Origin: Actinomycetota bacterium | GTDB lineage: Bacteria > Actinomycetota > Acidimicrobiia > Acidimicrobiales > Ilumatobacteraceae | Reading direction: 5' to 3' | DNA length: 64,000 nt | Assembly: GCA_009702045.1 (NCBI GenBank) | Contig: WLIV01000004.1 | Span: forward strand, 1-64,000 | Part shown: positions 1 through 64,000 of the stretch, in pieces | Layout: each line of letters begins with the position of its first letter | Position numbering within the stretch: the first letter of the stretch is position 1 | Translations under genes and position numbers: made by a program | The notes under the pieces: generated by a model | Told to the model about the DNA's origin: nothing | The model's database searches: none | The model's input: only the letters and a program-made list of their open reading frames with translations

Positions 1-16
1 ACCCCGGGCGTCGCTC

Positions 17-109
17 GGCACTCGGGTGCGCGTCAGGCACTCGCACCGGGGCTGTGGCACTCGCACCGGGGCTGTGGCACTCGCACCGGGGCTGTGGCAC
101 TCGCACCGG
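17..109. repeat. Tandem 20-bp minisatellite
   Basis: Three exact head-to-tail copies of the 20-bp unit ggcactcgcaccggggctgt occupy 36-95. A 14-base partial copy follows to 109 and a degenerate copy precedes from 17. There are no spacers, so it is not a CRISPR array. The array ends 10 bases before the stop codon of the leftward isochorismate synthase gene, so it lies just downstream of that gene. No coding sequence is supported in this stretch and the function is unknown. Confidence 0.9.
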
Positions 110-119
110 CGGGGTGGGG

Positions 120-1295
120 TTAGGGGCGGACGATGGCCGAGAGCATCGCCTGCAGCTTGGCCTGAGTTTCGGCCAGCTCGCTGAGCGGTTCGCTGTCGGC
201 GACGATGCCGCCACCGGCGACCAGCCGTGCCGTGCGGCGATCATCCGACAACTCTGCGCAGCGGATCGCTACGGCCCAGGTGCCGTCACCGTTGGCATCG
301 ACCCAGCCGACTGCGCCGCCGTAGCGACCCCGGCTGAAACCCTCCGCCTGGGCGATGAGCGCCAGTGCCTCTGCACGCGGGAAGCCGCCGAGCGCGGGAG
401 TCGGTGACAGTGCGGCGACAAGTTCCATCACGTTCGGACGTGGATCGCTGAGGTGTCCTTCCATCGCGGTGCCCAGGTGTTGCACGTTGGCGACGGTGAT
501 GATCGACGGCTCGGGTTCCCAATCGAGGTAACTGCACCACGGCAGCAGCGTGTCGTGGATCATGTCGATGACCACACGGTGCTCGATCTGGTTCTTCTCG
601 CTCGCCAACAACTCAGTGGCCGCTCGCCGATCGGTCTCGACATCACCCGTGCGCGGAGCCGTGCCAGCCAGCGGATGCGACCGCACGGTGTTGCCCTCGA
701 CGCGCACCAGCAGCTCAGGAGATGCACCGATGAAGCCGTCCACCGAGTACCGATAGCTGCTGCCGAAGGTGGCCTTCAGGCGCAGGAGTACGGCGTGCAC
801 ATTGATCGGCTCGTCGCTGGTGACGGTGACTTCGCGGGCGATGACGGCTTTCGTGAGCTCGCCGTTACGCACAGCGTCACGCGCGGTCGTGACGGCGGCG
901 AGGTACTGGTTCACCGACGTGCGCGGAGCCACCGTGAACGATTGCGCATGAGGTGCCGGATGCGGACGCGGTACGAGATCGCCAGAGGCTTCGTCGATCG
1001 TGGTGACCCACCGTCGTCCGTCGAGGGCCTTGCCGACGAGCACCATAGGGATGATGAGCTCGCACGGTGCACCCGGCTCGAACGGCACGACCCCTAACGC
1101 AATCGGCCGCACGCCGCCGACCTCGTCGACGTGCTGAATCCCGGCAAGCACTGCGGCTACATCCGCCAGCGGCACCCGCGCCGCAACGCCGCGTCCGGCA
1201 ACGCCGACGCCATCGCGGACGAACAAGTACCCGTCGCCGCCGGCGACATCGTTCAGGTCGATGTCGTGATGAAGAGGGCGGGTGTGGGCGCGCAT
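120..1295 (-). CDS. menF: Isochorismate synthase
   Basis: Chorismate-utilising enzyme of 391 aa that converts chorismate to isochorismate, the entry step of menaquinone synthesis (the same family also feeds siderophore and salicylate pathways). The C-terminal two thirds is the chorismate-binding domain. Visible family motifs are SEKNQIEHRVV around residue 230, NVQHLGTAMEG, SPTPALGGFP, and RGRYGGAVGWVD near residue 325. The start ATG lies one base after the stop of the upstream menG, so both are probably on one transcript, which favours a menaquinone role over a siderophore role. The symbol follows that context; an entC-type enzyme cannot be excluded on sequence alone. Confidence 0.85.
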   Translation of the reverse strand: MRAHTRPLHHDIDLNDVAGGDGYLFVRDGVGVAGRGVAARVPLADVAAVLAGIQHVDEVGGVRPIALGVVPFEPGAPCELIIPMVLVGKALDGRRWVTTIDEASGDLVPRPHPAPHAQSFTVAPRTSVNQYLAAVTTARDAVRNGELTKAVIAREVTVTSDEPINVHAVLLRLKATFGSSYRYSVDGFIGASPELLVRVEGNTVRSHPLAGTAPRTGDVETDRRAATELLASEKNQIEHRVVIDMIHDTLLPWCSYLDWEPEPSIITVANVQHLGTAMEGHLSDPRPNVMELVAALSPTPALGGFPRAEALALIAQAEGFSRGRYGGAVGWVDANGDGTWAVAIRCAELSDDRRTARLVAGGGIVADSEPLSELAETQAKLQAMLSAIVRP

Positions 1296-1296
1296 G

Positions 1297-2001
1297 TCAG
1301 TCGCGAGTGCCGACCATCAACTGGGTGAGGCCGCCGGACAGTTGGTGATGCTGCCCGTCCGCAAAGCCCGCTTCGCGCAGCAGGCGCACGAGCTCCTCCC
1401 GTGGCGGCAGGTAGGCGACGCTCTTGGGCAGATAGCGGTACGCCGCTCCATCGGACAGCAATGCACCGATCTTGGGCACGATCTTGCCGAAGTAGATGTT
1501 GTTCCCCCAGCGGATCACCGGATTGTGCGGAATGCCGACGTCGAGCAGGGCGATACGTCCGCCAGGCCGCACCACACGAGCCAACTCGGCGAAGAAGGTG
1601 GGCAGATCGAGCAGGTTGCGCAACGCGAAACCGCACGTGGCTCCGTCGACCGAACCGTCGGGTAGCGGCAGTCGCAGGATGTCGGCCTGCACGCGTGGGC
1701 TGGCGCTGCGATCGGCCACGAGCATGCCGAACGACAGGTCGAACGCCAGCGGACGGTGACCAGCCTTCTGCAGGTCGATGCACAGATCGCCCGTGCCGGC
1801 GGCGAGGTCGATCACCGTGCTGCCGTGTGGCAACCCGAGCAGGCGGACGGCCTTGCGTCGCCAGCGAACATCCAGCCGGAACGTCATCACCCGATTGACG
1901 AGGTCGTAGCGCGGGGCAATCGCGTCGAACATCTCGCGGACGGCGTGCACCTTGTCCTCGCCCTCGGGAAGGGTCTCGCTGTCCCAGCTGCGCTTGCTCA
2001 C
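1297..2001 (-). CDS. menG: Demethylmenaquinone methyltransferase
   Basis: SAM-dependent C-methyltransferase of 234 aa (UbiE/MenG family) that methylates demethylmenaquinone in the last step of menaquinone synthesis. The N-terminal family signature FDAIAPRYDLVNRVMTF is present, followed by SAM motif I VIDLAAGTGD and a later RPGGRIALLD block. The GTG start at 2001 has a TAACCT box eight bases upstream and no Shine-Dalgarno, suggesting a leaderless transcript. It heads a two-gene unit with the isochorismate synthase one base downstream, and is divergent from the amidase with a 37-base gap. Confidence 0.92.
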   Translation of the reverse strand: MSKRSWDSETLPEGEDKVHAVREMFDAIAPRYDLVNRVMTFRLDVRWRRKAVRLLGLPHGSTVIDLAAGTGDLCIDLQKAGHRPLAFDLSFGMLVADRSASPRVQADILRLPLPDGSVDGATCGFALRNLLDLPTFFAELARVVRPGGRIALLDVGIPHNPVIRWGNNIYFGKIVPKIGALLSDGAAYRYLPKSVAYLPPREELVRLLREAGFADGQHHQLSGGLTQLMVGTRD

Positions 2002-2038
2002 GGCGACTCAGGTTAGGTGACTGTGGAAGCATTCGCCC

Positions 2039-3448
2039 ATGAGCAACGAACTGTGGCGGAAGGGTGCACTGGAACTCGCGGGGATGATCGCCCGTAAGGA
2101 GGTGTCGAGTCGCGAGGTTGTGGTTGCGCACCTGGCGCGTATCGACGACGTGAACCCGCGGCTGAACGCGATCGTGCGTCGTCTCGACACCAGCGCGCTG
2201 GCTGCAGCCGACGAAGCCGACAAGGCGGTCGCAGCAGGTGCGCGGCTTGGCACGTTTCACGGTGTGCCCTTGACGGTGAAGGAGAACATCGACCTCGCCG
2301 GTACGCCCACCACGCAATCGTTGCCGATTCTCGCCGACGCCGTGTCACCGATCGACGCCCCGGTGGTGGAACGAATGCGTGCTGCGGGCGCGATTCCGAT
2401 TGGGCGCACGAACTTGCCCGACCTGGGCCTGCGGGTCACTACCGAGAGTTCGCTGCACGGCGCCACGCACAACCCGTGGCACCCGACACGCACCACTGGC
2501 GGGTCCAGCGGCGGCGAGGGTTCCGCGCTCGCCAGCGGAATGTCGCCGCTCGGGTTGGGCAACGACATCGGCGGTTCACTGCGCAATCCGGCGACGGCAT
2601 GCGGAATCACTTCGATCAAGCCCACGCAGGGTCTCGTGCCATGGGCCACGGTGGTGCCACCGGAGGATCCTGGCCTCTCCGCCCAGCTGATGCTGTCCGA
2701 GGGCGCGATGGCACGACATGTTGCCGACGTCCGTGCGGCGCTGCTGACAATCGCCGGACCACACGATCGCGATCCTCGTGCGTTGCCCGCAACGTTGACC
2801 GATCGGGCGGCTGGACGGCGGCTGAAGGTGGCGGTGTGCGCGGATCCGCCAGGCGGCACCACTCACCCCGAGGTGGTGGCCGCGGTGCGCGCCGCGGCGG
2901 ACGCGTTAGCGAACGCAGGTGCCGAGGTCGTGGAAGCTGCGCCGCTCTCCATTGAACGGTCCATCGAGCTGTGGGGAATCTTGCTGGGACAGGAGATGCG
3001 TGCTCAGAAACCGTTGCTCGATCTCGTGCTCGGAGAAGCCGGCAAGCGATTCATTGCCTACGGCGAGGAGGTGTTCCCCACGCTGAACTCCTCGGAGCTG
3101 ATGCTGGCGCTTGGCGACCGAAATCGCGTCGACCGGGAATGGCACACGTTCCTCACGGATCACGATGTGCTGCTCATGCCGACGTGGGCGCACCCACCAT
3201 TCGAGCTGGGGTTCGATGTGGAGTCGTTGGACAATGCCAAGTTCGTGCTCGACACGTTGCGCCCGGTTCTGCCGGCCAACCTGCTGGGTCTGCCCTCGGC
3301 GATCGTCCCGGTCGGTATGGCTGGAGGTATGCCGACGGGGGCTCAGGTGATCGGGCGGCGATTCGCAGACCTCACGTGCCTCAACGTTGCCGAACAACTT
3401 GAACAGCACTTCGGCACGATCACACCGATCGACCCCGTCTGGTCCTGA
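2039..3448 (+). CDS. Amidase (amidase-signature family)
   Basis: Amidase-signature hydrolase of 469 aa. The Ser-cisSer-Lys triad can be read directly: Lys in PLTVKENIDLAG (about residue 80), the Gly/Ser-rich GGSSGGEGSALASG (about 155-168), and the nucleophile Ser in GNDIGGSLRNPA (about 178). Family members hydrolyse carboxamides, or act as GatA in tRNA amidation. A GatA role is unlikely because no gatB or gatC neighbours it. The substrate is unknown. It is a single-gene unit divergent from menG and ends at a strong hairpin shared with the convergent ligase gene. Confidence 0.85.
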   Translation: MSNELWRKGALELAGMIARKEVSSREVVVAHLARIDDVNPRLNAIVRRLDTSALAAADEADKAVAAGARLGTFHGVPLTVKENIDLAGTPTTQSLPILADAVSPIDAPVVERMRAAGAIPIGRTNLPDLGLRVTTESSLHGATHNPWHPTRTTGGSSGGEGSALASGMSPLGLGNDIGGSLRNPATACGITSIKPTQGLVPWATVVPPEDPGLSAQLMLSEGAMARHVADVRAALLTIAGPHDRDPRALPATLTDRAAGRRLKVAVCADPPGGTTHPEVVAAVRAAADALANAGAEVVEAAPLSIERSIELWGILLGQEMRAQKPLLDLVLGEAGKRFIAYGEEVFPTLNSSELMLALGDRNRVDREWHTFLTDHDVLLMPTWAHPPFELGFDVESLDNAKFVLDTLRPVLPANLLGLPSAIVPVGMAGGMPTGAQVIGRRFADLTCLNVAEQLEQHFGTITPIDPVWS

Positions 3449-3454
3449 TCGCAT

Positions 3455-3505
3455 CACCGTTTGAAGGGTTACCCGCAGGTACTGCGGGTAACCCTTCAAA
3501 CGGTG
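3455..3505. terminator. Bidirectional terminator-like perfect palindrome
   Basis: A perfect 24-bp inverted repeat (arms 3455-3478 and 3482-3505) separated by the three bases gta. It fills almost the whole 59-bp gap between two convergent genes, seven bases past the amidase stop and two bases before the ligase stop. No T-tract flanks either arm. The position and perfect symmetry point to a terminator serving both strands, or a transcript-end stabiliser. Confidence 0.75.
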
Positions 3506-3507
3506 AG

Positions 3508-5133
3508 TCAGGGGGCGGGCTGGGCGACCATCTGCTTGGCCCAGCGGTAGTCGGCCTTGCCAGCGGGGGAGCGGAGGATCTCGGGTACGAACACCACGGC
3601 CTTGGGAAGTTTGAAGCGAGCGATGTGCTGCTCCGCAGCGCGGCGTAGTTCTTCAGTCGTGGCCGAGCGCCCGTCGCGAAGGCGCACGATGGCCACGACC
3701 TCGCTGCCCCACTGCTCACTGGGGCGACCGGCGACCACGCAGTCGTAGACAGCCGGGTGTGTCTTGATCGCGGCCTCGACCTCCTCGGCGAAGATCTTCT
3801 CGCCGCCGGAGTTGATCGTGGCTGAATCGCGGCCGTGGAGTTCGACGACGCCGTCGATGCGCAAGCGAGCGCGATCGCCGGGGACGGCGTAGCGGACACC
3901 ATCGACCACCGGATAGGTGTGTGCGGTCTTGTCCGGGTCGCCCAGGTAACCCAGTGCGAGGCCACCGCTCTTGCACAACCAACCGAGTTCGGGGTCGCCG
4001 GGGGCAAGGACGCGGTCGAGGTCGGCCGATAGCACGTGGTTCCCCACGCCGAGCGGGAACGTACCGGTCGTGGCGCCAGCACCAGCAGAGACGTGCGAGA
4101 CCTGGCCTCCGGCCTCTGACGAGCCGAGCCCGTCGACGATCATCACGGTCGGCAGGTGACGGAGGAACTCCTCCTTGAGCGGTGCGCTGAGGGCCGCTCC
4201 GCCTGAGAGCAGCACCGTCAGCGACGACAGGTCGTACGTATGGTGTTCCAACTCGTCGAGCAATGGGCGACCGAAGGCGTCGCCGACGATCAGCAAGAAG
4301 TTCAGCCGGTCCCGCTCGATGGTGCCCCAGATGTCGTGAGGATCGAGGTGTTCGACATGCTGCTGGATGAAGATCGATCCGCCGTTGTTCCACGTGCGAA
4401 AGCACATCCAGTGGCCGGCACCGTGCATGAATGGGGGAGCCAAAAGCGCGCGCAGGGCTCCCGTTGCTTCGGTGAGCACGCCGTCGAGGGTCTCGGCCCG
4501 GCTGCCGCCGAAGCACTCGACGTTGGCATCCCCGTTGCGCCACAGCACTCCCTTCGGCATTCCCGTCGTGCCGCCCGTGTAGAGGATGTAGAGGTCGTCG
4601 GCACTGCAACGCCACGTGGGTTTGTCCGGCGACGCTGCTGCGAGGGCGTCCTCGTACCAGACGGCGCCTGGCAGCAGCGGAAGGTCGCTGCTGTCAGGTA
4701 CTTGCAGGATCACCTTCACCAATGGCAGGCGTGGCAGGACGTCGGCCAGCGTCGGTGTGAACCGACTGTGGACGACGACAGCGGTCGCTTGGGCGTCGGT
4801 CAGGAGGTACTGCAGTTCCTCGGCGACGTAGCGGTAGTTGACGTTGAACGGGGCGACGCGGGCCTTGAACGCGCCGAGCATTGACTCCAGGTACTCGACG
4901 CCGTTGTGCAGAAAGACGGCGAGGTGGTCCTGTCCGCTCTCGTGACCCGCCAGGTGCTCGCGCTCGGTGTGACACCCCAGTCCGGCCGAGTGGAGGTAGT
5001 TGGCGAGTCGGCGGGTGCGTTCCGTGACCTGTTGCCAGGTCAGTTGCCGTTGGCCGTGAACGATGCACAATTGATCGGGTCGGGTGGCGGCGATGGCCTC
5101 GTGGATGTCGGCAACGGCAAGGGGGGATGCCAT
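3508..5133 (-). CDS. Acyl-CoA synthetase (AMP-forming ligase)
   Basis: ANL-superfamily ligase of 541 aa that activates a carboxylic acid to its acyl-CoA through an acyl-adenylate. The ATP-binding loop LYTGGTTGMPKG is intact. Further downstream are the GLGSSEAGG block, the hinge-region GRDSATINSGGEKIF and a C-terminal PAGKADYRWAK that carries the catalytic lysine. Overall it resembles actinobacterial FadD proteins, but the substrate is not readable. The ATG has a TAGCGT box seven bases upstream (leaderless type). It is transcribed divergently from the F420-type oxidoreductase. Confidence 0.88.
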   Translation of the reverse strand: MASPLAVADIHEAIAATRPDQLCIVHGQRQLTWQQVTERTRRLANYLHSAGLGCHTEREHLAGHESGQDHLAVFLHNGVEYLESMLGAFKARVAPFNVNYRYVAEELQYLLTDAQATAVVVHSRFTPTLADVLPRLPLVKVILQVPDSSDLPLLPGAVWYEDALAAASPDKPTWRCSADDLYILYTGGTTGMPKGVLWRNGDANVECFGGSRAETLDGVLTEATGALRALLAPPFMHGAGHWMCFRTWNNGGSIFIQQHVEHLDPHDIWGTIERDRLNFLLIVGDAFGRPLLDELEHHTYDLSSLTVLLSGGAALSAPLKEEFLRHLPTVMIVDGLGSSEAGGQVSHVSAGAGATTGTFPLGVGNHVLSADLDRVLAPGDPELGWLCKSGGLALGYLGDPDKTAHTYPVVDGVRYAVPGDRARLRIDGVVELHGRDSATINSGGEKIFAEEVEAAIKTHPAVYDCVVAGRPSEQWGSEVVAIVRLRDGRSATTEELRRAAEQHIARFKLPKAVVFVPEILRSPAGKADYRWAKQMVAQPAP

Positions 5134-5206
5134 TCACCCGACGCTATGCGAGGTGTGTCGCTCGTCACGCATCGTGTGCGTCGAATGGGGCGGGTAGGTT
5201 CGGGGC

Positions 5207-6208
5207 ATGAGCAGTCAGCTTCCTCCGATCGTGAACACCCGCGATGTCGCCACGCCCTTGTTCGGAGCGTTCATCCCGCAGGGCTGGAAGATGGAACTCG
5301 TCAGCGTGGAGGGTGCGCAGGCCAAGTGGCAGAAGGCGGTCGACATCGCGGTCCTGAGCGAACAGCTTGGGTACGACTCGATCTGGGTGTACGACCACTT
5401 CCACAACGTGCCGAAGGCGGCCCACGAGGCGGTGTTCGAGTGCTGGACGACGATGGCTGCCATCAGCCAGCGCACGTCACGTGTGCGACTCGGTCAGATG
5501 GTGGGCTGCAACAGCTACCGCGAGCCGAGCGTGCTGGCGAAGATCACCTCCACGATCGACGTGATCAGCGGCGGCCGCCTCGACTGGGGTATCGGCGCCG
5601 GTTGGTACGAACACGAATACAAGGGCTACGGCTTCGAGTTCCCGCGCCCGAAGGAACGCATCGGCATGTTGCGTGAATCGGTGGAAATCGTGAAGAGCAT
5701 GTGGACCCAGGCCGACACCACCTATGAGGGCAAGCACTACACGCTGCACGGCGCGCAGTGCGACCCCAAGCCGTTGCAGTCTCCGCACCCGCCGATCTGG
5801 ATCGGTGGCGGTGGCGAGCAGCTCACGCTGCGGGTCGTGGCACGCCACGCCGACTGCTCGAACTTCGGTGGCAAGCCAGATGAGTGGGCTCGCAAGCGTG
5901 AGATCCTCAAGGGCCACTGCGCGGCGGTCGGCCGCGACGAGGAGACCATCCGCAAGACCTGGTCGCCGGAAATGTTCATCCGCGAGAGCGAGGCCGAGAT
6001 CATCGCCGGCGGCACCCGCAGCAGCTGGGGCGAGCCGTTCGAGAGTTGGCGAGACGGGAACCTCGTGGGCACCCCCGAGCAGGTGGCAGAAAAGATCCAG
6101 CGGTACCTCGACCTTGGCTGCACGGGCTTCATCCCGTGGTGCAGCGACTACCCGAGTACCGAGACGCTGGAGCTGTTCGCCACCAAGGTGATGCCGAACT
6201 TCCGCTGA
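5207..6208 (+). CDS. LLM-class F420-dependent oxidoreductase
   Basis: Luciferase-like (TIM barrel) oxidoreductase of 333 aa, of the type that uses reduced F420 (or flavin) in actinobacteria. Visible signatures include YDSIWVYDHFHN near the N-terminus, SGGRLDWGIGAGWYEHEYKGYGF in the middle (only part of which is needed to recognise the family), and the GGGGEQLTLRVVARHAD segment. The substrate is unknown. A TAGGTT box sits six bases before the ATG, so the transcript is probably leaderless. The gene converges with the DUF72 gene, leaving one base between the stop codons. Confidence 0.85.
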   Translation: MSSQLPPIVNTRDVATPLFGAFIPQGWKMELVSVEGAQAKWQKAVDIAVLSEQLGYDSIWVYDHFHNVPKAAHEAVFECWTTMAAISQRTSRVRLGQMVGCNSYREPSVLAKITSTIDVISGGRLDWGIGAGWYEHEYKGYGFEFPRPKERIGMLRESVEIVKSMWTQADTTYEGKHYTLHGAQCDPKPLQSPHPPIWIGGGGEQLTLRVVARHADCSNFGGKPDEWARKREILKGHCAAVGRDEETIRKTWSPEMFIRESEAEIIAGGTRSSWGEPFESWRDGNLVGTPEQVAEKIQRYLDLGCTGFIPWCSDYPSTETLELFATKVMPNFR

Positions 6209-6209
6209 G

Positions 6210-7076
6210 TCAGAACAACCTGTCGGGCCACTGCTCCACCGGCAGCGGCCGCGGCAGCGGCGCCAGCCCCGGCACACGCATCGCGACCGCCGCATGGAAC
6301 GCCTGCGCCAATGCCGGAGTGTCGAGGTTGGTGGGCGTGTGCACGAAGAACGTGGGCGTACGACCGTCGCGCAACCATCGAGCGACGACAGGCTCCCACC
6401 GTTGCAGGCCGGCCTCGGTGACTTCAGGGTCGTCGTTGCCGATGCAGCGGACGATGGGGTGGCCGGTGAGCGGCTCGGTGATGGTCGCCAGCTGCGGCTT
6501 CTGTTGGCACTCCTCGCGTCCGGCATCGGTGATTGGCGGCTGAGCGAAGAGCGGCTCGGTGTCCAGGAGCACCCGTTCGGCGCCGTGTCGGGCGAGCAGT
6601 TCGTCGAACATGCGCCGCCCCCCGCCGCGGAAGAACTCCGGATGGCGCGGCTCGACACTCCAGCGATGCGCATCGCTCGCTCGCCCCAGCACGCGATCGA
6701 GGGCGTCAAGGTCGCTGGGCCCGAACGACGGCGGCAGCTGCAACGTCAGCCCGCCGACGAGTTCACCCAACGGCTCGAGCAGCGAACAGAACACGTCGAG
6801 TTCGCCGTGCACGTCGCGCAATCGCTGGTCGTGGGTGATGCGCTTGGGCACTTTGAACACGAACCGGAATCCCGGTTGGGCCTGCTCAGCCCACTTGGCG
6901 ATGGTGGAGGGTGTTGGTGAGGCGTAGAACGTGGTGTTGCCCTCGACTGCGTTGAACACGCTGCTGTACGCCGCGAGCTCTCGACCAACCCGGGTGCCTG
7001 CTGGCAGATGCCGTCCGACCCATGGTCGGTGTGCCCACATCGGGCACCCGACTTGGAGCGTGGGCACCTGCGTCAC
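6210..7076 (-). CDS. DUF72 family protein
   Basis: Protein of 288 aa of the DUF72 (YecE-like) TIM-barrel family, whose biochemical role is not established. Recognisable segments are YSSVFNAVEGNTTFYASPT near residue 37, FRFVFKVPKRITHD (the family K-P-x-x-I-T-H block), and the later VEPRHPEFF. The GTG start is 22 bases downstream of the MaoC gene on the same strand, so the two may be co-transcribed. The stop is one base from the stop of the convergent oxidoreductase. Confidence 0.8.
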   Translation of the reverse strand: MTQVPTLQVGCPMWAHRPWVGRHLPAGTRVGRELAAYSSVFNAVEGNTTFYASPTPSTIAKWAEQAQPGFRFVFKVPKRITHDQRLRDVHGELDVFCSLLEPLGELVGGLTLQLPPSFGPSDLDALDRVLGRASDAHRWSVEPRHPEFFRGGGRRMFDELLARHGAERVLLDTEPLFAQPPITDAGREECQQKPQLATITEPLTGHPIVRCIGNDDPEVTEAGLQRWEPVVARWLRDGRTPTFFVHTPTNLDTPALAQAFHAAVAMRVPGLAPLPRPLPVEQWPDRLF

Positions 7077-7098
7077 GGCTTCCGCCCGTGCTTCGCGG

Positions 7099-7560
7099 TC
7101 AGACGTAGTTGCGGAAGATGCACTCGGCGACGCAGCTGGGCTTGGCGGCGCCTTCGGTCTCGAACGTCAGCTCATACGTGCTCTGGATGCCTCCGGCGAT
7201 GTCGTCCACGGATAGCACCTTGACGCCGAGGCGCAGGCTGGCGCCCACCGGCACCGGCGACATGAAACGCACCTTGTTGCAGCCGTAGTTCACTGCAAGC
7301 TTGAAACCGGTACTGATCATCACCTTCGGCAGCAGGACGGGCGCCAGCGACAGGGTGAGGTACCCGTGAGCGATCGGGCCGCCGAACGGGCTTTCCTTCT
7401 TGGCGCGCTCCACGTCGATATGGATCCACTGGCGGTCGCCGGTGGCATCTGCGAACAGGTTCACGCGCTCCTGCGAGATCTCCATGTAGTCGCTGTAGCC
7501 GATGTGCTCACCGACGAGCGCCTTGAGTTCGTCGATGCCGTTGATGATGCGAGGTGCCAT
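7099..7560 (-). CDS. MaoC-family hydratase/dehydratase
   Basis: Hotdog-fold enoyl-CoA hydratase-like protein of 153 aa. The hydratase-2 active-site region reads FADATGDRQWIHID (catalytic Asp and His), followed by PFGGPIAHGYLTLSL. Family members hydrate enoyl-CoA or related thioesters. I prefer the ATG at 7560 over the GTG two codons earlier. It lies downstream of era with 30 bases between them and upstream of the DUF72 gene. Confidence 0.82.
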   Translation of the reverse strand: MAPRIINGIDELKALVGEHIGYSDYMEISQERVNLFADATGDRQWIHIDVERAKKESPFGGPIAHGYLTLSLAPVLLPKVMISTGFKLAVNYGCNKVRFMSPVPVGASLRLGVKVLSVDDIAGGIQSTYELTFETEGAAKPSCVAECIFRNYV

Positions 7561-7590
7561 GCGCACAGTGTGCCAGGCGCCTGCAGTGCC

Positions 7591-8430
7591 TCAGTAACCG
7601 AGCCGCTGAACCCGTTCGGGTTTGCGTTGCCAGTCCTTGTCGACCTTCACGAACAACTCGAGGAAGCAACCTTCCGGCAGCTGGGCTCGTGCCAACACTC
7701 CGACTTCCTTCAACACGGCGCCGCCCTTGCCGATGACCATGCCCTTCTGGCTGTCGCGCTCGACGATGATCTCGACGCGAATGCGCGGCCATTCCCACTC
7801 GCTGACGCGTGTGGCGATGCTGTACGGCAGTTCGTCGCGGGTGACGGCGAGCAGTTGTTCGCGCACGAGTTCGGCCACCCATTGCTCTTCGGGCTGGTCG
7901 CTCTTGGTCTCCACCGGGAAGTACTGCGGGCCTTCGGGCAACTTGGCGGTGAGAAAGGCAACTAGCTCGGGGATGCCGTTTCCGGTCTTGGCCGACACCG
8001 GGAAGTAGTCCGAGGCTCCGAGCGCGGTGAGCGCCGTGAGCTGGCCCAACACCTGGTGCTGCTTGGCGGCATCGATCTTGTTGAGGATCACGACGGCCTT
8101 CGACATGTCGAGATGGCTGGCCACCCACTTGTCGCCGGTTCCGAACGGCTTCGTGCAGTCGATCACCAGGCAGACGACATCTACGTCGGTGACGCTGTCG
8201 AGGGCCGTCGCATTGACGCGCTCGCCCAGCGCGGTGACCGGTTTGTGCAGGCCGGGCGTGTCGACGAACACCAACTGCGACTCGGGTGCGTTGAGAATGC
8301 CCATCACGCGATGGCGCGTCGTCTGCGGTTTGTCGCTGACGATGCTGACCTTGTGCCCGCACATGGCGTTGACGAGGGTGCTCTTGCCCACGTTCGGGCG
8401 GCCGACGAGGGTGACGAATCCGCTGTGCAT
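7591..8430 (-). CDS. era: GTPase Era
   Basis: Essential ribosome-assembly GTPase of 279 aa that acts in 16S rRNA maturation and 30S assembly. The G domain shows G1 GRPNVGKST, the switch region SDKPQTTRHRV, G3 DTPGLHKP and G4 NKID. The C-terminal KH RNA-binding domain contains the VIGKGGAVLKEVG loop and ends in a QRLGY-type tail typical of Era. A TAGCCT box nine bases before the ATG suggests a leaderless transcript. Length is slightly below the usual 290-300 aa. Confidence 0.95.
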   Translation of the reverse strand: MHSGFVTLVGRPNVGKSTLVNAMCGHKVSIVSDKPQTTRHRVMGILNAPESQLVFVDTPGLHKPVTALGERVNATALDSVTDVDVVCLVIDCTKPFGTGDKWVASHLDMSKAVVILNKIDAAKQHQVLGQLTALTALGASDYFPVSAKTGNGIPELVAFLTAKLPEGPQYFPVETKSDQPEEQWVAELVREQLLAVTRDELPYSIATRVSEWEWPRIRVEIIVERDSQKGMVIGKGGAVLKEVGVLARAQLPEGCFLELFVKVDKDWQRKPERVQRLGY

Positions 8431-8460
8431 GAGAGTGTCAGGCTATCGGGGGCCGCCCCG

Positions 8461-9090
8461 TCAGCTTGAGCTGCCGGTCAGCACTTGATAGTCGAGGTGC
8501 GAAACCGGCTGGCCGGCAGCGACGAATTCGCCCGATGGCTTGGTGACCGGTTGGTTGAAGATCACCTGTCCAATTCCGCGACTGTCCGTGAGCGTCAACA
8601 CGAGCTGCGCGATGACGAGGCGTTGGTCGCCGACGGCCACCCTGTCGAAGAACGCGTCCGGGAGCGTGACCGTAGCGATGCCGGTGCCATCAGGCGGAGC
8701 AACGAGGATGTCCTGTTCGGGGAGTGGGAGTGGGATTGCGCTGCGCAGGCCGGGGGTGTCGGGAGGTGGCCCGGACTGAAGTGCGGCAATGATCACCTGC
8801 AGCGACACCGGCGACGGCAGCGGTTGATTCACATAGGTGAGTTGACCGCTGGCGATGAAGTAGAGGCGGACGAACTCGGTCTGGACGAGCGTTGTCGATG
8901 TCTGCTCCGCTGATGTGCTCGTGACGACGGTGGTGGTGGTGGATGTCGTGCTGGGGAGCGTGTCGTCCAAGGCGCCAGGGTTGATCTGGGTGACCTTCCC
9001 GTCGTCCACGACGCTGCATGCAGTCACTGAGACGGCGAGCGTCGCAGTGGCGAGGGCAGCCAGACCGACCGTTGCGATCCGCTGGTACAT
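8461..9090 (-). CDS. GerMN-domain lipoprotein (LpqB-like, short)
   Basis: Predicted lipoprotein of 209 aa. The signal peptide ends in a lipobox-like VTACSVVD with Cys near residue 25, followed by a Thr/Ser-rich linker and one GerMN domain (about 70-205, starting VRLYFIASGQL). The start ATG at 9090 shares one base with the stop of the sensor kinase (TGATG), so translation is probably coupled. In many actinobacteria the kinase MtrB is followed by LpqB, a larger GerMN plus beta-propeller lipoprotein. This protein keeps only the GerMN part. A role in modulating the kinase at the membrane is an inference from position. Confidence 0.75.
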   Translation of the reverse strand: MYQRIATVGLAALATATLAVSVTACSVVDDGKVTQINPGALDDTLPSTTSTTTTVVTSTSAEQTSTTLVQTEFVRLYFIASGQLTYVNQPLPSPVSLQVIIAALQSGPPPDTPGLRSAIPLPLPEQDILVAPPDGTGIATVTLPDAFFDRVAVGDQRLVIAQLVLTLTDSRGIGQVIFNQPVTKPSGEFVAAGQPVSHLDYQVLTGSSS

Positions 9091-10454
9091 CACGTCACCT
9101 CCTGGAAACTCACCATGAAGCGGGCGCCACCGCCAGGTCGATCCTCGACCCACGCTTCGCCGCCGTGCGCTTGCGCATGTTCGGCCACGAGCGCGAGGCC
9201 AAGCCCGGTACCCACTCGGTGCCGTGCAGCACTCCCGCGGGCGAACCGTTCGAAGATGCGCGAACGTTCGCCTCGCGCCACACCTGGCCCCGCGTCTTCG
9301 ACGCCGAGCACCATCGTCGTGCGGCCGCGCAGTTCGGCGAACACGCGTACCGGTGATCCACCATGTTCGCGAGCGTTTTCCAACAAGTTGGCAAGGATGC
9401 GTTCGAAACGCAGTTTGTCCAGACGTACAAGCGTTGGGACCTTGGCGGAGATGTCGATCGGTACCTCGCCAAAGCCGTAGCGCTGAGCGATTCGTGGGAT
9501 CAGCTCGCGGGGGTTGATCTCCTCGCGGTTGAGTTCGCTGGACCCGGCGTCGATACGCGACAGCTCGAGCAGGTCCATCACCATGTGGTCGAAGCGTCGC
9601 ACTTGGCTGACCACCAGGTCGAGCGCCTGGCGGCTTCGTTCGGGCAGGTCTTCTCGGCGTCCGTCCAGCACCTCGACTGCCGCGGTGAGGGCGGTGATGG
9701 GGGAGCGCAGCTCATGGCTGACGTCGCTGGCGAAGCGGGCCTCTCGTTCGATGCGAGTCTGCACCGCGTCGGCCATCTCGTTGAATGAGCTTGCCAGTCG
9801 ATCGAGATCGGGGTCGTTCTCGGAAGGCATGCGGACGTCCAGCCCGCCGCTTGCAATCTCGCCCGCAGCGGTAGCCACGCGTGAAAGCGGACGCAGCAAA
9901 CGCCGGCTGGTCCAGGCGCCAGCGAATCCGGCGAAGAGGATGGTGACACCTGCGCCGACCAGCAAGGCCGTGGCGATCGCGCGCAGGTTGCTCTCAGTGC
10001 TGCCCATCGGGAAGGCCTCGAAGTACTGGGCGTCGGCCGCGGCGATGTTGATGCCGACGGCGACGTACGGCTCACCTTGGTACTCGTAGCGTTGCTGGCC
10101 GCTTCCGCCCTGACTGACCAGCGTGCTGAGTTCGATGGGGAACGAGGCCATCGAGTAGCGGGCATCGGCGGCGTACGGTCGGTTGTGAAGCAACAACACG
10201 GTGAAGCCGCCGCTCTCCGTGCGCAACGTGGCGACATCGAACCGGAGCTCGGTCAACAACTGATCGCGGACGGTCTTTGCATTGGCGAAGGCCTCGGTGC
10301 GTGCGGTCTGCTGGCGTTGATCGATCATGAACGAACGTGCTGTGGCGAAGGTGACAACCGCGAGCCCGAGGCTGGCCGTGAGCGCGGTGAGCGAGAAGAA
10401 GAACATCACGCGGGTGCGCAGGCGCAGGGTTCGTTTTCGGCGCGGCGTGTTCAT
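9090..10454 (-). CDS. Sensor histidine kinase (MtrB-like)
   Basis: Membrane sensor kinase of 454 aa. There is a transmembrane helix near residues 13-35, an extracytoplasmic sensor of about 120 residues, and a second helix around 155-180, followed by HAMP (RRLLRPLSRVATAAGEIASG). Next is HisKA with the phosphoacceptor His in FASDVSHELRSPITAL, then HATPase_c with N-box NLLENAREHG and G-boxes VEDAGPGV and GTGLGLALV. It precedes the GerMN lipoprotein with a one-base overlap. The likely cognate regulator is the divergent OmpR-type gene 247 bp away. That gap contains no gene, and I could not identify a clear regulator site in it. Confidence 0.88.
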   Translation of the reverse strand: MNTPRRKRTLRLRTRVMFFFSLTALTASLGLAVVTFATARSFMIDQRQQTARTEAFANAKTVRDQLLTELRFDVATLRTESGGFTVLLLHNRPYAADARYSMASFPIELSTLVSQGGSGQQRYEYQGEPYVAVGINIAAADAQYFEAFPMGSTESNLRAIATALLVGAGVTILFAGFAGAWTSRRLLRPLSRVATAAGEIASGGLDVRMPSENDPDLDRLASSFNEMADAVQTRIEREARFASDVSHELRSPITALTAAVEVLDGRREDLPERSRQALDLVVSQVRRFDHMVMDLLELSRIDAGSSELNREEINPRELIPRIAQRYGFGEVPIDISAKVPTLVRLDKLRFERILANLLENAREHGGSPVRVFAELRGRTTMVLGVEDAGPGVARGERSRIFERFARGSAARHRVGTGLGLALVAEHAQAHGGEAWVEDRPGGGARFMVSFQEVT

Positions 10455-10701
10455 TGGGCATCAGTCTGGCGTACGAATGGCGTGTTGGCCGACGCGCTCG
10501 TGTCGAGCTGGCTCGTACACCACGTGATGGGACTCGCCGCTGCTGTCCGCATGTTCACCGCTGCCGGTGAGGCACCAGGGGGAGGAAGGTACCCCACCGG
10601 GACAGCGTGAACACCCACAGACTGCATGACGAATGTGACGGTACGACGCTCGCAGTGTGCGATTTCTGTAACAGATCAGAACCATCGGGCAAGATGGTGG
10701 C

Positions 10702-11388
10702 GTGACCTCACTGTTGTTCATCGAAGATGACGATGCCATCCGAATGGCATTGAAGATGGCGCTGGAGGATGAGGGCTACGAGGTGCGCGAAGCACCCGAT
10801 GGCCGTTCCGGTCTCGCGGCGTTTGTCGAGCACGAACCCGACCTTGTTCTGCTCGACCTTCGTCTGCCCGATCTGTCGGGTTTCGAGGTGTGCCGCGCTC
10901 TGCGCTCGAACAGCATCGTTCCAATCATCATTGTGAGTGCACAGACGGACACGTACGACTTGGTGGCTGGGCTGGAAGCTGGTGCTGACGACTACGTCAC
11001 GAAGCCAGTCGTTCCTAAGGAGTTGGCCGCGCGCATTCGGGCGGCACTCCGCCGCGTGCACCTTCACGAGGCAACTCCGGCGTCGTCAGCGACGAGCCGG
11101 TTCGGTGATGTCGAACTGCGGCGCGAACAGGGCATCGTGCTCAAGGCCGGACAAGAGCTGAATCTCACTAAGACCGAGTACCGACTGCTCTGCGAGTTCG
11201 CCGACCACGCCAACATGGTGCTCTCGCGAGATCAGCTGCTGGAGCGTGTGTGGGGCTACGAGTACCTCGGCGACAGTCGCCTGGTGGATGCTCACGTGCG
11301 TCGCCTGCGCGTGAAGGTGGAGGATCAACCGGACGAACCGAAGCTGATCGTCACGGCTCGCGGTATCGGTTACCGCTTACTGGCCTGA
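10702..11388 (+). CDS. OmpR-family response regulator
   Basis: Two-domain DNA-binding regulator of 228 aa. The receiver domain (about 1-118) has acidic residues EDDD at 7-10, the phosphoacceptor Asp in LVLLDLRLPD and the conserved Lys in DDYVTKPV. The winged-helix Trans_reg_C domain follows (LTKTEYRLLCEF, RDQLLERVWG, DAHVRRLRVKVE, GIGYRL). The start is GTG. It is divergent from the sensor kinase, an arrangement unlike the usual regulator-then-kinase operon, and converges with the AtuA-like gene with six bases between stops. Confidence 0.88.
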   Translation: MTSLLFIEDDDAIRMALKMALEDEGYEVREAPDGRSGLAAFVEHEPDLVLLDLRLPDLSGFEVCRALRSNSIVPIIIVSAQTDTYDLVAGLEAGADDYVTKPVVPKELAARIRAALRRVHLHEATPASSATSRFGDVELRREQGIVLKAGQELNLTKTEYRLLCEFADHANMVLSRDQLLERVWGYEYLGDSRLVDAHVRRLRVKVEDQPDEPKLIVTARGIGYRLLA

Positions 11389-11394
11389 GCCGGG

Positions 11395-13155
11395 TCAGCC
11401 GCCCCAGACGCGACTGCGCAGGTACTCACCGAGTCCCTTGGCCTGCGCGTCGAATGCGGTGCTGGAAGCAACACCTTCCCCGAGCAGGCCGACGATCACG
11501 AAGTTCAGCGCGTGCAGGTTGGGCAGTTCGTAGCGACGCACTTCCAAGTCGGCGGCTTCCGGCAGGAGCGGCTTCAACGCGTCCACGGTGAGGTGCGCTG
11601 CGAGCCAGGCATAGCCGTGCGCGTCGCGTGCCCAGATCCCGACGTTGGCGTTGCCACCCTTGTCACCGCTGCGCGCCGCGAAGTAGGAGCCGAGCGCCTC
11701 GCCGACCTTCGGCCCACGCGGCTCTGCTGTGCTCGCTACTGCCGTGTCCTGGCTCTGTGTCATGCCCGTGGCCACGTGCGACCGTGGTGGCGGGCTGACA
11801 GCGAGCCGGGAGTGGTCGGGGAGGACGACGATTTCGTGGACGTGCTCGATGGGTACGAGGGCCGGCCAGTAGACACCGTACGACTGGGCGTCGGACGGCC
11901 CGCCGGTGCCGAAGAAGCCGGGATAGTTGGCGAGTGCGAGTTCGATGGCGGCACCGCTGAAGGCCTTGCCCACCAGCTTCTCGTCACTGCTCTTCACCGT
12001 GATGTGCAGACGGCCCGAGGCCTGTTCCTGCGTTGGTGCATCGGACGGGGCGGGAACGACGCGCACATCGACTTCGTCAAATCGATCACGTCCTCCAATC
12101 CGGCGGAACAGCGCGTCGGTGAGCCACTCGGCCTTGCGTTGCTGGTCGAGTCCTGTGAGCACGAACGTCATCCGATTACGGAAGCCGCCTTCAAGGTTCA
12201 GACAGACTTTCGCCATCGCAGGGGCAGCGAGCCCCTTCACGCCGCTGAGGCTGACGCGGTCGGATCCGTGGTCCGTGACGCGAATCGTGTCGAACCGGGC
12301 GACGACATCGGGGTTGGGGTATTCCGCTGGGCCGATCTCGTACAGCAACTGCGCGGTGACGGTGCCGGTGTTCACCACGCCGCCGGTGCCGTCGTGTTTG
12401 GTGATGATGGATGAGCCGTCAGCGGCAACCTCGGCGATGGGGAAGCCGAGCGGCAGCGCAGGGTCGGGGATCTCTTCGAACCACGAGTAGTTACCGCCAG
12501 TGGCCTGAGTGCCGCATTCGATCACGTGCCCGGCCACGACGGCACCGGCCAGAGCGTCCAAGTTGTCGCGTTGCCAGTCGTGCCACCAGGCCGCGGCGCC
12601 AACGACGAGCGCTGCATCGGTGACCCGCGGACACACGACGACGTCGGCGCCTGCACGGAGGGCTTCGGCAATACCCCATCCACCGAGGTACGCATTGGCC
12701 GTGACGGGTTGGCCCGTCAGCGGCGCAGCCGTGTCGAGATGATTCAGGTGCGGCCGGAGCTCCTCAATGCGCGGCATCAGATCGTCGCCCTCGATGTACG
12801 CCACCTTCACGTTCAACCCCAACGCCTCGGCGATGAGCTGCACCTTTTCGGCGCATCCGGCAGGGTTCAGGCCGCCGGCGTTGGTGACGACCTTGATCCC
12901 CTTCGCGACGCACAGACCCAACACCTGTTGCATCTGCAACAGGAACGTGCCGGCGTACCCCGCCTCTGGATTGCGCAGCCGCTGCTTGTGCAGGATCAGC
13001 ATCGTCAGTTCGGCCAACCAGTCGCCGGTGAGCACATCAATGGGACGCTCGCCGCCGCCTTCCACCATCTCCTTCGCAGCAGACAAGCGGTCGCCGAAAA
13101 ACCCCGAGCAGTTGGCAATGCGCACCGCCCGTCGCGGGTCAGTGCCGGCGCTCAT
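11395..13155 (-). CDS. AtuA-like (DUF1446) protein
   Basis: Protein of 586 aa matching the acyclic-terpene-utilisation AtuA family. The N-terminal core (about 10-450) includes IANCSGFFGDRLSAAKEMV, VTNAGGLNPAGC, EALRAGADVVVCPRVTDAAL and CGTQATGGNYSWF. The C-terminal AtuA-like ferredoxin-fold domain includes LGSYFAARSGDKGGNANVG. AtuA is required for citronellol/geraniol catabolism in Pseudomonas, but its reaction is not settled. It is the last gene of the operon, and its start overlaps the carboxylase stop by four bases. Confidence 0.85.
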   Translation of the reverse strand: MSAGTDPRRAVRIANCSGFFGDRLSAAKEMVEGGGERPIDVLTGDWLAELTMLILHKQRLRNPEAGYAGTFLLQMQQVLGLCVAKGIKVVTNAGGLNPAGCAEKVQLIAEALGLNVKVAYIEGDDLMPRIEELRPHLNHLDTAAPLTGQPVTANAYLGGWGIAEALRAGADVVVCPRVTDAALVVGAAAWWHDWQRDNLDALAGAVVAGHVIECGTQATGGNYSWFEEIPDPALPLGFPIAEVAADGSSIITKHDGTGGVVNTGTVTAQLLYEIGPAEYPNPDVVARFDTIRVTDHGSDRVSLSGVKGLAAPAMAKVCLNLEGGFRNRMTFVLTGLDQQRKAEWLTDALFRRIGGRDRFDEVDVRVVPAPSDAPTQEQASGRLHITVKSSDEKLVGKAFSGAAIELALANYPGFFGTGGPSDAQSYGVYWPALVPIEHVHEIVVLPDHSRLAVSPPPRSHVATGMTQSQDTAVASTAEPRGPKVGEALGSYFAARSGDKGGNANVGIWARDAHGYAWLAAHLTVDALKPLLPEAADLEVRRYELPNLHALNFVIVGLLGEGVASSTAFDAQAKGLGEYLRSRVWGG

Positions 13156-15074
13156 GAGGGGTCGACCTTGAGTAAAGGCTGTCCGCCGTCGAGCTGCTGG
13201 CCGGTCTGCACGAACACCTCGGCGATCACACCGGCGTGGGGTGCCACCACCTGATGCTCCATCTTCATCGCCTCGATGAACAGCAGCGCCTGACCTGCCA
13301 CCACGCTGTCGCCGGCGCTCACCAGTAGGCGCACGATCTTGCCAGGCATCGGGGCGACGGTTGATCCGGCGCGGCCGGCGTCGTCGGGCGACACGAACAT
13401 GGGTGGCACGGTGAAGGTGAAGCGGCCGTGTGAGGCGAACACCTCGCCACCGTGCACGGTGACCGCGGTGTTGGCAACGGCATCGCGCACGGCTGTGTCG
13501 ACCTCGATGGGCGTGCCATCCACCACGAGTTGCTGCAACACATCAGCGCGATCGAAGCGGTACTCAACGACCTGCTCGACAGGTTCGGCGCTGCCACGCA
13601 GGAGCGGCTGTCGATGCAGCTGCGAAGCGTTGTTGCGCCAACCCGTTGGGAACCGGCCACGACGGGATGCAGCGACCGCGAGCGCCGCCGCCGCGATGGT
13701 GACCGCGTTCGGCGCTGGTGTGGTGCCGAGGTCGTGCCGGTCCAGCCAACCGGTGTCGATACCAGCGCCAGGGGCGTCGAGTTCGGTCCAGCGTGACAAC
13801 AGGTCGATCAACAGTTCCCGGTTCGTGACCGGGCCGTGCAGGGTGGCACCGGACAGTGCCTTGACCAACCGTCGGGCGGCCTCAGCACGGGTGCTGCCGT
13901 GGGCGATCAGCTTGGCGATCATCGAGTCGTAGTAGGGAGGCACTTCGCTGCCGGATTCGATCGCGTTGTCCACTCGCACGCCGGGTACCGAGCCGAAGTC
14001 GACCTCGTGAAATGTTCCTGAGCTGGGCAGATACCCGCAGTATGGGTCTTCGGCGCACAACCGCACCTCGATTGCATGGCCCCGTAGAGGCACGGCGACG
14101 AGCAACTCTGCGGGGATCGCGTGCCCCTCGGCGATGGACACTTGCAGGGCCACGAGATCGACACCGGTGACCAGTTCGGTCACCGGGTGCTCCACCTGCA
14201 GTCGGGTGTTCATCTCCAGGAACCAGAACCCGCCAGCCGCGTCGAGCAGGAACTCGACGGTTCCCGCGCCCACGTAGCTGACCGCCGCGGCTGCGGCGAC
14301 CGCCGCGGCCTCCATCCTCAGGCGCAGGTGCGCGTCGAGCGCTGGTGAGGGCGCCTCTTCGAGCACCTTCTGGTGGCGTCGCTGCAAGGTGCAGTCGCGT
14401 TCGTGCAGGGCGATGACGTTGCTGTGTGTGTCGGCAAGGACCTGAATCTCGACGTGTCGGGCACCCTCGAGGTACCGCTCGACGAACACGGTGCTGTCGC
14501 CGAATGCGGAGGCTGCTTCGCGCTGGGCACCGGCGACTGCGTCGTCGAGTGCGGCGGCGTCACGCACGATGCGCATGCCGCGACCACCGCCGCCCGCCGA
14601 TGCCTTCACCAGTGCAGGCAAGCCGATCTGTTCGAGGGTTTCGACGGTGTTGTCGGGGACGACGGGAACGCCGTGTTCGCGCATCAACTTCTTGGCAGCG
14701 ATCTTTGAGCCCATCGCGGCGATCGCCCCCGGCGGTGGTCCGATCCACACCAATCCGGCGTCGAGCACTTGTTGGGCGAAGGCTGCGTTCTCGGAGAGAA
14801 AGCCGTATCCGGGATGGATCGCATCGGCGCCAGCCTGTAGCGCCGCGGCGATCAGCAGGTCGCTGCGCAGATAGGTGTCGATGGATGCGGTGCCGGGCAG
14901 ACGCACCGAACGGTCCGCCTCGCGGACGAACGGAGCGTGCTCATCGGCGTCGCTGAACACGGCGACCGAATCGATCGCCAGTTCGCGGCATGTGCGCATG
15001 ACTCGCCGGGCGATCTCGCCGCGATTGGCCACGAGGATGCAGGTGATGGGGCGTGCAGGGTTCATGGTCATCAC
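13152..15074 (-). CDS. Acyl-CoA carboxylase, biotin carboxylase/BCCP subunit
   Basis: Fused biotin carboxylase and biotin carrier subunit of 640 aa. The N-terminal ATP-grasp carboxylase shows VANRGEIARRVMRT, the glycine-rich KASAGGGGRGMRIV and ERDCTLQRRHQKVLEEAPSP. The C-terminal BCCP domain carries the biotinylation site EAMKMEH (Lys near residue 605). With the adjacent carboxyltransferase it should carboxylate an acyl-CoA. Candidate substrates for this family are 3-methylcrotonyl-, geranyl-, propionyl- or acetyl-CoA. The AtuA neighbour raises the geranyl-CoA option but does not prove it. It overlaps both neighbours by four bases. Confidence 0.92.
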   Translation of the reverse strand: MMTMNPARPITCILVANRGEIARRVMRTCRELAIDSVAVFSDADEHAPFVREADRSVRLPGTASIDTYLRSDLLIAAALQAGADAIHPGYGFLSENAAFAQQVLDAGLVWIGPPPGAIAAMGSKIAAKKLMREHGVPVVPDNTVETLEQIGLPALVKASAGGGGRGMRIVRDAAALDDAVAGAQREAASAFGDSTVFVERYLEGARHVEIQVLADTHSNVIALHERDCTLQRRHQKVLEEAPSPALDAHLRLRMEAAAVAAAAAVSYVGAGTVEFLLDAAGGFWFLEMNTRLQVEHPVTELVTGVDLVALQVSIAEGHAIPAELLVAVPLRGHAIEVRLCAEDPYCGYLPSSGTFHEVDFGSVPGVRVDNAIESGSEVPPYYDSMIAKLIAHGSTRAEAARRLVKALSGATLHGPVTNRELLIDLLSRWTELDAPGAGIDTGWLDRHDLGTTPAPNAVTIAAAALAVAASRRGRFPTGWRNNASQLHRQPLLRGSAEPVEQVVEYRFDRADVLQQLVVDGTPIEVDTAVRDAVANTAVTVHGGEVFASHGRFTFTVPPMFVSPDDAGRAGSTVAPMPGKIVRLLVSAGDSVVAGQALLFIEAMKMEHQVVAPHAGVIAEVFVQTGQQLDGGQPLLKVDPS

Positions 15075-16669
15075 ATCCGGAACACGCCGTAGCCGCGTGT
15101 GCCCTCGATGGGTTGGTTATCGATCACGCTGAGGCAGATGCCCAGCACAGTGCGAGTGTCGCGCGGGTCGATGATTCCGTCGTCATAGACCTTCCCGGTC
15201 ATGAACATCGCCAGCGATTCACGTTCGATCTGGTCCTCGACGAGCTGGCGGAGGCCGGCGTCGGCTTCCTCGTCGAACGGTTTGCCCATCGACGCTGCCG
15301 ACTCACGGGCGACGATGCTCATCACACCAGCCAGTTGAGCCGGACCCATCACGGCACTCTTCGCGTTCGGCCAGGCGAAGAGAAACCGTGGCCCGAATGC
15401 TCGTCCGCACATCCCGTAGTTGCCGGCGCCGTACGAGGCGGCCATGTTGATCGTGAGGTGGGGGACTCGGCTGTTGGAGACGGCGTTGATCATCTTCGAG
15501 CCGTCCTTGATGATGCCCCGCTGTTCGAACTCCTTGCCCACCATGTAGCCGGTGGTGTTCTGCAGAAAGACCAGCGGAGTATCGATCTGGTTGGCGAGTT
15601 GGATGAACTGGGCCGCCTTCTCGCTCTCCTCGCTGAACAGGACCCCGTGGTGGTTGGCGAGAATGCCGATGGGGTAGCCGTGCAACTCGGCGAAGCCGGT
15701 GACGAGCGATGTGCCGTACAGCGGCTTGAACTCGTCGAAGTCGCTGTCGTCGACGACGCGGGCGATCACGTCGCGCGGATCGAACGGCACCTTCGGGTCG
15801 GCGCTGGGGATACCCAACAGTTGGTCGGGGTCGTACTTCGGCGGTCGCCCCGGCCCGCGAGGCCCCGGACCGCGTTTGCGTTGGTTCAGCCGCTTCACCA
15901 CCTGGCGCCCGAGCCGGATGGCATCGAGTTCGTCGAGCGCGAAGTAGTCGGCCAGACCGCTGATCCGGGCATGCATCTCGGCGCCGCCAAGGCTCTCGTC
16001 ATCACTGTCTTCGCCGGTGGCCATCTTCACCAGCGGCGGTCCACCGAGGAACACTTTGGAACGTTCCTTGATCATCACCACGTAGTCGCTCATACCTGGC
16101 ACGTACGCGCCGCCGGCGGTGGAGTTGCCGAACACGATCGAGACCTGTGGAATACCGGCGGCGGAGGCGTTGGTGATGTTGCGGAAGCTGGCGCCACCGG
16201 GGATGAAGATCTCGCTCTGTGTCGGCAGATCGGCGCCGCCGGACTCGGTGAGACCGATCACCGGCAGCCGGTTCTCGCGGGCGATCTCCGCTGCGCGCAG
16301 ACCCTTCTTCAACGTGAACGGGTTGCTGGCCCCGCCGCGCATTGTTGGGTCGCTGCCGGAGATCAGGCACTCGACACCCTCGACCACGCCGATGCCGGTG
16401 ACGCTTCCGGCTCCCACCGGGAAGGTACTTCCGTATGCCGCCAACGGCGACAGTTCGAGGAATGGTGAGTCGGGGTCGACCAGCGCTTCGATTCGCTCGC
16501 GGATCAGTAGCTTTCCGCGGGCCCGGTGGCGCGCAACGTACTTTTCGCCTCCGCCGAGATTGACCTTGGTGAGTTGTTCGTCATGCGCTGCGAGTTGTGC
16601 CGTCAACGACGCGCGGTTCTCCCGGTACGCGTCGCTGTGCTCATCGATGCGGTCGGGTAGCACAGGCAT
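15071..16669 (-). CDS. Acyl-CoA carboxylase, carboxyltransferase subunit
   Basis: Carboxyltransferase of 532 aa that moves the carboxyl group from biotin to an acyl-CoA. Family landmarks are the N-terminal ARHRARGKLLIRERIEAL and the oxyanion segments SGGADLPTQSEIF and STAGGAYVPGMSDYVVM. The C-terminal half shows ILANHHGVLFSEESEKAAQF, QNTTGYMVG, and ASYGAGNYGMCGRAFGPRFL. The pattern is of the methylcrotonyl/geranyl-CoA carboxylase beta-subunit type. A short basic, Pro/Gly-rich insert (RKRGPGPRGPGRPP, about 265-280) is unusual. The start lies one base after the enoyl-CoA hydratase stop. Confidence 0.9.
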   Translation of the reverse strand: MPVLPDRIDEHSDAYRENRASLTAQLAAHDEQLTKVNLGGGEKYVARHRARGKLLIRERIEALVDPDSPFLELSPLAAYGSTFPVGAGSVTGIGVVEGVECLISGSDPTMRGGASNPFTLKKGLRAAEIARENRLPVIGLTESGGADLPTQSEIFIPGGASFRNITNASAAGIPQVSIVFGNSTAGGAYVPGMSDYVVMIKERSKVFLGGPPLVKMATGEDSDDESLGGAEMHARISGLADYFALDELDAIRLGRQVVKRLNQRKRGPGPRGPGRPPKYDPDQLLGIPSADPKVPFDPRDVIARVVDDSDFDEFKPLYGTSLVTGFAELHGYPIGILANHHGVLFSEESEKAAQFIQLANQIDTPLVFLQNTTGYMVGKEFEQRGIIKDGSKMINAVSNSRVPHLTINMAASYGAGNYGMCGRAFGPRFLFAWPNAKSAVMGPAQLAGVMSIVARESAASMGKPFDEEADAGLRQLVEDQIERESLAMFMTGKVYDDGIIDPRDTRTVLGICLSVIDNQPIEGTRGYGVFRM

Positions 16670-16670
16670 C

Positions 16671-17432
16671 TCAGCACCCAGCTCCTGATAGGGATGCCCA
16701 CGATGGCGGTCGCTTCTCGATGAATGCGGTCATCCCCTCGGCCGCTTCAGGAGATCCGAACAGCGCTTCGCTGAGCGCCTGCATCTCGGCCATGTTCGGT
16801 GCAGCCTGCCGCAGCACGCGTTTGGTGGCCGCCACTGCACCTGGCGCACCGGCCAACACCCCCGCGATCAAGGTCTGCACTGTGGCGGCGACATCGTCGG
16901 TGACGTGCGTGACCAGGCCCATGTCGCGGGCGGCTTCGGCACCGAACGTCTCGCCGGTGAGGAACGGAGCGGCGAGCTTGGACCACGAGCAGCGGGCGAG
17001 GATCGGCACGCTGATCATCGCCGGGGCGACACCGATGCGCACCTCGGTGAACGCGAACGTGACCGTGCGGTTGACGACGACGAGGTCGCAGGCCGCCATC
17101 ACTCCGACACCACCGGCGCGCACACTTCCGTTGACGGCAGCGATGGTGGGCGCGGCGCACGAGGCCAAACGCTCCATCGCGTTGGCCATCGGGCCGTTCC
17201 CGGTAGGACCCGCCCCACGTTCTTTCAGGTCGGCACCAGCGCAGAACGCTGGTGCGGTATGCGTGAGCACCACCACCCGCACATCGTTCTGCTCGGCCCG
17301 GTCGAGCGCTACGTGCAGTTCACCGACTAGTTGTCGGGACAGCGCATTGCGGTTCGTCGGGGAGTCGAGCGTGATCGTCGCCACCCCGCCGTTCACCGTG
17401 CAGTGGACAAGCTCACCCGGTACATCACCCAT
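16671..17432 (-). CDS. Enoyl-CoA hydratase/isomerase family protein
   Basis: Crotonase-fold protein of 253 aa. It shows the N-terminal LDSPTNRNALSRQLV, the first oxyanion-hole segment HTAPAFCAGADLKERG and the second NGSVRAGGVGVMAACDLVV. It leads a four-gene operon with the two carboxylase subunits and the AtuA-like protein. By analogy to the Atu and Liu pathways it would hydrate the glutaconyl-CoA-type product of the carboxylase. An HMG-CoA-type lyase is absent from the window. A TACAGT box seven bases before the ATG marks a probable leaderless promoter for the operon. Confidence 0.85.
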   Translation of the reverse strand: MGDVPGELVHCTVNGGVATITLDSPTNRNALSRQLVGELHVALDRAEQNDVRVVVLTHTAPAFCAGADLKERGAGPTGNGPMANAMERLASCAAPTIAAVNGSVRAGGVGVMAACDLVVVNRTVTFAFTEVRIGVAPAMISVPILARCSWSKLAAPFLTGETFGAEAARDMGLVTHVTDDVAATVQTLIAGVLAGAPGAVAATKRVLRQAAPNMAEMQALSEALFGSPEAAEGMTAFIEKRPPSWASLSGAGC

Positions 17433-17477
17433 GTGGCCGACTGTAGACCCATCGGGTGCAGGTCGGCTCAGATGGCC

Positions 17478-19352
17478 TCAGCTGGTGATCTCGCGTAGGA
17501 ACGCTTCGGCCACTGCCCGTTCGCGAGTGCGCTTCATCGGCGGCAGCGCCTTGACAATGTCCCAGCGGTAGTTCGCCTTGCCGAGCCGCGGGTCCATCAC
17601 GGCGACGACGCCGCGGTCGCTGGCGTTGCGAATGAGGCGGCCGGTGGCCTGGGCCAGCAACATCGACGCTCGCGGCAGGTCGATCTGGCTGAACGCCGCG
17701 GCACCCAGCTGATCGCGGCGGGCGGACAGCAATGGATCGTCGGGTCGTGGGAAGGGGATACGATCGATCACCACGAGGCTCAGCGTGCGCCCGGGGATGT
17801 CGACGCCCTGGAAGAAGCCGGCGGTGGCGAACAGGCAGGTGTGCTCGTCCTCGCTGAACGCCTTCACCAGAGCGGTCTTGGGTAGGTCGCGCTGGGTCAT
17901 GATCGGCACTTGCACGCGGGCGCGTACCGCCTCGGCCGCGGCATCCATCGCCTTCCAACTCGTGAACAATGCCAACGTGCGCCCGCCCGCAGCGGTGATG
18001 AGCGCCACGAGCTCATCGTGCACTGCGGCTGCGTACTGCGGCGTACGCGGATCTGGCATGTGGAGCGCGCAGTAGAGCAGCGCGTTGTGCTCGTAGTCGA
18101 ACGGGCTGCCGACATCGACCTCATCGAACTCGCCGGGTGGCAGGCCGACCCGCGAGCCGAGTGAGCTGGGGATGGTGGCGCTGCACAGGATGGCCGTGCG
18201 CTGCGACCAGATGCCGTTGGCCAGCACTCCGCCCACCTCGAGTGGTGCGATTTCGAGACGTGGGTAGTCGGGGCCGCCGCTGACGAACGAGACGTAGCCC
18301 TCCTGCCCGCGCAACGCTGTGTCGAGCGCCTCCTGCAGGCGCGTGGCCAGTTGTTGCCCGCGGATCTTGCGTGCCTTGGCATCGTCGACATCGGTGTCGA
18401 TCGCTCGGAGCGCACTCTGTGCCTTCTCGATACGGCCGCGTACGTCGATGAGCATGTCCTGGATTGCGTCGGGGTACGGCGTGGCGAGCCGCTGTCCGAG
18501 GAACGGGACGAGCGCATCGCGCACCCGCACGGACGCCTCGGCCAGTGGGCCGATGACGGCGGGGTCGTCGAGGATGCGCTTCAGCGACGCCGTCAACGTG
18601 GTGAAGCGGCCCCCTGCAACCTGGACGCCGACGGTGTCGCTCATGATGTCTTCGAGTTGGTGCGCCTCGTCCATGACCACGACGTCGTGCTCGGGCAGGA
18701 TCATCCCGCCGCTGCCTACGTGCAACCCGTACAGGTGCATGTTGACGACGATGACATTAGCGACGGCGGCTCGTTGACGAGCCAGTTCCGCGAAGCAGAC
18801 GCTGCCCATCGGGCAACGGTTTGCGCCGGGGCATTCATCGCTGCCGACGCTGACTGCCTGCCACGCGCGGTCGCTGGGTGCCCATGCGAGCGAGGCTTGA
18901 TCGCCGCTGTCGGTATCGGCCGACCATGCCACCAACCGGTTGATCTCGACCTTCGTGGTGGCAGCGAACTCCTCGAGCTCTAGCTGACCGGTGGCCTTGT
19001 TCTGAATCTCGCGCACTCGCTGCATGCACACGTAGTTGCTGCGCCCCTTCAGCACCGCCCAATCAAAGGGGATGCCGAGGTGTTGTTGCAGGAACGGCAG
19101 ATCCTTGGCCGCAAGCTGGTCCTGCAGGGCTTTGGTGGCGGTGGCGACCACTACTGTCTTCCCTGCCAGCACGGCCGGCACCAGATAGCCGATGGTCTTG
19201 CCGGTGCCGGTGCCCGCCTGCACCACTAGATGGCGGCCGGTGGTGACCGCGTTGCCCACGGCGATGGCCATCTCTCGCTGCCCAGGACGGTCCTCTGCGG
19301 CGGGGAGCGCACCGGTCACCGCCGCAAGTGCTGTGCTGACGGAATCGGGCAT
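17478..19352 (-). CDS. DinG/XPD-type ATP-dependent DNA helicase
   Basis: Superfamily 2 helicase of 624 aa related to DinG/XPD. Walker A is QAGTGTGKT (about residue 45) and the DEAH box reads VVVMDEAHQLED. Between them lie four cysteines (NYVC, DEC, NRC, SVC) spaced as in the 4Fe-4S domain of this family. The C-terminal half has LFTSWKAMDAAAEAV, FATAGFFQGVDIPG and LLAQATGRLIRN. Likely 5'-3' DNA unwinding in repair or replication-fork processing. A TAACGT box eight bases before the ATG suggests leaderless transcription. Confidence 0.9.
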   Translation of the reverse strand: MPDSVSTALAAVTGALPAAEDRPGQREMAIAVGNAVTTGRHLVVQAGTGTGKTIGYLVPAVLAGKTVVVATATKALQDQLAAKDLPFLQQHLGIPFDWAVLKGRSNYVCMQRVREIQNKATGQLELEEFAATTKVEINRLVAWSADTDSGDQASLAWAPSDRAWQAVSVGSDECPGANRCPMGSVCFAELARQRAAVANVIVVNMHLYGLHVGSGGMILPEHDVVVMDEAHQLEDIMSDTVGVQVAGGRFTTLTASLKRILDDPAVIGPLAEASVRVRDALVPFLGQRLATPYPDAIQDMLIDVRGRIEKAQSALRAIDTDVDDAKARKIRGQQLATRLQEALDTALRGQEGYVSFVSGGPDYPRLEIAPLEVGGVLANGIWSQRTAILCSATIPSSLGSRVGLPPGEFDEVDVGSPFDYEHNALLYCALHMPDPRTPQYAAAVHDELVALITAAGGRTLALFTSWKAMDAAAEAVRARVQVPIMTQRDLPKTALVKAFSEDEHTCLFATAGFFQGVDIPGRTLSLVVIDRIPFPRPDDPLLSARRDQLGAAAFSQIDLPRASMLLAQATGRLIRNASDRGVVAVMDPRLGKANYRWDIVKALPPMKRTRERAVAEAFLREITS

Positions 19353-19393
19353 GGTGCCCGACGTTATCCGCGAGTTGCTGGCCGCAACCGCGC

Positions 19394-20635
19394 TCAGTCA
19401 GTGATCGCGCTGTAGATCAGATTGCGCAGTTGCCCGCGGAAGTCGAACAGGCCCGATGGCATCAGCTGGGTCATGAACACGACCCACAGATCCTCGACCG
19501 GATCGATCCAGAACACAGTGGACGCGGCGCCACCCCAGTAATAGTCGTGGCGGCTGGCCGAACCTGCCGCGACCTGATCGATCGTGGACGCGAAGCCGAG
19601 GCCGAAGCCCACACCGACGTTGCCGTACAACTCGACGAGCGCCATGTCGAGCGACGCGAGATCCTTGCCGTCGGGCAGGTGGTTGCGGCGCATCAGTTCG
19701 AGTGTGCGCGGTCCGATGATGCGCTGTCCGTCGAGCTCGCCGTTGCGCCGCAACATCTCGCAGAATCGCGTGTAATCGTCGAGCGTGCCCGTCAGCCCGC
19801 CTCCGCCCGACACGAACTTCGGCGGGCGTGTGTAGGGGCTGGTGGCGGGGTCGTCGAGCAGGGTGGTGGTCTTGTCGGCGTTACGGGCGTAGTTGGCGGC
19901 GAAGCGCGGCACGTTCTCGGGCGCCACCTGGAAGGACGTGTCCACCATGCCCAACGGGCCGGTGATGTGCTGCTGCAGGTACTCGGCGAGGGGCTGTCCG
20001 GAGATGCGTTCGACAAGGGCGCCACACGCGTCCGTTGCGAGCGAGTACATGTAGGCGGTGCCGGGCTGGAACCGCAGCGGCACCACCGCCAGCTTTTCCA
20101 TGAACTCGGGCAGTGTCTGCTCGGTACCGAACGCGCGGATGCCGTTGGCGCGGTACATCGCATCAACCTCGTGCTGATCGCCCATACCCGGTAGCACCCC
20201 GCCGTAGGTGAGCCCGGCGGTGTGCGTCAGCAGATCGCGGACCGAGACGGGTCGGTGCGCTGGCTCGGTGACCATGTCGGATCCGGCGCCGGAGACCCAT
20301 ACCTGGTGCAGCGCCCACGAGGGGAAGAAACGCTGCACCGGATCGTCCAACTGGAACAGGCCGCGCTCGAACAACTGCATCAACGCGATCGAGACCAGCG
20401 GCTTGGTCATCGAGTAGATGCGGAAGATGGTGTTCTCGGCCATGGGCACGGAGCGCTCGCGATCCGACAGGCCCAGCGTTGCCCGGTACGCAAGGTGGCC
20501 GCGCCGACCGATCGCGACCTGACAGCCGGCGATCTTGCCGGTGTCGACGTAGCGCTGCTGCAGATGGGCGGCGATCCGGTCGAGTCGCGCCGGATCGAAC
20601 CCCACGCTCGTTGCATCAACCTGTGTGCTGCTCAC
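19394..20635 (-). CDS. Serine hydrolase (class C beta-lactamase family)
   Basis: Beta-lactamase/penicillin-binding-like hydrolase of 413 aa. The catalytic SxxK reads SMTK (in FRIYSMTKPLVS, about residue 95), with the Tyr motif candidate YMYSLATDACG further on. No signal peptide is visible, so it is probably a cytoplasmic esterase-like member rather than a true beta-lactamase. I place the start at the GTG at 20635 because a GAGGGA Shine-Dalgarno sits just upstream. The longer reading frame would overlap uppS by about 97 bases. It follows uppS by 14 bases and is probably co-transcribed. Confidence 0.82.
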   Translation of the reverse strand: MSSTQVDATSVGFDPARLDRIAAHLQQRYVDTGKIAGCQVAIGRRGHLAYRATLGLSDRERSVPMAENTIFRIYSMTKPLVSIALMQLFERGLFQLDDPVQRFFPSWALHQVWVSGAGSDMVTEPAHRPVSVRDLLTHTAGLTYGGVLPGMGDQHEVDAMYRANGIRAFGTEQTLPEFMEKLAVVPLRFQPGTAYMYSLATDACGALVERISGQPLAEYLQQHITGPLGMVDTSFQVAPENVPRFAANYARNADKTTTLLDDPATSPYTRPPKFVSGGGGLTGTLDDYTRFCEMLRRNGELDGQRIIGPRTLELMRRNHLPDGKDLASLDMALVELYGNVGVGFGLGFASTIDQVAAGSASRHDYYWGGAASTVFWIDPVEDLWVVFMTQLMPSGLFDFRGQLRNLIYSAITD

Positions 20636-20649
20636 ATTGCTCCCTCGCG

Positions 20650-21336
20650 TCACTGGACAAGCAACAATGCCGCGTCCAGCTCTGCAGCATCGAACTCGGG
20701 CCACGGACGCTCGCTGAAGTACACCTCGCTGCCAGCGCTCTGCCACAGCATGAAGTTGGAGATTCGCAGCTCACCGGATGTGCGTACCAACACGTCCACC
20801 GGCGGTAAGTCGGGGAGGTAGAGATTGCGCTCGACCGCCACTTCGTCGACTGGGCCCTGTGCCGCGGCCAGTTGCGCGGCGTGCACTATTTCGGCGTGGC
20901 TGCCGTAGTCGAAGGCAACGGTGAGGACCATGCCGGTGTTCTTGGCCGTGTCGCGGATCGCCTTGCGAATGGCGCGCTGCACATACTTCGGCGTACGTGC
21001 TTCGGGGAGGTCGAACGGGCGGCCCATCCACTGGATGCGCACGTTGAGTTCGTTGAGTTCAGCGACCCGTCCGAACAACTTCTTGTGCAGACCCAGGATG
21101 TGGCGCACCTCGCCCCGTGGGCGCACCCAGTTCTCGGTAGAGAAACCGAACACCGTGAGCCAGCCGACGTTGCGGGTGACGGCGACACGGACCAAACGGG
21201 CCAGGTTCTCCTCACCCTCGGTGTGCCCCGCGGTGCGAGCCAGATTGCGGCGGTTCGCCCACCGGCCGTTGCCGTCCATGATGCACGCCACGTGCACCGG
21301 GTTCCCGGCGGGCGAGTGGGTGTCGGGCGACGGCAC
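20650..21336 (-). CDS. uppS: cis-Prenyltransferase (UppS-like), lacking C-terminal RxG
   Basis: Isoprenyl transferase of 228 aa of the undecaprenyl diphosphate synthase family, which builds the lipid carrier for cell-wall synthesis. It retains CIMDGNGRWA (catalytic Asp near residue 21), GFSTENWVRP, FDYGSHAEIV, VLVRTSGELRISNF and LWQSAGSEVYFSERPWPEF. The protein stops at LLLVQ, about a dozen residues short of the C-terminal RRFGG (RxG) motif normal for homodimeric UppS. I chose the GTG at 21336 because a TAGGGT box lies seven bases upstream; a GTG at 21381 is the alternative. See the divergent partner at 21414. Confidence 0.88.
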   Translation of the reverse strand: MPSPDTHSPAGNPVHVACIMDGNGRWANRRNLARTAGHTEGEENLARLVRVAVTRNVGWLTVFGFSTENWVRPRGEVRHILGLHKKLFGRVAELNELNVRIQWMGRPFDLPEARTPKYVQRAIRKAIRDTAKNTGMVLTVAFDYGSHAEIVHAAQLAAAQGPVDEVAVERNLYLPDLPPVDVLVRTSGELRISNFMLWQSAGSEVYFSERPWPEFDAAELDAALLLVQ

Positions 21337-21413
21337 GCCGCCAACCCTACTGTCCTGATGCGCTGCGGTCTGGGCTGCCACGATTCCGGTGGTCCGCGTG
21401 GGACAATGTCCTG
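21337..21413. promoter_or_regulatory. Divergent leaderless promoter pair
   Basis: The 77-bp gap between two divergent start codons holds a -10-like box for each side. One is TAGGGT on the minus strand (21344-21349), seven bases before the uppS GTG. The other is GACAAT on the plus strand (21402-21407), six bases before the ATG of the UppS-like partner. No Shine-Dalgarno is seen on either side. Clear -35 elements are not evident. The layout would allow balanced expression of both genes; the calls rest on spacing only. Confidence 0.4.
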
Positions 21414-21950
21414 ATGAGCCCCGAGCCCGTCGACCAGGTGCTGCTGCGCCATGTCATCGTGGTGGGTGGTTCGCTCGCCGAATGGGCTTCGCTCACCGAC
21501 GATCAGTGGTCGACCCGGCTCGCTGAACTGGGCAAGGTGGCCGACCACGTGGGTGCGCAGTGGCTGATCCTGCGGCCGTACGGCCCGGACGGCACTGCTC
21601 ATGCTGTGCCCGAGCATTCCGTCATGGTGGGAAACTGCCTCGTCGTCGCACAGCCCGACACGGACGGTCGTCGGCGGCTGGCACGGGCCATCGCCGGATT
21701 ACAGCAGCGAGGTGCTCCCATCAGTGAGGCCACCATCGACGCGGAGATGAACGCTCCGGCCGAACACGACCCCGATCTCGTCGTCGTGCTCGCTGCGTCG
21801 CACCGGATGCCTCCATCACTGGTGTGGGAGTTGGCCTACAGCGAACTCGTCTTTGTCGATTCCCCCTGGCAGCACTTTGCCGCTCAGCAACTTGACGAGG
21901 CAATGGCCTCGTACGCGCACCGCCACCGCCGTTTCGGCGGGGTCGACTGA
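21414..21950 (+). CDS. Non-catalytic UppS-like protein carrying RxG motif
   Basis: Protein of 178 aa that aligns with both ends of cis-prenyltransferases. The C-terminal part (about 118-178) has DPDLVVVLAASHRMPPSLVW, then AYSELVFVDSPW and ends YAHRHRRFGGVD. This mirrors the UppS tail including the RxG motif. Upstream, DGRRRLARAIAGLQQRG matches the GGRWDIV helix. At the N-terminus HVIVVGGSLAEW takes the place of the IMDGNGRW motif, so the catalytic Asp is lost, as are the Arg and Glu of RTGGE. About 70 residues of the central tunnel helices are missing. It lies 13 bases upstream of recO and diverges from uppS. It is probably a regulatory or accessory subunit comparable to NgBR/Nus1; a decaying paralogue is the alternative. 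Confidence 0.72.
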   Translation: MSPEPVDQVLLRHVIVVGGSLAEWASLTDDQWSTRLAELGKVADHVGAQWLILRPYGPDGTAHAVPEHSVMVGNCLVVAQPDTDGRRRLARAIAGLQQRGAPISEATIDAEMNAPAEHDPDLVVVLAASHRMPPSLVWELAYSELVFVDSPWQHFAAQQLDEAMASYAHRHRRFGGVD

Positions 21951-21963
21951 CGTCGGGCAGCAC

Positions 21964-22695
21964 GTGGCCAGTCACCTGTACCGCGACACTGCCGTGGTGT
22001 TGCGTACCTACAAGCTCGGCGAGGCCGACCGCATCGTGGTCTTACTCACCGAGGCACACGGCAAGGTTCGCGCCGTGGCCAAGGGTGTGCGCAAGACGAA
22101 GTCGAAGTTCGGTGCTCGCCTCGAACCGATGAGCCACGTCCACTTGCTGCTGTCGCAGGGTCGCGACCTCGATGTGGTCAGCCAGGCAGAGTCGGTGGAA
22201 TCGCTGGCGCCGCTGGTCGCCGATCTCGACCATCTCACGGCCGGGATCGCGGTCCTGGAAGCGGCGGACCAGATGGCGCTCGAACGCGAGCCCAACCCAG
22301 GTTTGTATCGCATGGTGGTGGGTGCCTTGCGCACCATCGCTGCCCGTGGTGGCTCGCTGGTAGTGCCGGCGTTCTACTGGAAGCTGCTCGCTGCCGACGG
22401 TGTACGCCCTGAGTTGGATGTGTGTGTGCGCTGCGGCGAGGCCGGCCCGTTGGTGGCGTTCGACATGCTCCACGGCGGGGTGCTGTGCCGAACCTGCCGC
22501 TCGGGTGCGCCGTTGTCGGAAGGGGCGCTAGAGATCATGCGGATGATCCTCGGCGGGCGTCTGAACGACGCGCTGAACACGCCGCCGTCACGCGAGACCC
22601 ACGAGGTGATGGCCCACGCGACGCGCTCGCTCGAGCACCACATCGAGCGTCGTCTGCGCACGGTGGCGATGTTCGAACGTGCTGAACTCGGCTAG
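21964..22695 (+). CDS. recO: DNA repair protein RecO
   Basis: Recombination mediator of 243 aa that, with RecR, loads RecA at gaps. The N-terminal OB-fold contains VVLRTYKLGEADRIVVLLTE and AVAKGVRKTKSKFGARLEP. A zinc-binding CVRCGEAG...CRTCRSG pair lies in the C-terminal half (about 155-180). The GTG at 21964 starts 13 bases after the UppS-like gene and directly precedes ASHLYRDTAVVLR, the usual RecO N-terminus. The frame is open further upstream inside the preceding gene but lacks family similarity there. Confidence 0.92.
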   Translation: MASHLYRDTAVVLRTYKLGEADRIVVLLTEAHGKVRAVAKGVRKTKSKFGARLEPMSHVHLLLSQGRDLDVVSQAESVESLAPLVADLDHLTAGIAVLEAADQMALEREPNPGLYRMVVGALRTIAARGGSLVVPAFYWKLLAADGVRPELDVCVRCGEAGPLVAFDMLHGGVLCRTCRSGAPLSEGALEIMRMILGGRLNDALNTPPSRETHEVMAHATRSLEHHIERRLRTVAMFERAELG

Positions 22696-22725
22696 CAGTT
22701 GCCGACCGGGCCGAGCGGCACCTCT

Positions 22726-22754
22726 GCCGTCTCGCTCGCGAGGATCGAGACGGC
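22726..22754 (+). terminator. Hairpin terminator after recO
   Basis: A perfect 9-bp inverted repeat, GCCGTCTCG (22726-22734) and CGAGACGGC (22746-22754), with an 11-base loop, starts 30 bases after the recO stop. There is no T-run, as is common for high-GC actinobacterial terminators. Confidence 0.55.
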
Positions 22755-22876
22755 GTCGGTAGCGGCTCATGAGAACAGGGTGCCCCGTGCGCAGCAGTTG
22801 CGTGGTGACGTTCCAGCTGCCAGCGCCAGCCGGTTCTGCCGACGTCAGCGAGGTGTATCGGCTACCCATCGCCCCT

Positions 22877-22963
22877 TCACACCGCAGTCCCGAGTGCGAC
22901 CATGGCGATCACCGCCACTCCGGTGACCAGGCTCCGGGCGCTGCTCCTGTGACTCAGGTACAC
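22877..22963 (-). CDS. Candidate 28-aa small membrane peptide
   Basis: A short minus-strand frame in the 385-bp gap between recO and glyS. It starts with GTG at 22963, preceded five bases upstream by a near-ideal GGAGGAG ribosome-binding site, and encodes 28 residues with a hydrophobic stretch SLVTGVAVIAMVALGTAV. It ends at a TGA. Just beyond it another frame opens (ATG at 22869, with AAGGGG in front), so this could instead be the signal segment of a frameshifted longer gene running into recO antisense. The rest of the gap shows only the recO hairpin and the glyS -10 box. No homologue is recognised. Confidence 0.3.
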   Translation of the reverse strand: MYLSHRSSARSLVTGVAVIAMVALGTAV

Positions 22964-23080
22964 CGTTGCTCCTCCGCCGCTCCGGCTGTTGACCAGGGAG
23001 AGTGTGCTAGCACGTCATCTTGTCACTTTTCGGGAATCCATTCGCGGTCCCCTCGGGCTGCCCCGTAGCCTTAAAGGGCT

Positions 23081-24403
23081 ATGGCTGCAACCGAACTCGA
23101 CCAGGTCGTCAACCTCTGCAAGCGACGGGGTTTCGTGTACCCCTCGGCGGAGATCTACGGCGGATTCCGCTCCAGCTACGACTACGGCCCGCTCGGTTCG
23201 CTGATGCTGCGCAACGTGCGCGAGGCCTGGATTCGCACGATGGTGCAAGAGCGCGACGACGTGGTGCTGATCGACGCAGCGATCCTTGCGCCGCCGCAGG
23301 TGTTCGAAGCCAGCGGCCACCTGGCCAACTTCAGCGACCCGCTCGTCGACTGCACCAAGTGCAAGCAGCGCTTCCGCGAAGATCACCTTGTCGACCTCGG
23401 TGGAGGCCCCGATACGTGCCCCGGCTGCGGTGCCAAGGGTTCGTTCACGGAGGCTCGTGCCTTCAACCTGATGTTCAAGACGTTCGCCGGCCCGGTCGAG
23501 GGCTCGGGTGCCGAGGTCTACATGCGCCCCGAGACGGCGCAGGGTATGTTCGTCAACTTTCTCAACGTGCTGCAGACCAGTCGCAAGAAGCCACCGTTCG
23601 GTATCGCCCAGGTCGGGAAGAGCTTCCGCAACGAGATCACACCTGGCAACTTCATCTTCCGCACTCGCGAGTTCGAGCAGATGGAACTCGAGTTCTTCGT
23701 GCCGCCGGCAGACAGCGCTCAGTGGTACGACTACTGGTGCAAGGCCCGCCTGCAGTGGTACATCGATCTCGGCATCCCCGCCGACATGCTGGTGCTGCGC
23801 CCGCACGACGCCGATGAGCTGAGCCACTACTCCAGCGGCACCAGCGATATCGAGTTCAAGTACCCATGGGGCTGGGGCGAGCTCGAGGGTGTCGCTCAGC
23901 GCACGAACTACGACCTCACGCAGCACGCCACCCACAGCGGCACGAAGCTGGACTACTTCGATCAGGCCACGAACGAGCGCTACATCCCGTACGTGATCGA
24001 GCCGGCCGCCGGCGTCAACCGTGCGATGGCCGCGTTCCTGCTGGCCGCCTACGACGAGGACATCATCAACGACGAGCCGCGCACGGTGCTGCGCCTGCAC
24101 CCACGCCTGGCCCCCTACAAGGTGGCCGTGTTGCCACTGTCGAAGAAGGACACGCTCACTCCGCTGGCCCACCAGCTCCGGCGCACGCTGAGCCAGCGCT
24201 ACATGGTGGACTACGACGAGACGCAGGCCATCGGCAAGCGGTATCGCCGCCAGGACGAGGTCGGCACGCCGCTGTGCGTCACGGTCGACTTCGACTCGCT
24301 CGAGGACAACGCCGTCACCATCCGCGACCGCGACACCACCGCCCAGGTGCGCGTGCCCATCGCCGACCTGCTCGGCGAAGTCAGCGCCCGCCTCGGCTTC
24401 TGA
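23081..24403 (+). CDS. glyS: Glycyl-tRNA synthetase (alpha2 type)
   Basis: Class II aminoacyl-tRNA synthetase of 440 aa that charges tRNA-Gly. Motif 1 region: SAEIYGGFRSSYDYGPLG. Motif 2: QVGKSFRNEITPGNFIFRTREFEQMELEFF (Arg-rich loop). Motif 3 area: IEPAAGVNRAMAAFLLAAY. A Zn-binding CTKCKQRFREDH...CPGCG insert is visible near residues 92-125. The C-terminal anticodon-binding domain includes RLAPYKVAVLPL and KRYRRQDEVGTPLCVTVD. A TAGCCT box nine bases before the ATG suggests leaderless transcription. Confidence 0.95.
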   Translation: MAATELDQVVNLCKRRGFVYPSAEIYGGFRSSYDYGPLGSLMLRNVREAWIRTMVQERDDVVLIDAAILAPPQVFEASGHLANFSDPLVDCTKCKQRFREDHLVDLGGGPDTCPGCGAKGSFTEARAFNLMFKTFAGPVEGSGAEVYMRPETAQGMFVNFLNVLQTSRKKPPFGIAQVGKSFRNEITPGNFIFRTREFEQMELEFFVPPADSAQWYDYWCKARLQWYIDLGIPADMLVLRPHDADELSHYSSGTSDIEFKYPWGWGELEGVAQRTNYDLTQHATHSGTKLDYFDQATNERYIPYVIEPAAGVNRAMAAFLLAAYDEDIINDEPRTVLRLHPRLAPYKVAVLPLSKKDTLTPLAHQLRRTLSQRYMVDYDETQAIGKRYRRQDEVGTPLCVTVDFDSLEDNAVTIRDRDTTAQVRVPIADLLGEVSARLGF

Positions 24404-24405
24404 CC

Positions 24406-24483
24406 CGGTTTCTGGGAAGCAATCGTCCCACCGCCGCTTCTGGAAGCGATGAGTCTCGGAATCCGGAACTGATCCTTCCCAGA
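24406..24483. repeat. Intergenic hairpin repeat, copy 1
   Basis: A 78-bp element between the convergent glyS and sensor kinase genes, aligning without gaps to 31781-31858 at about 60 of 78 positions. The element begins cggtttctgggaag and ends cttcccaga. Its inner half folds as an imperfect hairpin (about 12 of 15 pairs). Two of the differences from copy 2 in the stem are compensatory base-pair changes. It probably acts as a bidirectional terminator or a REP-like repeat. Confidence 0.7.
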
Positions 24484-24500
24484 TACACCGAACACGCGGC

Positions 24501-25877
24501 TCAGTCGGCCAGGGGAAGGCGCACGCTCAACCTCGCGCCGCCTCCCGGAGCGTCACCAGCTGCAACCTCGCCGCCCATCGAGGCGACCAGTTCACGCACG
24601 ATGGCCAACCCCAGCCCACTGGAGTTCTCGCGCCGCTCCGGCGCGTGGCGGGCAACATAGAGCCGTTCGAACACGTGTGGTAGATCGTGGGCGGCGATTC
24701 CCGGACCGTCGTCGTCGACTGTGACGAGCGCCCATCCGGACTCAGCGCGCGCCGACACGATCACCTTCGTGGTGGCGTACTTGCCGGCGTTTTCCACCAG
24801 GTTGGCCAGCGCCTGGCCGAGGCGATCGGCGTCGGCCAGCACCGGCAACTGCGCCGATGTGACCGGGTGGAAGGTGATTCCTGGACGTGAGCCAGCGGCA
24901 CCGTCCGTCGCGGTCTGCACGGCAGCCGACAGGTCGATACGGCGGATGTTGAACGTGAACGCCTTCGCCTGCAGTTTTGCCAGATCGAGGAGGTCGGCCA
25001 CCAGCCGCTCCAGACGCCGCGACTCGGAGCGGATGATGTCGGCTGCCCGAGCGGGATCCGTCGCACCGTCGGAGATCGCATCTGCATACCCGCGGATCGA
25101 CGTGAGAGGTGTGCGCAGATCGTGGCTGACCGAGAGCAGAAACTGTTGCTCGAGCATGCGCGACCGGTCGAGTGTTTCTGCCATGTCGTTGATGTTGCGC
25201 GCGAGATCGGTGAGTTCGTCGTGGTGGCCGCCACCGGGCACGACCAGACGGGTACTGAACTCGCCGGCAGCGATTCGTTGTGCGGCGGCAGAGGCCTCAC
25301 GTATCGGGCGGCTGAGGCGTCGGCCCAGCAGATAGGCGGCGCCGAGCGCGAGCAGGATGGTGGCGCCGGACGCCCAGAGGAACAGCACGAAGGCAGCTCC
25401 GAGCCCGGCCTCGATGCGGCGCGTGGCGACAACCACCAGCATCCGCCCGGAGGTCATGATCACCGGCACTGCGGAAAAGGCGACCCGATGATTGGTGCCG
25501 GAGATCGTGGTGCCCGCGAGGAGCGTCGGCTGGTCGAGATCGGTGAGCGGAACGGCCGTGGGCACGGTGTCGCTGACGAGGCGCCCTCTGCGGTCGTAGA
25601 CCAGTACGACCAGGTCGTCAACTGGCATCAGCTTGCGGAACGTCGCCAGCACCTTGAGCCGTTGGTTCAGCAACTTGCGGCCCGCCTGGGTGTCGGGTGC
25701 CGTGTCGAGTTCGAGCAGCGTGTCGATGTTGGCCGCGATCTCGGTGGCGTGCGTGCGCACATCAGCGATCGTGGTGTTGCGGGCCCGAATCGCCGACAGG
25801 GTGAGCGTGCCCGCCCCTGCCAGCAACAGGGTCGCGACCACGACCCCCACGATCACCAGCGCGAGTCGACGTGTCAT
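24501..25877 (-). CDS. Sensor histidine kinase
   Basis: Membrane sensor kinase of 458 aa, with transmembrane helices near residues 5-28 and 155-185 flanking an extracytoplasmic sensor. HAMP follows (GRRLSRPIREASAAAQRIAAGEF). The His box is LLSVSHDLRTPLTSIRGYAD, the N-box NLVENAGKYA, and the G-boxes VDDDGPGI and SSGLGLAIV. It lies 48 bases downstream of its cognate response regulator in an apparent two-gene operon. The signal sensed is unknown. Confidence 0.9.
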   Translation of the reverse strand: MTRRLALVIVGVVVATLLLAGAGTLTLSAIRARNTTIADVRTHATEIAANIDTLLELDTAPDTQAGRKLLNQRLKVLATFRKLMPVDDLVVLVYDRRGRLVSDTVPTAVPLTDLDQPTLLAGTTISGTNHRVAFSAVPVIMTSGRMLVVVATRRIEAGLGAAFVLFLWASGATILLALGAAYLLGRRLSRPIREASAAAQRIAAGEFSTRLVVPGGGHHDELTDLARNINDMAETLDRSRMLEQQFLLSVSHDLRTPLTSIRGYADAISDGATDPARAADIIRSESRRLERLVADLLDLAKLQAKAFTFNIRRIDLSAAVQTATDGAAGSRPGITFHPVTSAQLPVLADADRLGQALANLVENAGKYATTKVIVSARAESGWALVTVDDDGPGIAAHDLPHVFERLYVARHAPERRENSSGLGLAIVRELVASMGGEVAAGDAPGGGARLSVRLPLAD

Positions 25878-25925
25878 CGCTGCCCAGGATGGCGGGCAGG
25901 TGTGAGCGATGTGTGAAGCGCCATG

Positions 25926-26606
25926 TCAGCCCAACCGGTATCCGACGCCCCACACCGTCGCCAACGGAAGGTCGTCGCCGAGTTTCTTGCGCAGTTGCCG
26001 TACGTGCACGTCGACGGTGCGGTCGTCACCGAACCAATCAGCGCCCCACACCCCGTCGAGCAGTTGCTGACGGCTGAGCACAATGCCTTGGTTGCGGGCG
26101 AAGTGGGCGAGCAGGTCGAACTCGCGAGCGGCGAGAGCGATGGCCTCGCCACCGTGCCGAGCCTCGCGGCGGATGATGTCGACGACGTAGGCCTCGCCGA
26201 CATGCACCACGTTGTGATCGTCGCGGGTGTCGGGCTGTCCGCGGCGAAGGATGGCCTTCACGCGGGCCACGATCTCGCGCGGGCTGAAGGGTTTGGTGAC
26301 GTAGTCGTCGGCGCCGAGTTCCAGCCCGAGGACGCGGTCGATCTCGCCGTCGCGCGCCGTGAGGAACAGCACTGGCACGCTGCTGCGTGCCCTGATCCGA
26401 CGGCACACCTCGAACCCGTCGATATCGGGCAGTCCGATGTCGAGCACCACGAGCGACGGCCGCTGTTGCTCGACCAGATCGAGGCCGCGGAGACCGCAGT
26501 CGGCCTGGAGTACTCGGAACCCGGCGTCGCGTAGGTACATGTCGAGCAGGTCGGCAATGTTCGGATCATCCTCGATGACAACGACAGTGCGCTCCGCTTC
26601 GGCCAT
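25926..26606 (-). CDS. OmpR-family response regulator
   Basis: DNA-binding response regulator of 226 aa. The receiver domain has EDDPNIADLLD, the phosphoacceptor Asp in LVVLDIGLPDIDG and the Lys in DDYVTKPFSPRE. The winged-helix domain has LAAREFDLLAHFARN, LLDGVWGADWFGDDRTVDVH and GVGYRLG. I use the ATG at 26606; an upstream in-frame extension of 12 residues lacks family similarity. It precedes the sensor kinase and is divergent from the small monooxygenase gene with a 62-bp gap. Confidence 0.9.
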   Translation of the reverse strand: MAEAERTVVVIEDDPNIADLLDMYLRDAGFRVLQADCGLRGLDLVEQQRPSLVVLDIGLPDIDGFEVCRRIRARSSVPVLFLTARDGEIDRVLGLELGADDYVTKPFSPREIVARVKAILRRGQPDTRDDHNVVHVGEAYVVDIIRREARHGGEAIALAAREFDLLAHFARNQGIVLSRQQLLDGVWGADWFGDDRTVDVHVRQLRKKLGDDLPLATVWGVGYRLG

Positions 26607-26668
26607 TCGCTCATGCTGCCACGCTGGTACCGTGCAGGGCACACACCATCATTCGGAGGGAACATAAA

Positions 26669-26974
26669 ATGAGCAAGGTCGCACTGTGGGTCCGCATCCC
26701 CGTCAAGCCCGGTACCCGTGCCGAGGCGGCCGAGGCCTTCCAGTTCGCGCTCGATCACACGATGCAGGACGACGGCGCCATTCATTACATCCTCAGTGAG
26801 GAAGAGGCCGATCCCGATGCGCTGTTCGTGTGGGAGTTGTACGCCAACCAGGAAGCATTCCTCGGGCATGCCAGCGCCCCGTGGTTCAAGGAGTTCGGCG
26901 GCCTCCTCGCTCAGTTTGCGGCCGGTAAGCCGGAGATGCACTTCCTCAACCCGCTCAAGGGCAAGGGTCTCTGA
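26669..26974 (+). CDS. Antibiotic biosynthesis monooxygenase (ABM) domain protein
   Basis: Small single-domain ferredoxin-like protein of 101 aa (ABM/YgiN family, putative quinol or cofactor-less monooxygenase). The family pattern is seen in PVKPGTRAEAAEAFQFAL, GAIHYILSEEEADPDALFVW and ELYANQEAFLGHASAPWF. A strong GGAGG Shine-Dalgarno stands ahead of the ATG. It lies 38 bases upstream of trpC, so it may be co-transcribed with the trp genes, though a functional link is not evident. Confidence 0.8.
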   Translation: MSKVALWVRIPVKPGTRAEAAEAFQFALDHTMQDDGAIHYILSEEEADPDALFVWELYANQEAFLGHASAPWFKEFGGLLAQFAAGKPEMHFLNPLKGKGL

Positions 26975-27012
26975 CTTCCACACCGGGTCGACTGCGACAC
27001 GCCCCCGACAAC

Positions 27013-27789
27013 ATGGCCACGTACCTCGACAAGATCGTCGCCCGCCACCGCGAGGTAGCGGCGGATGATCGCCGCCCATTGCAGCCGCTGATCGAGTCGG
27101 CCCGTTCGATGCCGAGCACGCGCGGATTCCGCGTGGCGCTCGCAGCGTGCTCGCACCTGGCGGTGATCAGCGAGGTCAAGCGGCGTTCACCGTCGAAGGG
27201 TGAGCTCAACACTGGACTCGACCCGGCCAAGTTGGCGGGGGAGTACCAGCGCGGTGGGGCGTCGTGTCTGTCGGTGCTGACCGACGAGCAGTTCTTCGGT
27301 GGCTCGATCGCCGACCTGCAGGTGGCTCGGGCGGCGTGCTTGCTGCCCGTGCTGCGTAAGGACTTCACCGTCAGCGAACGTGATGTGTTGGACGCTCGGC
27401 TGATGGGTGCGGATTGCGTGTTACTCATCGCTGCCGCACTCGACAGGGCCGAGCTGATCGGCTTTCACGAACTTGCCGTAGAAATCGGTCTCGACGTCCT
27501 GGTGGAGATCCATGACGAGGCCGAGCTGGAGATTGCGCTCGCCGCAGGCGCCACCCTCGTTGGGGTCAATCAGCGCGACCTCGTCACGTTCCAGGTGGAT
27601 CACGAACGTGCCGTGCGAATGGGCGGCGTGATGCCGGCCGGTGTCGTGCGGGTGGCTGAGAGCGGTGTGCGCGATCCTGCCGACGCCGCCTCGTTGCGTG
27701 CCGCCGGTTATCACGCAGTGCTCGTCGGGGAATCGCTGGTGACCAGCGGCGACCCGGCAGCAGCCGTGGCCGCCCTCATCGCGGTCTAG
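27013..27789 (+). CDS. trpC: Indole-3-glycerol-phosphate synthase
   Basis: TIM-barrel enzyme of 258 aa that closes the indole ring in tryptophan synthesis. Motifs seen are VISEVKRRSPSKGEL (catalytic Lys), LSVLTDEQFFGGS, LPVLRKDFTVSE (catalytic Lys), LVEIHDEAELE, VGVNQRDLVTF and VAESGV. It is the first recognised trp gene of a trpC-F-B-A set. trpE, trpG and trpD are not in the window. Confidence 0.95.
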   Translation: MATYLDKIVARHREVAADDRRPLQPLIESARSMPSTRGFRVALAACSHLAVISEVKRRSPSKGELNTGLDPAKLAGEYQRGGASCLSVLTDEQFFGGSIADLQVARAACLLPVLRKDFTVSERDVLDARLMGADCVLLIAAALDRAELIGFHELAVEIGLDVLVEIHDEAELEIALAAGATLVGVNQRDLVTFQVDHERAVRMGGVMPAGVVRVAESGVRDPADAASLRAAGYHAVLVGESLVTSGDPAAAVAALIAV

Positions 27790-27835
27790 AACTATCCCGG
27801 TCGGCGACATCGGTCGCGGGTACCGTGACAGCACC

Positions 27836-28492
27836 ATGTTCGTGAAGATCTGCGGCATCACCAATGAGGACGATGCGCTCCTCGCGGTCGCGATGGGAGC
27901 CGACGCTGTTGGGTTCGTGTTCGCCCCGTCGCCCCGCCAGGTCGCTGCTCAGCAGGTGTACGACATCACCCGTCGTTTGCCCCCAGAGATCCTCACCGTC
28001 GGTGTGTTCCGCGACGAACACCCGGAGCGCGTCCTCGACACCGTCAACCGGGCCGGGCTCAAAGCCGCTCAACTCCACGGGCACGAGACGCCGGGCATGG
28101 TGGAGGAAGTTGCGAAGAACCTGCGCTGGGTGATCAAGGCCGTCACTGCCGGGTCGCCCGATGCCCGCCGCGCCGATCAGTTCGGTACTGACCTGATCTT
28201 GGTCGATGCACCGTCTCCCGGCGGGGGCAAAGTGTTCGACTGGTCGATGGTCGACGACGTCGCTCCGGGACCGCGGCTGATCCTCGCTGGCGGGCTGACG
28301 CCGGAGAACGTGATGGAGGCCGTCCGCACGGTGGATCCATGGGGTGTCGATGTCTCGTCCGGTGTGGAGCGTTCACCCGGTAGGAAGGATGCGTTGAAGG
28401 TGAAGGCCTTCATCGAACGGGCCCGGTCTGCTGCCCCGCAGCGGCACCTCGGCCCCGACGTCATGCCCTACGACTGGGCTGACGACGAATGA
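27836..28492 (+). CDS. trpF: Phosphoribosylanthranilate isomerase
   Basis: TIM-barrel isomerase of 218 aa that performs the Amadori rearrangement of phosphoribosylanthranilate. It begins with the family start FVKICGITNEDDA (catalytic Cys). Next come GFVFAPSPRQV, QLHGHETP, DLILVDAPSPGGGKVFDW (catalytic Asp), LAGGLTPENV and GVDVSSGVERSPGRKD. A TACCGT box nine bases before the ATG suggests that a leaderless transcript can also start here, 46 bases after trpC. The genes of the reaction sequence are ordered C, F, B, A. Confidence 0.95.
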   Translation: MFVKICGITNEDDALLAVAMGADAVGFVFAPSPRQVAAQQVYDITRRLPPEILTVGVFRDEHPERVLDTVNRAGLKAAQLHGHETPGMVEEVAKNLRWVIKAVTAGSPDARRADQFGTDLILVDAPSPGGGKVFDWSMVDDVAPGPRLILAGGLTPENVMEAVRTVDPWGVDVSSGVERSPGRKDALKVKAFIERARSAAPQRHLGPDVMPYDWADDE

Positions 28493-28522
28493 ACCCCCTC
28501 TGAAGTTGAACGGAGAAATGCA

Positions 28523-29683
28523 ATGTCGCTGATGGCAGAGCCATCGGCCACCGGTCGCTTCGGCGAATTCGGTGGTCGTTTCGTGCCCGAGACTCTGGTA
28601 CCTGCGTGCGAGGAGTTGGAAGCAGCATTCATCGAGGCATGGGCCGACCCGGTGTTCCGTGCCGATCTCGACCACGTGCTGCGCACGTATGCCGGCCGTC
28701 CGTCGATCCTCACCGAATGCAAGCAGCTTGGTGCCAAGTTGGGCCTGCGCTTGGTGCTGAAGCGTGAAGACCTCAACCACACCGGATCGCACAAGATCAA
28801 CAATGTGCTCGGGCAGGCACTGCTGGCCAAGCGGATGGGCAAGAAGCGTCTCGTCGCCGAGACCGGCGCTGGTCAGCATGGCGTCGCCTCAGCCACCGCA
28901 GCAGCGCTGTTCGGTATGGAGTGCAAGGTCTACATGGGTGCGGTCGACGTCGAGCGTCAGGCCTTGAACGTGTTCCGGATGAAGTTGCTCGGCAGCGAGG
29001 TGGAGGCCGTGCACAGCGGCAGTCGCACGCTGAAGGACGCCGTCAACGAGGCCATGCGCGATTGGGTGGCGACGGTAGAGACCACCCACTACTGCCTCGG
29101 TTCAGTTATGGGCCCGCACCCGTATCCGTGGATGGTGCGCGAGTTCCACCGGGTCATCGGCCAAGAAGCGCGGGCGCAGTGCATCGAAGAGTTCGGCGAT
29201 GTCCCCGATGTGGTGGTCGCCTGTGTGGGAGGCGGCTCGAACGCGATCGGTATCTTCAGCGGGTTCGTCGACGACCGCAGCCGCCTCGTGGGCGTCGAGC
29301 CCGCAGGTGGCGCCGCCGTCAGCCGTGCCCAGCCGGGTGTGGTGCACGGTATGCGCAGCTATCTCATGCAGGACGAGTACGGCCAGGTGCAGGAAGCACA
29401 CAGCATCTCTGCTGGCCTTGACTACCCGGGTGTCGGTCCCGAGCACTCGTATCTCGCAAGCATCGGTCGGGCCGAGTACCCGAACGTCACCGACACCGAG
29501 GTGATCGCCGCGTTCCAGTTGATGGCCCGCACCGAGGGCATCATCCCGGCACTGGAGTGCGCACACGCGGTGGCCTGGATCGTGCGTGCCGCGCCCACCA
29601 TGCAGGGGCAGACCGTGTTGATGAATCTGTCCGGCCGTGGCGACAAGGATGTTGCCCAGATGATGGATGTGCTGTCGAAGTGA
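28523..29683 (+). CDS. trpB: Tryptophan synthase beta chain
   Basis: PLP enzyme of 386 aa that joins indole and serine. Family landmarks are [27 protein letters not shown] (PLP Lys), [29 protein letters not shown] (phosphate-binding loop), [16 protein letters not shown] and LSGRGDKD. Length and order fit TrpB1 of the alpha2beta2 complex. A GGAG-type ribosome-binding site (acggagaa) precedes the ATG. The stop overlaps the GTG start of trpA by four bases. Confidence 0.96.
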
Positions 29684-30471
29684 GCACCGCACCGAACACC
29701 CCGTACGGGGTCATGGAGACCGAGTTCCGCGCCAAGCGGGCGGTGGGTCGCAAACTGCTGGTGCCGTACATCACGGGTGGATACCCCGGGTGGCAGGACG
29801 CCGTTCGTGCCTGTGCCGCTGCCGGAGCCGATGCGATCGAGATCGGCATCCCGTTCAGCGACCCGGTGATGGACGGCCCAATCATCCAGCAAGCCTCGCA
29901 AGCGGCGTTGGAGGGTGGAGCCACCCCGGTGAGCATCCTGCACGAGGTGCGTTCGCTCGATGTGAGTGTCCCGATCGCAGTGATGCTGTACTACAACACG
30001 GTGCACCATGCGGGCCACGAGCGCTTCGCAGCCCAGTTACGCAGTGCGGGTGTCGTGGCGGCGATCGTTCCCGATCTGCCGCTCGAGGAATCCGGGCCGT
30101 GGTGCGCGGCTGCCGATGCTGCCGGTATCGAGACGGTGATGCTGGCCGCACCGACGGCGCCCGACGAGCGTTTGCCGCGTGTCGCTGCCCGCTCGCGTGG
30201 GTTCCTGTACTCGGTCGGTCTGCTGGGTGTCACCGGCGAGCGCACAGAGTTGGCGGCAACGGCTGCAGCCTTGGCGGTGCGGCTCAAGGCCGTCACCGAC
30301 GTGCCGGTGCTCATCGGTGTCGGTGTCTCCAACGCGGCACAGGCCAAGGAGGCCGTGCAGGTTGCGGACGGTGTGGTCATGGGCGCCTCGGTAGTGCGCC
30401 GTCTCATCGAAGGCGGCGCGGACGCGGTGGGCGAGTACATCGCCGAAGTACGGCGGGCGATCGACGAGTGA
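29680..30471 (+). CDS. trpA: Tryptophan synthase alpha chain
   Basis: TIM-barrel subunit of 263 aa that releases indole from indole-glycerol phosphate and channels it to TrpB. Visible motifs are [29 protein letters not shown] (catalytic Glu), [13 protein letters not shown] (catalytic Asp), [12 protein letters not shown] and [11 protein letters not shown]. The GTG at 29680 overlaps the trpB stop, indicating translational coupling; an ATG at 29713 is a weaker alternative. Confidence 0.95.
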
Positions 30472-30473
30472 GC

Positions 30474-30806
30474 ATGGGGATCGGCAGCGCAACCCCGTCG
30501 GCGTTCGACGCCGAGTGCGAGTTGTGCGAAGCGGCCAAGACCACGGAATGGTTCTTCGAGGACGACGTGTGCTGGGTGGCCGAATGTGAGGCCTGCGGTA
30601 CACCGATGGTGGTCTGGAAACGGCACGACCCGAACCCCCCTGAGGAGATTCGGGCCGTTCTGCTCGATCGATTGGACGAAGCGGTGACTGCCTATTACCG
30701 GTACGAGCATCGTGTGGACGAGAACATGCGGTCGATTCCTACCCACTACCACGCTCACGCTCGGCCCCGCGGGGCCTTCTACGGCCACGGCCAGCGTCGT
30801 GCGTGA
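30474..30806 (+). CDS. Small CxxC (zinc-ribbon-like) protein
   Basis: Protein of 110 aa with two CxxC pairs, CELCEAAK near residue 14 and CEACGTPM near residue 37, spaced like a small zinc ribbon. A helical middle follows, and the tail is rich in His/Tyr/Arg (HYHAHARPRG). The start is ATG 30474 or the in-frame GTG at 30468 that overlaps the trpA stop. The close spacing suggests co-transcription with trp. I do not recognise a characterised family; metal binding is inferred from the cysteines. Confidence 0.7.
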   Translation: MGIGSATPSAFDAECELCEAAKTTEWFFEDDVCWVAECEACGTPMVVWKRHDPNPPEEIRAVLLDRLDEAVTAYYRYEHRVDENMRSIPTHYHAHARPRGAFYGHGQRRA

Positions 30807-30895
30807 TGCGGCGCCCGGGTGTCACGAAATCCTCTCCAGTTGCTGAGGAACTCCAGCACCCGGAGAGCCGAGACGGGCATCGCTAGACTTCCGCC

Positions 30896-31348
30896 GTGCT
30901 CACCCCAGGATCCGCCGCCCCCGCCGTTTCGCTCTCCGACCAGCACGGCAACACCGTCACCCTCAAGGACTTCACGGGTCGCCGGGTGCTGGTGTTCTTC
31001 TACCCGCGGGCCAACACGCCCGGTTGCACACAACAGGCCTGCGGTCTGCGCGACGTGGCGGCGCAGGTGGGTGACACCGTCATCATCGGTATCAGCCCCG
31101 ACAAGCCGGGCGCGCAGTTGAAGTTCGACGAGAAGTACGAACTCGGCTACCCGTTGCTGGCCGACACCGAACACGCCGTGGCCGAGGCGTTCGGTGTGTG
31201 GAAGCTGAAGAAGAACTACGGCAAGGAATACATGGGTATCGAGCGTTCGGCGTTCCTCATCGGCGCCGACGGCAAGGTCGAGCACACCTGGTACAAGATC
31301 AGCCCGAAGGACACGCCGCTCAACCTGCTCAAGGCCCTGGGGGTATGA
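30896..31348 (+). CDS. bcp: Peroxiredoxin (Bcp/PrxQ type)
   Basis: Thioredoxin-fold thiol peroxidase of 150 aa that reduces hydrogen and organic peroxides. The peroxidatic Cys is in PRANTPGCTQQACGLRD, and the resolving Cys follows five residues later as in atypical 2-Cys PrxQ. Other matches are FYPRANTPGCT, VIIGISPDKPG and ERSAFLIGADG. The GTG start has a TAGACT box six bases upstream. Its last codons overlap the start of the FabZ-like gene. Confidence 0.93.
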   Translation: MLTPGSAAPAVSLSDQHGNTVTLKDFTGRRVLVFFYPRANTPGCTQQACGLRDVAAQVGDTVIIGISPDKPGAQLKFDEKYELGYPLLADTEHAVAEAFGVWKLKKNYGKEYMGIERSAFLIGADGKVEHTWYKISPKDTPLNLLKALGV

Positions 31349-31773
31349 GCGAGTTTCCGTCTCCCGCATCGGTGTTGGCGCACCGTCCGCCGTTCCTGTT
31401 CGTCGACGAGGTCATTGCGCTCGAACCGGGTGTCTCTGGCACCGGCCTGTGGCACCTCACCGGCGACGAGTGGTTCTTCGCCGGGCACTTCCCGGGGCGC
31501 CCCACGTTGCCCGGTGTGTTGATGTGCGAAGCAATCGCGCAGATGGGTGCCATCGCTGTGCTGTCCGATGGCAAGTACGCCGGCAAGCTGCCGCTGTTCG
31601 GCGGCCTCGACGGTGCTCGCTTCCGCCGTCAGGTGGTTCCTGGGGACACGCTGGAGCTGCGTGTCGAACTCACCCGCATGTCCAGCCGGGCAGGCAAGGG
31701 CGCTGGCACGGCGATCCTCAACGGTGAGGTCGCCTGCGAGTGCGAGCTGATGTTCGTGTTCGTCAACGTCTGA
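31345..31773 (+). CDS. FabZ-like 3-hydroxyacyl-ACP dehydratase
   Basis: Hotdog-fold protein of 142 aa matching FabZ/FabA-type dehydratases. The active-site block reads GHFPGRPTLPGVLMCEAIAQ, with the catalytic His and, on the following helix, Glu; the N-terminal LAHRPPFLFVDEV is also typical. It would supply the dehydration step absent from the adjacent leftward fab operon. It overlaps the peroxiredoxin stop by four bases (ATGA) and converges with fabF across a hairpin repeat. Confidence 0.88.
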   Translation: MSEFPSPASVLAHRPPFLFVDEVIALEPGVSGTGLWHLTGDEWFFAGHFPGRPTLPGVLMCEAIAQMGAIAVLSDGKYAGKLPLFGGLDGARFRRQVVPGDTLELRVELTRMSSRAGKGAGTAILNGEVACECELMFVFVNV

Positions 31774-31780
31774 GCCCGTT

Positions 31781-31858
31781 CGGTTTCTGGGAAGGATCCG
31801 TCCCACAACGACTTCTGGGCAGGTTCAGTCCCGGAAACCGGAGCTGAACCTGCCCAGA
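31781..31858. repeat. Intergenic hairpin repeat, copy 2
   Basis: Second copy of the 78-bp element at 24406-24483, again between convergent genes (FabZ-like and fabF). Here the inner half is a perfect 15-bp hairpin (31814-31828 with 31844-31858). Its loop contains a further CCGG-aaa-CCGG pair. A shorter tctggg direct repeat at 31786 can compete for the same right arm, so two alternative folds are possible. It is a likely bidirectional terminator or mobile-like repeat. Confidence 0.75.
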
Positions 31859-31878
31859 CCGAGCGAACTCAGCGCGAC

Positions 31879-33063
31879 TCAGCGCGGCGGGCCGAGGATG
31901 ATGCTGCCGTTGTGGCCGCCGAAGCCGAGGCTGTTCGACATCGCCGGGCCGGGTGTCCACGGACGGGCCTGGCCCAACACGACGTCGATCTCGAACCCTT
32001 CGTCCAGCTGCGTGGTGCCGGCCGTGGGTGGGATGAGCCCCTTCTGCATCGACAGCAACAGGGCGACCGCCTCGAGCGCGCCAGCAGCGCCGAGTGCATG
32101 GCCGGTGACGCCCTTGGTGGACGTGACCGGCACGGCGCCGGGCCCGAACACTGCGGCGACAGCCGCTGCCTCGGCCGCGTCGTTGAGCGGCGTGGACGTG
32201 CCATGGGCGTTGATCTGGCGGATGTCGGCAGGTGTGAGGCCGGCATCAGCGAGCGCGAGGTTCATACACGCGATCGCTCCGGTGCCACCGGGGGCCGGTG
32301 CGGTGATGTGGTGGGCATCGGCATTGCTGCCGGCGCCGAGTACTTCACCGACGATGTTCGCCCCGCGAGCGACGGCTGACTCCCACTCTTCGAGCATCAG
32401 TGCGCCGGCGCCCTCACCGAGCACGAACCCGTCGCGTTCGGGGGAGAACGGGCGACTGGCGCCGCTGGAACTGAGCGCCGTCATGTTGCCGAACGACGAG
32501 GTGCCGATCGTGCAGCCGGCGCTTTCGCTGCCACCGGTGATGCATGCGTCGATCATGCCCCAGGCGATGAGCCTGGCTGCATAGCCGATGGCGTGTGTGG
32601 AGGCAGCGCACGCGGTACACACGGTCTCGTTGGGCCCTTGCAAGCCATAGCGCATGGAAATGGCTGCGCCCGAGGCGTTGGGCATCATCATCGGGACGAG
32701 GAACGGCGACACACGCCGTTCGCCCTTCTCGATGAGCACCTCGATCTGTTCCTGGATGGAACGCAGGCCGCCGACGCCGGTACCCCACACGGTGCCGAAG
32801 CGACTGGCCTCGGCAGTGGGGCGACCGGCGTGTTCGAAGCACTCCGCTGCCGCAGCGACCGCGAACTGTTCCACCTTGTCAGCGCGGCGGGCTTCCTTGG
32901 GGTTGGCGAAATACGGCGTCGGGTCCCAGTCGGGGATCTCGATGGCCCGCCCACTGGTGACGCCGGGCCCGTTGAGCCCGGCCCAGAAGGCCTCCTTGCC
33001 GATACCGCAGGGTGCGACGACGCCGTAGCCGGTGATGGCGACGCGCCGACCGGCGCCCTTCAT
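31879..33063 (-). CDS. fabF: 3-oxoacyl-ACP synthase II
   Basis: Beta-ketoacyl-ACP synthase of 394 aa that elongates acyl-ACP with malonyl-ACP. The active-site Cys is in VCTACAASTHAIG, and the two His motifs are NAHGTSTPLND and TKGVTGHALGAAG. It also shows GTGVGG near residue 90 and the C-terminal NSLGFGGHNGSI. Last gene of fabD-fabH-fabG-acp-fabF. Its ATG shares one base with the acp stop (TGATG), so the two are translationally coupled. Confidence 0.95.
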   Translation of the reverse strand: MKGAGRRVAITGYGVVAPCGIGKEAFWAGLNGPGVTSGRAIEIPDWDPTPYFANPKEARRADKVEQFAVAAAAECFEHAGRPTAEASRFGTVWGTGVGGLRSIQEQIEVLIEKGERRVSPFLVPMMMPNASGAAISMRYGLQGPNETVCTACAASTHAIGYAARLIAWGMIDACITGGSESAGCTIGTSSFGNMTALSSSGASRPFSPERDGFVLGEGAGALMLEEWESAVARGANIVGEVLGAGSNADAHHITAPAPGGTGAIACMNLALADAGLTPADIRQINAHGTSTPLNDAAEAAAVAAVFGPGAVPVTSTKGVTGHALGAAGALEAVALLLSMQKGLIPPTAGTTQLDEGFEIDVVLGQARPWTPGPAMSNSLGFGGHNGSIILGPPR

Positions 33064-33299
33064 CAGAGCTTGCCGACGACCAGGTCGTAGGCCTGGCCGA
33101 CCGTCTCGACGCCTTCGAGGTCTTCCTCGGGTACTTCGACGCCGAATTCTTCTTCGAGCGCCATGATCAACTCGACGAGGTCGAGGCTGTCGGCGTCGAG
33201 GTCGTCACCGAACTTGGCCTCGTAGGTGACCTTGTCCTCCGACACGGAGAGCACCTCGACGGCGCACTTCTTGAAGCGGGCGAACAGTTCCTGATCCAC
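33063..33299 (-). CDS. acpP: Acyl carrier protein
   Basis: Acidic carrier of 78 aa. The phosphopantetheine attachment Ser is in DDLDADSLDLVELIMAL (near residue 38), followed by EEEFGVEVPEED. It carries the growing chain between the fab enzymes encoded around it. The start is GTG, with an AAGGAG Shine-Dalgarno eight bases before it. A TAATAT box in the AT-rich 50-bp gap upstream could provide extra transcription of acp-fabF. Confidence 0.95.
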   Translation of the reverse strand: MDQELFARFKKCAVEVLSVSEDKVTYEAKFGDDLDADSLDLVELIMALEEEFGVEVPEEDLEGVETVGQAYDLVVGKL

Positions 33300-33329
33300 G
33301 GGGGTATCTCCTTGTTTGGGGTCTTTGAA

Positions 33330-33335
33330 ATATTA
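33330..33335 (-). promoter_or_regulatory. Possible internal -10 box for acp-fabF
   Basis: TAATAT on the minus strand lies in a locally AT-rich gap between fabG and acp. It would give a transcript start roughly 24 bases before the acp GTG, leaving room for the AAGGAG ribosome-binding site. I see no good -35 at the right distance, so this is weak. Confidence 0.3.
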
Positions 33336-33349
33336 GCGAGTGGGCTGGC

Positions 33350-34054
33350 TCAGTGACCCATGCCCATTCCGCCGTCCACCGGGATGACTGCCCCGGTGAT
33401 GTAGGCGGCGTCGGCGGAGGCGAGGAACGCCACCACACCGGCGATTTCCTCGGGCGTGGCCATCCGTTGCAATGGCACGATCGAGGTGAGTTCGGCCAGA
33501 CGCTTCTCGCCGAGTGAGGCCGTCATGTCGGTGGCCACAGGACCGGGAGCGACGACGTTGCATGTGATGCTGCGTGATCCGAGTTCGCGAGCGACCGAGC
33601 GGGCGAAGCCCACCAGGCCGGCCTTGGACGCGGCGTAGTTGGTCTGACCGGCGGAGCCGAGCAACCCGACGACGGATGACACGAGCACGATGCGGCCCTT
33701 GCGGGCGCGCAACATACCTTGTGATGCGCGCTTGGTGACGCGGTACGCGGCGGTGAGGTTGGCGTCGATGACCGACGTGAAGTCGGTCTCGCTCATGCGC
33801 AACAGCAGCCCGTCCTTGGTGACGCCGGCGTTCGACACCAGCACCTCCACCGGACCGAACTCGGCCTCGACGGCAGCGAAGGCTGCCTCGACCGATTCGA
33901 CCGATGTGACATCGCACTTGACGCCGAAGAAGCCGTCTGGCGGGGGCGAGGAGTTGTAGGTGACGGCGACCTGGTCGCCGAGATCCTTGAACCGTTGCGC
34001 GCAGGCGAGGCCGATGCCGCGCGAGCCGCCGGTGATGAGCACGACACGACTCAT
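33350..34054 (-). CDS. fabG: 3-oxoacyl-ACP reductase
   Basis: NADPH-dependent short-chain dehydrogenase of 234 aa. It has the cofactor loop TGGSRGIGLA, the NAGV motif, the catalytic Ser in SSVVGLLGSAGQ and Tyr/Lys in NYAASKAG. The C-terminus VPVDGGMGMGH is typical of FabG. The start ATG at 34054 overlaps the fabH stop by four bases; a longer in-frame extension into fabH is not needed. Confidence 0.93.
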   Translation of the reverse strand: MSRVVLITGGSRGIGLACAQRFKDLGDQVAVTYNSSPPPDGFFGVKCDVTSVESVEAAFAAVEAEFGPVEVLVSNAGVTKDGLLLRMSETDFTSVIDANLTAAYRVTKRASQGMLRARKGRIVLVSSVVGLLGSAGQTNYAASKAGLVGFARSVARELGSRSITCNVVAPGPVATDMTASLGEKRLAELTSIVPLQRMATPEEIAGVVAFLASADAAYITGAVIPVDGGMGMGH

Positions 34055-35025
34055 GTCAGGACCTTCGAATCTCCGCCCGGGCCGCCCCACTGCAGGATCA
34101 TGCTGGCGGCGGTCATACCGGCACCGAAGCCGACGAGCAGTACCAGGTCGCCAGGTTGCACGCGGCCGTGATCCAGGGCGTCGCAGAGCGCGAGCGGGAT
34201 CGATGCGGACGAGGTGTTGCCGGTGTTCTGAAGCACCACGGCGGCCCGCTCCATCGGGATGCCGAGGCGGTTGCAGGCCGCTTCGATGATGCGAATGTTG
34301 GCCTGGTGGGGCACGACGAGTGCGATCTGATCGGCGGTAACGCCGGCGTGGTTCATCGACTTGCTGGCCGAATCAACCATGATGCGCACGGCGCGGCGGA
34401 AGACTTCCTTGCCTTCCATCTGGATACAGCCGCCGAGTTCGGCATAGAGGTACTTCTCTGCGGAACCGTCGGCGTCGAGGTCCCAGCCCAGTAGCTGGCC
34501 CGGGCCTTCCACTGCCTCCAGCACCACCGCGCCACTGCCGTCGGCAAACAGCACGGCGGTGTTGCGATCCGTCCAGTCGGTGACTCGGGAGAGGGTGTCG
34601 GTGCCGATGCACAACACCTTCTTGGCGCCCAGCGCGATCATCCCGTGGGCCTGCACCAACGCGTAGTCGAAGCCACTGCACGCAGCGTTGACGTCGAATG
34701 CTCCACACTTGAGGCCTAGGGCCTGCTGCACCGTTGCGGACGTGGCAGGCACGCAGCGATCAGGGGTGGTGGTGGCGAGGACAAGTGCGTCGATCGACAA
34801 TGGGTCGATGCCGGCCATGTCCAGTGCTTTGCGACCGCTCTCGACGGACAGACCTGCAGTGGTGCCGCCGACGTGACGCTGATGGATGCCGCTGCGTTCG
34901 ACGATCCAGTCGTGAGTGGTGTCGAGCATCGTCTCCAAGTCGTAGTTGGTGAGCACCTTGGGCGGTAGGGCCGTGCCCCAACCAGTGATGACGGCACCTC
35001 GTACTCCGGAAGGGATTGCGGGCAT
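34051..35025 (-). CDS. fabH: 3-oxoacyl-ACP synthase III
   Basis: Condensing enzyme of 324 aa that starts chain synthesis from an acyl-CoA and malonyl-ACP. The triad is visible: Cys in VNAACSGFDYAL, His in VVPHQANIRI and Asn in NTGNTSSASIP. It also shows ITGWGTALPPKVLTN at the N-terminus and GERSG-like IVERSGIHQRH. Second gene of the operon, one base after the fabD stop, four-base overlap with fabG. Confidence 0.95.
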   Translation of the reverse strand: MPAIPSGVRGAVITGWGTALPPKVLTNYDLETMLDTTHDWIVERSGIHQRHVGGTTAGLSVESGRKALDMAGIDPLSIDALVLATTTPDRCVPATSATVQQALGLKCGAFDVNAACSGFDYALVQAHGMIALGAKKVLCIGTDTLSRVTDWTDRNTAVLFADGSGAVVLEAVEGPGQLLGWDLDADGSAEKYLYAELGGCIQMEGKEVFRRAVRIMVDSASKSMNHAGVTADQIALVVPHQANIRIIEAACNRLGIPMERAAVVLQNTGNTSSASIPLALCDALDHGRVQPGDLVLLVGFGAGMTAASMILQWGGPGGDSKVLT

Positions 35026-35026
35026 A

Positions 35027-36205
35027 TCAGACCGTCCTCAGCCAGGCGATGGGTTGGCGCAGGGTGACGCGCTCGCCGGCGACGGCGATGTAGCTCTGCA
35101 AGATTCCGCCAAAGGGGGAGCGCACCTCGGTGTCGCCGATGTGGCCGAGCACGGTGCCGACCTCGATCAGGGCGCCGTCGTCGACGCCGCCGATCGGGGC
35201 GAACACACCTGCCGACGGGCTGACCACGAGTCGTTCAACGGCAAACAGGTGCTCGCCTTCGTGCACTTCCTGTGCGGCCAGTGGGCCACCGGCGTTGACC
35301 CACTCGAGCAACTTGTCGAGGTCGTCCGGTGACGCCACAGAGATGGTGCGCGCGTTGTCGAGCGTGCGCTTGGCCATCCCGGTGAGCACGTTGCCCGGTC
35401 CCAGCTCAGCGAAGTCGACGACACCCAACTCGGCGAGGGTGAGCAGCGTGTGCTTCCAGCGCACGGGACTGCTGAGCTGTGCCGACAGCAGGTTGCTCCA
35501 CTCTTCACCGTTGCTGTGCGCGGCCGAGTCGACGTTGGAGACGACCGGAACTTCGCTGTCGCGAGGGTTGGCCTCGGCGATCGCTTTGCGCAGCCGGTCG
35601 CGGGCGGGGACCATGAAGGGGGTGTGGAATGCGCCGGCAACTTGCAGTGGCATGACCTTCTTGGCGCCGAGTTCCTTGGCGATGGCCGAGGCCCTGGCCA
35701 CACCTTCGGCCGAACCAGCGATGACGACCTGACCAGGGGCGTTGAAGTTGGCCACCCACACATCGCTGTCGGCCCGGCGGCAGGCGACATCCACCTGATC
35801 GTCTTCAAGGCCGAGCACGGCGCTCATGGTGCCCGGGTTGTCGATCCCGGCTTGGTGCATGGCATCGCTGCGTTCGCAGACGAGGCGCACACCTTCGTCG
35901 AAGCCCAGCACGCCGGTAGCGGTGAGCGCGGTGTATTCGCCCAGGCTGTGGCCAGCGCAGAAGCTGGGCTCGATACCCAGGCGTTCGACGGCATCGAGCA
36001 CCATCAGGCTGGACACGAATGTGGTCAGTTGGGCGTTGCGCGTGTCGCGCAACTCATCGGCGTCTGCGTCGAGCAGCAGTCGGGCGACATCGCGACCAGC
36101 GACGTCCGACGCCTCTTGGACGAGTTCCCAGCTCTCGTGGTCGGCCCAGGGCCGACCCATACCCGGCCGCTGAGAGCCCTGGCCGGGGAAGGTGAACGCA
36201 AGCAT
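35027..36205 (-). CDS. fabD: Malonyl-CoA:ACP transacylase with C-terminal lipoyl-like domain
   Basis: Transacylase of 392 aa that loads malonyl groups onto ACP. The FabD part (about 1-305) has FPGQGSQRPGMG, the nucleophile in AGHSLGEYTAL and the AFHTPFM His. It is followed by about 70 extra residues that read like a biotinyl/lipoyl hammerhead fold: two strand-turn repeats VVSPSAGVF and VRSPFGGILQSYI, with VGTVLGHI between and the ending QPIAWL. The modifiable Lys (MKM or DK) is absent, replaced by the IGDTEV turn. The operon's leaderless-type TAACCT box sits nine bases before the ATG. Confidence 0.9.
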   Translation of the reverse strand: MLAFTFPGQGSQRPGMGRPWADHESWELVQEASDVAGRDVARLLLDADADELRDTRNAQLTTFVSSLMVLDAVERLGIEPSFCAGHSLGEYTALTATGVLGFDEGVRLVCERSDAMHQAGIDNPGTMSAVLGLEDDQVDVACRRADSDVWVANFNAPGQVVIAGSAEGVARASAIAKELGAKKVMPLQVAGAFHTPFMVPARDRLRKAIAEANPRDSEVPVVSNVDSAAHSNGEEWSNLLSAQLSSPVRWKHTLLTLAELGVVDFAELGPGNVLTGMAKRTLDNARTISVASPDDLDKLLEWVNAGGPLAAQEVHEGEHLFAVERLVVSPSAGVFAPIGGVDDGALIEVGTVLGHIGDTEVRSPFGGILQSYIAVAGERVTLRQPIAWLRTV

Positions 36206-36310
36206 GATTCGTGCAGGTTAGACGGTTACCCACGGGTACCCCAGTAACAGGGTCACCAAAGTTGCAGTGTCAGCCTCACGGCCGCGCCGCTAACCTCAAC
36301 GAGGTCACTC

Positions 36311-36393
36311 GCCCGAGTGGCGGAATGGCAGACGCGACGGACTCAAAATCCGTTGTCCGAAAGGGCATGTGGGTTCGAGTCCCACCTCGGGCA
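36311..36393 (+). tRNA. tRNA-Leu (anticodon CAA)
   Basis: An 83-nt class II tRNA. The acceptor stem GCCCGAG pairs with CTCGGGC (36386-36392), followed by discriminator A. The anticodon stem ACGGA/TCCGT flanks loop CTCAAAA, giving anticodon CAA. A long variable arm is present. The T-arm GTGGG-TTCGAGT-CCCAC is perfect. The 3' CCA is not encoded. The class II shape and discriminator A fit leucine. A TAACCT box at 36291-36296 is a possible promoter element. Confidence 0.95.
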
Positions 36394-36461
36394 CTGGTTA
36401 CTCTCTCGCCGACAGGCAGCAGCACGGCATGTGGGTTCGAGTCCCACCTCGGGCACTGGTT
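36364..36461 (+). repeat. 36-bp direct repeat of tRNA-Leu 3' end
   Basis: The T-arm, the 3' acceptor strand and six bases beyond the tRNA (36364-36399) are repeated exactly at 36426-36461, 62 bases downstream. The second copy has no 5' half, so it cannot be a tRNA. A tRNA-tail repeat of this kind is what site-specific integration or a local slipped duplication leaves. No integrase is present nearby. Confidence 0.9.
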
Positions 36462-36499
36462 GACCCGAACGACGGTGTTGTCGGGGCACACTGGGCGGC

Positions 36500-37069
36500 A
36501 TGATCGACCCGGCTGTCAAGCGTTGCCTCGGCCAGATGATCAAGGGTGTGCAGGTGGTGGCCGCCTCGCACGATGGGGTGACCCGTGCCTACACGTCGCA
36601 CTGGGTGTCGCAGGTGTCCTTCGAGGAGCCCGTGGTGATGGCGTCGGTCTCTCCGAAGCACGACACCTGGCCGTTGATCGAACGAAGCGGACGGTTCACG
36701 GTGTCGCTGCTGGCGGCCGATCAGATCACCGAGGGCCAGTACTTCAGCTATCCCGGCCGCAAGTTCCGCTACGTCGTCCCCGAGTTCCTCCAGGAATCTG
36801 ACGGCCATCCCGTGGTGCCGAACTGCATCGCGTGGTTCTCGTGCGCGGTGTTCCAGACCGTGCCGATGCTCGACCACATGTTGGTGTTCGCCCGCATCGA
36901 CGCCCATGGTGAAGGCCGTCTCAAGGAGCCGCCGTTGCTCTACTCCAGCCGGCACGGGTGGCGAGTCACCGGCGACAAGGCTCGCGAGCCGGGTGTCTCG
37001 ATCCGGGATCAACTCCTCGCCAGGCTCGGCGACGCGGTCGGCGACGGCGACGGTGGTGAGGAGGACTGA
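36500..37069 (+). CDS. Flavin reductase domain protein
   Basis: FMN-binding split-barrel protein of 189 aa of the flavin reductase/DIM6-NTAB family. It shows VKRCLGQMIKGVQVV, TRAYTSHWVSQVSFEEPVV, MASVSPKHDTW and the GRFTVSLLA segment. Members reduce flavin with NAD(P)H for partner oxygenases, or bind flavin for other reductions. No partner oxygenase is adjacent. It is followed with a one-base overlap by a 122-aa gene. Confidence 0.8.
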   Translation: MIDPAVKRCLGQMIKGVQVVAASHDGVTRAYTSHWVSQVSFEEPVVMASVSPKHDTWPLIERSGRFTVSLLAADQITEGQYFSYPGRKFRYVVPEFLQESDGHPVVPNCIAWFSCAVFQTVPMLDHMLVFARIDAHGEGRLKEPPLLYSSRHGWRVTGDKAREPGVSIRDQLLARLGDAVGDGDGGEED

Positions 37070-37437
37070 TGGCCACGCCCGCCGAGCAGCGACGGCCCGT
37101 CGACCACGACGTGCACACCGATGAGCTGCCCGACCTCCCTCAGCGAGACTCCCGCATCGTCGCCTCCCGCTGGATCGAGGCGCCCGCAGGGATCCGCTCC
37201 CTCGGTGACGACTTCGGGGAGGAAGCGGGCTATGTGCGACGGATTGGGAGGTATCTCCTGTGGCGCGCCGGCCCAGCCGTTCATGCCGATGCCCGCTACG
37301 GGGCGGTTCGCTTCGACGATTTCTCGTTCCTGTTGACGTTCCGGCTCCAGCCCGATGGGCGCGGTGAAGGGGTGGGCGCCGACCGTGAGTCGCACACGCG
37401 CCTGCGCACGTGGAAACAATCGCTCCTGGAGGGATGA
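37069..37437 (+). CDS. Hypothetical protein, 122 aa
   Basis: No recognised family. The protein is soluble, charged and Arg-rich, without signal peptide or membrane helix. Its start shares one base with the stop of the flavin reductase gene (TGATG), so it is probably translated together with it. Segments such as IGRYLLWRAGPAVHADARYG and DFSFLLTFRLQPDG suggest a small alpha/beta fold. It ends 37 bases before a strong hairpin. Confidence 0.65.
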   Translation: MATPAEQRRPVDHDVHTDELPDLPQRDSRIVASRWIEAPAGIRSLGDDFGEEAGYVRRIGRYLLWRAGPAVHADARYGAVRFDDFSFLLTFRLQPDGRGEGVGADRESHTRLRTWKQSLLEG

Positions 37438-37474
37438 CCACCGACCCCTGAGATGGGTTCACGGAGCGGAAACG

Positions 37475-37504
37475 CCCGGTGTCGGACCACAGTCCAACAC
37501 CGGG
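37475..37504 (+). terminator. Hairpin after the flavin reductase operon
   Basis: The 8-bp arms CCCGGTGT and ACACCGGG are continued, past one mismatch, by GGAC/GTCC around a CACA loop. That gives a 13-position stem with 12 pairs, beginning 38 bases after the stop of the 122-aa gene. There is no T-run. Its right edge abuts the third tRNA-tail copy. Confidence 0.6.
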
Positions 37505-37547
37505 GTTCGAGTCCCACCCCTCGCACTGGTGATTCTCTCGCCGACAG
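37503..37547 (+). repeat. Diverged third copy of tRNA-Leu tail and flank
   Basis: Forty of 45 positions match 36371-36415. The match includes the T-loop gggttcgagtcccac, the acceptor-end gcactggt and 16 bases of the tRNA's native downstream flank ending tctcgccgacag. The T-stem no longer pairs and no 5' acceptor half exists, so it is not a functional tRNA. With the tRNA it brackets the flavin reductase two-gene unit. Confidence 0.8.
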
Positions 37548-37634
37548 AAGGCATCACTGGTGGGTGCTGTCGGTAATAATGTCACATACTGTGTGGCTAT
37601 CCTGTCGCGCTGTGTGAGGCTATGGGGGACAGCG

Positions 37635-38714
37635 GTGGGAGTACATCGAGTACGCAGAACAGTGGTCGCCGTTCTTGCGGCAGCCTCGCTGGCGGGAGCG
37701 TGTTCCAGCAGCACACCCCTGTGGGGATCGACCACGACTACGACCGCGACTCTGGTCGCCCCAGCGACCAGCTGTGCTGGGGGAGCCACGTGCGTGGTCG
37801 GAAATACCGGCCCTGGAGGGGGTGTGGTGTTCTACGTAGCACCTACACCTCAGCCGTGGGGGACGTATCTCGAGGCAGCACCCGTCGGAGAGTCGATGTT
37901 TCCCGATTTCGGGTGTGAGTTCTTGCCAGGCGTTGCTTCGCAGTTGAGCGATCTTCTTGGAGGTGGCGCAGCAAACAGCGATCTACTGTTGAGCGAGTGC
38001 GGCGTCGGTGCTGCTGATGCGGCTCTGGTGTACGAGAACACGTACGCGGGACGAACCTTCGACGATTGGTATCTGCCGAACCTGAGCGAGTTGAAGACGC
38101 TGTATACGAGCAACGTACGGATGAGGGTCACCTATACCGGGTTTCCCTACTGGTCGTCCTCGAGCCCTGGGTTCACTGGGTGGGTGTCGCTGCAAAAAGG
38201 CAGCGAACCCGAGGCGAACGCCGAACGCTTCGTACGTCACTTCGTACAGCCAATTCGAGCGTTCGGCCCCAAGGGTCCCGGCGACACCGCTGCTTCGTCG
38301 ACCAGTGCAGTGGTGGAAACGCAGCCGGCCACCACGGCGATGGTCCCGGTGACGACGGCGAAAGCGACGACGACGACGGCTGCGGCCGCGCCCACACTCG
38401 CAGTGTCGCCGAGCTCGCACGACTTCGGCACTCCGGATCCGTCGGTGCCGAGCGATTCGGCTGTATTCAACATCACCAACACGGGCAGCGGCTCGTTGAG
38501 TTTCTCGAGTCTCGACTACTCGGGCGCACACCAGTACTTCTTCGCGCCCGCGGTCGACTGCCAGGGAAAGACGTTGGTGTCTGGACAGTCCTGCACGGTG
38601 TCGCTCAGCGTGTACACCGCTGGCCCCGTGCCTACAGGTGTTTACACCGCTAGCTACGTGATCGTCTCGAACGGCGGTACTCGTACGATCACCGTGTCAT
38701 TCATCTCAGCGTGA
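37635..38714 (+). CDS. Lipoprotein with DUF1566 and ASH-like domains
   Basis: Predicted lipoprotein of 359 aa. The signal peptide VRRTVVAVLAAASLAGACSS has the lipobox Cys near residue 23. A Thr-rich linker follows, then a DUF1566-like domain (about 45-225: GNTGPGGGVVFYV, DDWYLPNLSELKTLY, YWSSSS). A second Thr/Ala-rich linker leads to a C-terminal beta-sandwich resembling choice-of-anchor/ASH domains (LAVSPSSHDFGT, FNITNTGSGSLSF). I use the GTG at 37635 because a GGGGGA site precedes it. The surface function is unknown. It lies beyond the tRNA-tail repeat. Confidence 0.75.
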   Translation: MGVHRVRRTVVAVLAAASLAGACSSSTPLWGSTTTTTATLVAPATSCAGGATCVVGNTGPGGGVVFYVAPTPQPWGTYLEAAPVGESMFPDFGCEFLPGVASQLSDLLGGGAANSDLLLSECGVGAADAALVYENTYAGRTFDDWYLPNLSELKTLYTSNVRMRVTYTGFPYWSSSSPGFTGWVSLQKGSEPEANAERFVRHFVQPIRAFGPKGPGDTAASSTSAVVETQPATTAMVPVTTAKATTTTAAAAPTLAVSPSSHDFGTPDPSVPSDSAVFNITNTGSGSLSFSSLDYSGAHQYFFAPAVDCQGKTLVSGQSCTVSLSVYTAGPVPTGVYTASYVIVSNGGTRTITVSFISA

Positions 38715-38739
38715 CACGTCGTCGCAGCTGCGGCGGGCC

Positions 38740-39276
38740 TCAGGTGGTGGTGATCGCGAGCGTGTACTTCGACTGCACGGCACCGCCGAGTTCGGTGGTG
38801 CGCGTTCCGGTGAACCGTCCAGACCCCGCAACGTTGAGGAACGCACCCGTGCCGCCCAGCACCACGATCGGGCTGTCGAACGAGGTTGCTGACGCGGTGG
38901 CCACCGTCACGCCCGGGTTCGTGCGAGCAGTGATGGTGGACGAATCTGCGAACGTGAAGGTGACGATGCCATCGAAGGAACCGCTGCCCTTGACGTAGTC
39001 GACGAGGGCCAAGTATTCCACCTGCACCTTGGACCCGTCGGAGTCGGTGCCATCACCGGTGAGATGGTTGGCGCCAGCGACCTTGGCACCGTCAGTGCCG
39101 AACGCGTGGATCACCTTGTCGACCGAGGTGAGGTTGACGCTGATGACGTGCTGTGTGGAGCCAGCGGGGACGGACGCGGTTGTGTCGACCGGGAGATCGC
39201 CACATGCAGTGAGCGTCAGCGGCAGTGTGACGGCGGCGAGTGCCATGAGCGAAGTGAGAGTGCGGCGTGCAGACAT
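38740..39276 (-). CDS. Lipoprotein with allene-oxide-cyclase-like barrel
   Basis: Predicted lipoprotein of 178 aa. Signal MSARRTLTSLMALAAVTLPL precedes the lipobox LTAC (Cys near 22). The C-terminal half has the Gly-rich pattern GGTGAFLNVAGSGRFTGTRT seen in allene-oxide-cyclase-like/dirigent barrels. An enzymatic function is unlikely. The ATG at 39276 is chosen for its signal peptide and the TACATT box seven bases upstream. It converges with the DUF1566 lipoprotein gene. Confidence 0.65.
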   Translation of the reverse strand: MSARRTLTSLMALAAVTLPLTLTACGDLPVDTTASVPAGSTQHVISVNLTSVDKVIHAFGTDGAKVAGANHLTGDGTDSDGSKVQVEYLALVDYVKGSGSFDGIVTFTFADSSTITARTNPGVTVATASATSFDSPIVVLGGTGAFLNVAGSGRFTGTRTTELGGAVQSKYTLAITTT

Positions 39277-39416
39277 GGGCGTGAATGTAGCCGCCTCCTG
39301 CCGCGAGCGACTTTGTGTGGCCACCCGGGCGACGAACAGGGGGAGCGGATCGTTGGACTTCAACTCACCCAAATTCTGGCCTGCCGCCGACTACCCTCGC
39401 CTGCCGAAGGGGGATC

Positions 39417-39860
39417 ATGACGATCGAAGGCGAATACATTCCGGGCAAGGTGGGTTTCACCCGTCGACAGGTGGAGGCCTATGAGGCCTCGGGTGGCACC
39501 GCGGCCAACGTGGTCGAGGGGCGTGATGTCGGGGTCGTCATCGTCACCATGCGTGGCGCCAAGTCGGGCGCCGTGCGCAAGATCGCACTGATCCGGGTCG
39601 AGCACGAGGGTGAATACGCCCTCGTCGCGTCGATGGGTGGCGCGCCCACCGACCCGCAGTGGGCGGGGAACCTGCGCGCTCACCCCGATGAAGTGGCGGT
39701 GCAGGACGGCCCGGCGCCGCACCATGTCGTCGTGCGTGAAGTCGATGGCGATGAACGTGCCCAGTGGTGGGATCGCTCGGTCGCGGTGTACCCCGAGTAC
39801 GCCGAGTACCAGACGAAGACCGATCGTCTGATCCCGGTCTTCGTCACGAAACGCGTCTGA
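39417..39860 (+). CDS. Deazaflavin (F420)-dependent nitroreductase family protein
   Basis: Split beta-barrel protein of 147 aa of the Ddn family. It shows VVIVTMRGAKSGAVRKIALIRVEHEG, ALVASMGGAPTDPQWAGNLR and WWDRSVAVYPEYAEYQTKTDR, the usual F420-binding and C-terminal signatures. The natural substrates of most members are unknown. AAGGGGGA precedes the ATG as ribosome-binding site. It lies upstream of the TSUP permease gene on the same strand, separated by 49 bases. Confidence 0.85.
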   Translation: MTIEGEYIPGKVGFTRRQVEAYEASGGTAANVVEGRDVGVVIVTMRGAKSGAVRKIALIRVEHEGEYALVASMGGAPTDPQWAGNLRAHPDEVAVQDGPAPHHVVVREVDGDERAQWWDRSVAVYPEYAEYQTKTDRLIPVFVTKRV

Positions 39861-39909
39861 GCCGAGACAGTCCACCGGTACATTCGTCGTCCTCGCACTC
39901 AGGAGCACT

Positions 39910-40668
39910 GTGCCGTCAACTCTCCATCTCGTCGCCGCTGGTGCCGCTGCATTCGTGGCCGGCGGTATCAACTCGGTCGCTGGTGGCGGCACCCTCGTGT
40001 CGTTCCCCGTGCTGATCGGCATTGGTGTGCCATCGGTGCACGCCAATGTCACCAACACCGTGGCGCTGTGCCCCGGGTACTTCGGTGGCGCTTACGCGCA
40101 GCGCTCGGCCTTGGCGGATCAGCGTCGCCGTGCCCGCCGCTTGCTCCCCGCTGCGGGGGTGGGTGGCCTGCTGGGATCGGTGCTGCTGGTGCTCACCTCC
40201 GATTCGGTGTTCCGGAATCTGGTGCCGGTGCTGATCCTCACCGCCTGTGCGCTCCTCGGATTCCAGGATGCGATCAAGCGTCGGGTGTTCGCCGACCGCA
40301 CCCACGTGCACAGCGATGCCCCGCCGGTGTTGATGTTCGGCGTGTTCGCCAGCGCGGTCTACGGCGGGTACTTCGGGGCCGGCCTCGGCATCATGTTGCT
40401 GGCCGTGTTGGGGCTGCTGCTCGATGAGCAGTTGTCGAAGCTGAACGCGCTGAAGACGCTGTTGTCGTTCACGATCAACATCGTGGCGGCGGCGTTCTTC
40501 GTGTTCTCCGGCAAGGTCGAGTGGGCGTTTGTCGCCGTCATGGCTCCGGCCAGCCTCGTGGGCGGGCACCTCGGCGGAACGCTGGCAGGCCGCCTCGACG
40601 CCAAAGTGCTGCGCGGTGTCGTCATCACCTTCGGTGTGGCGGTCGCCTTGAAGATGCTGCTGACCTGA
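39910..40668 (+). CDS. TSUP (TauE/SafE) family permease
   Basis: Integral membrane protein of 252 aa with about eight hydrophobic segments. It starts TLHLVAAGAAAFVAGGINSVAGGGTLVSFP and contains GVPSVHANVTNTVALCPGYFGG, both typical of the TauE/SafE/TSUP sulfite or organosulfonate exporter family. The transported anion is unknown. GTG start with AGGAG immediately upstream. It precedes the urease operon by 68 bases on the same strand, but ureA has its own -10 box. Confidence 0.85.
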   Translation: MPSTLHLVAAGAAAFVAGGINSVAGGGTLVSFPVLIGIGVPSVHANVTNTVALCPGYFGGAYAQRSALADQRRRARRLLPAAGVGGLLGSVLLVLTSDSVFRNLVPVLILTACALLGFQDAIKRRVFADRTHVHSDAPPVLMFGVFASAVYGGYFGAGLGIMLLAVLGLLLDEQLSKLNALKTLLSFTINIVAAAFFVFSGKVEWAFVAVMAPASLVGGHLGGTLAGRLDAKVLRGVVITFGVAVALKMLLT

Positions 40669-40724
40669 CGCACTCAGCTCGCTGCACGCACGCACAGGAA
40701 ACAACTCGGTAACAGCGGGGCACC

Positions 40725-40730
40725 TACGAT
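40725..40730 (+). promoter_or_regulatory. -10 box for leaderless urease operon
   Basis: TACGAT lies six bases before the ureA ATG. With the usual spacing, transcription would begin at or next to the start codon, and no Shine-Dalgarno is present. A convincing -35 is not seen. Confidence 0.45.
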
Positions 40731-40736
40731 GCCCGC

Positions 40737-41039
40737 ATGCATCTGTCGCCGCACGAGCAGGAGCGACTACTCGTTCATGTTGCTGGGGAGGTTGCGGCGA
40801 AGCGCCGTGCCCGCGGTCTGTTGTTGAACTATCCGGAAGCCGTCGCGCTGCTCACCTCGTGGGTATACGAAGCGGCGCGCGACGGGCGCACGGTCGTCGA
40901 TCTGATGGATGCCGGTCGCAACGTGCTGTCGCGCGCGGACGTGATGGAGGGCATCCCCGAAATGATCGATGAGGTGCAGGTGGAAGCGACGTTTCCCGAC
41001 GGCACCAAGCTGGTGACGTTGCACCGGCCGATCCGATGA
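40737..41039 (+). CDS. ureA: Urease gamma subunit
   Basis: Structural subunit of 100 aa of the nickel enzyme that hydrolyses urea to ammonia and carbamate. It shows [43 protein letters not shown] and [18 protein letters not shown], all typical. First gene of ureABCFGD; its stop overlaps ureB by four bases. Confidence 0.97.
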
Positions 41040-41371
41040 GCACCGAACGCCACGTGGCCATCATCCCCGGGGAGGTCCTCGGACCCGACGGGATGATGAC
41101 GCTCAACGCCGGGATGCCGACCGTCGAGCTCACTGTCGTCAACGGCGGCGACCGCCCGGTGCAGGTCGGCTCGCACTACCACTTCGCTGAAGCGAACCCG
41201 TCGCTACAGTTCGACCGCACTGCAGCGCGTGGTATGCGGCTCGACATTCCGGCTGGCACGTCGGTGCGCTTCGAGCCGGGGCTGCATCGGAATGTGACGC
41301 TCGTGCCGTTCGGCGGCGAACGCATCGTTCTCGGCTTTCGCGGTGACGTGAGGGGGCGGCTCGATGGTTGA
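41036..41371 (+). CDS. ureB: Urease beta subunit
   Basis: Structural subunit of 111 aa. It contains [46 protein letters not shown] and [14 protein letters not shown], all family signatures. It overlaps ureA by four bases and ureC by eight, consistent with stoichiometric translation of the three structural subunits. Confidence 0.97.
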
Positions 41372-43073
41372 GATCTCGCGAGCTCGGTACCGGCAGTTGT
41401 ACGGCCCGACCACGGGCGACCGCGTGCGTCTTGCCGACACCGACCTGTTCATCGAGGTGGAGCAGGACCTGTCGGCAGGTGGCGACGAGGCCGTGTTCGG
41501 CGGGGGCAAGGTCATCCGTGAATCGATGGGGCAATCGGCGCGTACCCGCGCTCAGGGAACCCCCGATCTCGTGATCACCGGTGCGTTGATCCTCGACCAT
41601 TGGGGTGTCGTGAAGGCCGACGTCGGAGTTCGCGATGGCCGGATCGTGGGTATCGGCAAGGCGGGCAACCCGGACACGATGAGCGGTGTCCACCCGGCAC
41701 TCGTAATCGGACCATCGACCGAGGTGCTGTCGGGCAATGGCCGCATTCTCACGGCAGGTGCGATCGACTGCCACGTGCACCTGATCTGCCCGCAGATCGT
41801 CGACGAGGCATTGGCGTCCGGCATCACGACGATCATCGGCGGTGGCACCGGCCCAGCAGAAGGTACGAAAGCGACGACGGTGTCGCCGGGTGCATGGAAC
41901 CTGGCCCGGGTGCACGAGGCAATGGACGGGATGCCGGTGAACGTGGTGTTGCTCGGTAAGGGCAACACGGTTTCGCTCGACGGGTTGCACGAGCAGGTGC
42001 TGGCCGGTGCTGGCGGGTTCAAGCTGCACGAGGACTGGGGTACGACCCCAGCGGCGATCGATGCCTGCCTCACCGTTGCGGAGCGCGCAGGCGTGCAAGT
42101 GGCGATCCACACCGACACGCTGAACGAAGCGGGGTACGTCGAGTCGACGCTCGCCGCCATCGCCGGTCGCTCGATCCACACGTACCACACCGAAGGTGCT
42201 GGGGGTGGCCACGCGCCCGACATCATCACGGTCGCTGCGCTGCCGAACGTTCTGCCGTCGTCCACCAACCCGACACGTCCACACACTGTCAACACGCTGG
42301 CCGAACACGTCGACATGTTGATGGTGTGCCACCACCTGAACCCATCGGTGCCCGAAGACCTGGCGTTCGCCGAGAGTCGAATCCGGCCGTCGACGATTGC
42401 CGCCGAAGATGTGTTGCACGACATGGGTGCCGTCTCAATCATCGGCAGCGATTCGCAGGCGATGGGTCGTGTCGGCGAGGTCATCCTGCGCACATGGCAG
42501 ACGGCGCACGTGATGAAGTTGCGTCGTGGCTCGCTGCCCGGCGACAGCGTTGCCGACAACCACCGAGCACGCCGGTACGTCGCCAAGTACACCATCTGTC
42601 CGGCAGTCGCCCATGGCCTCGAGGGAGAGATCGGTTCGATCGAGGTGGGCAAGCTGGCCGACCTCGTGCTGTGGGAGCCGAAGTTTTTCGGCGTGCGTCC
42701 GCATGCGGTGCTCAAGGGTGGGTTCATCGCCTGGGCCGCGATGGGCGATGCGAATGCCTCGATCCCCACTCCGCAGCCGGTGTTCGCCAGGCCGATGTTC
42801 GGCGCGATGCCGCGCGTCGCCGCGGCAACGAGCCTGACGTTCGTCGCACAGGCGGCGCTCGACGACGGTCTCGCCGACCGCCTGGGTCTGCAGCGGCGTC
42901 TCGTCGCCTCCGCCGACACACGCCGCCGAGGGAAGGCCGACCTGCCGCAGAACGACGCGATGCCGCGTATCGAGGTGGATCCCGACACGTTCGCTGTGCG
43001 CATCGACGGCGACCTGGTCGAAGAACAACCGGTGGACCGTCTGCCGATGGCGCAGCGTTACTTCCTGTTCTGA
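41364..43073 (+). CDS. ureC: Urease alpha (catalytic) subunit
   Basis: Catalytic subunit of 569 aa. The nickel ligands and the carbamylated Lys are visible: DCHVHLICP (His pair), [13 protein letters not shown] (Lys), and [17 protein letters not shown]. The flap contains [22 protein letters not shown] (catalytic His), and [13 protein letters not shown] carries the Asp ligand. The length is normal and no key residue is missing, so an active enzyme is expected. It has a GGGGGCGG-type site eight bases or so before the ATG, inside ureB. Confidence 0.97.
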
Positions 43074-43082
43074 GCCGCAGCA

Positions 43083-43748
43083 ATGACCAGCGCAGCACTG
43101 CTCCTCCTTGCGGACAGCCGATTTCCTACCGGCGCGCATGCCCACAGCAACGGCGTCGAAGCAGCGCATGCGAGGGGCGACCTGTTGTCGTTGGCCGACC
43201 TCTCGAACTTCATCGACGGTCGCTTGGCGACGATTGGCATCACCGAGGCGGCGTTCGCCGCTGCAGCGTGTATGCCGGGCGCAGTGTGGGTCGATCTCGA
43301 TCGAGAGCTGGCTGCGCGGACGCCATCGCCGCGGCTGCGAGCGGTGAGTCGCACGCTCGGTCGCCAACTGCTGCGCGCCGCAGAGCGAGCATGGCCGTCG
43401 CTGCCGGCACGTGAACTGCGCTCACTCCATTGGGAAGGGCCGATGCAATCGGTTGCTCTGGGCGCGACGGCCGCTGCCGCCGGTCTGACTCCTGCGGACG
43501 CGGCGCTGTGTTCGCTGCACCATCTGGTGGGAGCAGTCACGACGGCGGCGGTTCGACTCCTCGGCCTCGACCCGTTCGATGTGCAGGCGATTGCGGCGAA
43601 CCGCACGCCACTGCTCGAGCGGTTGGCCGCAGAAGCGACTGCGCGAGCGCTCGGCCCGGCCGATGCCCTTCCCGCCAACAACAGCCTGCTCGCCGACATC
43701 CTCGCCGAGCACCACGCAACATGGGAGGTGAGGCTCTTTGCCTCCTGA
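43083..43748 (+). CDS. ureF: Urease accessory protein UreF
   Basis: Helical accessory protein of 221 aa that joins UreD and UreG to load nickel into urease. It begins [23 protein letters not shown], with the conserved S-x-F-P-x-G-x-x-x-H-S-x-G pattern, and has [13 protein letters not shown]-like and [19 protein letters not shown] segments. It lies nine bases after ureC and overlaps ureG by 11 bases. Confidence 0.9.
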
Positions 43749-44469
43749 TCATCAACCCGGTGTTCCCCACGACCACACGATCGACGGGCATACGCACGGC
43801 CACCACGACGGACTCCCCGACGACACGATGTGGGCGTTCGGTGTTCCCGGTACGCGGCCGCTGCGTATCGGGATCGGTGGTCCGGTCGGCAGCGGCAAGA
43901 CGGCGTTGGTCGCCGCCTTGTGTCGGCTGCTGGCCACTGAGTTCAGCACCGTGGTCGTCACCAACGACATCTTCACCACGGAGGACGCTGAGGCGCTGCG
44001 GCGGATGGCGGTGCTGGCAGACGATCGCATCGTCCCGGTGGAGACTGGGGCGTGCCCACACACTGCGATCCGCGACGACATCTCCGCGAATCTCGACGCT
44101 GTAGAACAGTTGGAGGCGCTTCACGCACCGGTCGACCTCACGATCATCGAGAGCGGCGGCGACAATCTCACGGCCATCTTCAGCCGCGCCCTGGTGGACA
44201 AGCAGATCTTCGTGATCGACGTCGCCGGCGGCGACAAGGTGCCGCGCAAGGGCGGCCCTGGTGTGACCACCGCCGACCTGTTGGTGATCAACAAGACCGA
44301 TCTCGCGTCATTGGTGCGAGCTGACCTCGGTGTGATGGACCGCGACGCGAAGGCCCGACGCGGTGAGTTGCCGATCTGTTTCACATCGCTGGTCGAGCCC
44401 GTCGGAGCGGTCGAGGTCGCTGCCTGGGTGCGGGCACAGATCGCGCGCTGGCGCGCTGACGGCCGCTGA
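43738..44469 (+). CDS. ureG: Urease accessory GTPase UreG
   Basis: SIMIBI-class GTPase of 243 aa that drives nickel insertion. It has P-loop [26 protein letters not shown], the GACPHT metal-binding CPH motif, [12 protein letters not shown] and NKTDLA. A His-rich N-terminal extension (about 5-24) may store nickel, which would fit the absence of UreE. The start is a TTG at 43738, supported by GGAGGTGAGG just upstream; otherwise ATG 43828 would give a protein without the His tail. Confidence 0.92.
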
Positions 44470-44478
44470 ACTGCCGTC

Positions 44479-45180
44479 ATGTACGCCAGCACCACGGTGG
44501 AAGTGGAACTCGACGCGCGTGGACGGTCGGTCGTCACTGCGATGCATTGTGAGGTCCCGTTGCTGGTGCGGGTGGACGGTGCCAGCGAGGTGCTGACCCT
44601 GTTGCTGCTGGGTGGCGCCGCGGGTCCCCTCGGAGGCGACGACCTGGCGCTCACGCTGATCGTCGGACCTGGCACCGACGTCGTCGTGCGCTCGGTCGCA
44701 GCGATGCTTGCCCAGCCCGGGTCGTCCGGCGCCGCTTCATCGCTGCGTACTGTGGTGTGTGTTGGTGAAGGTGCACGGCTCGATTGGGAGACACAGCCAA
44801 TGATCAGTGTGGTCGGTAGCGATCATCGGTCGACGACGCTGCTCGAGGTCGCCGGCGGAGCGCGGGTGCGGTGGTCGGAGGCGGTGCTCCTCGGCCGTCA
44901 TGAGGAACGTTCCGGACTGCTGGCGCTGCACCAGCGGGTGGTGTTGGGCGGGGGAGTGATCCTCGATCATGAACTCGTGCTCGGCGAGGGCGCCCCTTCG
45001 GGCGCGGGGGCCAACGGTGACGTGCGCTGGATGAGGTCCGAAGTGGTGATCGGTCCGCAGGCGGCGACAATGCCGTCGGCCGAGGTCACCCGAACGCGGG
45101 TGGCGGGCGTATTCCCGTTGGGAGATGGCGCCGCGTTGGCAACTTCTGCCGGCTCTGTGGCGAAGGACCTCGCGGGCTGA
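44479..45180 (+). CDS. ureD: Urease accessory protein UreD
   Basis: Accessory protein of 233 aa (UreD/UreH family), the scaffold on which UreF and UreG assemble. The match is weaker than for the other urease genes, as is normal for this fast-evolving family. Supporting parts are LLLLGGAAGPLGGDDLAL, WETQPMISVVGSDHRS and RWSEAVLLGRHEERSG. Last gene of the operon. The 202 bases from its stop to the next promoter show no credible gene. Confidence 0.88.
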   Translation: MYASTTVEVELDARGRSVVTAMHCEVPLLVRVDGASEVLTLLLLGGAAGPLGGDDLALTLIVGPGTDVVVRSVAAMLAQPGSSGAASSLRTVVCVGEGARLDWETQPMISVVGSDHRSTTLLEVAGGARVRWSEAVLLGRHEERSGLLALHQRVVLGGGVILDHELVLGEGAPSGAGANGDVRWMRSEVVIGPQAATMPSAEVTRTRVAGVFPLGDGAALATSAGSVAKDLAG

Positions 45181-45382
45181 TGATCAGACCGACATGTTGC
45201 CTCGCGGCAATCTGGCCGAAACACCGCCGAAGCGGGTCACTCCTACCGTGCGGTGGTGATGAACCCCGACCTCGGTGCCTCCCGGCGCCTTCGGCGGCAA
45301 CTGGCGCGTAGGCCCTGGCGCGGTCATGTGTTCTCCGGTGAGCATCGTCTCGTGACCTCTCCACATCTCACCCCCAGACTGT

Positions 45383-45419
45383 TTGTGACGAACCGCGAAT
45401 CGCGCTATGGTCTGACCAT
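45383..45419 (+). promoter_or_regulatory. Promoter and GntR operator of the catabolic operon
   Basis: TTGTGA (45383-45388) and TATGGT (45406-45411) are separated by exactly 17 bp, a good sigma70-type promoter. The palindrome ATGGTCTGACCAT (45407-45419) overlaps the -10 box and extends to the expected start point. Its core TGGTCTGACCA fits the TGGTNNNACCA operator form known for FadR-family GntR regulators, and such a regulator is encoded in this operon. Binding there would block initiation. The same sequence recurs at 63384-63396. Confidence 0.75.
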
Positions 45420-45467
45420 CAGTCCAAGGCGGCCTTGTGTCGCCGAAGATACCGAGGGGGTATCCAC

Positions 45468-45953
45468 GTGCCGATCACACGTTTGAACCATGCGGTTCTT
45501 TACGTGCGCGACGCTCGCCGCTCGCAGAAGTTCTACTCCGATGTTCTCGGATTCTCGACAGTCATCGAGCATTCGGGTGGCGGCTACGTCTTCATGCGGG
45601 CACCAGCGTCCGATAACCATCACGACCTTGCACTCTTTGCCATTGGTGAAGGCGCTGCACCCAGCGAAGCGGGTCAGCGAACGGTGGGGATGTACCACTT
45701 GGCGTGGGAGGTGCCCACGCTCGCCGAACTGTTGGCGATGAGCGAACGTCTGCAGACCGCCGGTGCACTTGTCGGGATGAGTGACCACGGCTGCAACAAG
45801 AGCCTGTACGCACGCGACCCCGATGGCCTCGAGTTCGAAGTCATGTGGCTCGTGCCTGCTGCGTTCTGGGGTGCTGCCGAGCACCAAGCCATTATCGAAC
45901 CGTTGGACATCGAGGCCGAGATGCGTCGTTTCGCAGAAGTGGGCCTCGCATGA
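45468..45953 (+). CDS. VOC-family (glyoxalase/dioxygenase-like) protein
   Basis: Vicinal-oxygen-chelate protein of 161 aa. It shows the N-terminal ITRLNHAVLYVRDARRSQKFYSDVLGF (His metal ligand), HHDLALFAIGEG and a C-terminal YARDPDGLEFEVMW (Glu ligand). These sites support a metal-dependent dioxygenase, isomerase or glyoxalase-type reaction, substrate unknown. I use the GTG at 45468, behind a GAGGGGG site. It is the first gene of the operon and overlaps the regulator by four bases. Confidence 0.85.
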   Translation: MPITRLNHAVLYVRDARRSQKFYSDVLGFSTVIEHSGGGYVFMRAPASDNHHDLALFAIGEGAAPSEAGQRTVGMYHLAWEVPTLAELLAMSERLQTAGALVGMSDHGCNKSLYARDPDGLEFEVMWLVPAAFWGAAEHQAIIEPLDIEAEMRRFAEVGLA

Positions 45954-46654
45954 GCTCCGCCAGTTTCGACCCGGTGACTCGGCGCACCGTGTCGGCCGAA
46001 ATCCGCCAGCGTCTCGCCGACGCGATTCAGAACGGGCAGTTTGCTCCTGGAATGCCGCTTCCTGCAGAGCGCGTGTTGTGCGAGGAGTTCGGCGTTGCTC
46101 GTACCTCGGTGCGCGAAGCGATCCAAGGTTTGGTCATTGCCGGCTACATCGAGCGTCGTGGTAATCGCACCGTCGTGGCCGAGCAGCTGCCTGAGATCAA
46201 CTTCGCCGGTGACGACCGCAAGGCGTTGGTGTCGCAGTTGTTCGAAGTACGTCAGGTCATCGAGCCAGTAATCGCCGAGTTCTCGGCGAAGCGGGCGACG
46301 GCCGAGGAGCGGGCTCGTATCTCCGAGTTGGCTACCTTGCGGCCGACGACGCTCGACGAGTTCCGCGACATTGATCGCCAGTTCCATTCGCTCCTTGCTC
46401 GCTCGTGCGGAAACCCCCTGCTGCACGAAGTTCATGCGAAGGCACTCGCGTCGTTGTTCGGCTCGGGTGAGTTCGAATCTCTGCTCTATGCCGAGGCCAA
46501 CCGTGCGGAGGTCGTCGCGATCATCAGTTCCTCTTGTGAAGCCCACCGGGCAATCGCCGATGCGGTCGCTCATGGCCACACGCGCAAGGCGCATGCAGCT
46601 GTCGTCGCCCACTTGGACGATGTCGAGCGACGCATGGTGGAGCGTCTGCTGTGA
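45950..46654 (+). CDS. GntR-family regulator (FCD domain)
   Basis: Transcription factor of 234 aa. The N-terminal winged helix has LADAIQNGQFAPGMPLPAER and EFGVARTSVREAIQGLVIAGY. The C-terminal FCD effector domain (about 85-225) includes LFEVRQVIEP, DRQFHSLLARSCGNPLL and SCEAHRAIADAV, with His residues placed as in metal/effector-binding FCD proteins. It probably represses its own operon and the leftward operon at 63 kb through the matching operators, being released by a pathway intermediate. It overlaps both neighbours by four bases. Confidence 0.9.
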   Translation: MSSASFDPVTRRTVSAEIRQRLADAIQNGQFAPGMPLPAERVLCEEFGVARTSVREAIQGLVIAGYIERRGNRTVVAEQLPEINFAGDDRKALVSQLFEVRQVIEPVIAEFSAKRATAEERARISELATLRPTTLDEFRDIDRQFHSLLARSCGNPLLHEVHAKALASLFGSGEFESLLYAEANRAEVVAIISSSCEAHRAIADAVAHGHTRKAHAAVVAHLDDVERRMVERLL

Positions 46655-47079
46655 GCGCGCCCACGCACGACGCTCGTTACGTCTACTTCCTCGATGAGTC
46701 GGAGTTCATCGAGACCGACCGGCCCGGCTTTCGTCGTCGAGTCGTCACCGGCGAGAACCTCGAACTGTGGTTCTGGCGCATCTCCGGAGGAGTGGAAGGT
46801 TCCTTCCTCCACAAGCACGACGACACCGAGCAGCTGGGCATCATCATGCGCGGCACACTCGACTTCCGTATCGGCGACGTGGCCGACGCCACCCGTCACC
46901 AGCTCGGAGCGGGCGACTTCTACCTCGCTCCGCAGACGGTGTGGCACGGCGACAGCATTTTCATCGGCGACGACGAACTGAACGAGGTCTGGATCCTCGA
47001 TGTGTTCTCGCCGCCCCGCGAAGACAAGATCACCCGGCGCCCAGAAGATGCGTCTCAAAACGAAGAGGTGCAGTTGTGA
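46651..47079 (+). CDS. Cupin-domain protein
   Basis: Small cupin of 142 aa. Motif 1 reads SFLHKHDDTEQLGIIMRGTLDF (two His and Glu metal ligands), and motif 2 GDFYLAPQTVWHGDS (His). Could be a metal-dependent oxygenase/isomerase or a ligand-binding protein. GTG start overlapping the regulator stop, and a stop overlapping hyuA, place it in the same operon. Confidence 0.82.
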   Translation: MSAPTHDARYVYFLDESEFIETDRPGFRRRVVTGENLELWFWRISGGVEGSFLHKHDDTEQLGIIMRGTLDFRIGDVADATRHQLGAGDFYLAPQTVWHGDSIFIGDDELNEVWILDVFSPPREDKITRRPEDASQNEEVQL

Positions 47080-49187
47080 GTTCCGACTGGCGTATGGCCG
47101 TCGACATCGGAGGTACGTTCACCGATGTGGTCCTGTTCGACGGTGTGTCGGGGACGGTTGTGGTCGACAAGACGCTCACGACGCCGTCGGCCCCGCTCGA
47201 CGGTGTGCGTACCGGAGTGCGGCAGTTGCTGGCGAAGGCAGGTGTGAAGCCGTCGGACATCACCGCCCCGATCGTTCACGCCACGACCCTGATCACGAAC
47301 GCATTGATCGAAGGCAAGATCGGTCGTGCCGGCGTCGTTACCACCACTGGTTTCGGCGACACGTTGCTGATCCGCAACGAGCACCGATACGACATGTACG
47401 ACCTGCAGATCGAGTTCCCGGCCCCGCCGGTGCCGCGCGATCGCATTGTCGAGATCAGCGAACGCACCTCTCCGCACGGCGTAGTGGCTGAGGTGCCGAG
47501 CGAAGCCGAACTGGTGATGATCACCGAGCAGTTGCGCGCGGCCGGCGTCGAAGCCGTCGGCGTGTGCCTGATCAACTCGTACGCGAACCCGGCCAACGAG
47601 CGTGTGATCGCCGAACACCTGCGTCGCGAACTCGGTGTGCCGGTCTGTATCTCGGCCGATATCTCGCCACAGATCCGCGAATACCCACGCATGATCACCA
47701 CGGCGTGCAACGCCGCCACGATGCCGATCATCGGGCCATACCTCGACGAGCTGCAGAAGTGGCTGGTCGCCGAAGGTTTCGGTGGATCGGTGCTGATGAT
47801 GCTCTCGAACGGCGGAGTTGTCTCTGCTGACGATGCCGCTCGGGCGCCGATTCGCTTGGTGGAATCCGGCCCGGCCGCTGGTGCGCTGGCAGGAAGTTGG
47901 TTCGCTCGGCGCATGGGCGAGGAACGGCTGCTCTGCTTCGACATGGGCGGCACGACCGCCAAGTCGTGTCTCATCGAACATGGTGAGCCAGAACTCACCA
48001 ACACCTTCGAAGTCGCGCGCATCTATCGATTCAAGAAGGGCTCGGGTTTCCCCGTGTCTGTTCCGTCGGTCGACCTCGTCGAGATCGGCGCGGGTGGCGG
48101 CAGCCAGGCCCGTGTCGACGACCTTGGTCTGCTGAAGGTAGGTCCGGAGTCGGCCGGTGCGGATCCAGGACCGGCGTGTTACGGCCGCGGGGGTACGAAG
48201 CCCGCAGTCACGGACGCCGATCTGTTCCTCGGTGTGCTCGACGCCTCGTTCTTCCTTGGTGGCGACATGCCGCTCGATCTGGTGGCCTGTGAGTCGGCGT
48301 TGCAGTCTGTCGCTGCGCAGCTTGGCCTGTCGGCCGCCGACACCGCTGCAGGTGTGCAGGAACTGGTTGATCAGAACATGGCGGCGTCGTCTCGGATGCA
48401 CGCTGTGGAGATGGGTGCCGATCTTCGCGGCATCACGGTTCTCGCCTTCGGTGGCGCCGGACCGTTGCACGCCTGCGGTGTCGCCGATCTGCTCGAGTCG
48501 CCTCGCGTCGTGTTCCCGGTGAATGCCAGCGTGCTGTCGGCGTTCGGCACGCTCGTGACGCCGGTGCGCATTGATCTCGCGCGCAGCATGGTGCGTCCCA
48601 TGGCCGACTTCGATCACCCGGGGGCGTTGCTCGAGCAGCGCGATGCGATGCTCACCGAACTGCGCGACGAGGGCCGGCGCGTGCTCTCTGCGGCCGGTGT
48701 GGCTGCGGACGACATTCGCTTCCGCTACGGCGTCGATGCCCGCTACATCGGCCAGGGCAACGAGATCACCATCTGGGTGGGCGAGGGCGACCAGTGGCCG
48801 TCCACCTACGCCGAGGTTGTGGCCCGGTTCGAGGACGACTATCGGCGGATCTACGGTCTCACGATTCCGGACGTAGGCGTGGAAGCGGTCACGTGGCGTT
48901 TGTCGGCGTTCGCTCCGGCCTCGCCGGTCGAGCCGCGCTACACCGTCGGGTCGACGATGGCCACGCCACATCGTTTCCGTCCGGTGCGCTTCTCCCGTGG
49001 CACCGACCCGGTGGACACTCCGGTGTACCGCCGTACCGAACTCGGTCTGCACCAGGTCATCGACGGCCCGGCGATCGTCGAAGAGCGAGAGACCACTGCA
49101 GTGATCCGACCGGGCTGGACGGCCCGAGTCGTCGAGGACGGGTCGCTGATCGCTGACCGCGTGACAAGTCGTGGAGGTGCCAAGTGA
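47076..49187 (+). CDS. hyuA: Hydantoinase/oxoprolinase subunit A
   Basis: ATP-dependent amidohydrolase subunit of 703 aa, related to N-methylhydantoinase HyuA, 5-oxoprolinase and acetophenone carboxylase. It shows the ASKHA-type N-terminal AVDIGGTFTDVVLFDG, HATTLITNALIEGKIGRAG, the second phosphate loop CFDMGGTTAKSCLI and EIGAGGGSQARVD. It works as a heteromer with the adjacent HyuB to open a cyclic imide or amide, or to carboxylate a ketone. The substrate is not readable. GTG start overlapping the cupin stop. Confidence 0.9.
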   Translation: MSSDWRMAVDIGGTFTDVVLFDGVSGTVVVDKTLTTPSAPLDGVRTGVRQLLAKAGVKPSDITAPIVHATTLITNALIEGKIGRAGVVTTTGFGDTLLIRNEHRYDMYDLQIEFPAPPVPRDRIVEISERTSPHGVVAEVPSEAELVMITEQLRAAGVEAVGVCLINSYANPANERVIAEHLRRELGVPVCISADISPQIREYPRMITTACNAATMPIIGPYLDELQKWLVAEGFGGSVLMMLSNGGVVSADDAARAPIRLVESGPAAGALAGSWFARRMGEERLLCFDMGGTTAKSCLIEHGEPELTNTFEVARIYRFKKGSGFPVSVPSVDLVEIGAGGGSQARVDDLGLLKVGPESAGADPGPACYGRGGTKPAVTDADLFLGVLDASFFLGGDMPLDLVACESALQSVAAQLGLSAADTAAGVQELVDQNMAASSRMHAVEMGADLRGITVLAFGGAGPLHACGVADLLESPRVVFPVNASVLSAFGTLVTPVRIDLARSMVRPMADFDHPGALLEQRDAMLTELRDEGRRVLSAAGVAADDIRFRYGVDARYIGQGNEITIWVGEGDQWPSTYAEVVARFEDDYRRIYGLTIPDVGVEAVTWRLSAFAPASPVEPRYTVGSTMATPHRFRPVRFSRGTDPVDTPVYRRTELGLHQVIDGPAIVEERETTAVIRPGWTARVVEDGSLIADRVTSRGGAK

Positions 49188-50782
49188 GGACGTTCGATCC
49201 CATCGAGCTCGAGGTGTTGTGGCAGAGCCTCATCGCCACTGTCAACGAGCAAGCACGTGCGTTACAGCGGGCCGCCTTCTCGCCCATTGTGCGTGAGGCC
49301 GGCGACCTCGCCAACGCCGTGTTCGACCGTCGTGGTCGGATGGTGGCACAAGCGGTCACCGGTACGCCCGGACACATCAACTCGCTCGCACGTGCGGCTT
49401 CGGCGATGTTGGACGAGTACCCGATCGACACGCTGATCGAAGGTGATGTGCTCATCACCAACGATCCGTACAAGACGGCCGGCCAGTTGCTCGACGTCAC
49501 GGTGCTCTGTCCGGTGTTCGTCGATGGCCGCATCATCGCATTCTTCGGATCGACCATCCATCACACCGACGTGGGCGGCTACGGCATCGGCGCCGGTGGG
49601 CGCGATGTGTTCGAGGAAGGGCTCTGGATCCCTATCTGCCGACTGATGATCGCCGGCGAGCGGAACCATGATGTGTGGAAGTTCATCCTCAGCAATGTGC
49701 GTCAGCCCGACCACATGGCTGGCGATCTCCACGCGCAGATGGCCAGCGGTGAGGTCGGTGCTCAACGACTCCGTGCACTGTGCGACCGTCACGGCTTGGA
49801 CGGTATCGAGGACCTCTCCGACGAGATCATCACCCGGTCCGAGGCGGCCACGAGGGCCAGCATCCGCGAACTCCCGGCCGGTCGGTACGAAGCGAGTGCG
49901 GTGCTCGACCTCGCTGACGGCAGCCTCATCGACATCGTCTGCGCCATCACCGTCGACTCGGTGAAGGGCGAGATTCTCGTCGACTACGCCGGCACCTCGC
50001 CTGCCAGTGCTTCCGGGATCAACGTCGTCAAGAACTACACGCATGCGTACACCACCTTCACGGTGCGGTCGGTGCTGAACCCGGAACTACCGAACAACTA
50101 CGGCAGCCTGGCCCCGATCCTGGTGGAAGCACCGGAGGGATCCATCGTCAACGCCAAGTCGCCGCAGCCGTGTACAGCGCGGCACGTCGTGGGTATGTTC
50201 CTCCCCAACGCGCTGCTGAAGGCGTTGGCGCAGATTCGTCCCGCCAACGCGATGGCCGAGGGTTCTGGTGCCGTCTGGACAATGCAGGTCAGCGGTAATC
50301 ACGATGACGGTCGGCCGTTCATCACCGCCATGTTCACCTATGCCGGTGGCGTGGGTGCACGGGCGACGAAGTCTGGGCTGTCGGCATGTTCGTACCCGAC
50401 TGGCATCGCCGCCGTGCCGGTGGAGGTCGTTGAGGCATCAGCTCCGATCCGCTTCCTGCGCAAGGAACTCCGCCGCGACAGCGGTGGCCTCGGAGCGCAG
50501 ATCGGCGGCCTTGGCCAGACGATCGAGTTCACGGTCGACACGACTCGGCCGTGGCAACTGAATGCGGTGACGTCCCGGCTGGAGATGCCCCCCGAGGGGA
50601 TCTTCGGCGGAGAGCCCGGTGCAGCCGGGTCGTTCACCGTGAACGGCGAGGCCGTGCGCACCCAGGCGCGTGTGACGCTCAAACCAGGCGATCATGTACG
50701 GCTGGAACTCCCCGGCGGCGGCGGCTACGGCGCGCTCGACCCGTCGACGACAGCACCTCAGCACAGTGAGGTACCGCGATGA
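49184..50782 (+). CDS. hyuB: Hydantoinase/oxoprolinase subunit B
   Basis: Second subunit of 532 aa (HyuB family). Features are SLIATVNEQARALQRAAFSP, RGRMVAQAVTGTPGHI, DVLITNDPYKTAGQLLDVTV, FGSTIHHTDVGGYGIGAGG, DYAGTSPASASGINVVKNYT and the C-terminal LPGGGGYGALDPS. Four-base overlaps with hyuA and with the Rieske gene place it in one operon. Confidence 0.92.
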   Translation: MRTFDPIELEVLWQSLIATVNEQARALQRAAFSPIVREAGDLANAVFDRRGRMVAQAVTGTPGHINSLARAASAMLDEYPIDTLIEGDVLITNDPYKTAGQLLDVTVLCPVFVDGRIIAFFGSTIHHTDVGGYGIGAGGRDVFEEGLWIPICRLMIAGERNHDVWKFILSNVRQPDHMAGDLHAQMASGEVGAQRLRALCDRHGLDGIEDLSDEIITRSEAATRASIRELPAGRYEASAVLDLADGSLIDIVCAITVDSVKGEILVDYAGTSPASASGINVVKNYTHAYTTFTVRSVLNPELPNNYGSLAPILVEAPEGSIVNAKSPQPCTARHVVGMFLPNALLKALAQIRPANAMAEGSGAVWTMQVSGNHDDGRPFITAMFTYAGGVGARATKSGLSACSYPTGIAAVPVEVVEASAPIRFLRKELRRDSGGLGAQIGGLGQTIEFTVDTTRPWQLNAVTSRLEMPPEGIFGGEPGAAGSFTVNGEAVRTQARVTLKPGDHVRLELPGGGGYGALDPSTTAPQHSEVPR

Positions 50783-51966
50783 CCACTACTCCATCCACCG
50801 TGCTCACGAGTGAGTTGCTCACATCGTTCGACGCATCGATCACCGACGTTGCCAACGCGCTGACGATGCCGCCAGTGATCTATACGTCGGAGGAGTTCCT
50901 CCAGTTCGAGCGGGAAGCGGTCTTCGCCAAGGAATGGCAGTGCGTCGGCCGAGCCGATCGCGTTCCGGAGGTGGGCAACTACTTCGCGGCGACAACGGCC
51001 AGCGGCGAGCAGGTCATCATCGCCCGCGCCAAGGACGGTGAGGTGCATGCGTTTTCGTCCGTCTGCCAACACCGTGGGATGCAGGTCGTCGACGATGGCG
51101 AGACCGGTACGTGCACGAAGTTCACCTGCAAGTACCACCTGTGGAGCTACGACCTCACGGGACGGCTACTCGGTGCGCCGGCAATGGAACGGACGGTCGA
51201 TTTCGACAAGAAGGACTTTCCGCTGCCCGCCCTGAAGGTAGAGGTCTGGAAGGGGTTCGTGTTCGTGAACCTGGATCCGGACGCAGCGCCGTTGGCCCCG
51301 ACGCTCGCCACCTACGCGCCGTACCTCGACAACTACGATCTCGAGAACACCGTCTGTCCGGGTACCTTCACGCTGACAGACCTTCCGTGGAACTGGAAGG
51401 TGATGTTCGAGAACTTCAACGACGGCTACCACGCCAACAAGTTGCACCACACCATCCAGGACTTCTGCCCGAGTGAGCTCGCAGCGTTCCCGGTCGACTG
51501 GACGTCCGATTCGAACGTGATTTTTCGCACCAACGGGTACATCCACATCGATGGTGGGTTCAACGCCACCACCAAGGCGCTGATGCCCGTCTTCCCGGCA
51601 CTCACCGATGAAGAGCGCCAGCGCTCCACGTTCGCACTCATGCCGCCGACGCTCTGCTTCGGCACTGCACCGGATCAGGCGTTCTTCTTCATCATCCGGC
51701 CGAAGACGGCCGACACCATCGATGTCGAGATCGGCTATCTGTTCCACCCGACGGCCTTGGACAACCCGATGTTCAGCTACCTGCTGGAGATGAGCGACGC
51801 CGGCGTGCAGGTCTTCGTGAAGCAGGATCAGGACGCGACAATGAAGTCGCAGCGGGGTATGCACAGCCGCTTCGCCGCTCGTGGTCGTTACTCATGGCAG
51901 GAAGCGAGCCACGTCCAGTTCAACAAGTGGCTCGTGCAGCGTTACCGCGGAGGCTGGCCAGTCTGA
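50779..51966 (+). CDS. Rieske non-heme iron oxygenase, alpha subunit
   Basis: Oxygenase of 395 aa. The Rieske 2Fe-2S site is CQHRGMQVV and CKYHLWSYDLTG (Cys-x-His and Cys-x2-His, about residues 94-117). The catalytic domain has the iron-binding FNDGYHANKLHH (about 215-226) plus a bridging Asp-type region. Such enzymes hydroxylate rings or demethylate N-methyl groups. Reductase and ferredoxin partners are not encoded in the window. It lies between hyuB and the RraA-like gene with coupled starts. Confidence 0.88.
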   Translation: MTTTPSTVLTSELLTSFDASITDVANALTMPPVIYTSEEFLQFEREAVFAKEWQCVGRADRVPEVGNYFAATTASGEQVIIARAKDGEVHAFSSVCQHRGMQVVDDGETGTCTKFTCKYHLWSYDLTGRLLGAPAMERTVDFDKKDFPLPALKVEVWKGFVFVNLDPDAAPLAPTLATYAPYLDNYDLENTVCPGTFTLTDLPWNWKVMFENFNDGYHANKLHHTIQDFCPSELAAFPVDWTSDSNVIFRTNGYIHIDGGFNATTKALMPVFPALTDEERQRSTFALMPPTLCFGTAPDQAFFFIIRPKTADTIDVEIGYLFHPTALDNPMFSYLLEMSDAGVQVFVKQDQDATMKSQRGMHSRFAARGRYSWQEASHVQFNKWLVQRYRGGWPV

Positions 51967-52607
51967 TGTCGATTCCTTCCGTGTCCGCGATTGCCGATGT
52001 GCTCGGCCTCTGGGGTGAGGACGGTTGGCTGACGCCTCCGTTGCACCCTGTGGTCGGCGCGTCGCAACCGGTCATCGGGCGCGCGCTCACGGTCGAGTTG
52101 TATGCGGCCGCGACGGGTGAGGGATTTGGCGCGATGTACGACCTGCTCTCCAGCGACCTCTCCGAGCGGGTGTTGGTGTTTGCCGGCGCAGAATCGATTC
52201 CCGGAGCTATCTGGGGCGAGATCTTGGCGACCGCCGCTGCTGGGCAGGATGCCGTGGCGACGCTCGTGGAGGGTTGGGTCCGCGATGTCAGCGACCTGAC
52301 CGACATCGGACGGCCTGTGTATGCGAGCGGTGTCCGCCCCAACGGGCCGGGTGGCATGGCGCAGATTCGCGCGATCGATTGCCCGGTGGAGATCTCTGGC
52401 ATCACCGTCAACCCCGACGACCATGTCGTCGCTGATCTGTCCGGCTGTGTGCGCATACGCGCCGAGCACCTCGATGAGGTGCTGGGTGCTGCGCGCCGCT
52501 ACGTGGCCGGAGAAACTGCTGTTCTCGCTGCGCTCGCCGAGGGTGAACCCCTCAGTGCTGCGTATCGGCACAAGAAGTCTGTCGTGGATGAGTTGAGGAA
52601 GAAGTGA
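51966..52607 (+). CDS. RraA-like aldolase/decarboxylase family protein
   Basis: Protein of 213 aa of the RraA / HMG-CHA aldolase fold. Family motifs are IWGEILATAAAGQDAVATLV, GWVRDVSDLTDIGRPVYA (the conserved R-D), NPDDHVVADLSGCVRI. Family members cleave or decarboxylate oxo-acids, or inhibit RNase E without catalysis. In this setting a C-C bond-cleaving step late in a degradation pathway is plausible. Its ATG shares one base with the Rieske stop. Confidence 0.82.
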   Translation: MSIPSVSAIADVLGLWGEDGWLTPPLHPVVGASQPVIGRALTVELYAAATGEGFGAMYDLLSSDLSERVLVFAGAESIPGAIWGEILATAAAGQDAVATLVEGWVRDVSDLTDIGRPVYASGVRPNGPGGMAQIRAIDCPVEISGITVNPDDHVVADLSGCVRIRAEHLDEVLGAARRYVAGETAVLAALAEGEPLSAAYRHKKSVVDELRKK

Positions 52608-52698
52608 GCCTCGACTCGGCGAATTCTCGCAACTGCCACGACAGCGTGCAATACCACAAGAAGAATCACCACTACATACTCCTGGGGGAGACCACCAT

Positions 52699-53829
52699 AT
52701 GAAGAAGTCCCGTTTCGCGTTGGCAGCATTGGCTGTCGCGAGCATCCTCGTCGCTGCCTGCAGCGACGACAACACGTCATCGACGACCACGACGGCCGCA
52801 ACCGACGATTCAACCATGTCGACGGAAGGCCCGGTGGACACCACCGCCTCCGCACTCGCCATGGACACCAACGGCGACGGCAAGGTTCAGTTCGGAATCG
52901 CTGCCGCCGGCCCGCGTGACGATGGCGGCTACTACCAGGCGCTTGTCGACAAGGCCACGCAGATCTCGAAGGACAATGGCTTCGAGGCTCCGATCGTGGT
53001 GGACAACATCGCCACGGAGAACGCCGCAACCGAGCTCAGCAACCTGGCCGAGCAGAACGTCGACGCCATCTTCGTCGGTGCCAGCGAGATCGCTGACCCG
53101 TTGAAGGACCTGGTCGTGAAGTACCCGGACATCTTCTGGTACTGCAACTGCGGCGCCGGTTACCCGAGCGACCCGGGTCTGGCACAGAGCCAGGACGACT
53201 CGTCGGAGATCAGCTACACCGCTGGCTACGCCACCGGTCTGCTGATGAAGGCCAAGGGCACCGGAACCTCGGCTGCGTTCATCGGTTGCTGCGACCTGAA
53301 CTTCGAGAAGGAGGCCTACCTGGCCTACGAACTCGGCCTCCAGGCTGTGGATCCCAGCTACACGATGACCTACATCCCGACCGGCAACTTCCCGTACGAC
53401 TTCGACAACACTGCCGGCGCCACCGAAGCGCTGAACGGTGCGATCACCAACGGTGCGGTTGCTGTCTACCCGTACCTCGGTGGTGCCCACGAGCCGCTGG
53501 TGAAGTTGGCCAATGAGAAGGGCCTCATCGTCATGTCGGCTGGTTCGTCGAAGGCCTGCGCCCGCACCGACGTGAAGTACGACATCCAGGTGAAGTTCGA
53601 TGGCGGCGACTACCTCGACACGATCCTCAAGGAAATCCTCGCCGGTACGTTCAACGAAGGCGACACCCGAACCTTCCACGTTGGTGTCGACTCGGAGCCG
53701 GGTGCCGAGATCTGTAAGCCGACCGCCGAGCAGACGACGGCGATGGCTGATGTCTTCGCCAAGATCGCAGCTGGCGACTTTGCAGCCGACTTCGGTGCCG
53801 TCAAGGGCAAGGCCTACTCGGGCGGCTGA
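52699..53829 (+). CDS. BMP-family substrate-binding lipoprotein
   Basis: Lipoprotein receptor of 376 aa for an ABC importer. Lipobox LVAACSDD (Cys near residue 21) is followed by a Ser/Thr linker and a Bmp/Med-type periplasmic binding fold, including FGIAAAGPRDDGGYYQAL, VGASEIADPL and AVYPYLGGAHEPLVKLANEK. Characterised members bind nucleosides, purines or related compounds. It has its own GGGGGAG site and a 91-bp leader, so it may be expressed above the rest of the transporter. Confidence 0.9.
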   Translation: MKKSRFALAALAVASILVAACSDDNTSSTTTTAATDDSTMSTEGPVDTTASALAMDTNGDGKVQFGIAAAGPRDDGGYYQALVDKATQISKDNGFEAPIVVDNIATENAATELSNLAEQNVDAIFVGASEIADPLKDLVVKYPDIFWYCNCGAGYPSDPGLAQSQDDSSEISYTAGYATGLLMKAKGTGTSAAFIGCCDLNFEKEAYLAYELGLQAVDPSYTMTYIPTGNFPYDFDNTAGATEALNGAITNGAVAVYPYLGGAHEPLVKLANEKGLIVMSAGSSKACARTDVKYDIQVKFDGGDYLDTILKEILAGTFNEGDTRTFHVGVDSEPGAEICKPTAEQTTAMADVFAKIAAGDFAADFGAVKGKAYSGG

Positions 53830-53831
53830 GA

Positions 53832-55451
53832 TTGTCGCATCACACTGATGCATCGAACGGGGTGGGCGCGGCGGCGCCCACCCCTGCGGTGCGACTCTCC
53901 TCGATCACCAAGCATTACGGGCCGATCACGGCCTGTCAGGACGTCGACCTCGCGCTCATTCCCGGAGAAATCCATGGGGTGCTCGGCGAAAACGGGGCCG
54001 GTAAGTCCACCCTCATGAAGATTCTCATCGGGCTCGTACAGCCCGATGGCGGCACCATCGAACTCGCAGGTGCCGAGACAGTGATCCACGACCCACAGAC
54101 GGCGGCCGATCTCGGCATTGGCATGGTGCATCAGCACTTGAGCCTCGTCGAGTCGTTGACCGTCTGGGAGAACGTGTTGCTCGGCGATCATCGCCGTTTC
54201 GACCGCCGCGCAGCACGCGACGAAGTGATGGCGACTGCCGAGCACTACGGCCTTGTACTCGAGCCGGATTGGCGTGTGAGCGACCTCTCCGCTGGCCTTC
54301 GCCAGCGCGTCGAACTCATCAAGTGCCTCCGCCGCGACCCAAAGATCTTGATCCTCGACGAACCGACGTCGGTCCTGACACCAGCAGAGAGCGAGCAGTT
54401 GTTCGCAACACTCCGCACCGCAGTGGCAGCCGAGCAGCGCGCCGTCGCGCTGGTGAGTCACAAACTCGCCGAGGTGCTGCATGCCACCGACGTCGTGACG
54501 ATCATGCGGCAAGGCCGCGTCGTCGAGCGAACGACTACCAGAACCGCGACTGCGACATCGCTCGCGCGGGCAATGGTCGGTCGTGAAGTCTCGCTGCGAT
54601 CCAGTGCAGCAGCGTTTGGCGCGATCGATGTGGTGGACGCCGTCGCTGCCGTTGCGGTGGACAGCGAACACCGAGAAGAAGTGCTGCGGGTGGATGGAGC
54701 GACGTTGTCTCGTCGTGGGGTGCTGTTGCTCGACGGGCTGTCGATCCATGTGCACGCCGGTGAGATCGTCGGTGTCGCCGGCGTGGAGGGCAACGGTCAG
54801 CGCGAGCTGGGCGACGTATTGGCCAGCCTCGTGGCACTGGACAATGGAACGGTGACGGTCGCTGGCACGCCAGTGAAGACTGGTCGCGCTGGGGCGATGG
54901 CCCGGGCAGGTGTTGCCATTATCCCGGAGGATCGTCACGACTCGGGTTGTGTGCTCGATATGACGGTGGCCGACAACTTGTTGATCGACCGCATCGGCAG
55001 GGTGTCGCGCTTCGGGTTCATCCGGCGCTCGGCACAACGGACGCGCGCGAAGCAGATGATGAGCGAGTTCGACGTCGTGGGCGCAGGGCCGGACTCGACG
55101 TTCGGAAGCCTCTCTGGTGGAAACCAGCAACGTGTGGTGCTGGCACGAGAACTCAGCAATAATCCAAAGGTCCTCGTTGCCGCGCAGCCGACGCGGGGTT
55201 TGGACGTTGGAGCGATCGAATACATGAGCGGCCGTATTCGGGAGGCGGCAGCGGGTGGGATCGGTGTGCTGCTCATCTCGACCGAGCTTGAGGAGATCCT
55301 CGACCTTTCTCACCGCATCGTTGTCCTTGCCAGCGGGCGAGTGATCGGCGAACTGAACCGGGTCGATGCCACCTCCGAGCGACTTGGCCTGCTGCTCGGT
55401 GGCATTGCGAACACTGTCGAATCCGGAGGAACTTCTGATGACGCGTCCTGA
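53832..55451 (+). CDS. ABC importer ATPase (two-domain)
   Basis: ATPase of 539 aa with two nucleotide-binding domains, as in sugar and nucleoside importers. The first has Walker A LGENGAGKSTLMK, VSDLSAGLRQRVELIK and Walker B ILILDEPTSVLTPAE. The second is degenerate at Walker A (AGVEGNGQRELG), with signature GSLSGGNQQRVVLAREL and QPTRGLD. The start is uncertain: a TTG at 53832, or GTG at 53862. It overlaps the first permease by 14 bases. Confidence 0.9.
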   Translation: MSHHTDASNGVGAAAPTPAVRLSSITKHYGPITACQDVDLALIPGEIHGVLGENGAGKSTLMKILIGLVQPDGGTIELAGAETVIHDPQTAADLGIGMVHQHLSLVESLTVWENVLLGDHRRFDRRAARDEVMATAEHYGLVLEPDWRVSDLSAGLRQRVELIKCLRRDPKILILDEPTSVLTPAESEQLFATLRTAVAAEQRAVALVSHKLAEVLHATDVVTIMRQGRVVERTTTRTATATSLARAMVGREVSLRSSAAAFGAIDVVDAVAAVAVDSEHREEVLRVDGATLSRRGVLLLDGLSIHVHAGEIVGVAGVEGNGQRELGDVLASLVALDNGTVTVAGTPVKTGRAGAMARAGVAIIPEDRHDSGCVLDMTVADNLLIDRIGRVSRFGFIRRSAQRTRAKQMMSEFDVVGAGPDSTFGSLSGGNQQRVVLARELSNNPKVLVAAQPTRGLDVGAIEYMSGRIREAAAGGIGVLLISTELEEILDLSHRIVVLASGRVIGELNRVDATSERLGLLLGGIANTVESGGTSDDAS

Positions 55452-56559
55452 CCCTCAGCGGCTCCGGCGCACCATGGCACTTGTCGGGCTCTATGTGCTG
55501 TCGGTGGTGATCGCCCTCACTCTGGCGGCGGTGCTGATCGCGATCACCGGAGGTCCGTGGCAGAAGGTGCTGAAGGCACTGCTCGACGGTTCGCTCCTGA
55601 AACCCGGACGTTGGGGAGACACCCTCGCCGGTGCAACGCCATTGTTGGTGGTTGCGCTGGGAGCGATCATCGCCACCCGCGCCGGACTGGTGAACATCGG
55701 ACAAGAAGGTCAGTTGACGGTGGGTGCCGCTGCCGCTGCCGTGGTGTGCACCTCGTTCTCCGGACCGTTCGCTCTCGTTGCCGGTCTGGTGGCCGGTGTC
55801 GTCGGCGGCGCAGTGTGGGCTGCGCTGGCAGCGCTGTTGAAATTCGGCCGCAAGGTACCGGAGGTGATCACCACCCTGCTCCTCGTGTTCGTCGCCTCCC
55901 AGGGCACCGGCTATCTGCTCACGCGTACGTTCCTACTGCTCGACCCCGACCCGAACAAGCCGAATCGCTCACAGACGAGCGCGCAGCTCGGTACTTCCAC
56001 CCGGATCGGCAGGATTCACCTGTTCGGCAACGAAATCCCGTGGACCGTCGTCGGCGCGTTGGTGTTGGCGATCGTGGTGTCGGTGGTGCTGCATCGCACG
56101 GTGTGGGGGTTCCGCCTGACAGTGCTCGGGCGCAATGCCCGTACGGCACAGCGCATCGGTGTACCCGTCGTGATTGCCGGCGCAACGGCCTTGGCGCTCA
56201 GCGGCGGTGTCGCCGGTCTTGCCGGGGCGGTGATGCTCACGTCCGGTTCAGCGAACTTCCGCCTCACCCCTGGTTTCTCCAACAACGTCGGTTGGGAGGG
56301 ACTGCTGGTTGCGCTCGTCGCGCGGAACCGACCGTTGATGTGTATTCCGGTTGCGTTCGTGTTCGGTGCGTTGCGTACCGGCGCAGGCTTCCTCGCCTCA
56401 ACTGGCGTGGAGCGCTCGATCGTCGATGTCGTCCGGGCGTTGCTCGTGCTGGCGATGCTGGTCCCGCCGGCGATTCTGGCGTTGTGGGAGCGGCGGACCT
56501 CGCCGCCGCCGGCGCCGGTGTCCACCGATGAGCCCATCGTTTCGGTGGTGACGGCATGA
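55438..56559 (+). CDS. ABC importer permease
   Basis: Membrane permease of 373 aa with about nine hydrophobic helices, of the branched-chain/nucleoside (BPD_transp_2) type. The conserved loop GLVNIGQEGQLTVGAAAAA is present near residue 84. I place the start at ATG 55438, behind GGAGGA. It pairs with the next gene to form the channel. Confidence 0.9.
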   Translation: MTRPDPQRLRRTMALVGLYVLSVVIALTLAAVLIAITGGPWQKVLKALLDGSLLKPGRWGDTLAGATPLLVVALGAIIATRAGLVNIGQEGQLTVGAAAAAVVCTSFSGPFALVAGLVAGVVGGAVWAALAALLKFGRKVPEVITTLLLVFVASQGTGYLLTRTFLLLDPDPNKPNRSQTSAQLGTSTRIGRIHLFGNEIPWTVVGALVLAIVVSVVLHRTVWGFRLTVLGRNARTAQRIGVPVVIAGATALALSGGVAGLAGAVMLTSGSANFRLTPGFSNNVGWEGLLVALVARNRPLMCIPVAFVFGALRTGAGFLASTGVERSIVDVVRALLVLAMLVPPAILALWERRTSPPPAPVSTDEPIVSVVTA

Positions 56560-57500
56560 TCGCCTCGCTGTTCCACGCAATCGGCGACGTCACGAGTTCG
56601 CGGGCGATGTACGAATCGGCCATCCGCTTCGGCGTCGTGCTTGCGTTCGCCGCGATCGGCGAATGGGTGGCGGAACGCAGCGGCACGCTGAACATTTCCA
56701 TCCAGGCGATGATGATCGGCGGCGCCTACACATCTGCTGTCACCTGGTCGTCGTGCCACAACGTGCCGGTTGCGCTGATCGCTGGCATTGTGGCTGGTGT
56801 CGTGGTGGCCTTGGTGCAGGCACACCTCAGCCACCAACTGGCGATCGATCAGTTCGTCGTCGGGCTTACGTTGAACCTGTTCGTGCTCGGACTCGCGTTG
56901 TTCCTCGACAGCCGGTGGTCGGCGATCACGCAGGTAGTCAAGCCCACCCGTGTGCCGTTGCTCGCGCGCTTGCCACTCGTCGGCACCGCGCTGTTCGGGC
57001 AGCCGTGGCCGATGTACCTCGTGGTGCCCATCGTGCCGTTGGCATGGTGGCTGGTGTTCCGCACCCGCTGGGGTTTGGAGGTGCGGTCAGTCGGCGACAA
57101 TCCGCAGTCCGCAGATGTGTCGGGTATCCACGTCAACAAGCGTCGTCGTCAAGCAATCCTGTTCGCCGGAGCGACGTCTGGACTCGGCGGAGGTGTTCTC
57201 GTGCTCGGTCAGATCTCGATCAATGGTTACGAGAACGGCCATGTCGGGCTGAAGGGCATCATCGCCATCGCAGCTGTCATCTTCGGTGGCTGGACGCTTC
57301 GCGGCACCGTGGTGGGCTGCTTGGTGTTCGGCTACTTCTTCGCCTTGCAGCAGACCTTGCCAGTACTGGGCTATCGCGTCAACGCGCAACTATCGGCAAC
57401 CTTGCCGTATGCCGTGGCGTTGTTCTTCACTGCAGTGTTCGCCACGCGTACCCGTCAGCCGAGAGCCCTGGCGCAGCCGTTCGTTCGCGGACTCACCTGA
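56556..57500 (+). CDS. ABC importer permease
   Basis: Second permease of 314 aa, same family, about eight helices. It shows AAIGEWVAERSGTLNISIQAMMIGGAY (family loop) and later GYENGHVGLKGIIAIAAVIFGGW. Starts inside the previous stop (ATGA). With the BMP protein and ATPase it completes one importer, probably for an N-rich small molecule such as a nucleobase-like compound. Confidence 0.9.
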   Translation: MIASLFHAIGDVTSSRAMYESAIRFGVVLAFAAIGEWVAERSGTLNISIQAMMIGGAYTSAVTWSSCHNVPVALIAGIVAGVVVALVQAHLSHQLAIDQFVVGLTLNLFVLGLALFLDSRWSAITQVVKPTRVPLLARLPLVGTALFGQPWPMYLVVPIVPLAWWLVFRTRWGLEVRSVGDNPQSADVSGIHVNKRRRQAILFAGATSGLGGGVLVLGQISINGYENGHVGLKGIIAIAAVIFGGWTLRGTVVGCLVFGYFFALQQTLPVLGYRVNAQLSATLPYAVALFFTAVFATRTRQPRALAQPFVRGLT

Positions 57501-57537
57501 CCCTTCCCCCAGATAGTGAACATGAGGAGTTGAACCA

Positions 57538-58572
57538 GTGAAGGCCCTGCTGTATCGCCAACCCGGTGGACCCGAGGTGTTCGAGTACGTCGATGTACCC
57601 GACCCCGAGCCGGGGGACCGTGATGTCGTCATCGACGTTGCTGCGACCGCGTTGAATCACCTCGACGTCGTGCAGCGCAACGGTTGGTACGCGTTGCCGG
57701 GCTTCACGCTCCCGCACATCGCCGGTATGGACGTTGCCGGCACGGTGAGTGCTGTGGGCGCGTCAGTGACCAGGGTCAGGGTGGGCGACCGGGTGGTGGT
57801 CGATCCTTCCATGGCGGGCGTCCCCGACGGCTCGAAACTGGCAGGGCGTGGCGATCTCTACGGCGATCTCGGGGTCATCGGCGGAAACATCGACGGTGGC
57901 TACGCGTCGCAGTGCCTCGCTCCAGACACTCATGTGCACCTCATCCCGGATTCGATGGACTGGCACCAGGCAGCGTGCTTCCCGACCGCATTCCTCACCG
58001 CATGGCATGCGCTGTTTCCAGTGGGTCGGCTCGTCGCTGGTGAGACGGTGATGATCCACGCTGCAGGCAGCGGGGTGTCCATGGCGGGTATTCAGCTGGC
58101 CAAGCATGCGGGAGCGGTCGTGCTGGCGACCGCAGGCTCGGACGACAAGTGCGAGCGAGCGCTCGAGCTCGGCGCCGATCATGTGCTGAACAACCGCACC
58201 GGTGATGTCACCGGGTGGGCTCGAACCGTCACGAACGGGGTGGGCGTCGACATGGTGTTCGACCACGTCGGCCCGGCATTGTGGGCGCAGTCGATGTTCT
58301 CGCTGAGGGCTCGTGGCCGTCTCGTGAACTGTGGCAACACCACGGGAGACACCGCCACCATCCCGTCGCTGGGGTTCATGTTCCACATGGGGATCCAGAT
58401 CCTGGGATCAGACCCGTACGGCTACGAAGAGTTCGCCGAAGCGTGGGCGGTGTACACGAGTTCGGGGATGCGGTCGGTCATCGACAGTGTGTTTCCGCTC
58501 AGGGATGCTGCGGCGGCTCAGGCGAAGATGATGAGCACCGACTTCTTCGGCAAGATCCTGCTCGAGCCGTGA
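57538..58572 (+). CDS. Zinc-type alcohol dehydrogenase / quinone oxidoreductase family
   Basis: MDR-superfamily oxidoreductase of 344 aa. The GroES-like N-domain has ALNHLDVVQRNGWY and AGMDVAGTVSAVG. The Rossmann part has VMIHAAGSGVSMAGIQLAKHAG and VLATAGSDDKCERALELGADHVLNN. The zinc-ligand Cys set is mostly absent, favouring the quinone-oxidoreductase branch. Reduces or oxidises an alcohol, aldehyde or enone in the pathway. GAGGAG precedes the GTG start. Confidence 0.88.
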   Translation: MKALLYRQPGGPEVFEYVDVPDPEPGDRDVVIDVAATALNHLDVVQRNGWYALPGFTLPHIAGMDVAGTVSAVGASVTRVRVGDRVVVDPSMAGVPDGSKLAGRGDLYGDLGVIGGNIDGGYASQCLAPDTHVHLIPDSMDWHQAACFPTAFLTAWHALFPVGRLVAGETVMIHAAGSGVSMAGIQLAKHAGAVVLATAGSDDKCERALELGADHVLNNRTGDVTGWARTVTNGVGVDMVFDHVGPALWAQSMFSLRARGRLVNCGNTTGDTATIPSLGFMFHMGIQILGSDPYGYEEFAEAWAVYTSSGMRSVIDSVFPLRDAAAAQAKMMSTDFFGKILLEP

Positions 58573-59648
58573 GCGTCGACTCTCCGTTCCCGGAGTTGAA
58601 GAAGCGCCACACGATGGCGCGGGCCGGCCGACCGTGGCGCGACTTCAAACCACCGCCGTCAGGACCTGTGTGGGGAATCGTGCAAGGTTTTGGGTCGTAC
58701 TGGACCCTCGTGGCCGCGATCGACCTCGGAATCTTCGACGGTGTCGAGCGACTGAACAAGTGCACTGTCGCTCAACTGGCAGGCGTGTTGTCAGTGTCCG
58801 AACCGCATCTACGCCACGTGTGCGACGCGCTGGTCACCTTCGGATTCCTCGATCAGATTGACGATCTGTACGAACTCAGTGAGACCGCCGAGCGGTATCT
58901 CTGTACGAACGGAGCGGCGTCGATGGCTTCGCTCATCCGGGTTGCCCCCGGTCCACACCGGAACTGGGAACAACTCGCCGACACCGTGCGCACGGGTCGG
59001 GTGGCAACCCCCATCGAGGACGACCCGGAAGCCTTCTACGGCCCGTTGGTCGATGCCACGTTCGTCACCCAGCATCGTGCTGCAACGCGGCTTGGGTGGC
59101 GATCGGGCTGGCAGCGTCGCAGCGGGTTACGCGTGCTCGACCTCGGAGCCGGTCGTGCGCCTTGGGCGATCGCAGTGCTCGAACAGTCCGAGGGAAGCAC
59201 CGCCGTCGTCAACGACCTGACGCGCGTCCTCACCGATGCCCGCGACACCATCGAGAGCCGGGGCCTCACCGACAGAGTGGAGTTCCGACCAGGCGACTTC
59301 CACCAGATCGAGATTGAGGAGAACGCCTTCGACCTGGTCGTGCTCGGTCATGTGTGCCGCACCGAGGGTGATGCCGGGGCGCGGGCACTCGTGGAACGCG
59401 CATGGCGCGCACTCCGCCCGGGGGGCCAACTGCTGCTGGCCGACTACTTCGCCGATAACGAGCGCAAGTACAACCCGTTCGGTGTGCAGATGGGCCTGAC
59501 GATGATGACCAACACCAGGGCCGGCGGACTGCTCACCAATGACCAAGTTGCCGGTTGGCTCCGAGACACCGGGTTCGTCGCCCTGCGTCTGATCGAGCCG
59601 ATCGGTTTCCAGTTCGTCTACGTGGCCGACCGGCCACCGTCGTCATGA
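58569..59648 (+). CDS. SAM-dependent methyltransferase (O-methyltransferase type)
   Basis: Methyltransferase of 359 aa. An N-terminal winged-helix dimerisation region (about 35-115: LGIFDGVERLNKCTVAQLA, LRHVCDALVTFGFLDQ) is followed by a SAM domain with motif I LRVLDLGAGRAPWAIAVL. The domain order resembles acetylserotonin/hydroxyindole O-methyltransferases. It is unusual in a degradation operon. GTG start overlapping the dehydrogenase stop; an ATG 19 codons later is an alternative. Confidence 0.85.
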   Translation: MSVDSPFPELKKRHTMARAGRPWRDFKPPPSGPVWGIVQGFGSYWTLVAAIDLGIFDGVERLNKCTVAQLAGVLSVSEPHLRHVCDALVTFGFLDQIDDLYELSETAERYLCTNGAASMASLIRVAPGPHRNWEQLADTVRTGRVATPIEDDPEAFYGPLVDATFVTQHRAATRLGWRSGWQRRSGLRVLDLGAGRAPWAIAVLEQSEGSTAVVNDLTRVLTDARDTIESRGLTDRVEFRPGDFHQIEIEENAFDLVVLGHVCRTEGDAGARALVERAWRALRPGGQLLLADYFADNERKYNPFGVQMGLTMMTNTRAGGLLTNDQVAGWLRDTGFVALRLIEPIGFQFVYVADRPPSS

Positions 59649-59659
59649 AGGAGACGCAC

Positions 59660-61060
59660 ATGAACGCCCTTGCTCCGCGCGCCATCGACCTGTTGATCGA
59701 GGGCTGTCAGGTGGTCACGATGAACGCCACCCGCGACATCATCCGCAACGGCGCCGTCGCCGTCGATGGCAACACCATCCTGGACGTGGGTAAGTCCGCC
59801 GATCTACGCGCCCGGTATGCCCCTCGCAGAACGATCGGCGGCGATCGGTTCGTGGTGACTCCCGGAATGGTGAACACCCACATCCACATCACTGGTGAGC
59901 CACTGACTCGCGGATACGTTCCCGACGACACGCCGTTCATCGAGAACGTGTTCGAGTGGCTGACTCCGCTGTACTCCGTGTTCCGCGCCGACGAGGAGCG
60001 CACCTCGGGGCAACTCGCTGCAGTCGAGATGCTCCGCTCCGGTACGACCACGTTCCTGGAAGCTGGAACGATTCGGTTCCTCGACGAAGTCATCGACGGT
60101 CTGGTCGAGGTAGGTATCCGTGGACGAGTCGGCCGATGGGTGTGGGACCTGCCGCCCGAACCGTCGGTGTACCGGCAGAGCACCGACCAGGCGATCGCTC
60201 ACCTGGAGCGGCAACTCGATGAGCACGCATCACATGCCGACGGACGCATCGCGGCTTGGAGCATTCTCGTGGGTCACAACACCTGCAGCGATCCGTTGTG
60301 GCGGGCGGCGAAGGCCCTCGCCGATGAGCGAGGTGTGGGTCTGAGCTTCCACATGTCGCCGGCGATGCTCGACCCCGAGAGCTTCATCGCCGAGTTCGGT
60401 CAGCGCCCGTTCGTGCATCTCGCCGAAATCGGCGTGCTCGACAAGAACGTCGCGGTCACCCACGCAGTGCGTATCGATGACACTGAACTGCAGTTGCTCG
60501 CCGACACTGGCACTAGCGTCGCCCATTGCCCGACGACGGCGTTGAAGGTCAGCTACGGCATCACCCAGGTGGGCAAGTTCCCGGAGATGGTGCAGCGCGG
60601 TGTCAACGTCTCGATCGGCACCGACGGCAACAACGCGTCGAACTACAGCGACCTGATGCGCGCCACGTATCTGGTGGCTGGCTTGTTCAAGGACGCTCGC
60701 ACCGATCCGCAGATGTTTCCAGCGGAGAAGGCGTACGAGATGGCCACGCTCGGCGGGGCCCGCACGATGTTGATGCAGGACGAGATCGGCGCGTTGGTTC
60801 CCGGCCTCAAGGCCGACATCGTGCTGCACGATACGGATCGTCCCGAATGGCGCCCATTGCTCAACGTGATGAATCAGTTGGTCTGGAGCGCCGATGGTCG
60901 GGGCGTTCACACCGTGCTGGTCGATGGCAAAGTGGTGGTCGAGGATGGCCACTGCACCACCATCGACGAGGAGCGCCTGTGGGCAGATTCTCAGCGCATG
61001 GGCGAAGCGATCACCGCTCGCAGCGGGCTGCCAGACAAGGCCAAGTATCCGATCTGGTGA
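59660..61060 (+). CDS. Amidohydrolase (TrzA/chlorohydrolase family)
   Basis: Metal-dependent hydrolase of 466 aa. It has the His pair in TPGMVNTHIHITGEPLTRG, further metal-site segments SILVGHNTCSD and LSFHMSPAMLDPESF, and the catalytic Asp in SIGTDGNNASNYSDLMR. The relatives deaminate or hydrolyse N-heterocycles such as guanine, cytosine, hydroxyatrazine or isoxanthopterin. The ATG at 59660 is preferred over 59645 because AAGGAG lies six bases upstream. Last rightward gene of the cluster. Confidence 0.9.
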   Translation: MNALAPRAIDLLIEGCQVVTMNATRDIIRNGAVAVDGNTILDVGKSADLRARYAPRRTIGGDRFVVTPGMVNTHIHITGEPLTRGYVPDDTPFIENVFEWLTPLYSVFRADEERTSGQLAAVEMLRSGTTTFLEAGTIRFLDEVIDGLVEVGIRGRVGRWVWDLPPEPSVYRQSTDQAIAHLERQLDEHASHADGRIAAWSILVGHNTCSDPLWRAAKALADERGVGLSFHMSPAMLDPESFIAEFGQRPFVHLAEIGVLDKNVAVTHAVRIDDTELQLLADTGTSVAHCPTTALKVSYGITQVGKFPEMVQRGVNVSIGTDGNNASNYSDLMRATYLVAGLFKDARTDPQMFPAEKAYEMATLGGARTMLMQDEIGALVPGLKADIVLHDTDRPEWRPLLNVMNQLVWSADGRGVHTVLVDGKVVVEDGHCTTIDEERLWADSQRMGEAITARSGLPDKAKYPIW

Positions 61061-61081
61061 GTGTTGCTCGCCGACGCCGAC

Positions 61082-62038
61082 TCAACCGGCGTCGGCGGGG
61101 TTCACCATGTGGCCCGGGGCGACGATGGCATCGATCGCGGCGCGTGCGTCGGCGGGCAGGCTCAATGTGTCGAAGGTGAGTAACTGCTCCAACTGATGCA
61201 ACGTGCGCGGGCCGATCAAGGCGGCGACAACCGTCGGTTCGTCGAGCACGAACGCCAGAGCAAGGGTGGCCAGCGTCATCCCGTGATCGGTAGCGACGGT
61301 CGACAAGCGATCAACGATCCGGCGTTTCTCAGCTCGGATGGCGTCGTTGCGGTGATCGAAATGGTCCGGTTGGCGATGGGCCCGGTCGTTGGCATCGGTT
61401 GCCTCCGACTGGTACTTGCCGGTGAGCCACCCGCCGTTCAGCGGCGCCCAGACCAACGCACCCATACTGTGGCGCCTCAGCGCCGGGAACACTGTGTGTT
61501 CGACGCCGCGGGCCAGCAGCGAGTACGGCGGCTGTTCCATGGTCGGTGCAGTCCAGCCGTTGGCGGCAGCGATCGCATGCACCTCGTCGAGTTGGGCTGC
61601 GGAGAATGTGGAGGTGCCGAGAGCGCCCACCTTCCCGGCGCGGATCAGCTCGTCAAAGACCGCCAGGGTTTCCTCGAGTGGTGTCGACGGATCAGGACGA
61701 TGCATCTGGTAGAGATCGATGTGCTCCACACCCAGCCGCAGCAGGCTGTCATCGCACGCCTTGGTGATCCAGCGGCGGCTGAGTCCGCTGCGCAGGGCGT
61801 CGCCGGCGATGGGCGACCCGACCTTCGTGGCAATGAGTACTCGCTCCCGACGACCGCGAAGGGCTTCGCCGAGAATGCGCTCGGAGGCGCCGGCGTCGTA
61901 CACATCGGCGGTGTCGAACAGGGTGATGCCAGCGTCGAGTGCTCGATGCACCATCTGGTGGCACTCGGTCTCATCGGTGTTCCCCCACGCCCCGAACATC
62001 ATCGTCCCTAGCGCGAGGGGGCCACGGGCCGACGTCAT
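61082..62038 (-). CDS. Aldo/keto reductase
   Basis: NADPH-dependent reductase of 318 aa. The catalytic tetrad is visible as Asp and Tyr in FDTADVYDAGASE, Lys in LIATKVG and His in LYQMHRPDPST. The NADP-binding SKYQ... equivalent is TLALAFVLDEPTVVAALIG. Final gene of a leftward operon of four. The start ATG 62038 overlaps the SnoaL-like stop by four bases. It converges with the amidohydrolase, leaving 21 bases. Confidence 0.9.
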   Translation of the reverse strand: MTSARGPLALGTMMFGAWGNTDETECHQMVHRALDAGITLFDTADVYDAGASERILGEALRGRRERVLIATKVGSPIAGDALRSGLSRRWITKACDDSLLRLGVEHIDLYQMHRPDPSTPLEETLAVFDELIRAGKVGALGTSTFSAAQLDEVHAIAAANGWTAPTMEQPPYSLLARGVEHTVFPALRRHSMGALVWAPLNGGWLTGKYQSEATDANDRAHRQPDHFDHRNDAIRAEKRRIVDRLSTVATDHGMTLATLALAFVLDEPTVVAALIGPRTLHQLEQLLTFDTLSLPADARAAIDAIVAPGHMVNPADAG

Positions 62039-62412
62039 GCCAAGCCGGCCTGCCGTTGGAAGACGAGGCTGTCCCAATAGTCCGTACGCCGGGCGATCAG
62101 GTCGCCGCGCACGAGAAAGCGCATCACTCCGCGAACAGCCACATCGTGGCCGTTCACGTGAGTGTGCAGCGTGTACGCGGCAGCGACCCGGTCGCCATCG
62201 GCAATCACGTCCTCGACCTCATACCGAAGCCCGGGCATCGAGGCGAGGAAGTTCGGCACGCGGCTCGCGTACTCGGTCTTTCCCTCGCACCCGGAACCCA
62301 GCGCGGCGGTGTGCTCATTGACGAAGTCGTCGGTGACATGTGCCGTCACCAGTTCGGGATTGCCGCTCGCGAAGGAGTCGAGGTACGAGCGGCAGATGTC
62401 GGCGGCGCTCAG
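62035..62412 (-). CDS. SnoaL-like (nuclear transport factor 2 fold) protein
   Basis: Small NTF2-fold protein of about 125 aa: DICRSYLDSFASGNPELVTAHVTDDFVNEH, then YEVEDVIADGDRVAAAYTLH and MRFLVRGDLIARRTDYWD. Family members are isomerases, cyclases or ligand-binding proteins. The start is not resolved. The family begins just after the VOC stop, where the only in-frame initiation candidate is CTG at 62412 (CTGA overlap), while the frame is open to 62523 with no similarity. I give the short version. Confidence 0.7.
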   Translation of the reverse strand: MSAADICRSYLDSFASGNPELVTAHVTDDFVNEHTAALGSGCEGKTEYASRVPNFLASMPGLRYEVEDVIADGDRVAAAYTLHTHVNGHDVAVRGVMRFLVRGDLIARRTDYWDSLVFQRQAGLA

Positions 62413-62876
62413 CCCCAGACCTCTTGGGCCTTCTCGTAGACGCCCTGGTCGAACGAGAACTCGATCATGTTGCCGTCGGGGTCGGTGCAGGCGCAGATGT
62501 AGCCGATGGGATCGGGCATCCACTGCGGCTCCCAGACCAGGCAGCCTTGCGCTCTGCCGAGTTCGGCGACGGCATCGACCTCTTCCTTCGTCGGCATCTC
62601 GATGCCGATGTGGGCGAAAGGAGCCATGATCGGGATGGGGCCCTTGTTCTGGTCGCGGAAGAAGCTGACGAGTACCAGGATGAACGGCTTGTCGCCGTTG
62701 TCGGGGTGCCCGAGCCAGGCGCCGTACCCGTCGGCGTCTTCGCGGCGGTCCAGCAGACGCAGCGGGGTGAACGCTTCGTACCAGGCGATGGTCTTGTCGA
62801 TATCCGACGCCGGCAAGGCGATGTGTGTCCAGCGCACCGACGTGGGGCGCACGCGCTCGGATCGTGCGTCACTCAT
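62409..62876 (-). CDS. VOC-family protein
   Basis: Vicinal-oxygen-chelate protein of 155 aa. It shows WTHIALPASDIDKTIAWYEAF (His ligand), FAHIGIEMPTKEEVDAV (second His) and a C-terminal CTDPDGNMIEFSFDQG (Glu ligand). Substrate unknown. The ATG overlaps the stop of the next VOC gene by eight bases. Confidence 0.85.
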   Translation of the reverse strand: MSDARSERVRPTSVRWTHIALPASDIDKTIAWYEAFTPLRLLDRREDADGYGAWLGHPDNGDKPFILVLVSFFRDQNKGPIPIMAPFAHIGIEMPTKEEVDAVAELGRAQGCLVWEPQWMPDPIGYICACTDPDGNMIEFSFDQGVYEKAQEVWG

Positions 62877-63357
62877 GGGTGTAACCGTCCTTGATCTCCG
62901 GGTTGTCTCCACCCTTGCTCCACATGATGATGCTGTTGCCCCACGGGTCTTCGAACGCACCGCTGAAGCCGTTGAACTCTTTCCAGTAGTGGTGCCGCCA
63001 CAAGATCTTGGCCCCGTGTCGCTCGGCCCGGTCGAGGATGTCGTCCTCGTTGTCGTGGTCGCCGACCAGCACCCAGAGCCGCATTGCGCGACCGCCCGTC
63101 GACATGTGTCGGGGCTCAACTCCTGCCGGGTCTGGATGCGGACGCATGTTGCCGACATCGCTGAAGCCGAGGTGCAGGTTGCCGACCTCGGAGTCGGTGC
63201 CATCGTCGAGTGGGAAGAAGCCGCCGGGTACTCCGCGGTGGAAGACGCCGGTGGGGCGGCCTTCGACCATCCACCCCATGACCTCTTGGTAGAAGTGGGC
63301 GCACGCCACCACGTCATCAGACGGGAGGTCGACGAAGATCAAAGTGTTCTGACTCAT
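62869..63357 (-). CDS. VOC-family protein (PhnB-like)
   Basis: Vicinal-oxygen-chelate protein of 162 aa: NTLIFVDLPSDDVVACAHFY, VLVGDHDNEDDILDRAERHG and FEDPWGNSIIMWSKGGDN. It is the first gene of the leftward four-gene operon. The GntR-type operator at 63384-63396 is 26 bases before its ATG, so the same regulator that controls the 45-kb operon should control this one. Confidence 0.85.
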   Translation of the reverse strand: MSQNTLIFVDLPSDDVVACAHFYQEVMGWMVEGRPTGVFHRGVPGGFFPLDDGTDSEVGNLHLGFSDVGNMRPHPDPAGVEPRHMSTGGRAMRLWVLVGDHDNEDDILDRAERHGAKILWRHHYWKEFNGFSGAFEDPWGNSIIMWSKGGDNPEIKDGYTHE

Positions 63358-63374
63358 GTTGCAACCTTAGCAAG

Positions 63375-63396
63375 CTTGGACTGATGGTCTGACCAT
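63375..63396 (-). promoter_or_regulatory. Second GntR operator
   Basis: On the minus strand, ATGGTCAGACCAT (63396-63384) repeats the operator at 45407-45419. The match continues for nine more bases, so that 21 of 22 positions agree with 45407-45428. The single difference is the centre of the dyad. The site lies just upstream of the leftward VOC gene and 51 bases from the stop of the amidohydrolase to its right. A clear -35 is not seen here. Confidence 0.7.
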
Positions 63397-63446
63397 TCGA
63401 GCGAATGGGTTACAGTTCCGGTATGCGATCGCTGTGTACTGCGAAC

Positions 63447-64000
63447 TCAGCCTCGCGCGCGCAGCAGGTGGTCGCGCCGCTCGAGCGCCTCTGCGCGCAG
63501 ACTGTTCACATCGACGGTGATGCACTCACGGTCACGAAGCACGTGCCGGCCGGCCACGACGACGTCTCGTACCGACCTTCCGTCGGACGCCCACACCAAC
63601 TGGCGCACCGCGTCGGTGCTGCGTGGCAGGAACTGAGGCCCGCTCGTGTCGTGCACCACCAGGTCGGCTTGTTTGCCGATCTCCAGCGAGCCGATGAGGT
63701 TGCCTTTGCCGATGGCTTCTGCTCCGCCTCTGGTCGCGAGGGCAAGGGCGTCGTGAGCCGTCATCGAGAACGCATCCATGCTCATATCGCGGGCAAGGCC
63801 GACGAACAGCGAGGCGGCGCGCAGAATGTCGACGGCATCTCCGGCGTTCTCGGCGTCACAGCCGAGTGCCAGGCGTGCGCCGCGGTGGAACAACGTCGGA
63901 TGGCAGCCGGCAGTGAAACCCTGTGCCAGCCGCAGGTAGGCCCATGGGCAACTGGCGACGGCGGTCTTTGTCTCCAGCACGCACTCGACTTCCTGCTCGT
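63447..64000 (-). CDS. Amidohydrolase, C-terminal part (runs off window)
   Basis: C-terminal part (at least 178 aa) of a second amidohydrolase of the TrzA/chlorohydrolase type; the reading frame remains open to the window edge, so the N-terminal metal-site motifs are not seen. Visible are SCPWAYLRLAQGFTAG, the Asp-containing RLALGCDAENAGDAVDIL and ALALATRGGAEAIG, then the usual GSLEIGKQADLVVHDT. The SCP segment replaces the more common H-C-P. It is upstream of, and may be in the same regulon as, the leftward operon. Confidence 0.85.
   Translation of the reverse strand, partial: EQEVECVLETKTAVASCPWAYLRLAQGFTAGCHPTLFHRGARLALGCDAENAGDAVDILRAASLFVGLARDMSMDAFSMTAHDALALATRGGAEAIGKGNLIGSLEIGKQADLVVHDTSGPQFLPRSTDAVRQLVWASDGRSVRDVVVAGRHVLRDRECITVDVNSLRAEALERRDHLLRARG

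Follow-up and report, generated by a model that had tools for sequence, protein, structure and literature searches.

Organisation of the gene pair

The window, that is, the whole stretch of 64,000 nucleotides that was analysed (positions 1 to 64,000 of contig WLIV01000004.1, assembly GCA_009702045.1, family Ilumatobacteraceae), contains two divergent genes whose products, A and B, resemble undecaprenyl diphosphate synthase (UppS), and a recO gene next to them (Table 1). Both products match the profile PF01255 above its cut-off of 27 bits. The leftward protein (A) carries the motifs DGNGRW, FSTENW, RTSGE and SEVYF and ends before the C-terminal tail. The rightward protein (B) has none of DGNGRW, FSTENW and RTSGE, and possesses AYSELVF and RRFGGVD at its C-terminal end. 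The N-terminus of B reads MSPEPVDQVLLRHVIVV, with strand 1 beginning at residue 13 (from the sequence of B and its model).

Table 1. Features of the A/B locus (positions refer to the window)
Feature	Position	Strand	Remarks
Putative catalytic subunit A, UppS-like	20650..21336	-	Likely start GTG 21336; PF01255 208.5 bits, profile 1-208 of 219
Codon of the catalytic Asp of DGNGRW in A	21274..21276	-	
RTSGE motif of A	20770..20784	-	
Stop codon of A	20650..20652	-	At the point where the RxG tail would come next
Putative non-catalytic subunit B, 178 aa	21414..21950	+	Start ATG 21414; PF01255 52.2 bits, profile 125-219
Glu of AYSELVF in B	21843..21845	+	Invariant in B, gone from most A
RRFGG tail (RxG motif) of B	21927..21941	+	
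GACAAT, likely -10 box for a leaderless start of B	21402..21407	+	6 nt before the ATG
TAGGGT, possible -10 box of A	21344..21349	-	7 nt before GTG 21336; loose motif TAnnnT
recO (start inferred)	21964..22695	+	Follows B directly; indicates where the ancestral uppS lay

The longest open reading frame of A (20650-21381 on the reverse strand, 243 aa) begins at GTG 21381, but the start at GTG 21336 is more likely, judging from relatives and from the TAGGGT box. The gap of 77 bp between the genes given in a preliminary description of this DNA holds for the latter start, whereas with the longest frame it is 32 bp. The same description assigned leaderless-type -10 boxes to both genes: GACAAT is a likely box for B, while TAGGGT can be regarded as a possible one for A. 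Upstream of B, the form GAnAAT/C was found at a distance of 6-8 nt from a candidate start codon in 60 of 105 loci, and in 50 of the 60 the distance is 6 nt; for A, TAnnnT precedes a start codon by 6-8 nt in 61 of 106. Several start codons were tried per locus, and neither count had a shuffled control. The upstream box of B is consistent with leaderless expression.

An open reading frame resembling serine hydrolases/beta-lactamases by eye lies at 19394-20746 on the reverse strand. In its longest reading its upstream part extends over the 3' end of A, and its true start is probably near 20636.

Distribution of the active-site motifs between A and B

The proteins were compared over 106 loci having both genes: the window, genomes of the family and close relatives found by name (16 loci that repeated the same genomes were dropped; two of the four named MAG loci, L034 and L035, stand for G197 and G199). 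DGNGRW, FSTENW and RTSGE are present in all 106 A proteins and in no B protein. The RxG motif has the opposite distribution, being absent from all 106 A proteins and present at the C-terminus of 105 of the 106 B proteins; the remaining B (L128) is cut by a contig end. The chain that keeps the catalytic Asp and the substrate motifs is thus always the one without RxG. Neither chain holds both halves (0/106 A with RxG, 0/106 B with DGNGRW), unlike canonical homodimeric UppS, which has the Asp motif and RxG in one chain. The preliminary description of two divergent UppS-type genes with complementary halves was confirmed in the window, and since the paired pattern is repeated in 106 loci, chance does not explain it.

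A column alignment was made of 112 A proteins, 104 B proteins and 17 single-chain (canonical) UppS. The A set includes six loci in which B lies beyond the fetched stretch or the contig end; these had first been grouped with the canonical enzymes and were later returned. Two of the 106 B proteins were left out, L053 (missed by the trimming pattern) and the cut L128. The catalytic Asp is found in 112/112 A and 17/17 canonical proteins and in 0/104 B, and the Asp, Asn and Arg of DGNGRW, together with the Arg and Glu of RTSGE, are present in every A and no B. In the RRFGG tail, R, R, F and the first G are invariant among the 104 B proteins and the last G occurs in 103 of them; the first Gly is found in 0/112 A. 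The glutamate of SELxF is present in 17/17 canonical proteins and 104/104 B, but in just 12 of the 112 A proteins, where its position is mostly occupied by Lys (44), Ala (21) or Arg (14). Although the A of the window is among these 12, the SEVYF glutamate that had been listed with its motifs is not a conserved feature of A; the other entries of that list (DGNGRW, STENW, RTSGE, no RxG) stood. For B, the reported absence of the Asp motif, of the R/E of the RTGGE type and of the tunnel-helix segment, and the retention of AYSELVF and RRFGG, were borne out by the 104 aligned proteins and the structural model.

When 30 single-chain UppS were used for comparison, B was seen to retain, and A to have lost, a Gly, a Leu, the Tyr and Glu of AYSE and R, R, R and G of the tail; the reverse set, retained in A and missing from B, includes the motifs of the FPP, IPP and Mg2+ pocket. 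The A proteins terminate 16-28 residues after the last W(P/S) begins, 78 of the 106 of them after 17-19 residues, and in canonical UppS the RxG is complete at residue 24 of the stretch from that point (17/17). Readthrough of the A stop codon (the Pfam match spans one TGA) was rejected, as RxG is missing from 106/106 A proteins whose last residues vary. A further substitution specific to A was observed at AFDYGS (residues 156-161 of the A of the window): its Asp occurs in 112/112 A proteins, against the Asn of AFNYGG in 17/17 single-chain UppS.

Predicted fold of B and selection

AlphaFold modelling gave a mean pLDDT of 92.8 for B (58 sequences) and a pLDDT of 85.4 for A as a single chain. With VIA-align, the model of B matched UppS and other cis-prenyltransferases with Z of 11-12 over 140-163 residues (rmsd 3.4-4.7), and the best 50 Foldseek rows likewise consisted of UppS and other cis-prenyltransferases. 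B is therefore predicted to have the cis-prenyltransferase fold, lacking the tunnel-helix segment. No NUS1/NgBR chain was found among the best 50 Foldseek and best 50 VIA-align rows, though such chains may lie lower. A profile search of solved chains with B returned UppS at E 2e-22 and NUS1 at E 1e-5.

The median dN/dS was 0.08 for A and 0.17 for B, from the 90 of 117 close pairs that were usable (dS under 2 in both genes): B is under purifying selection. Decay of the rightward gene in relatives, which according to the preliminary description would, together with a second complete UppS, speak against a two-subunit enzyme, was not seen in the 105 other loci. A mirror-tree comparison gave r(A,B) of 0.80 and r(A,recO) of 0.78 (partial correlations 0.52 and 0.47); as this does not discriminate A-B from A-recO, it was rejected as support for contact between A and B.

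Cis-prenyltransferase genes across the family

A profile search of the genome of the window (99.45% complete; E up to 10) found A and B and no other PF01255 gene. A closed relative (G111; one contig, 4,830,181 bases) has the A/B pair, and a search at the same threshold for a second full-length cis-prenyltransferase yielded the pair only. A second complete UppS elsewhere, the other part of that contrary evidence, is therefore found in neither genome. mraY is present in the genome of the window, so an undecaprenyl-type carrier lipid should be needed. Two matches lie above the mraY (TIGR00445) cut-off there, at G000:C34:176706-177566 and G000:C7:33097-34032.

A PF01255 match was found in 208 of 221 Ilumatobacteraceae genomes. 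The 13 genomes without one are all 55-84% complete and so speak neither for nor against; one of them, G211 (81% complete), has recO. A match is present in all 79 family genomes with a completeness of 90% or more and a contamination of 5% or less; 74 of them have exactly two (a hand count of the table, in which not each case was checked as an A/B pair). The five others are G039, where B is in two pieces flanking a run of N; G045, with B alone, at a contig edge; G158, where A is split across two contigs and B is present, as is also seen in G034; and G127 and G209. The last two, like G210, have one full-length UppS in place of the pair. So does G116 (g12, 72% complete), in which recO was not found. 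Four family genomes that lack the pair thus have a complete single-chain enzyme, and G211 shows neither.

Genomic neighbourhood and origin

A full-length uppS lies directly before recO in all 13 outgroup loci of the order (L054-L066). In the family this place is taken by B: of the 105 loci where recO was seen, 104 have it downstream of B in the same orientation, at a distance inside a set window, and in the remaining one, L098, the end of the locus truncates recO. B had been described as sitting where recO-uppS synteny places uppS, and this arrangement agrees with that; the pair, which was to be sought beside recO in relatives, was found in 105 loci besides the window. In one genome, G101 (G101:C96), the two genes lie roughly 10 kb from each other, which counts against the two-subunit reading; in L102 and L109 (G202 and G201) they are not adjacent but about 0.6-0.7 kb apart. 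The pair thus tolerates separation.

Over its last 95 residues, B has a mean identity of 38% to the recO-linked UppS of the order, 33% to other UppS of the class, 34% to the single-chain UppS of G127 and 20% to A. The 86-row tree places the A proteins in one group and the B proteins in another, each with 100% SH-aLRT support. B is on a long branch, and its nearest neighbour therefore cannot be told from the tree. A may stem from the same duplication as B or from elsewhere, given the long branches and the only partly alignable B.

Scans with a B profile detect relatives of the Ilumatobacteraceae B only, so that an independently arisen heteromer would not show in them. Among the matches listed in the class scan (296 genomes), family members with B reached 136 bits or more, with the match beginning at profile position 3-7; in other families the score did not exceed 107 bits and no match began before position 38. 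In the phylum scan, 10 of 296 genomes matched at E <= 1e-32, all of them Ilumatobacteraceae. No relative of B was found in viral contigs. Other families of the class were considered as sources of independent heteromers using 17 non-family genomes from 13 families, each with two matches, which were checked by Pfam coverage out of many such genomes. For these genomes the idea was rejected: in 16 of the 17 both copies span profile positions 1-219 and look like ordinary paralogues. The 17th (G660, f68) has a full-length UppS and a short piece at G660:C47:33671-33808 (profile 174-219) in a 48-aa open frame. In L173 and L175 (G619 and G603; f65, genomes of about 1 Mb) two full-coverage cis-prenyltransferases were observed per genome, one of which has an odd tail (RVRKYGNA, RNRTYGKN).

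The genomes without the pair include G127 (g18), with a single full-length uppS before recO, and members of g26. In g26, the sequence surrounding recO in L187, L189 and L190 yielded neither A nor B. In L187 and L189 (G209 and G211) a helicase-like open reading frame abuts recO; it resembles the one at 17478-19352 of the window, which by eye we take to be DinG-like. The single full-length UppS of G209 and G210 (L004 and L005) is of another type and lies away from recO, with RTSSE and the tail RRKGS or RRMGS; a replacement event in g26 is possible on these sequences. The recO tree joins g18 and g26 (support 92). They are perhaps an early branch that never had the split, the alternative being that the pair was lost.

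Comparison with known cis-prenyltransferases

HexA/HexB and HepS/HepT are enzymes of the trans type, whose fold and mechanism are unrelated to those of cis-prenyltransferases. Like the proposed A/B enzyme, they build a prenyl chain with two subunits in bacteria (sections of the review PMC7839719). Bacterial cis-prenyltransferases are presented as homodimers in the same sections of that 2020 review, with heteromers typical of eukaryotes. No precedent for a bacterial heteromeric cis-prenyltransferase was found among the papers listed in searches of the open-access literature; a report in subscription papers or preprints is possible.

In the human DHDDS/NgBR complex, the C-terminus of NgBR crosses the dimer interface into the active site of DHDDS. 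There the S2 phosphate is held by backbone nitrogens of the last NgBR residues, with the Arg of RxG placed between the two sites; homodimers are reported to show this crossing as well (passages of PMC7573591). Homodimers of DHDDS have poor but real activity, with a kcat about 400-fold below that of the complex, and yeast Nus1 has Asn at the position of the RxG Arg (same passages). The preliminary description, in which the non-catalytic subunit supplies exactly the RxG in trans, therefore fits DHDDS/NgBR but not every known non-catalytic subunit. As in DHDDS/NgBR and Rer2(Srt1)/Nus1, A would be the catalytic subunit, with the Asp and without RxG, and B a subunit of the same fold that resembles the family mainly at its C-terminus and brings the RxG. 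The likeness to the human pair extends to the SELxF glutamate, which is divided in the same way as RxG: in motifs aligned by eye, DHDDS has Cys at this position (HSCLVF), and NgBR keeps the Glu (LTEIV) and ends in RLGK.

The differences from the eukaryotic pairs are also clear. A ends at its last helix, without the helix-turn-helix domain that is described for DHDDS in parts of PMC7573591. Unlike NgBR, B starts about 12 residues before strand 1 and has no extra N-terminal membrane segment. Such a segment, an NgBR/Nus1 trait, was looked for on B and is absent; because it is a trait of the eukaryotic branch only, B is not placed in the NgBR/Nus1 branch. B is also closer to bacterial UppS than to NUS1, as the profile search indicates, and the pair is bacterial and probably serves the cell-wall carrier. 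With canonical homodimeric UppS the pair shares the fold, the catalytic motifs (in A), the tail (in B) and the recO neighbourhood (of B).

Among archaea, MM_0618/MM_1083 of Methanosarcina mazei is a heteromer likely serving a glycosyl carrier lipid (sections of PMC8131916, citing Emi 2019). It resembles A/B as a prokaryotic two-gene cis-prenyltransferase, a likeness by description only. A second protein of M. mazei, MM_0014, is an active homodimer without RxG, in which a C-terminal tail, TLGG, is still present and covers the cavity of the partner (same sections of PMC8131916).

A putative two-subunit enzyme

The motif partition, its conservation and the search for other PF01255 genes support the two-subunit interpretation of the preliminary description, with complex and activity predicted from sequence. 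A and B are very probably the two subunits of an obligately heteromeric undecaprenyl (or similar cis-polyprenyl) diphosphate synthase. A would bind FPP, Mg2+ and IPP and hold the growing chain. B, with the same fold and no working pocket, would pair with A via the usual cis-prenyltransferase dimer interface, so that its RRFGG tail and the glutamate/tyrosine region of AYSELVF enter or flank the active site of A. If cis-prenyltransferase dimers act in trans in this manner, A:A would be without tails and B:B without pockets, and only A:B would complete a site. In the human enzyme as in the bacterial one, the glutamate of SELxF is found on the chain that has the tail; by analogy, this suggests that the glutamate also acts in trans or positions the tail.

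The simplest history of the pair is duplication followed by complementary loss. In an ancestor of most Ilumatobacteraceae the recO-linked uppS would have duplicated, or met a second copy, and each copy would then have lost what the other still supplied in trans. Such complementary loss would turn a dimer with two equal sites into one with a single composite site. The heteromer of Ilumatobacteraceae is probably independent in origin from NgBR/DHDDS. It seems likely that it arose from a recO-linked uppS apart from the archaeal and eukaryotic heteromers and was divided along the same seam as the human enzyme, with the SELxF glutamate and RxG on one side and the substrate pocket on the other. This seam would follow the residues supplied in trans, and a homodimer would have become an obligate asymmetric dimer with one site.

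An improbable alternative is that A works alone as a homodimer without RxG and that B, instead of contributing to the active site, has a regulatory role or modulates chain length. The activity of MM_0014 without RxG (in the sections of PMC8131916 cited) and the weak activity of DHDDS homodimers (in those of PMC7573591) imply that A alone might work to some degree. This leaves unexplained, however, why the invariant residues of B include the RxG tail and the SELxF glutamate (104/104), exactly the ones that A lost, and why the pair is kept where a full-length UppS is absent; MM_0014, moreover, retains its TLGG tail over the cavity of the partner, as those sections of PMC8131916 state. It is more doubtful still that the pair makes a different, non-essential cis-prenyl product while the carrier lipid is made by an enzyme that does not belong to PF01255. 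The product is not readable from sequence, but mraY is present in the genome of the window, neither this genome nor that of G111 has an alternative PF01255 gene, and four family genomes without the pair (G116, G127, G209 and G210) carry one full-length UppS instead. The view that the original recO-linked uppS persists in B as a decaying pseudogene, while A is a neofunctionalised copy, though it would fit the loss of all catalytic motifs from B and its dN/dS of about twice that of A, is strongly contradicted by the open frame and RRFG tail in 105 uncut loci, the purifying selection (median omega 0.17, 90/117 pairs), the promoter-like box that recurs upstream of B and the absence of a complete UppS from the genome of the window and from closed G111, and can be practically dismissed.

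If the two-subunit enzyme is real, the arrangement known from NgBR would have one more origin, probably a separate one, in a heteromer retained by almost an entire bacterial family. This small version, with no membrane anchor, should lend itself to expression and crystallisation; it would offer a system for asking why an active site gets divided between chains, with candidate trans-acting residues already named, among them a glutamate in addition to RxG. The pair is also a trap for annotation, because B can be taken for a UppS fragment and A for the complete enzyme. Most Ilumatobacteraceae appear, from their gene sequences, to have a carrier-lipid enzyme divided into two proteins with complementary halves of the active site.
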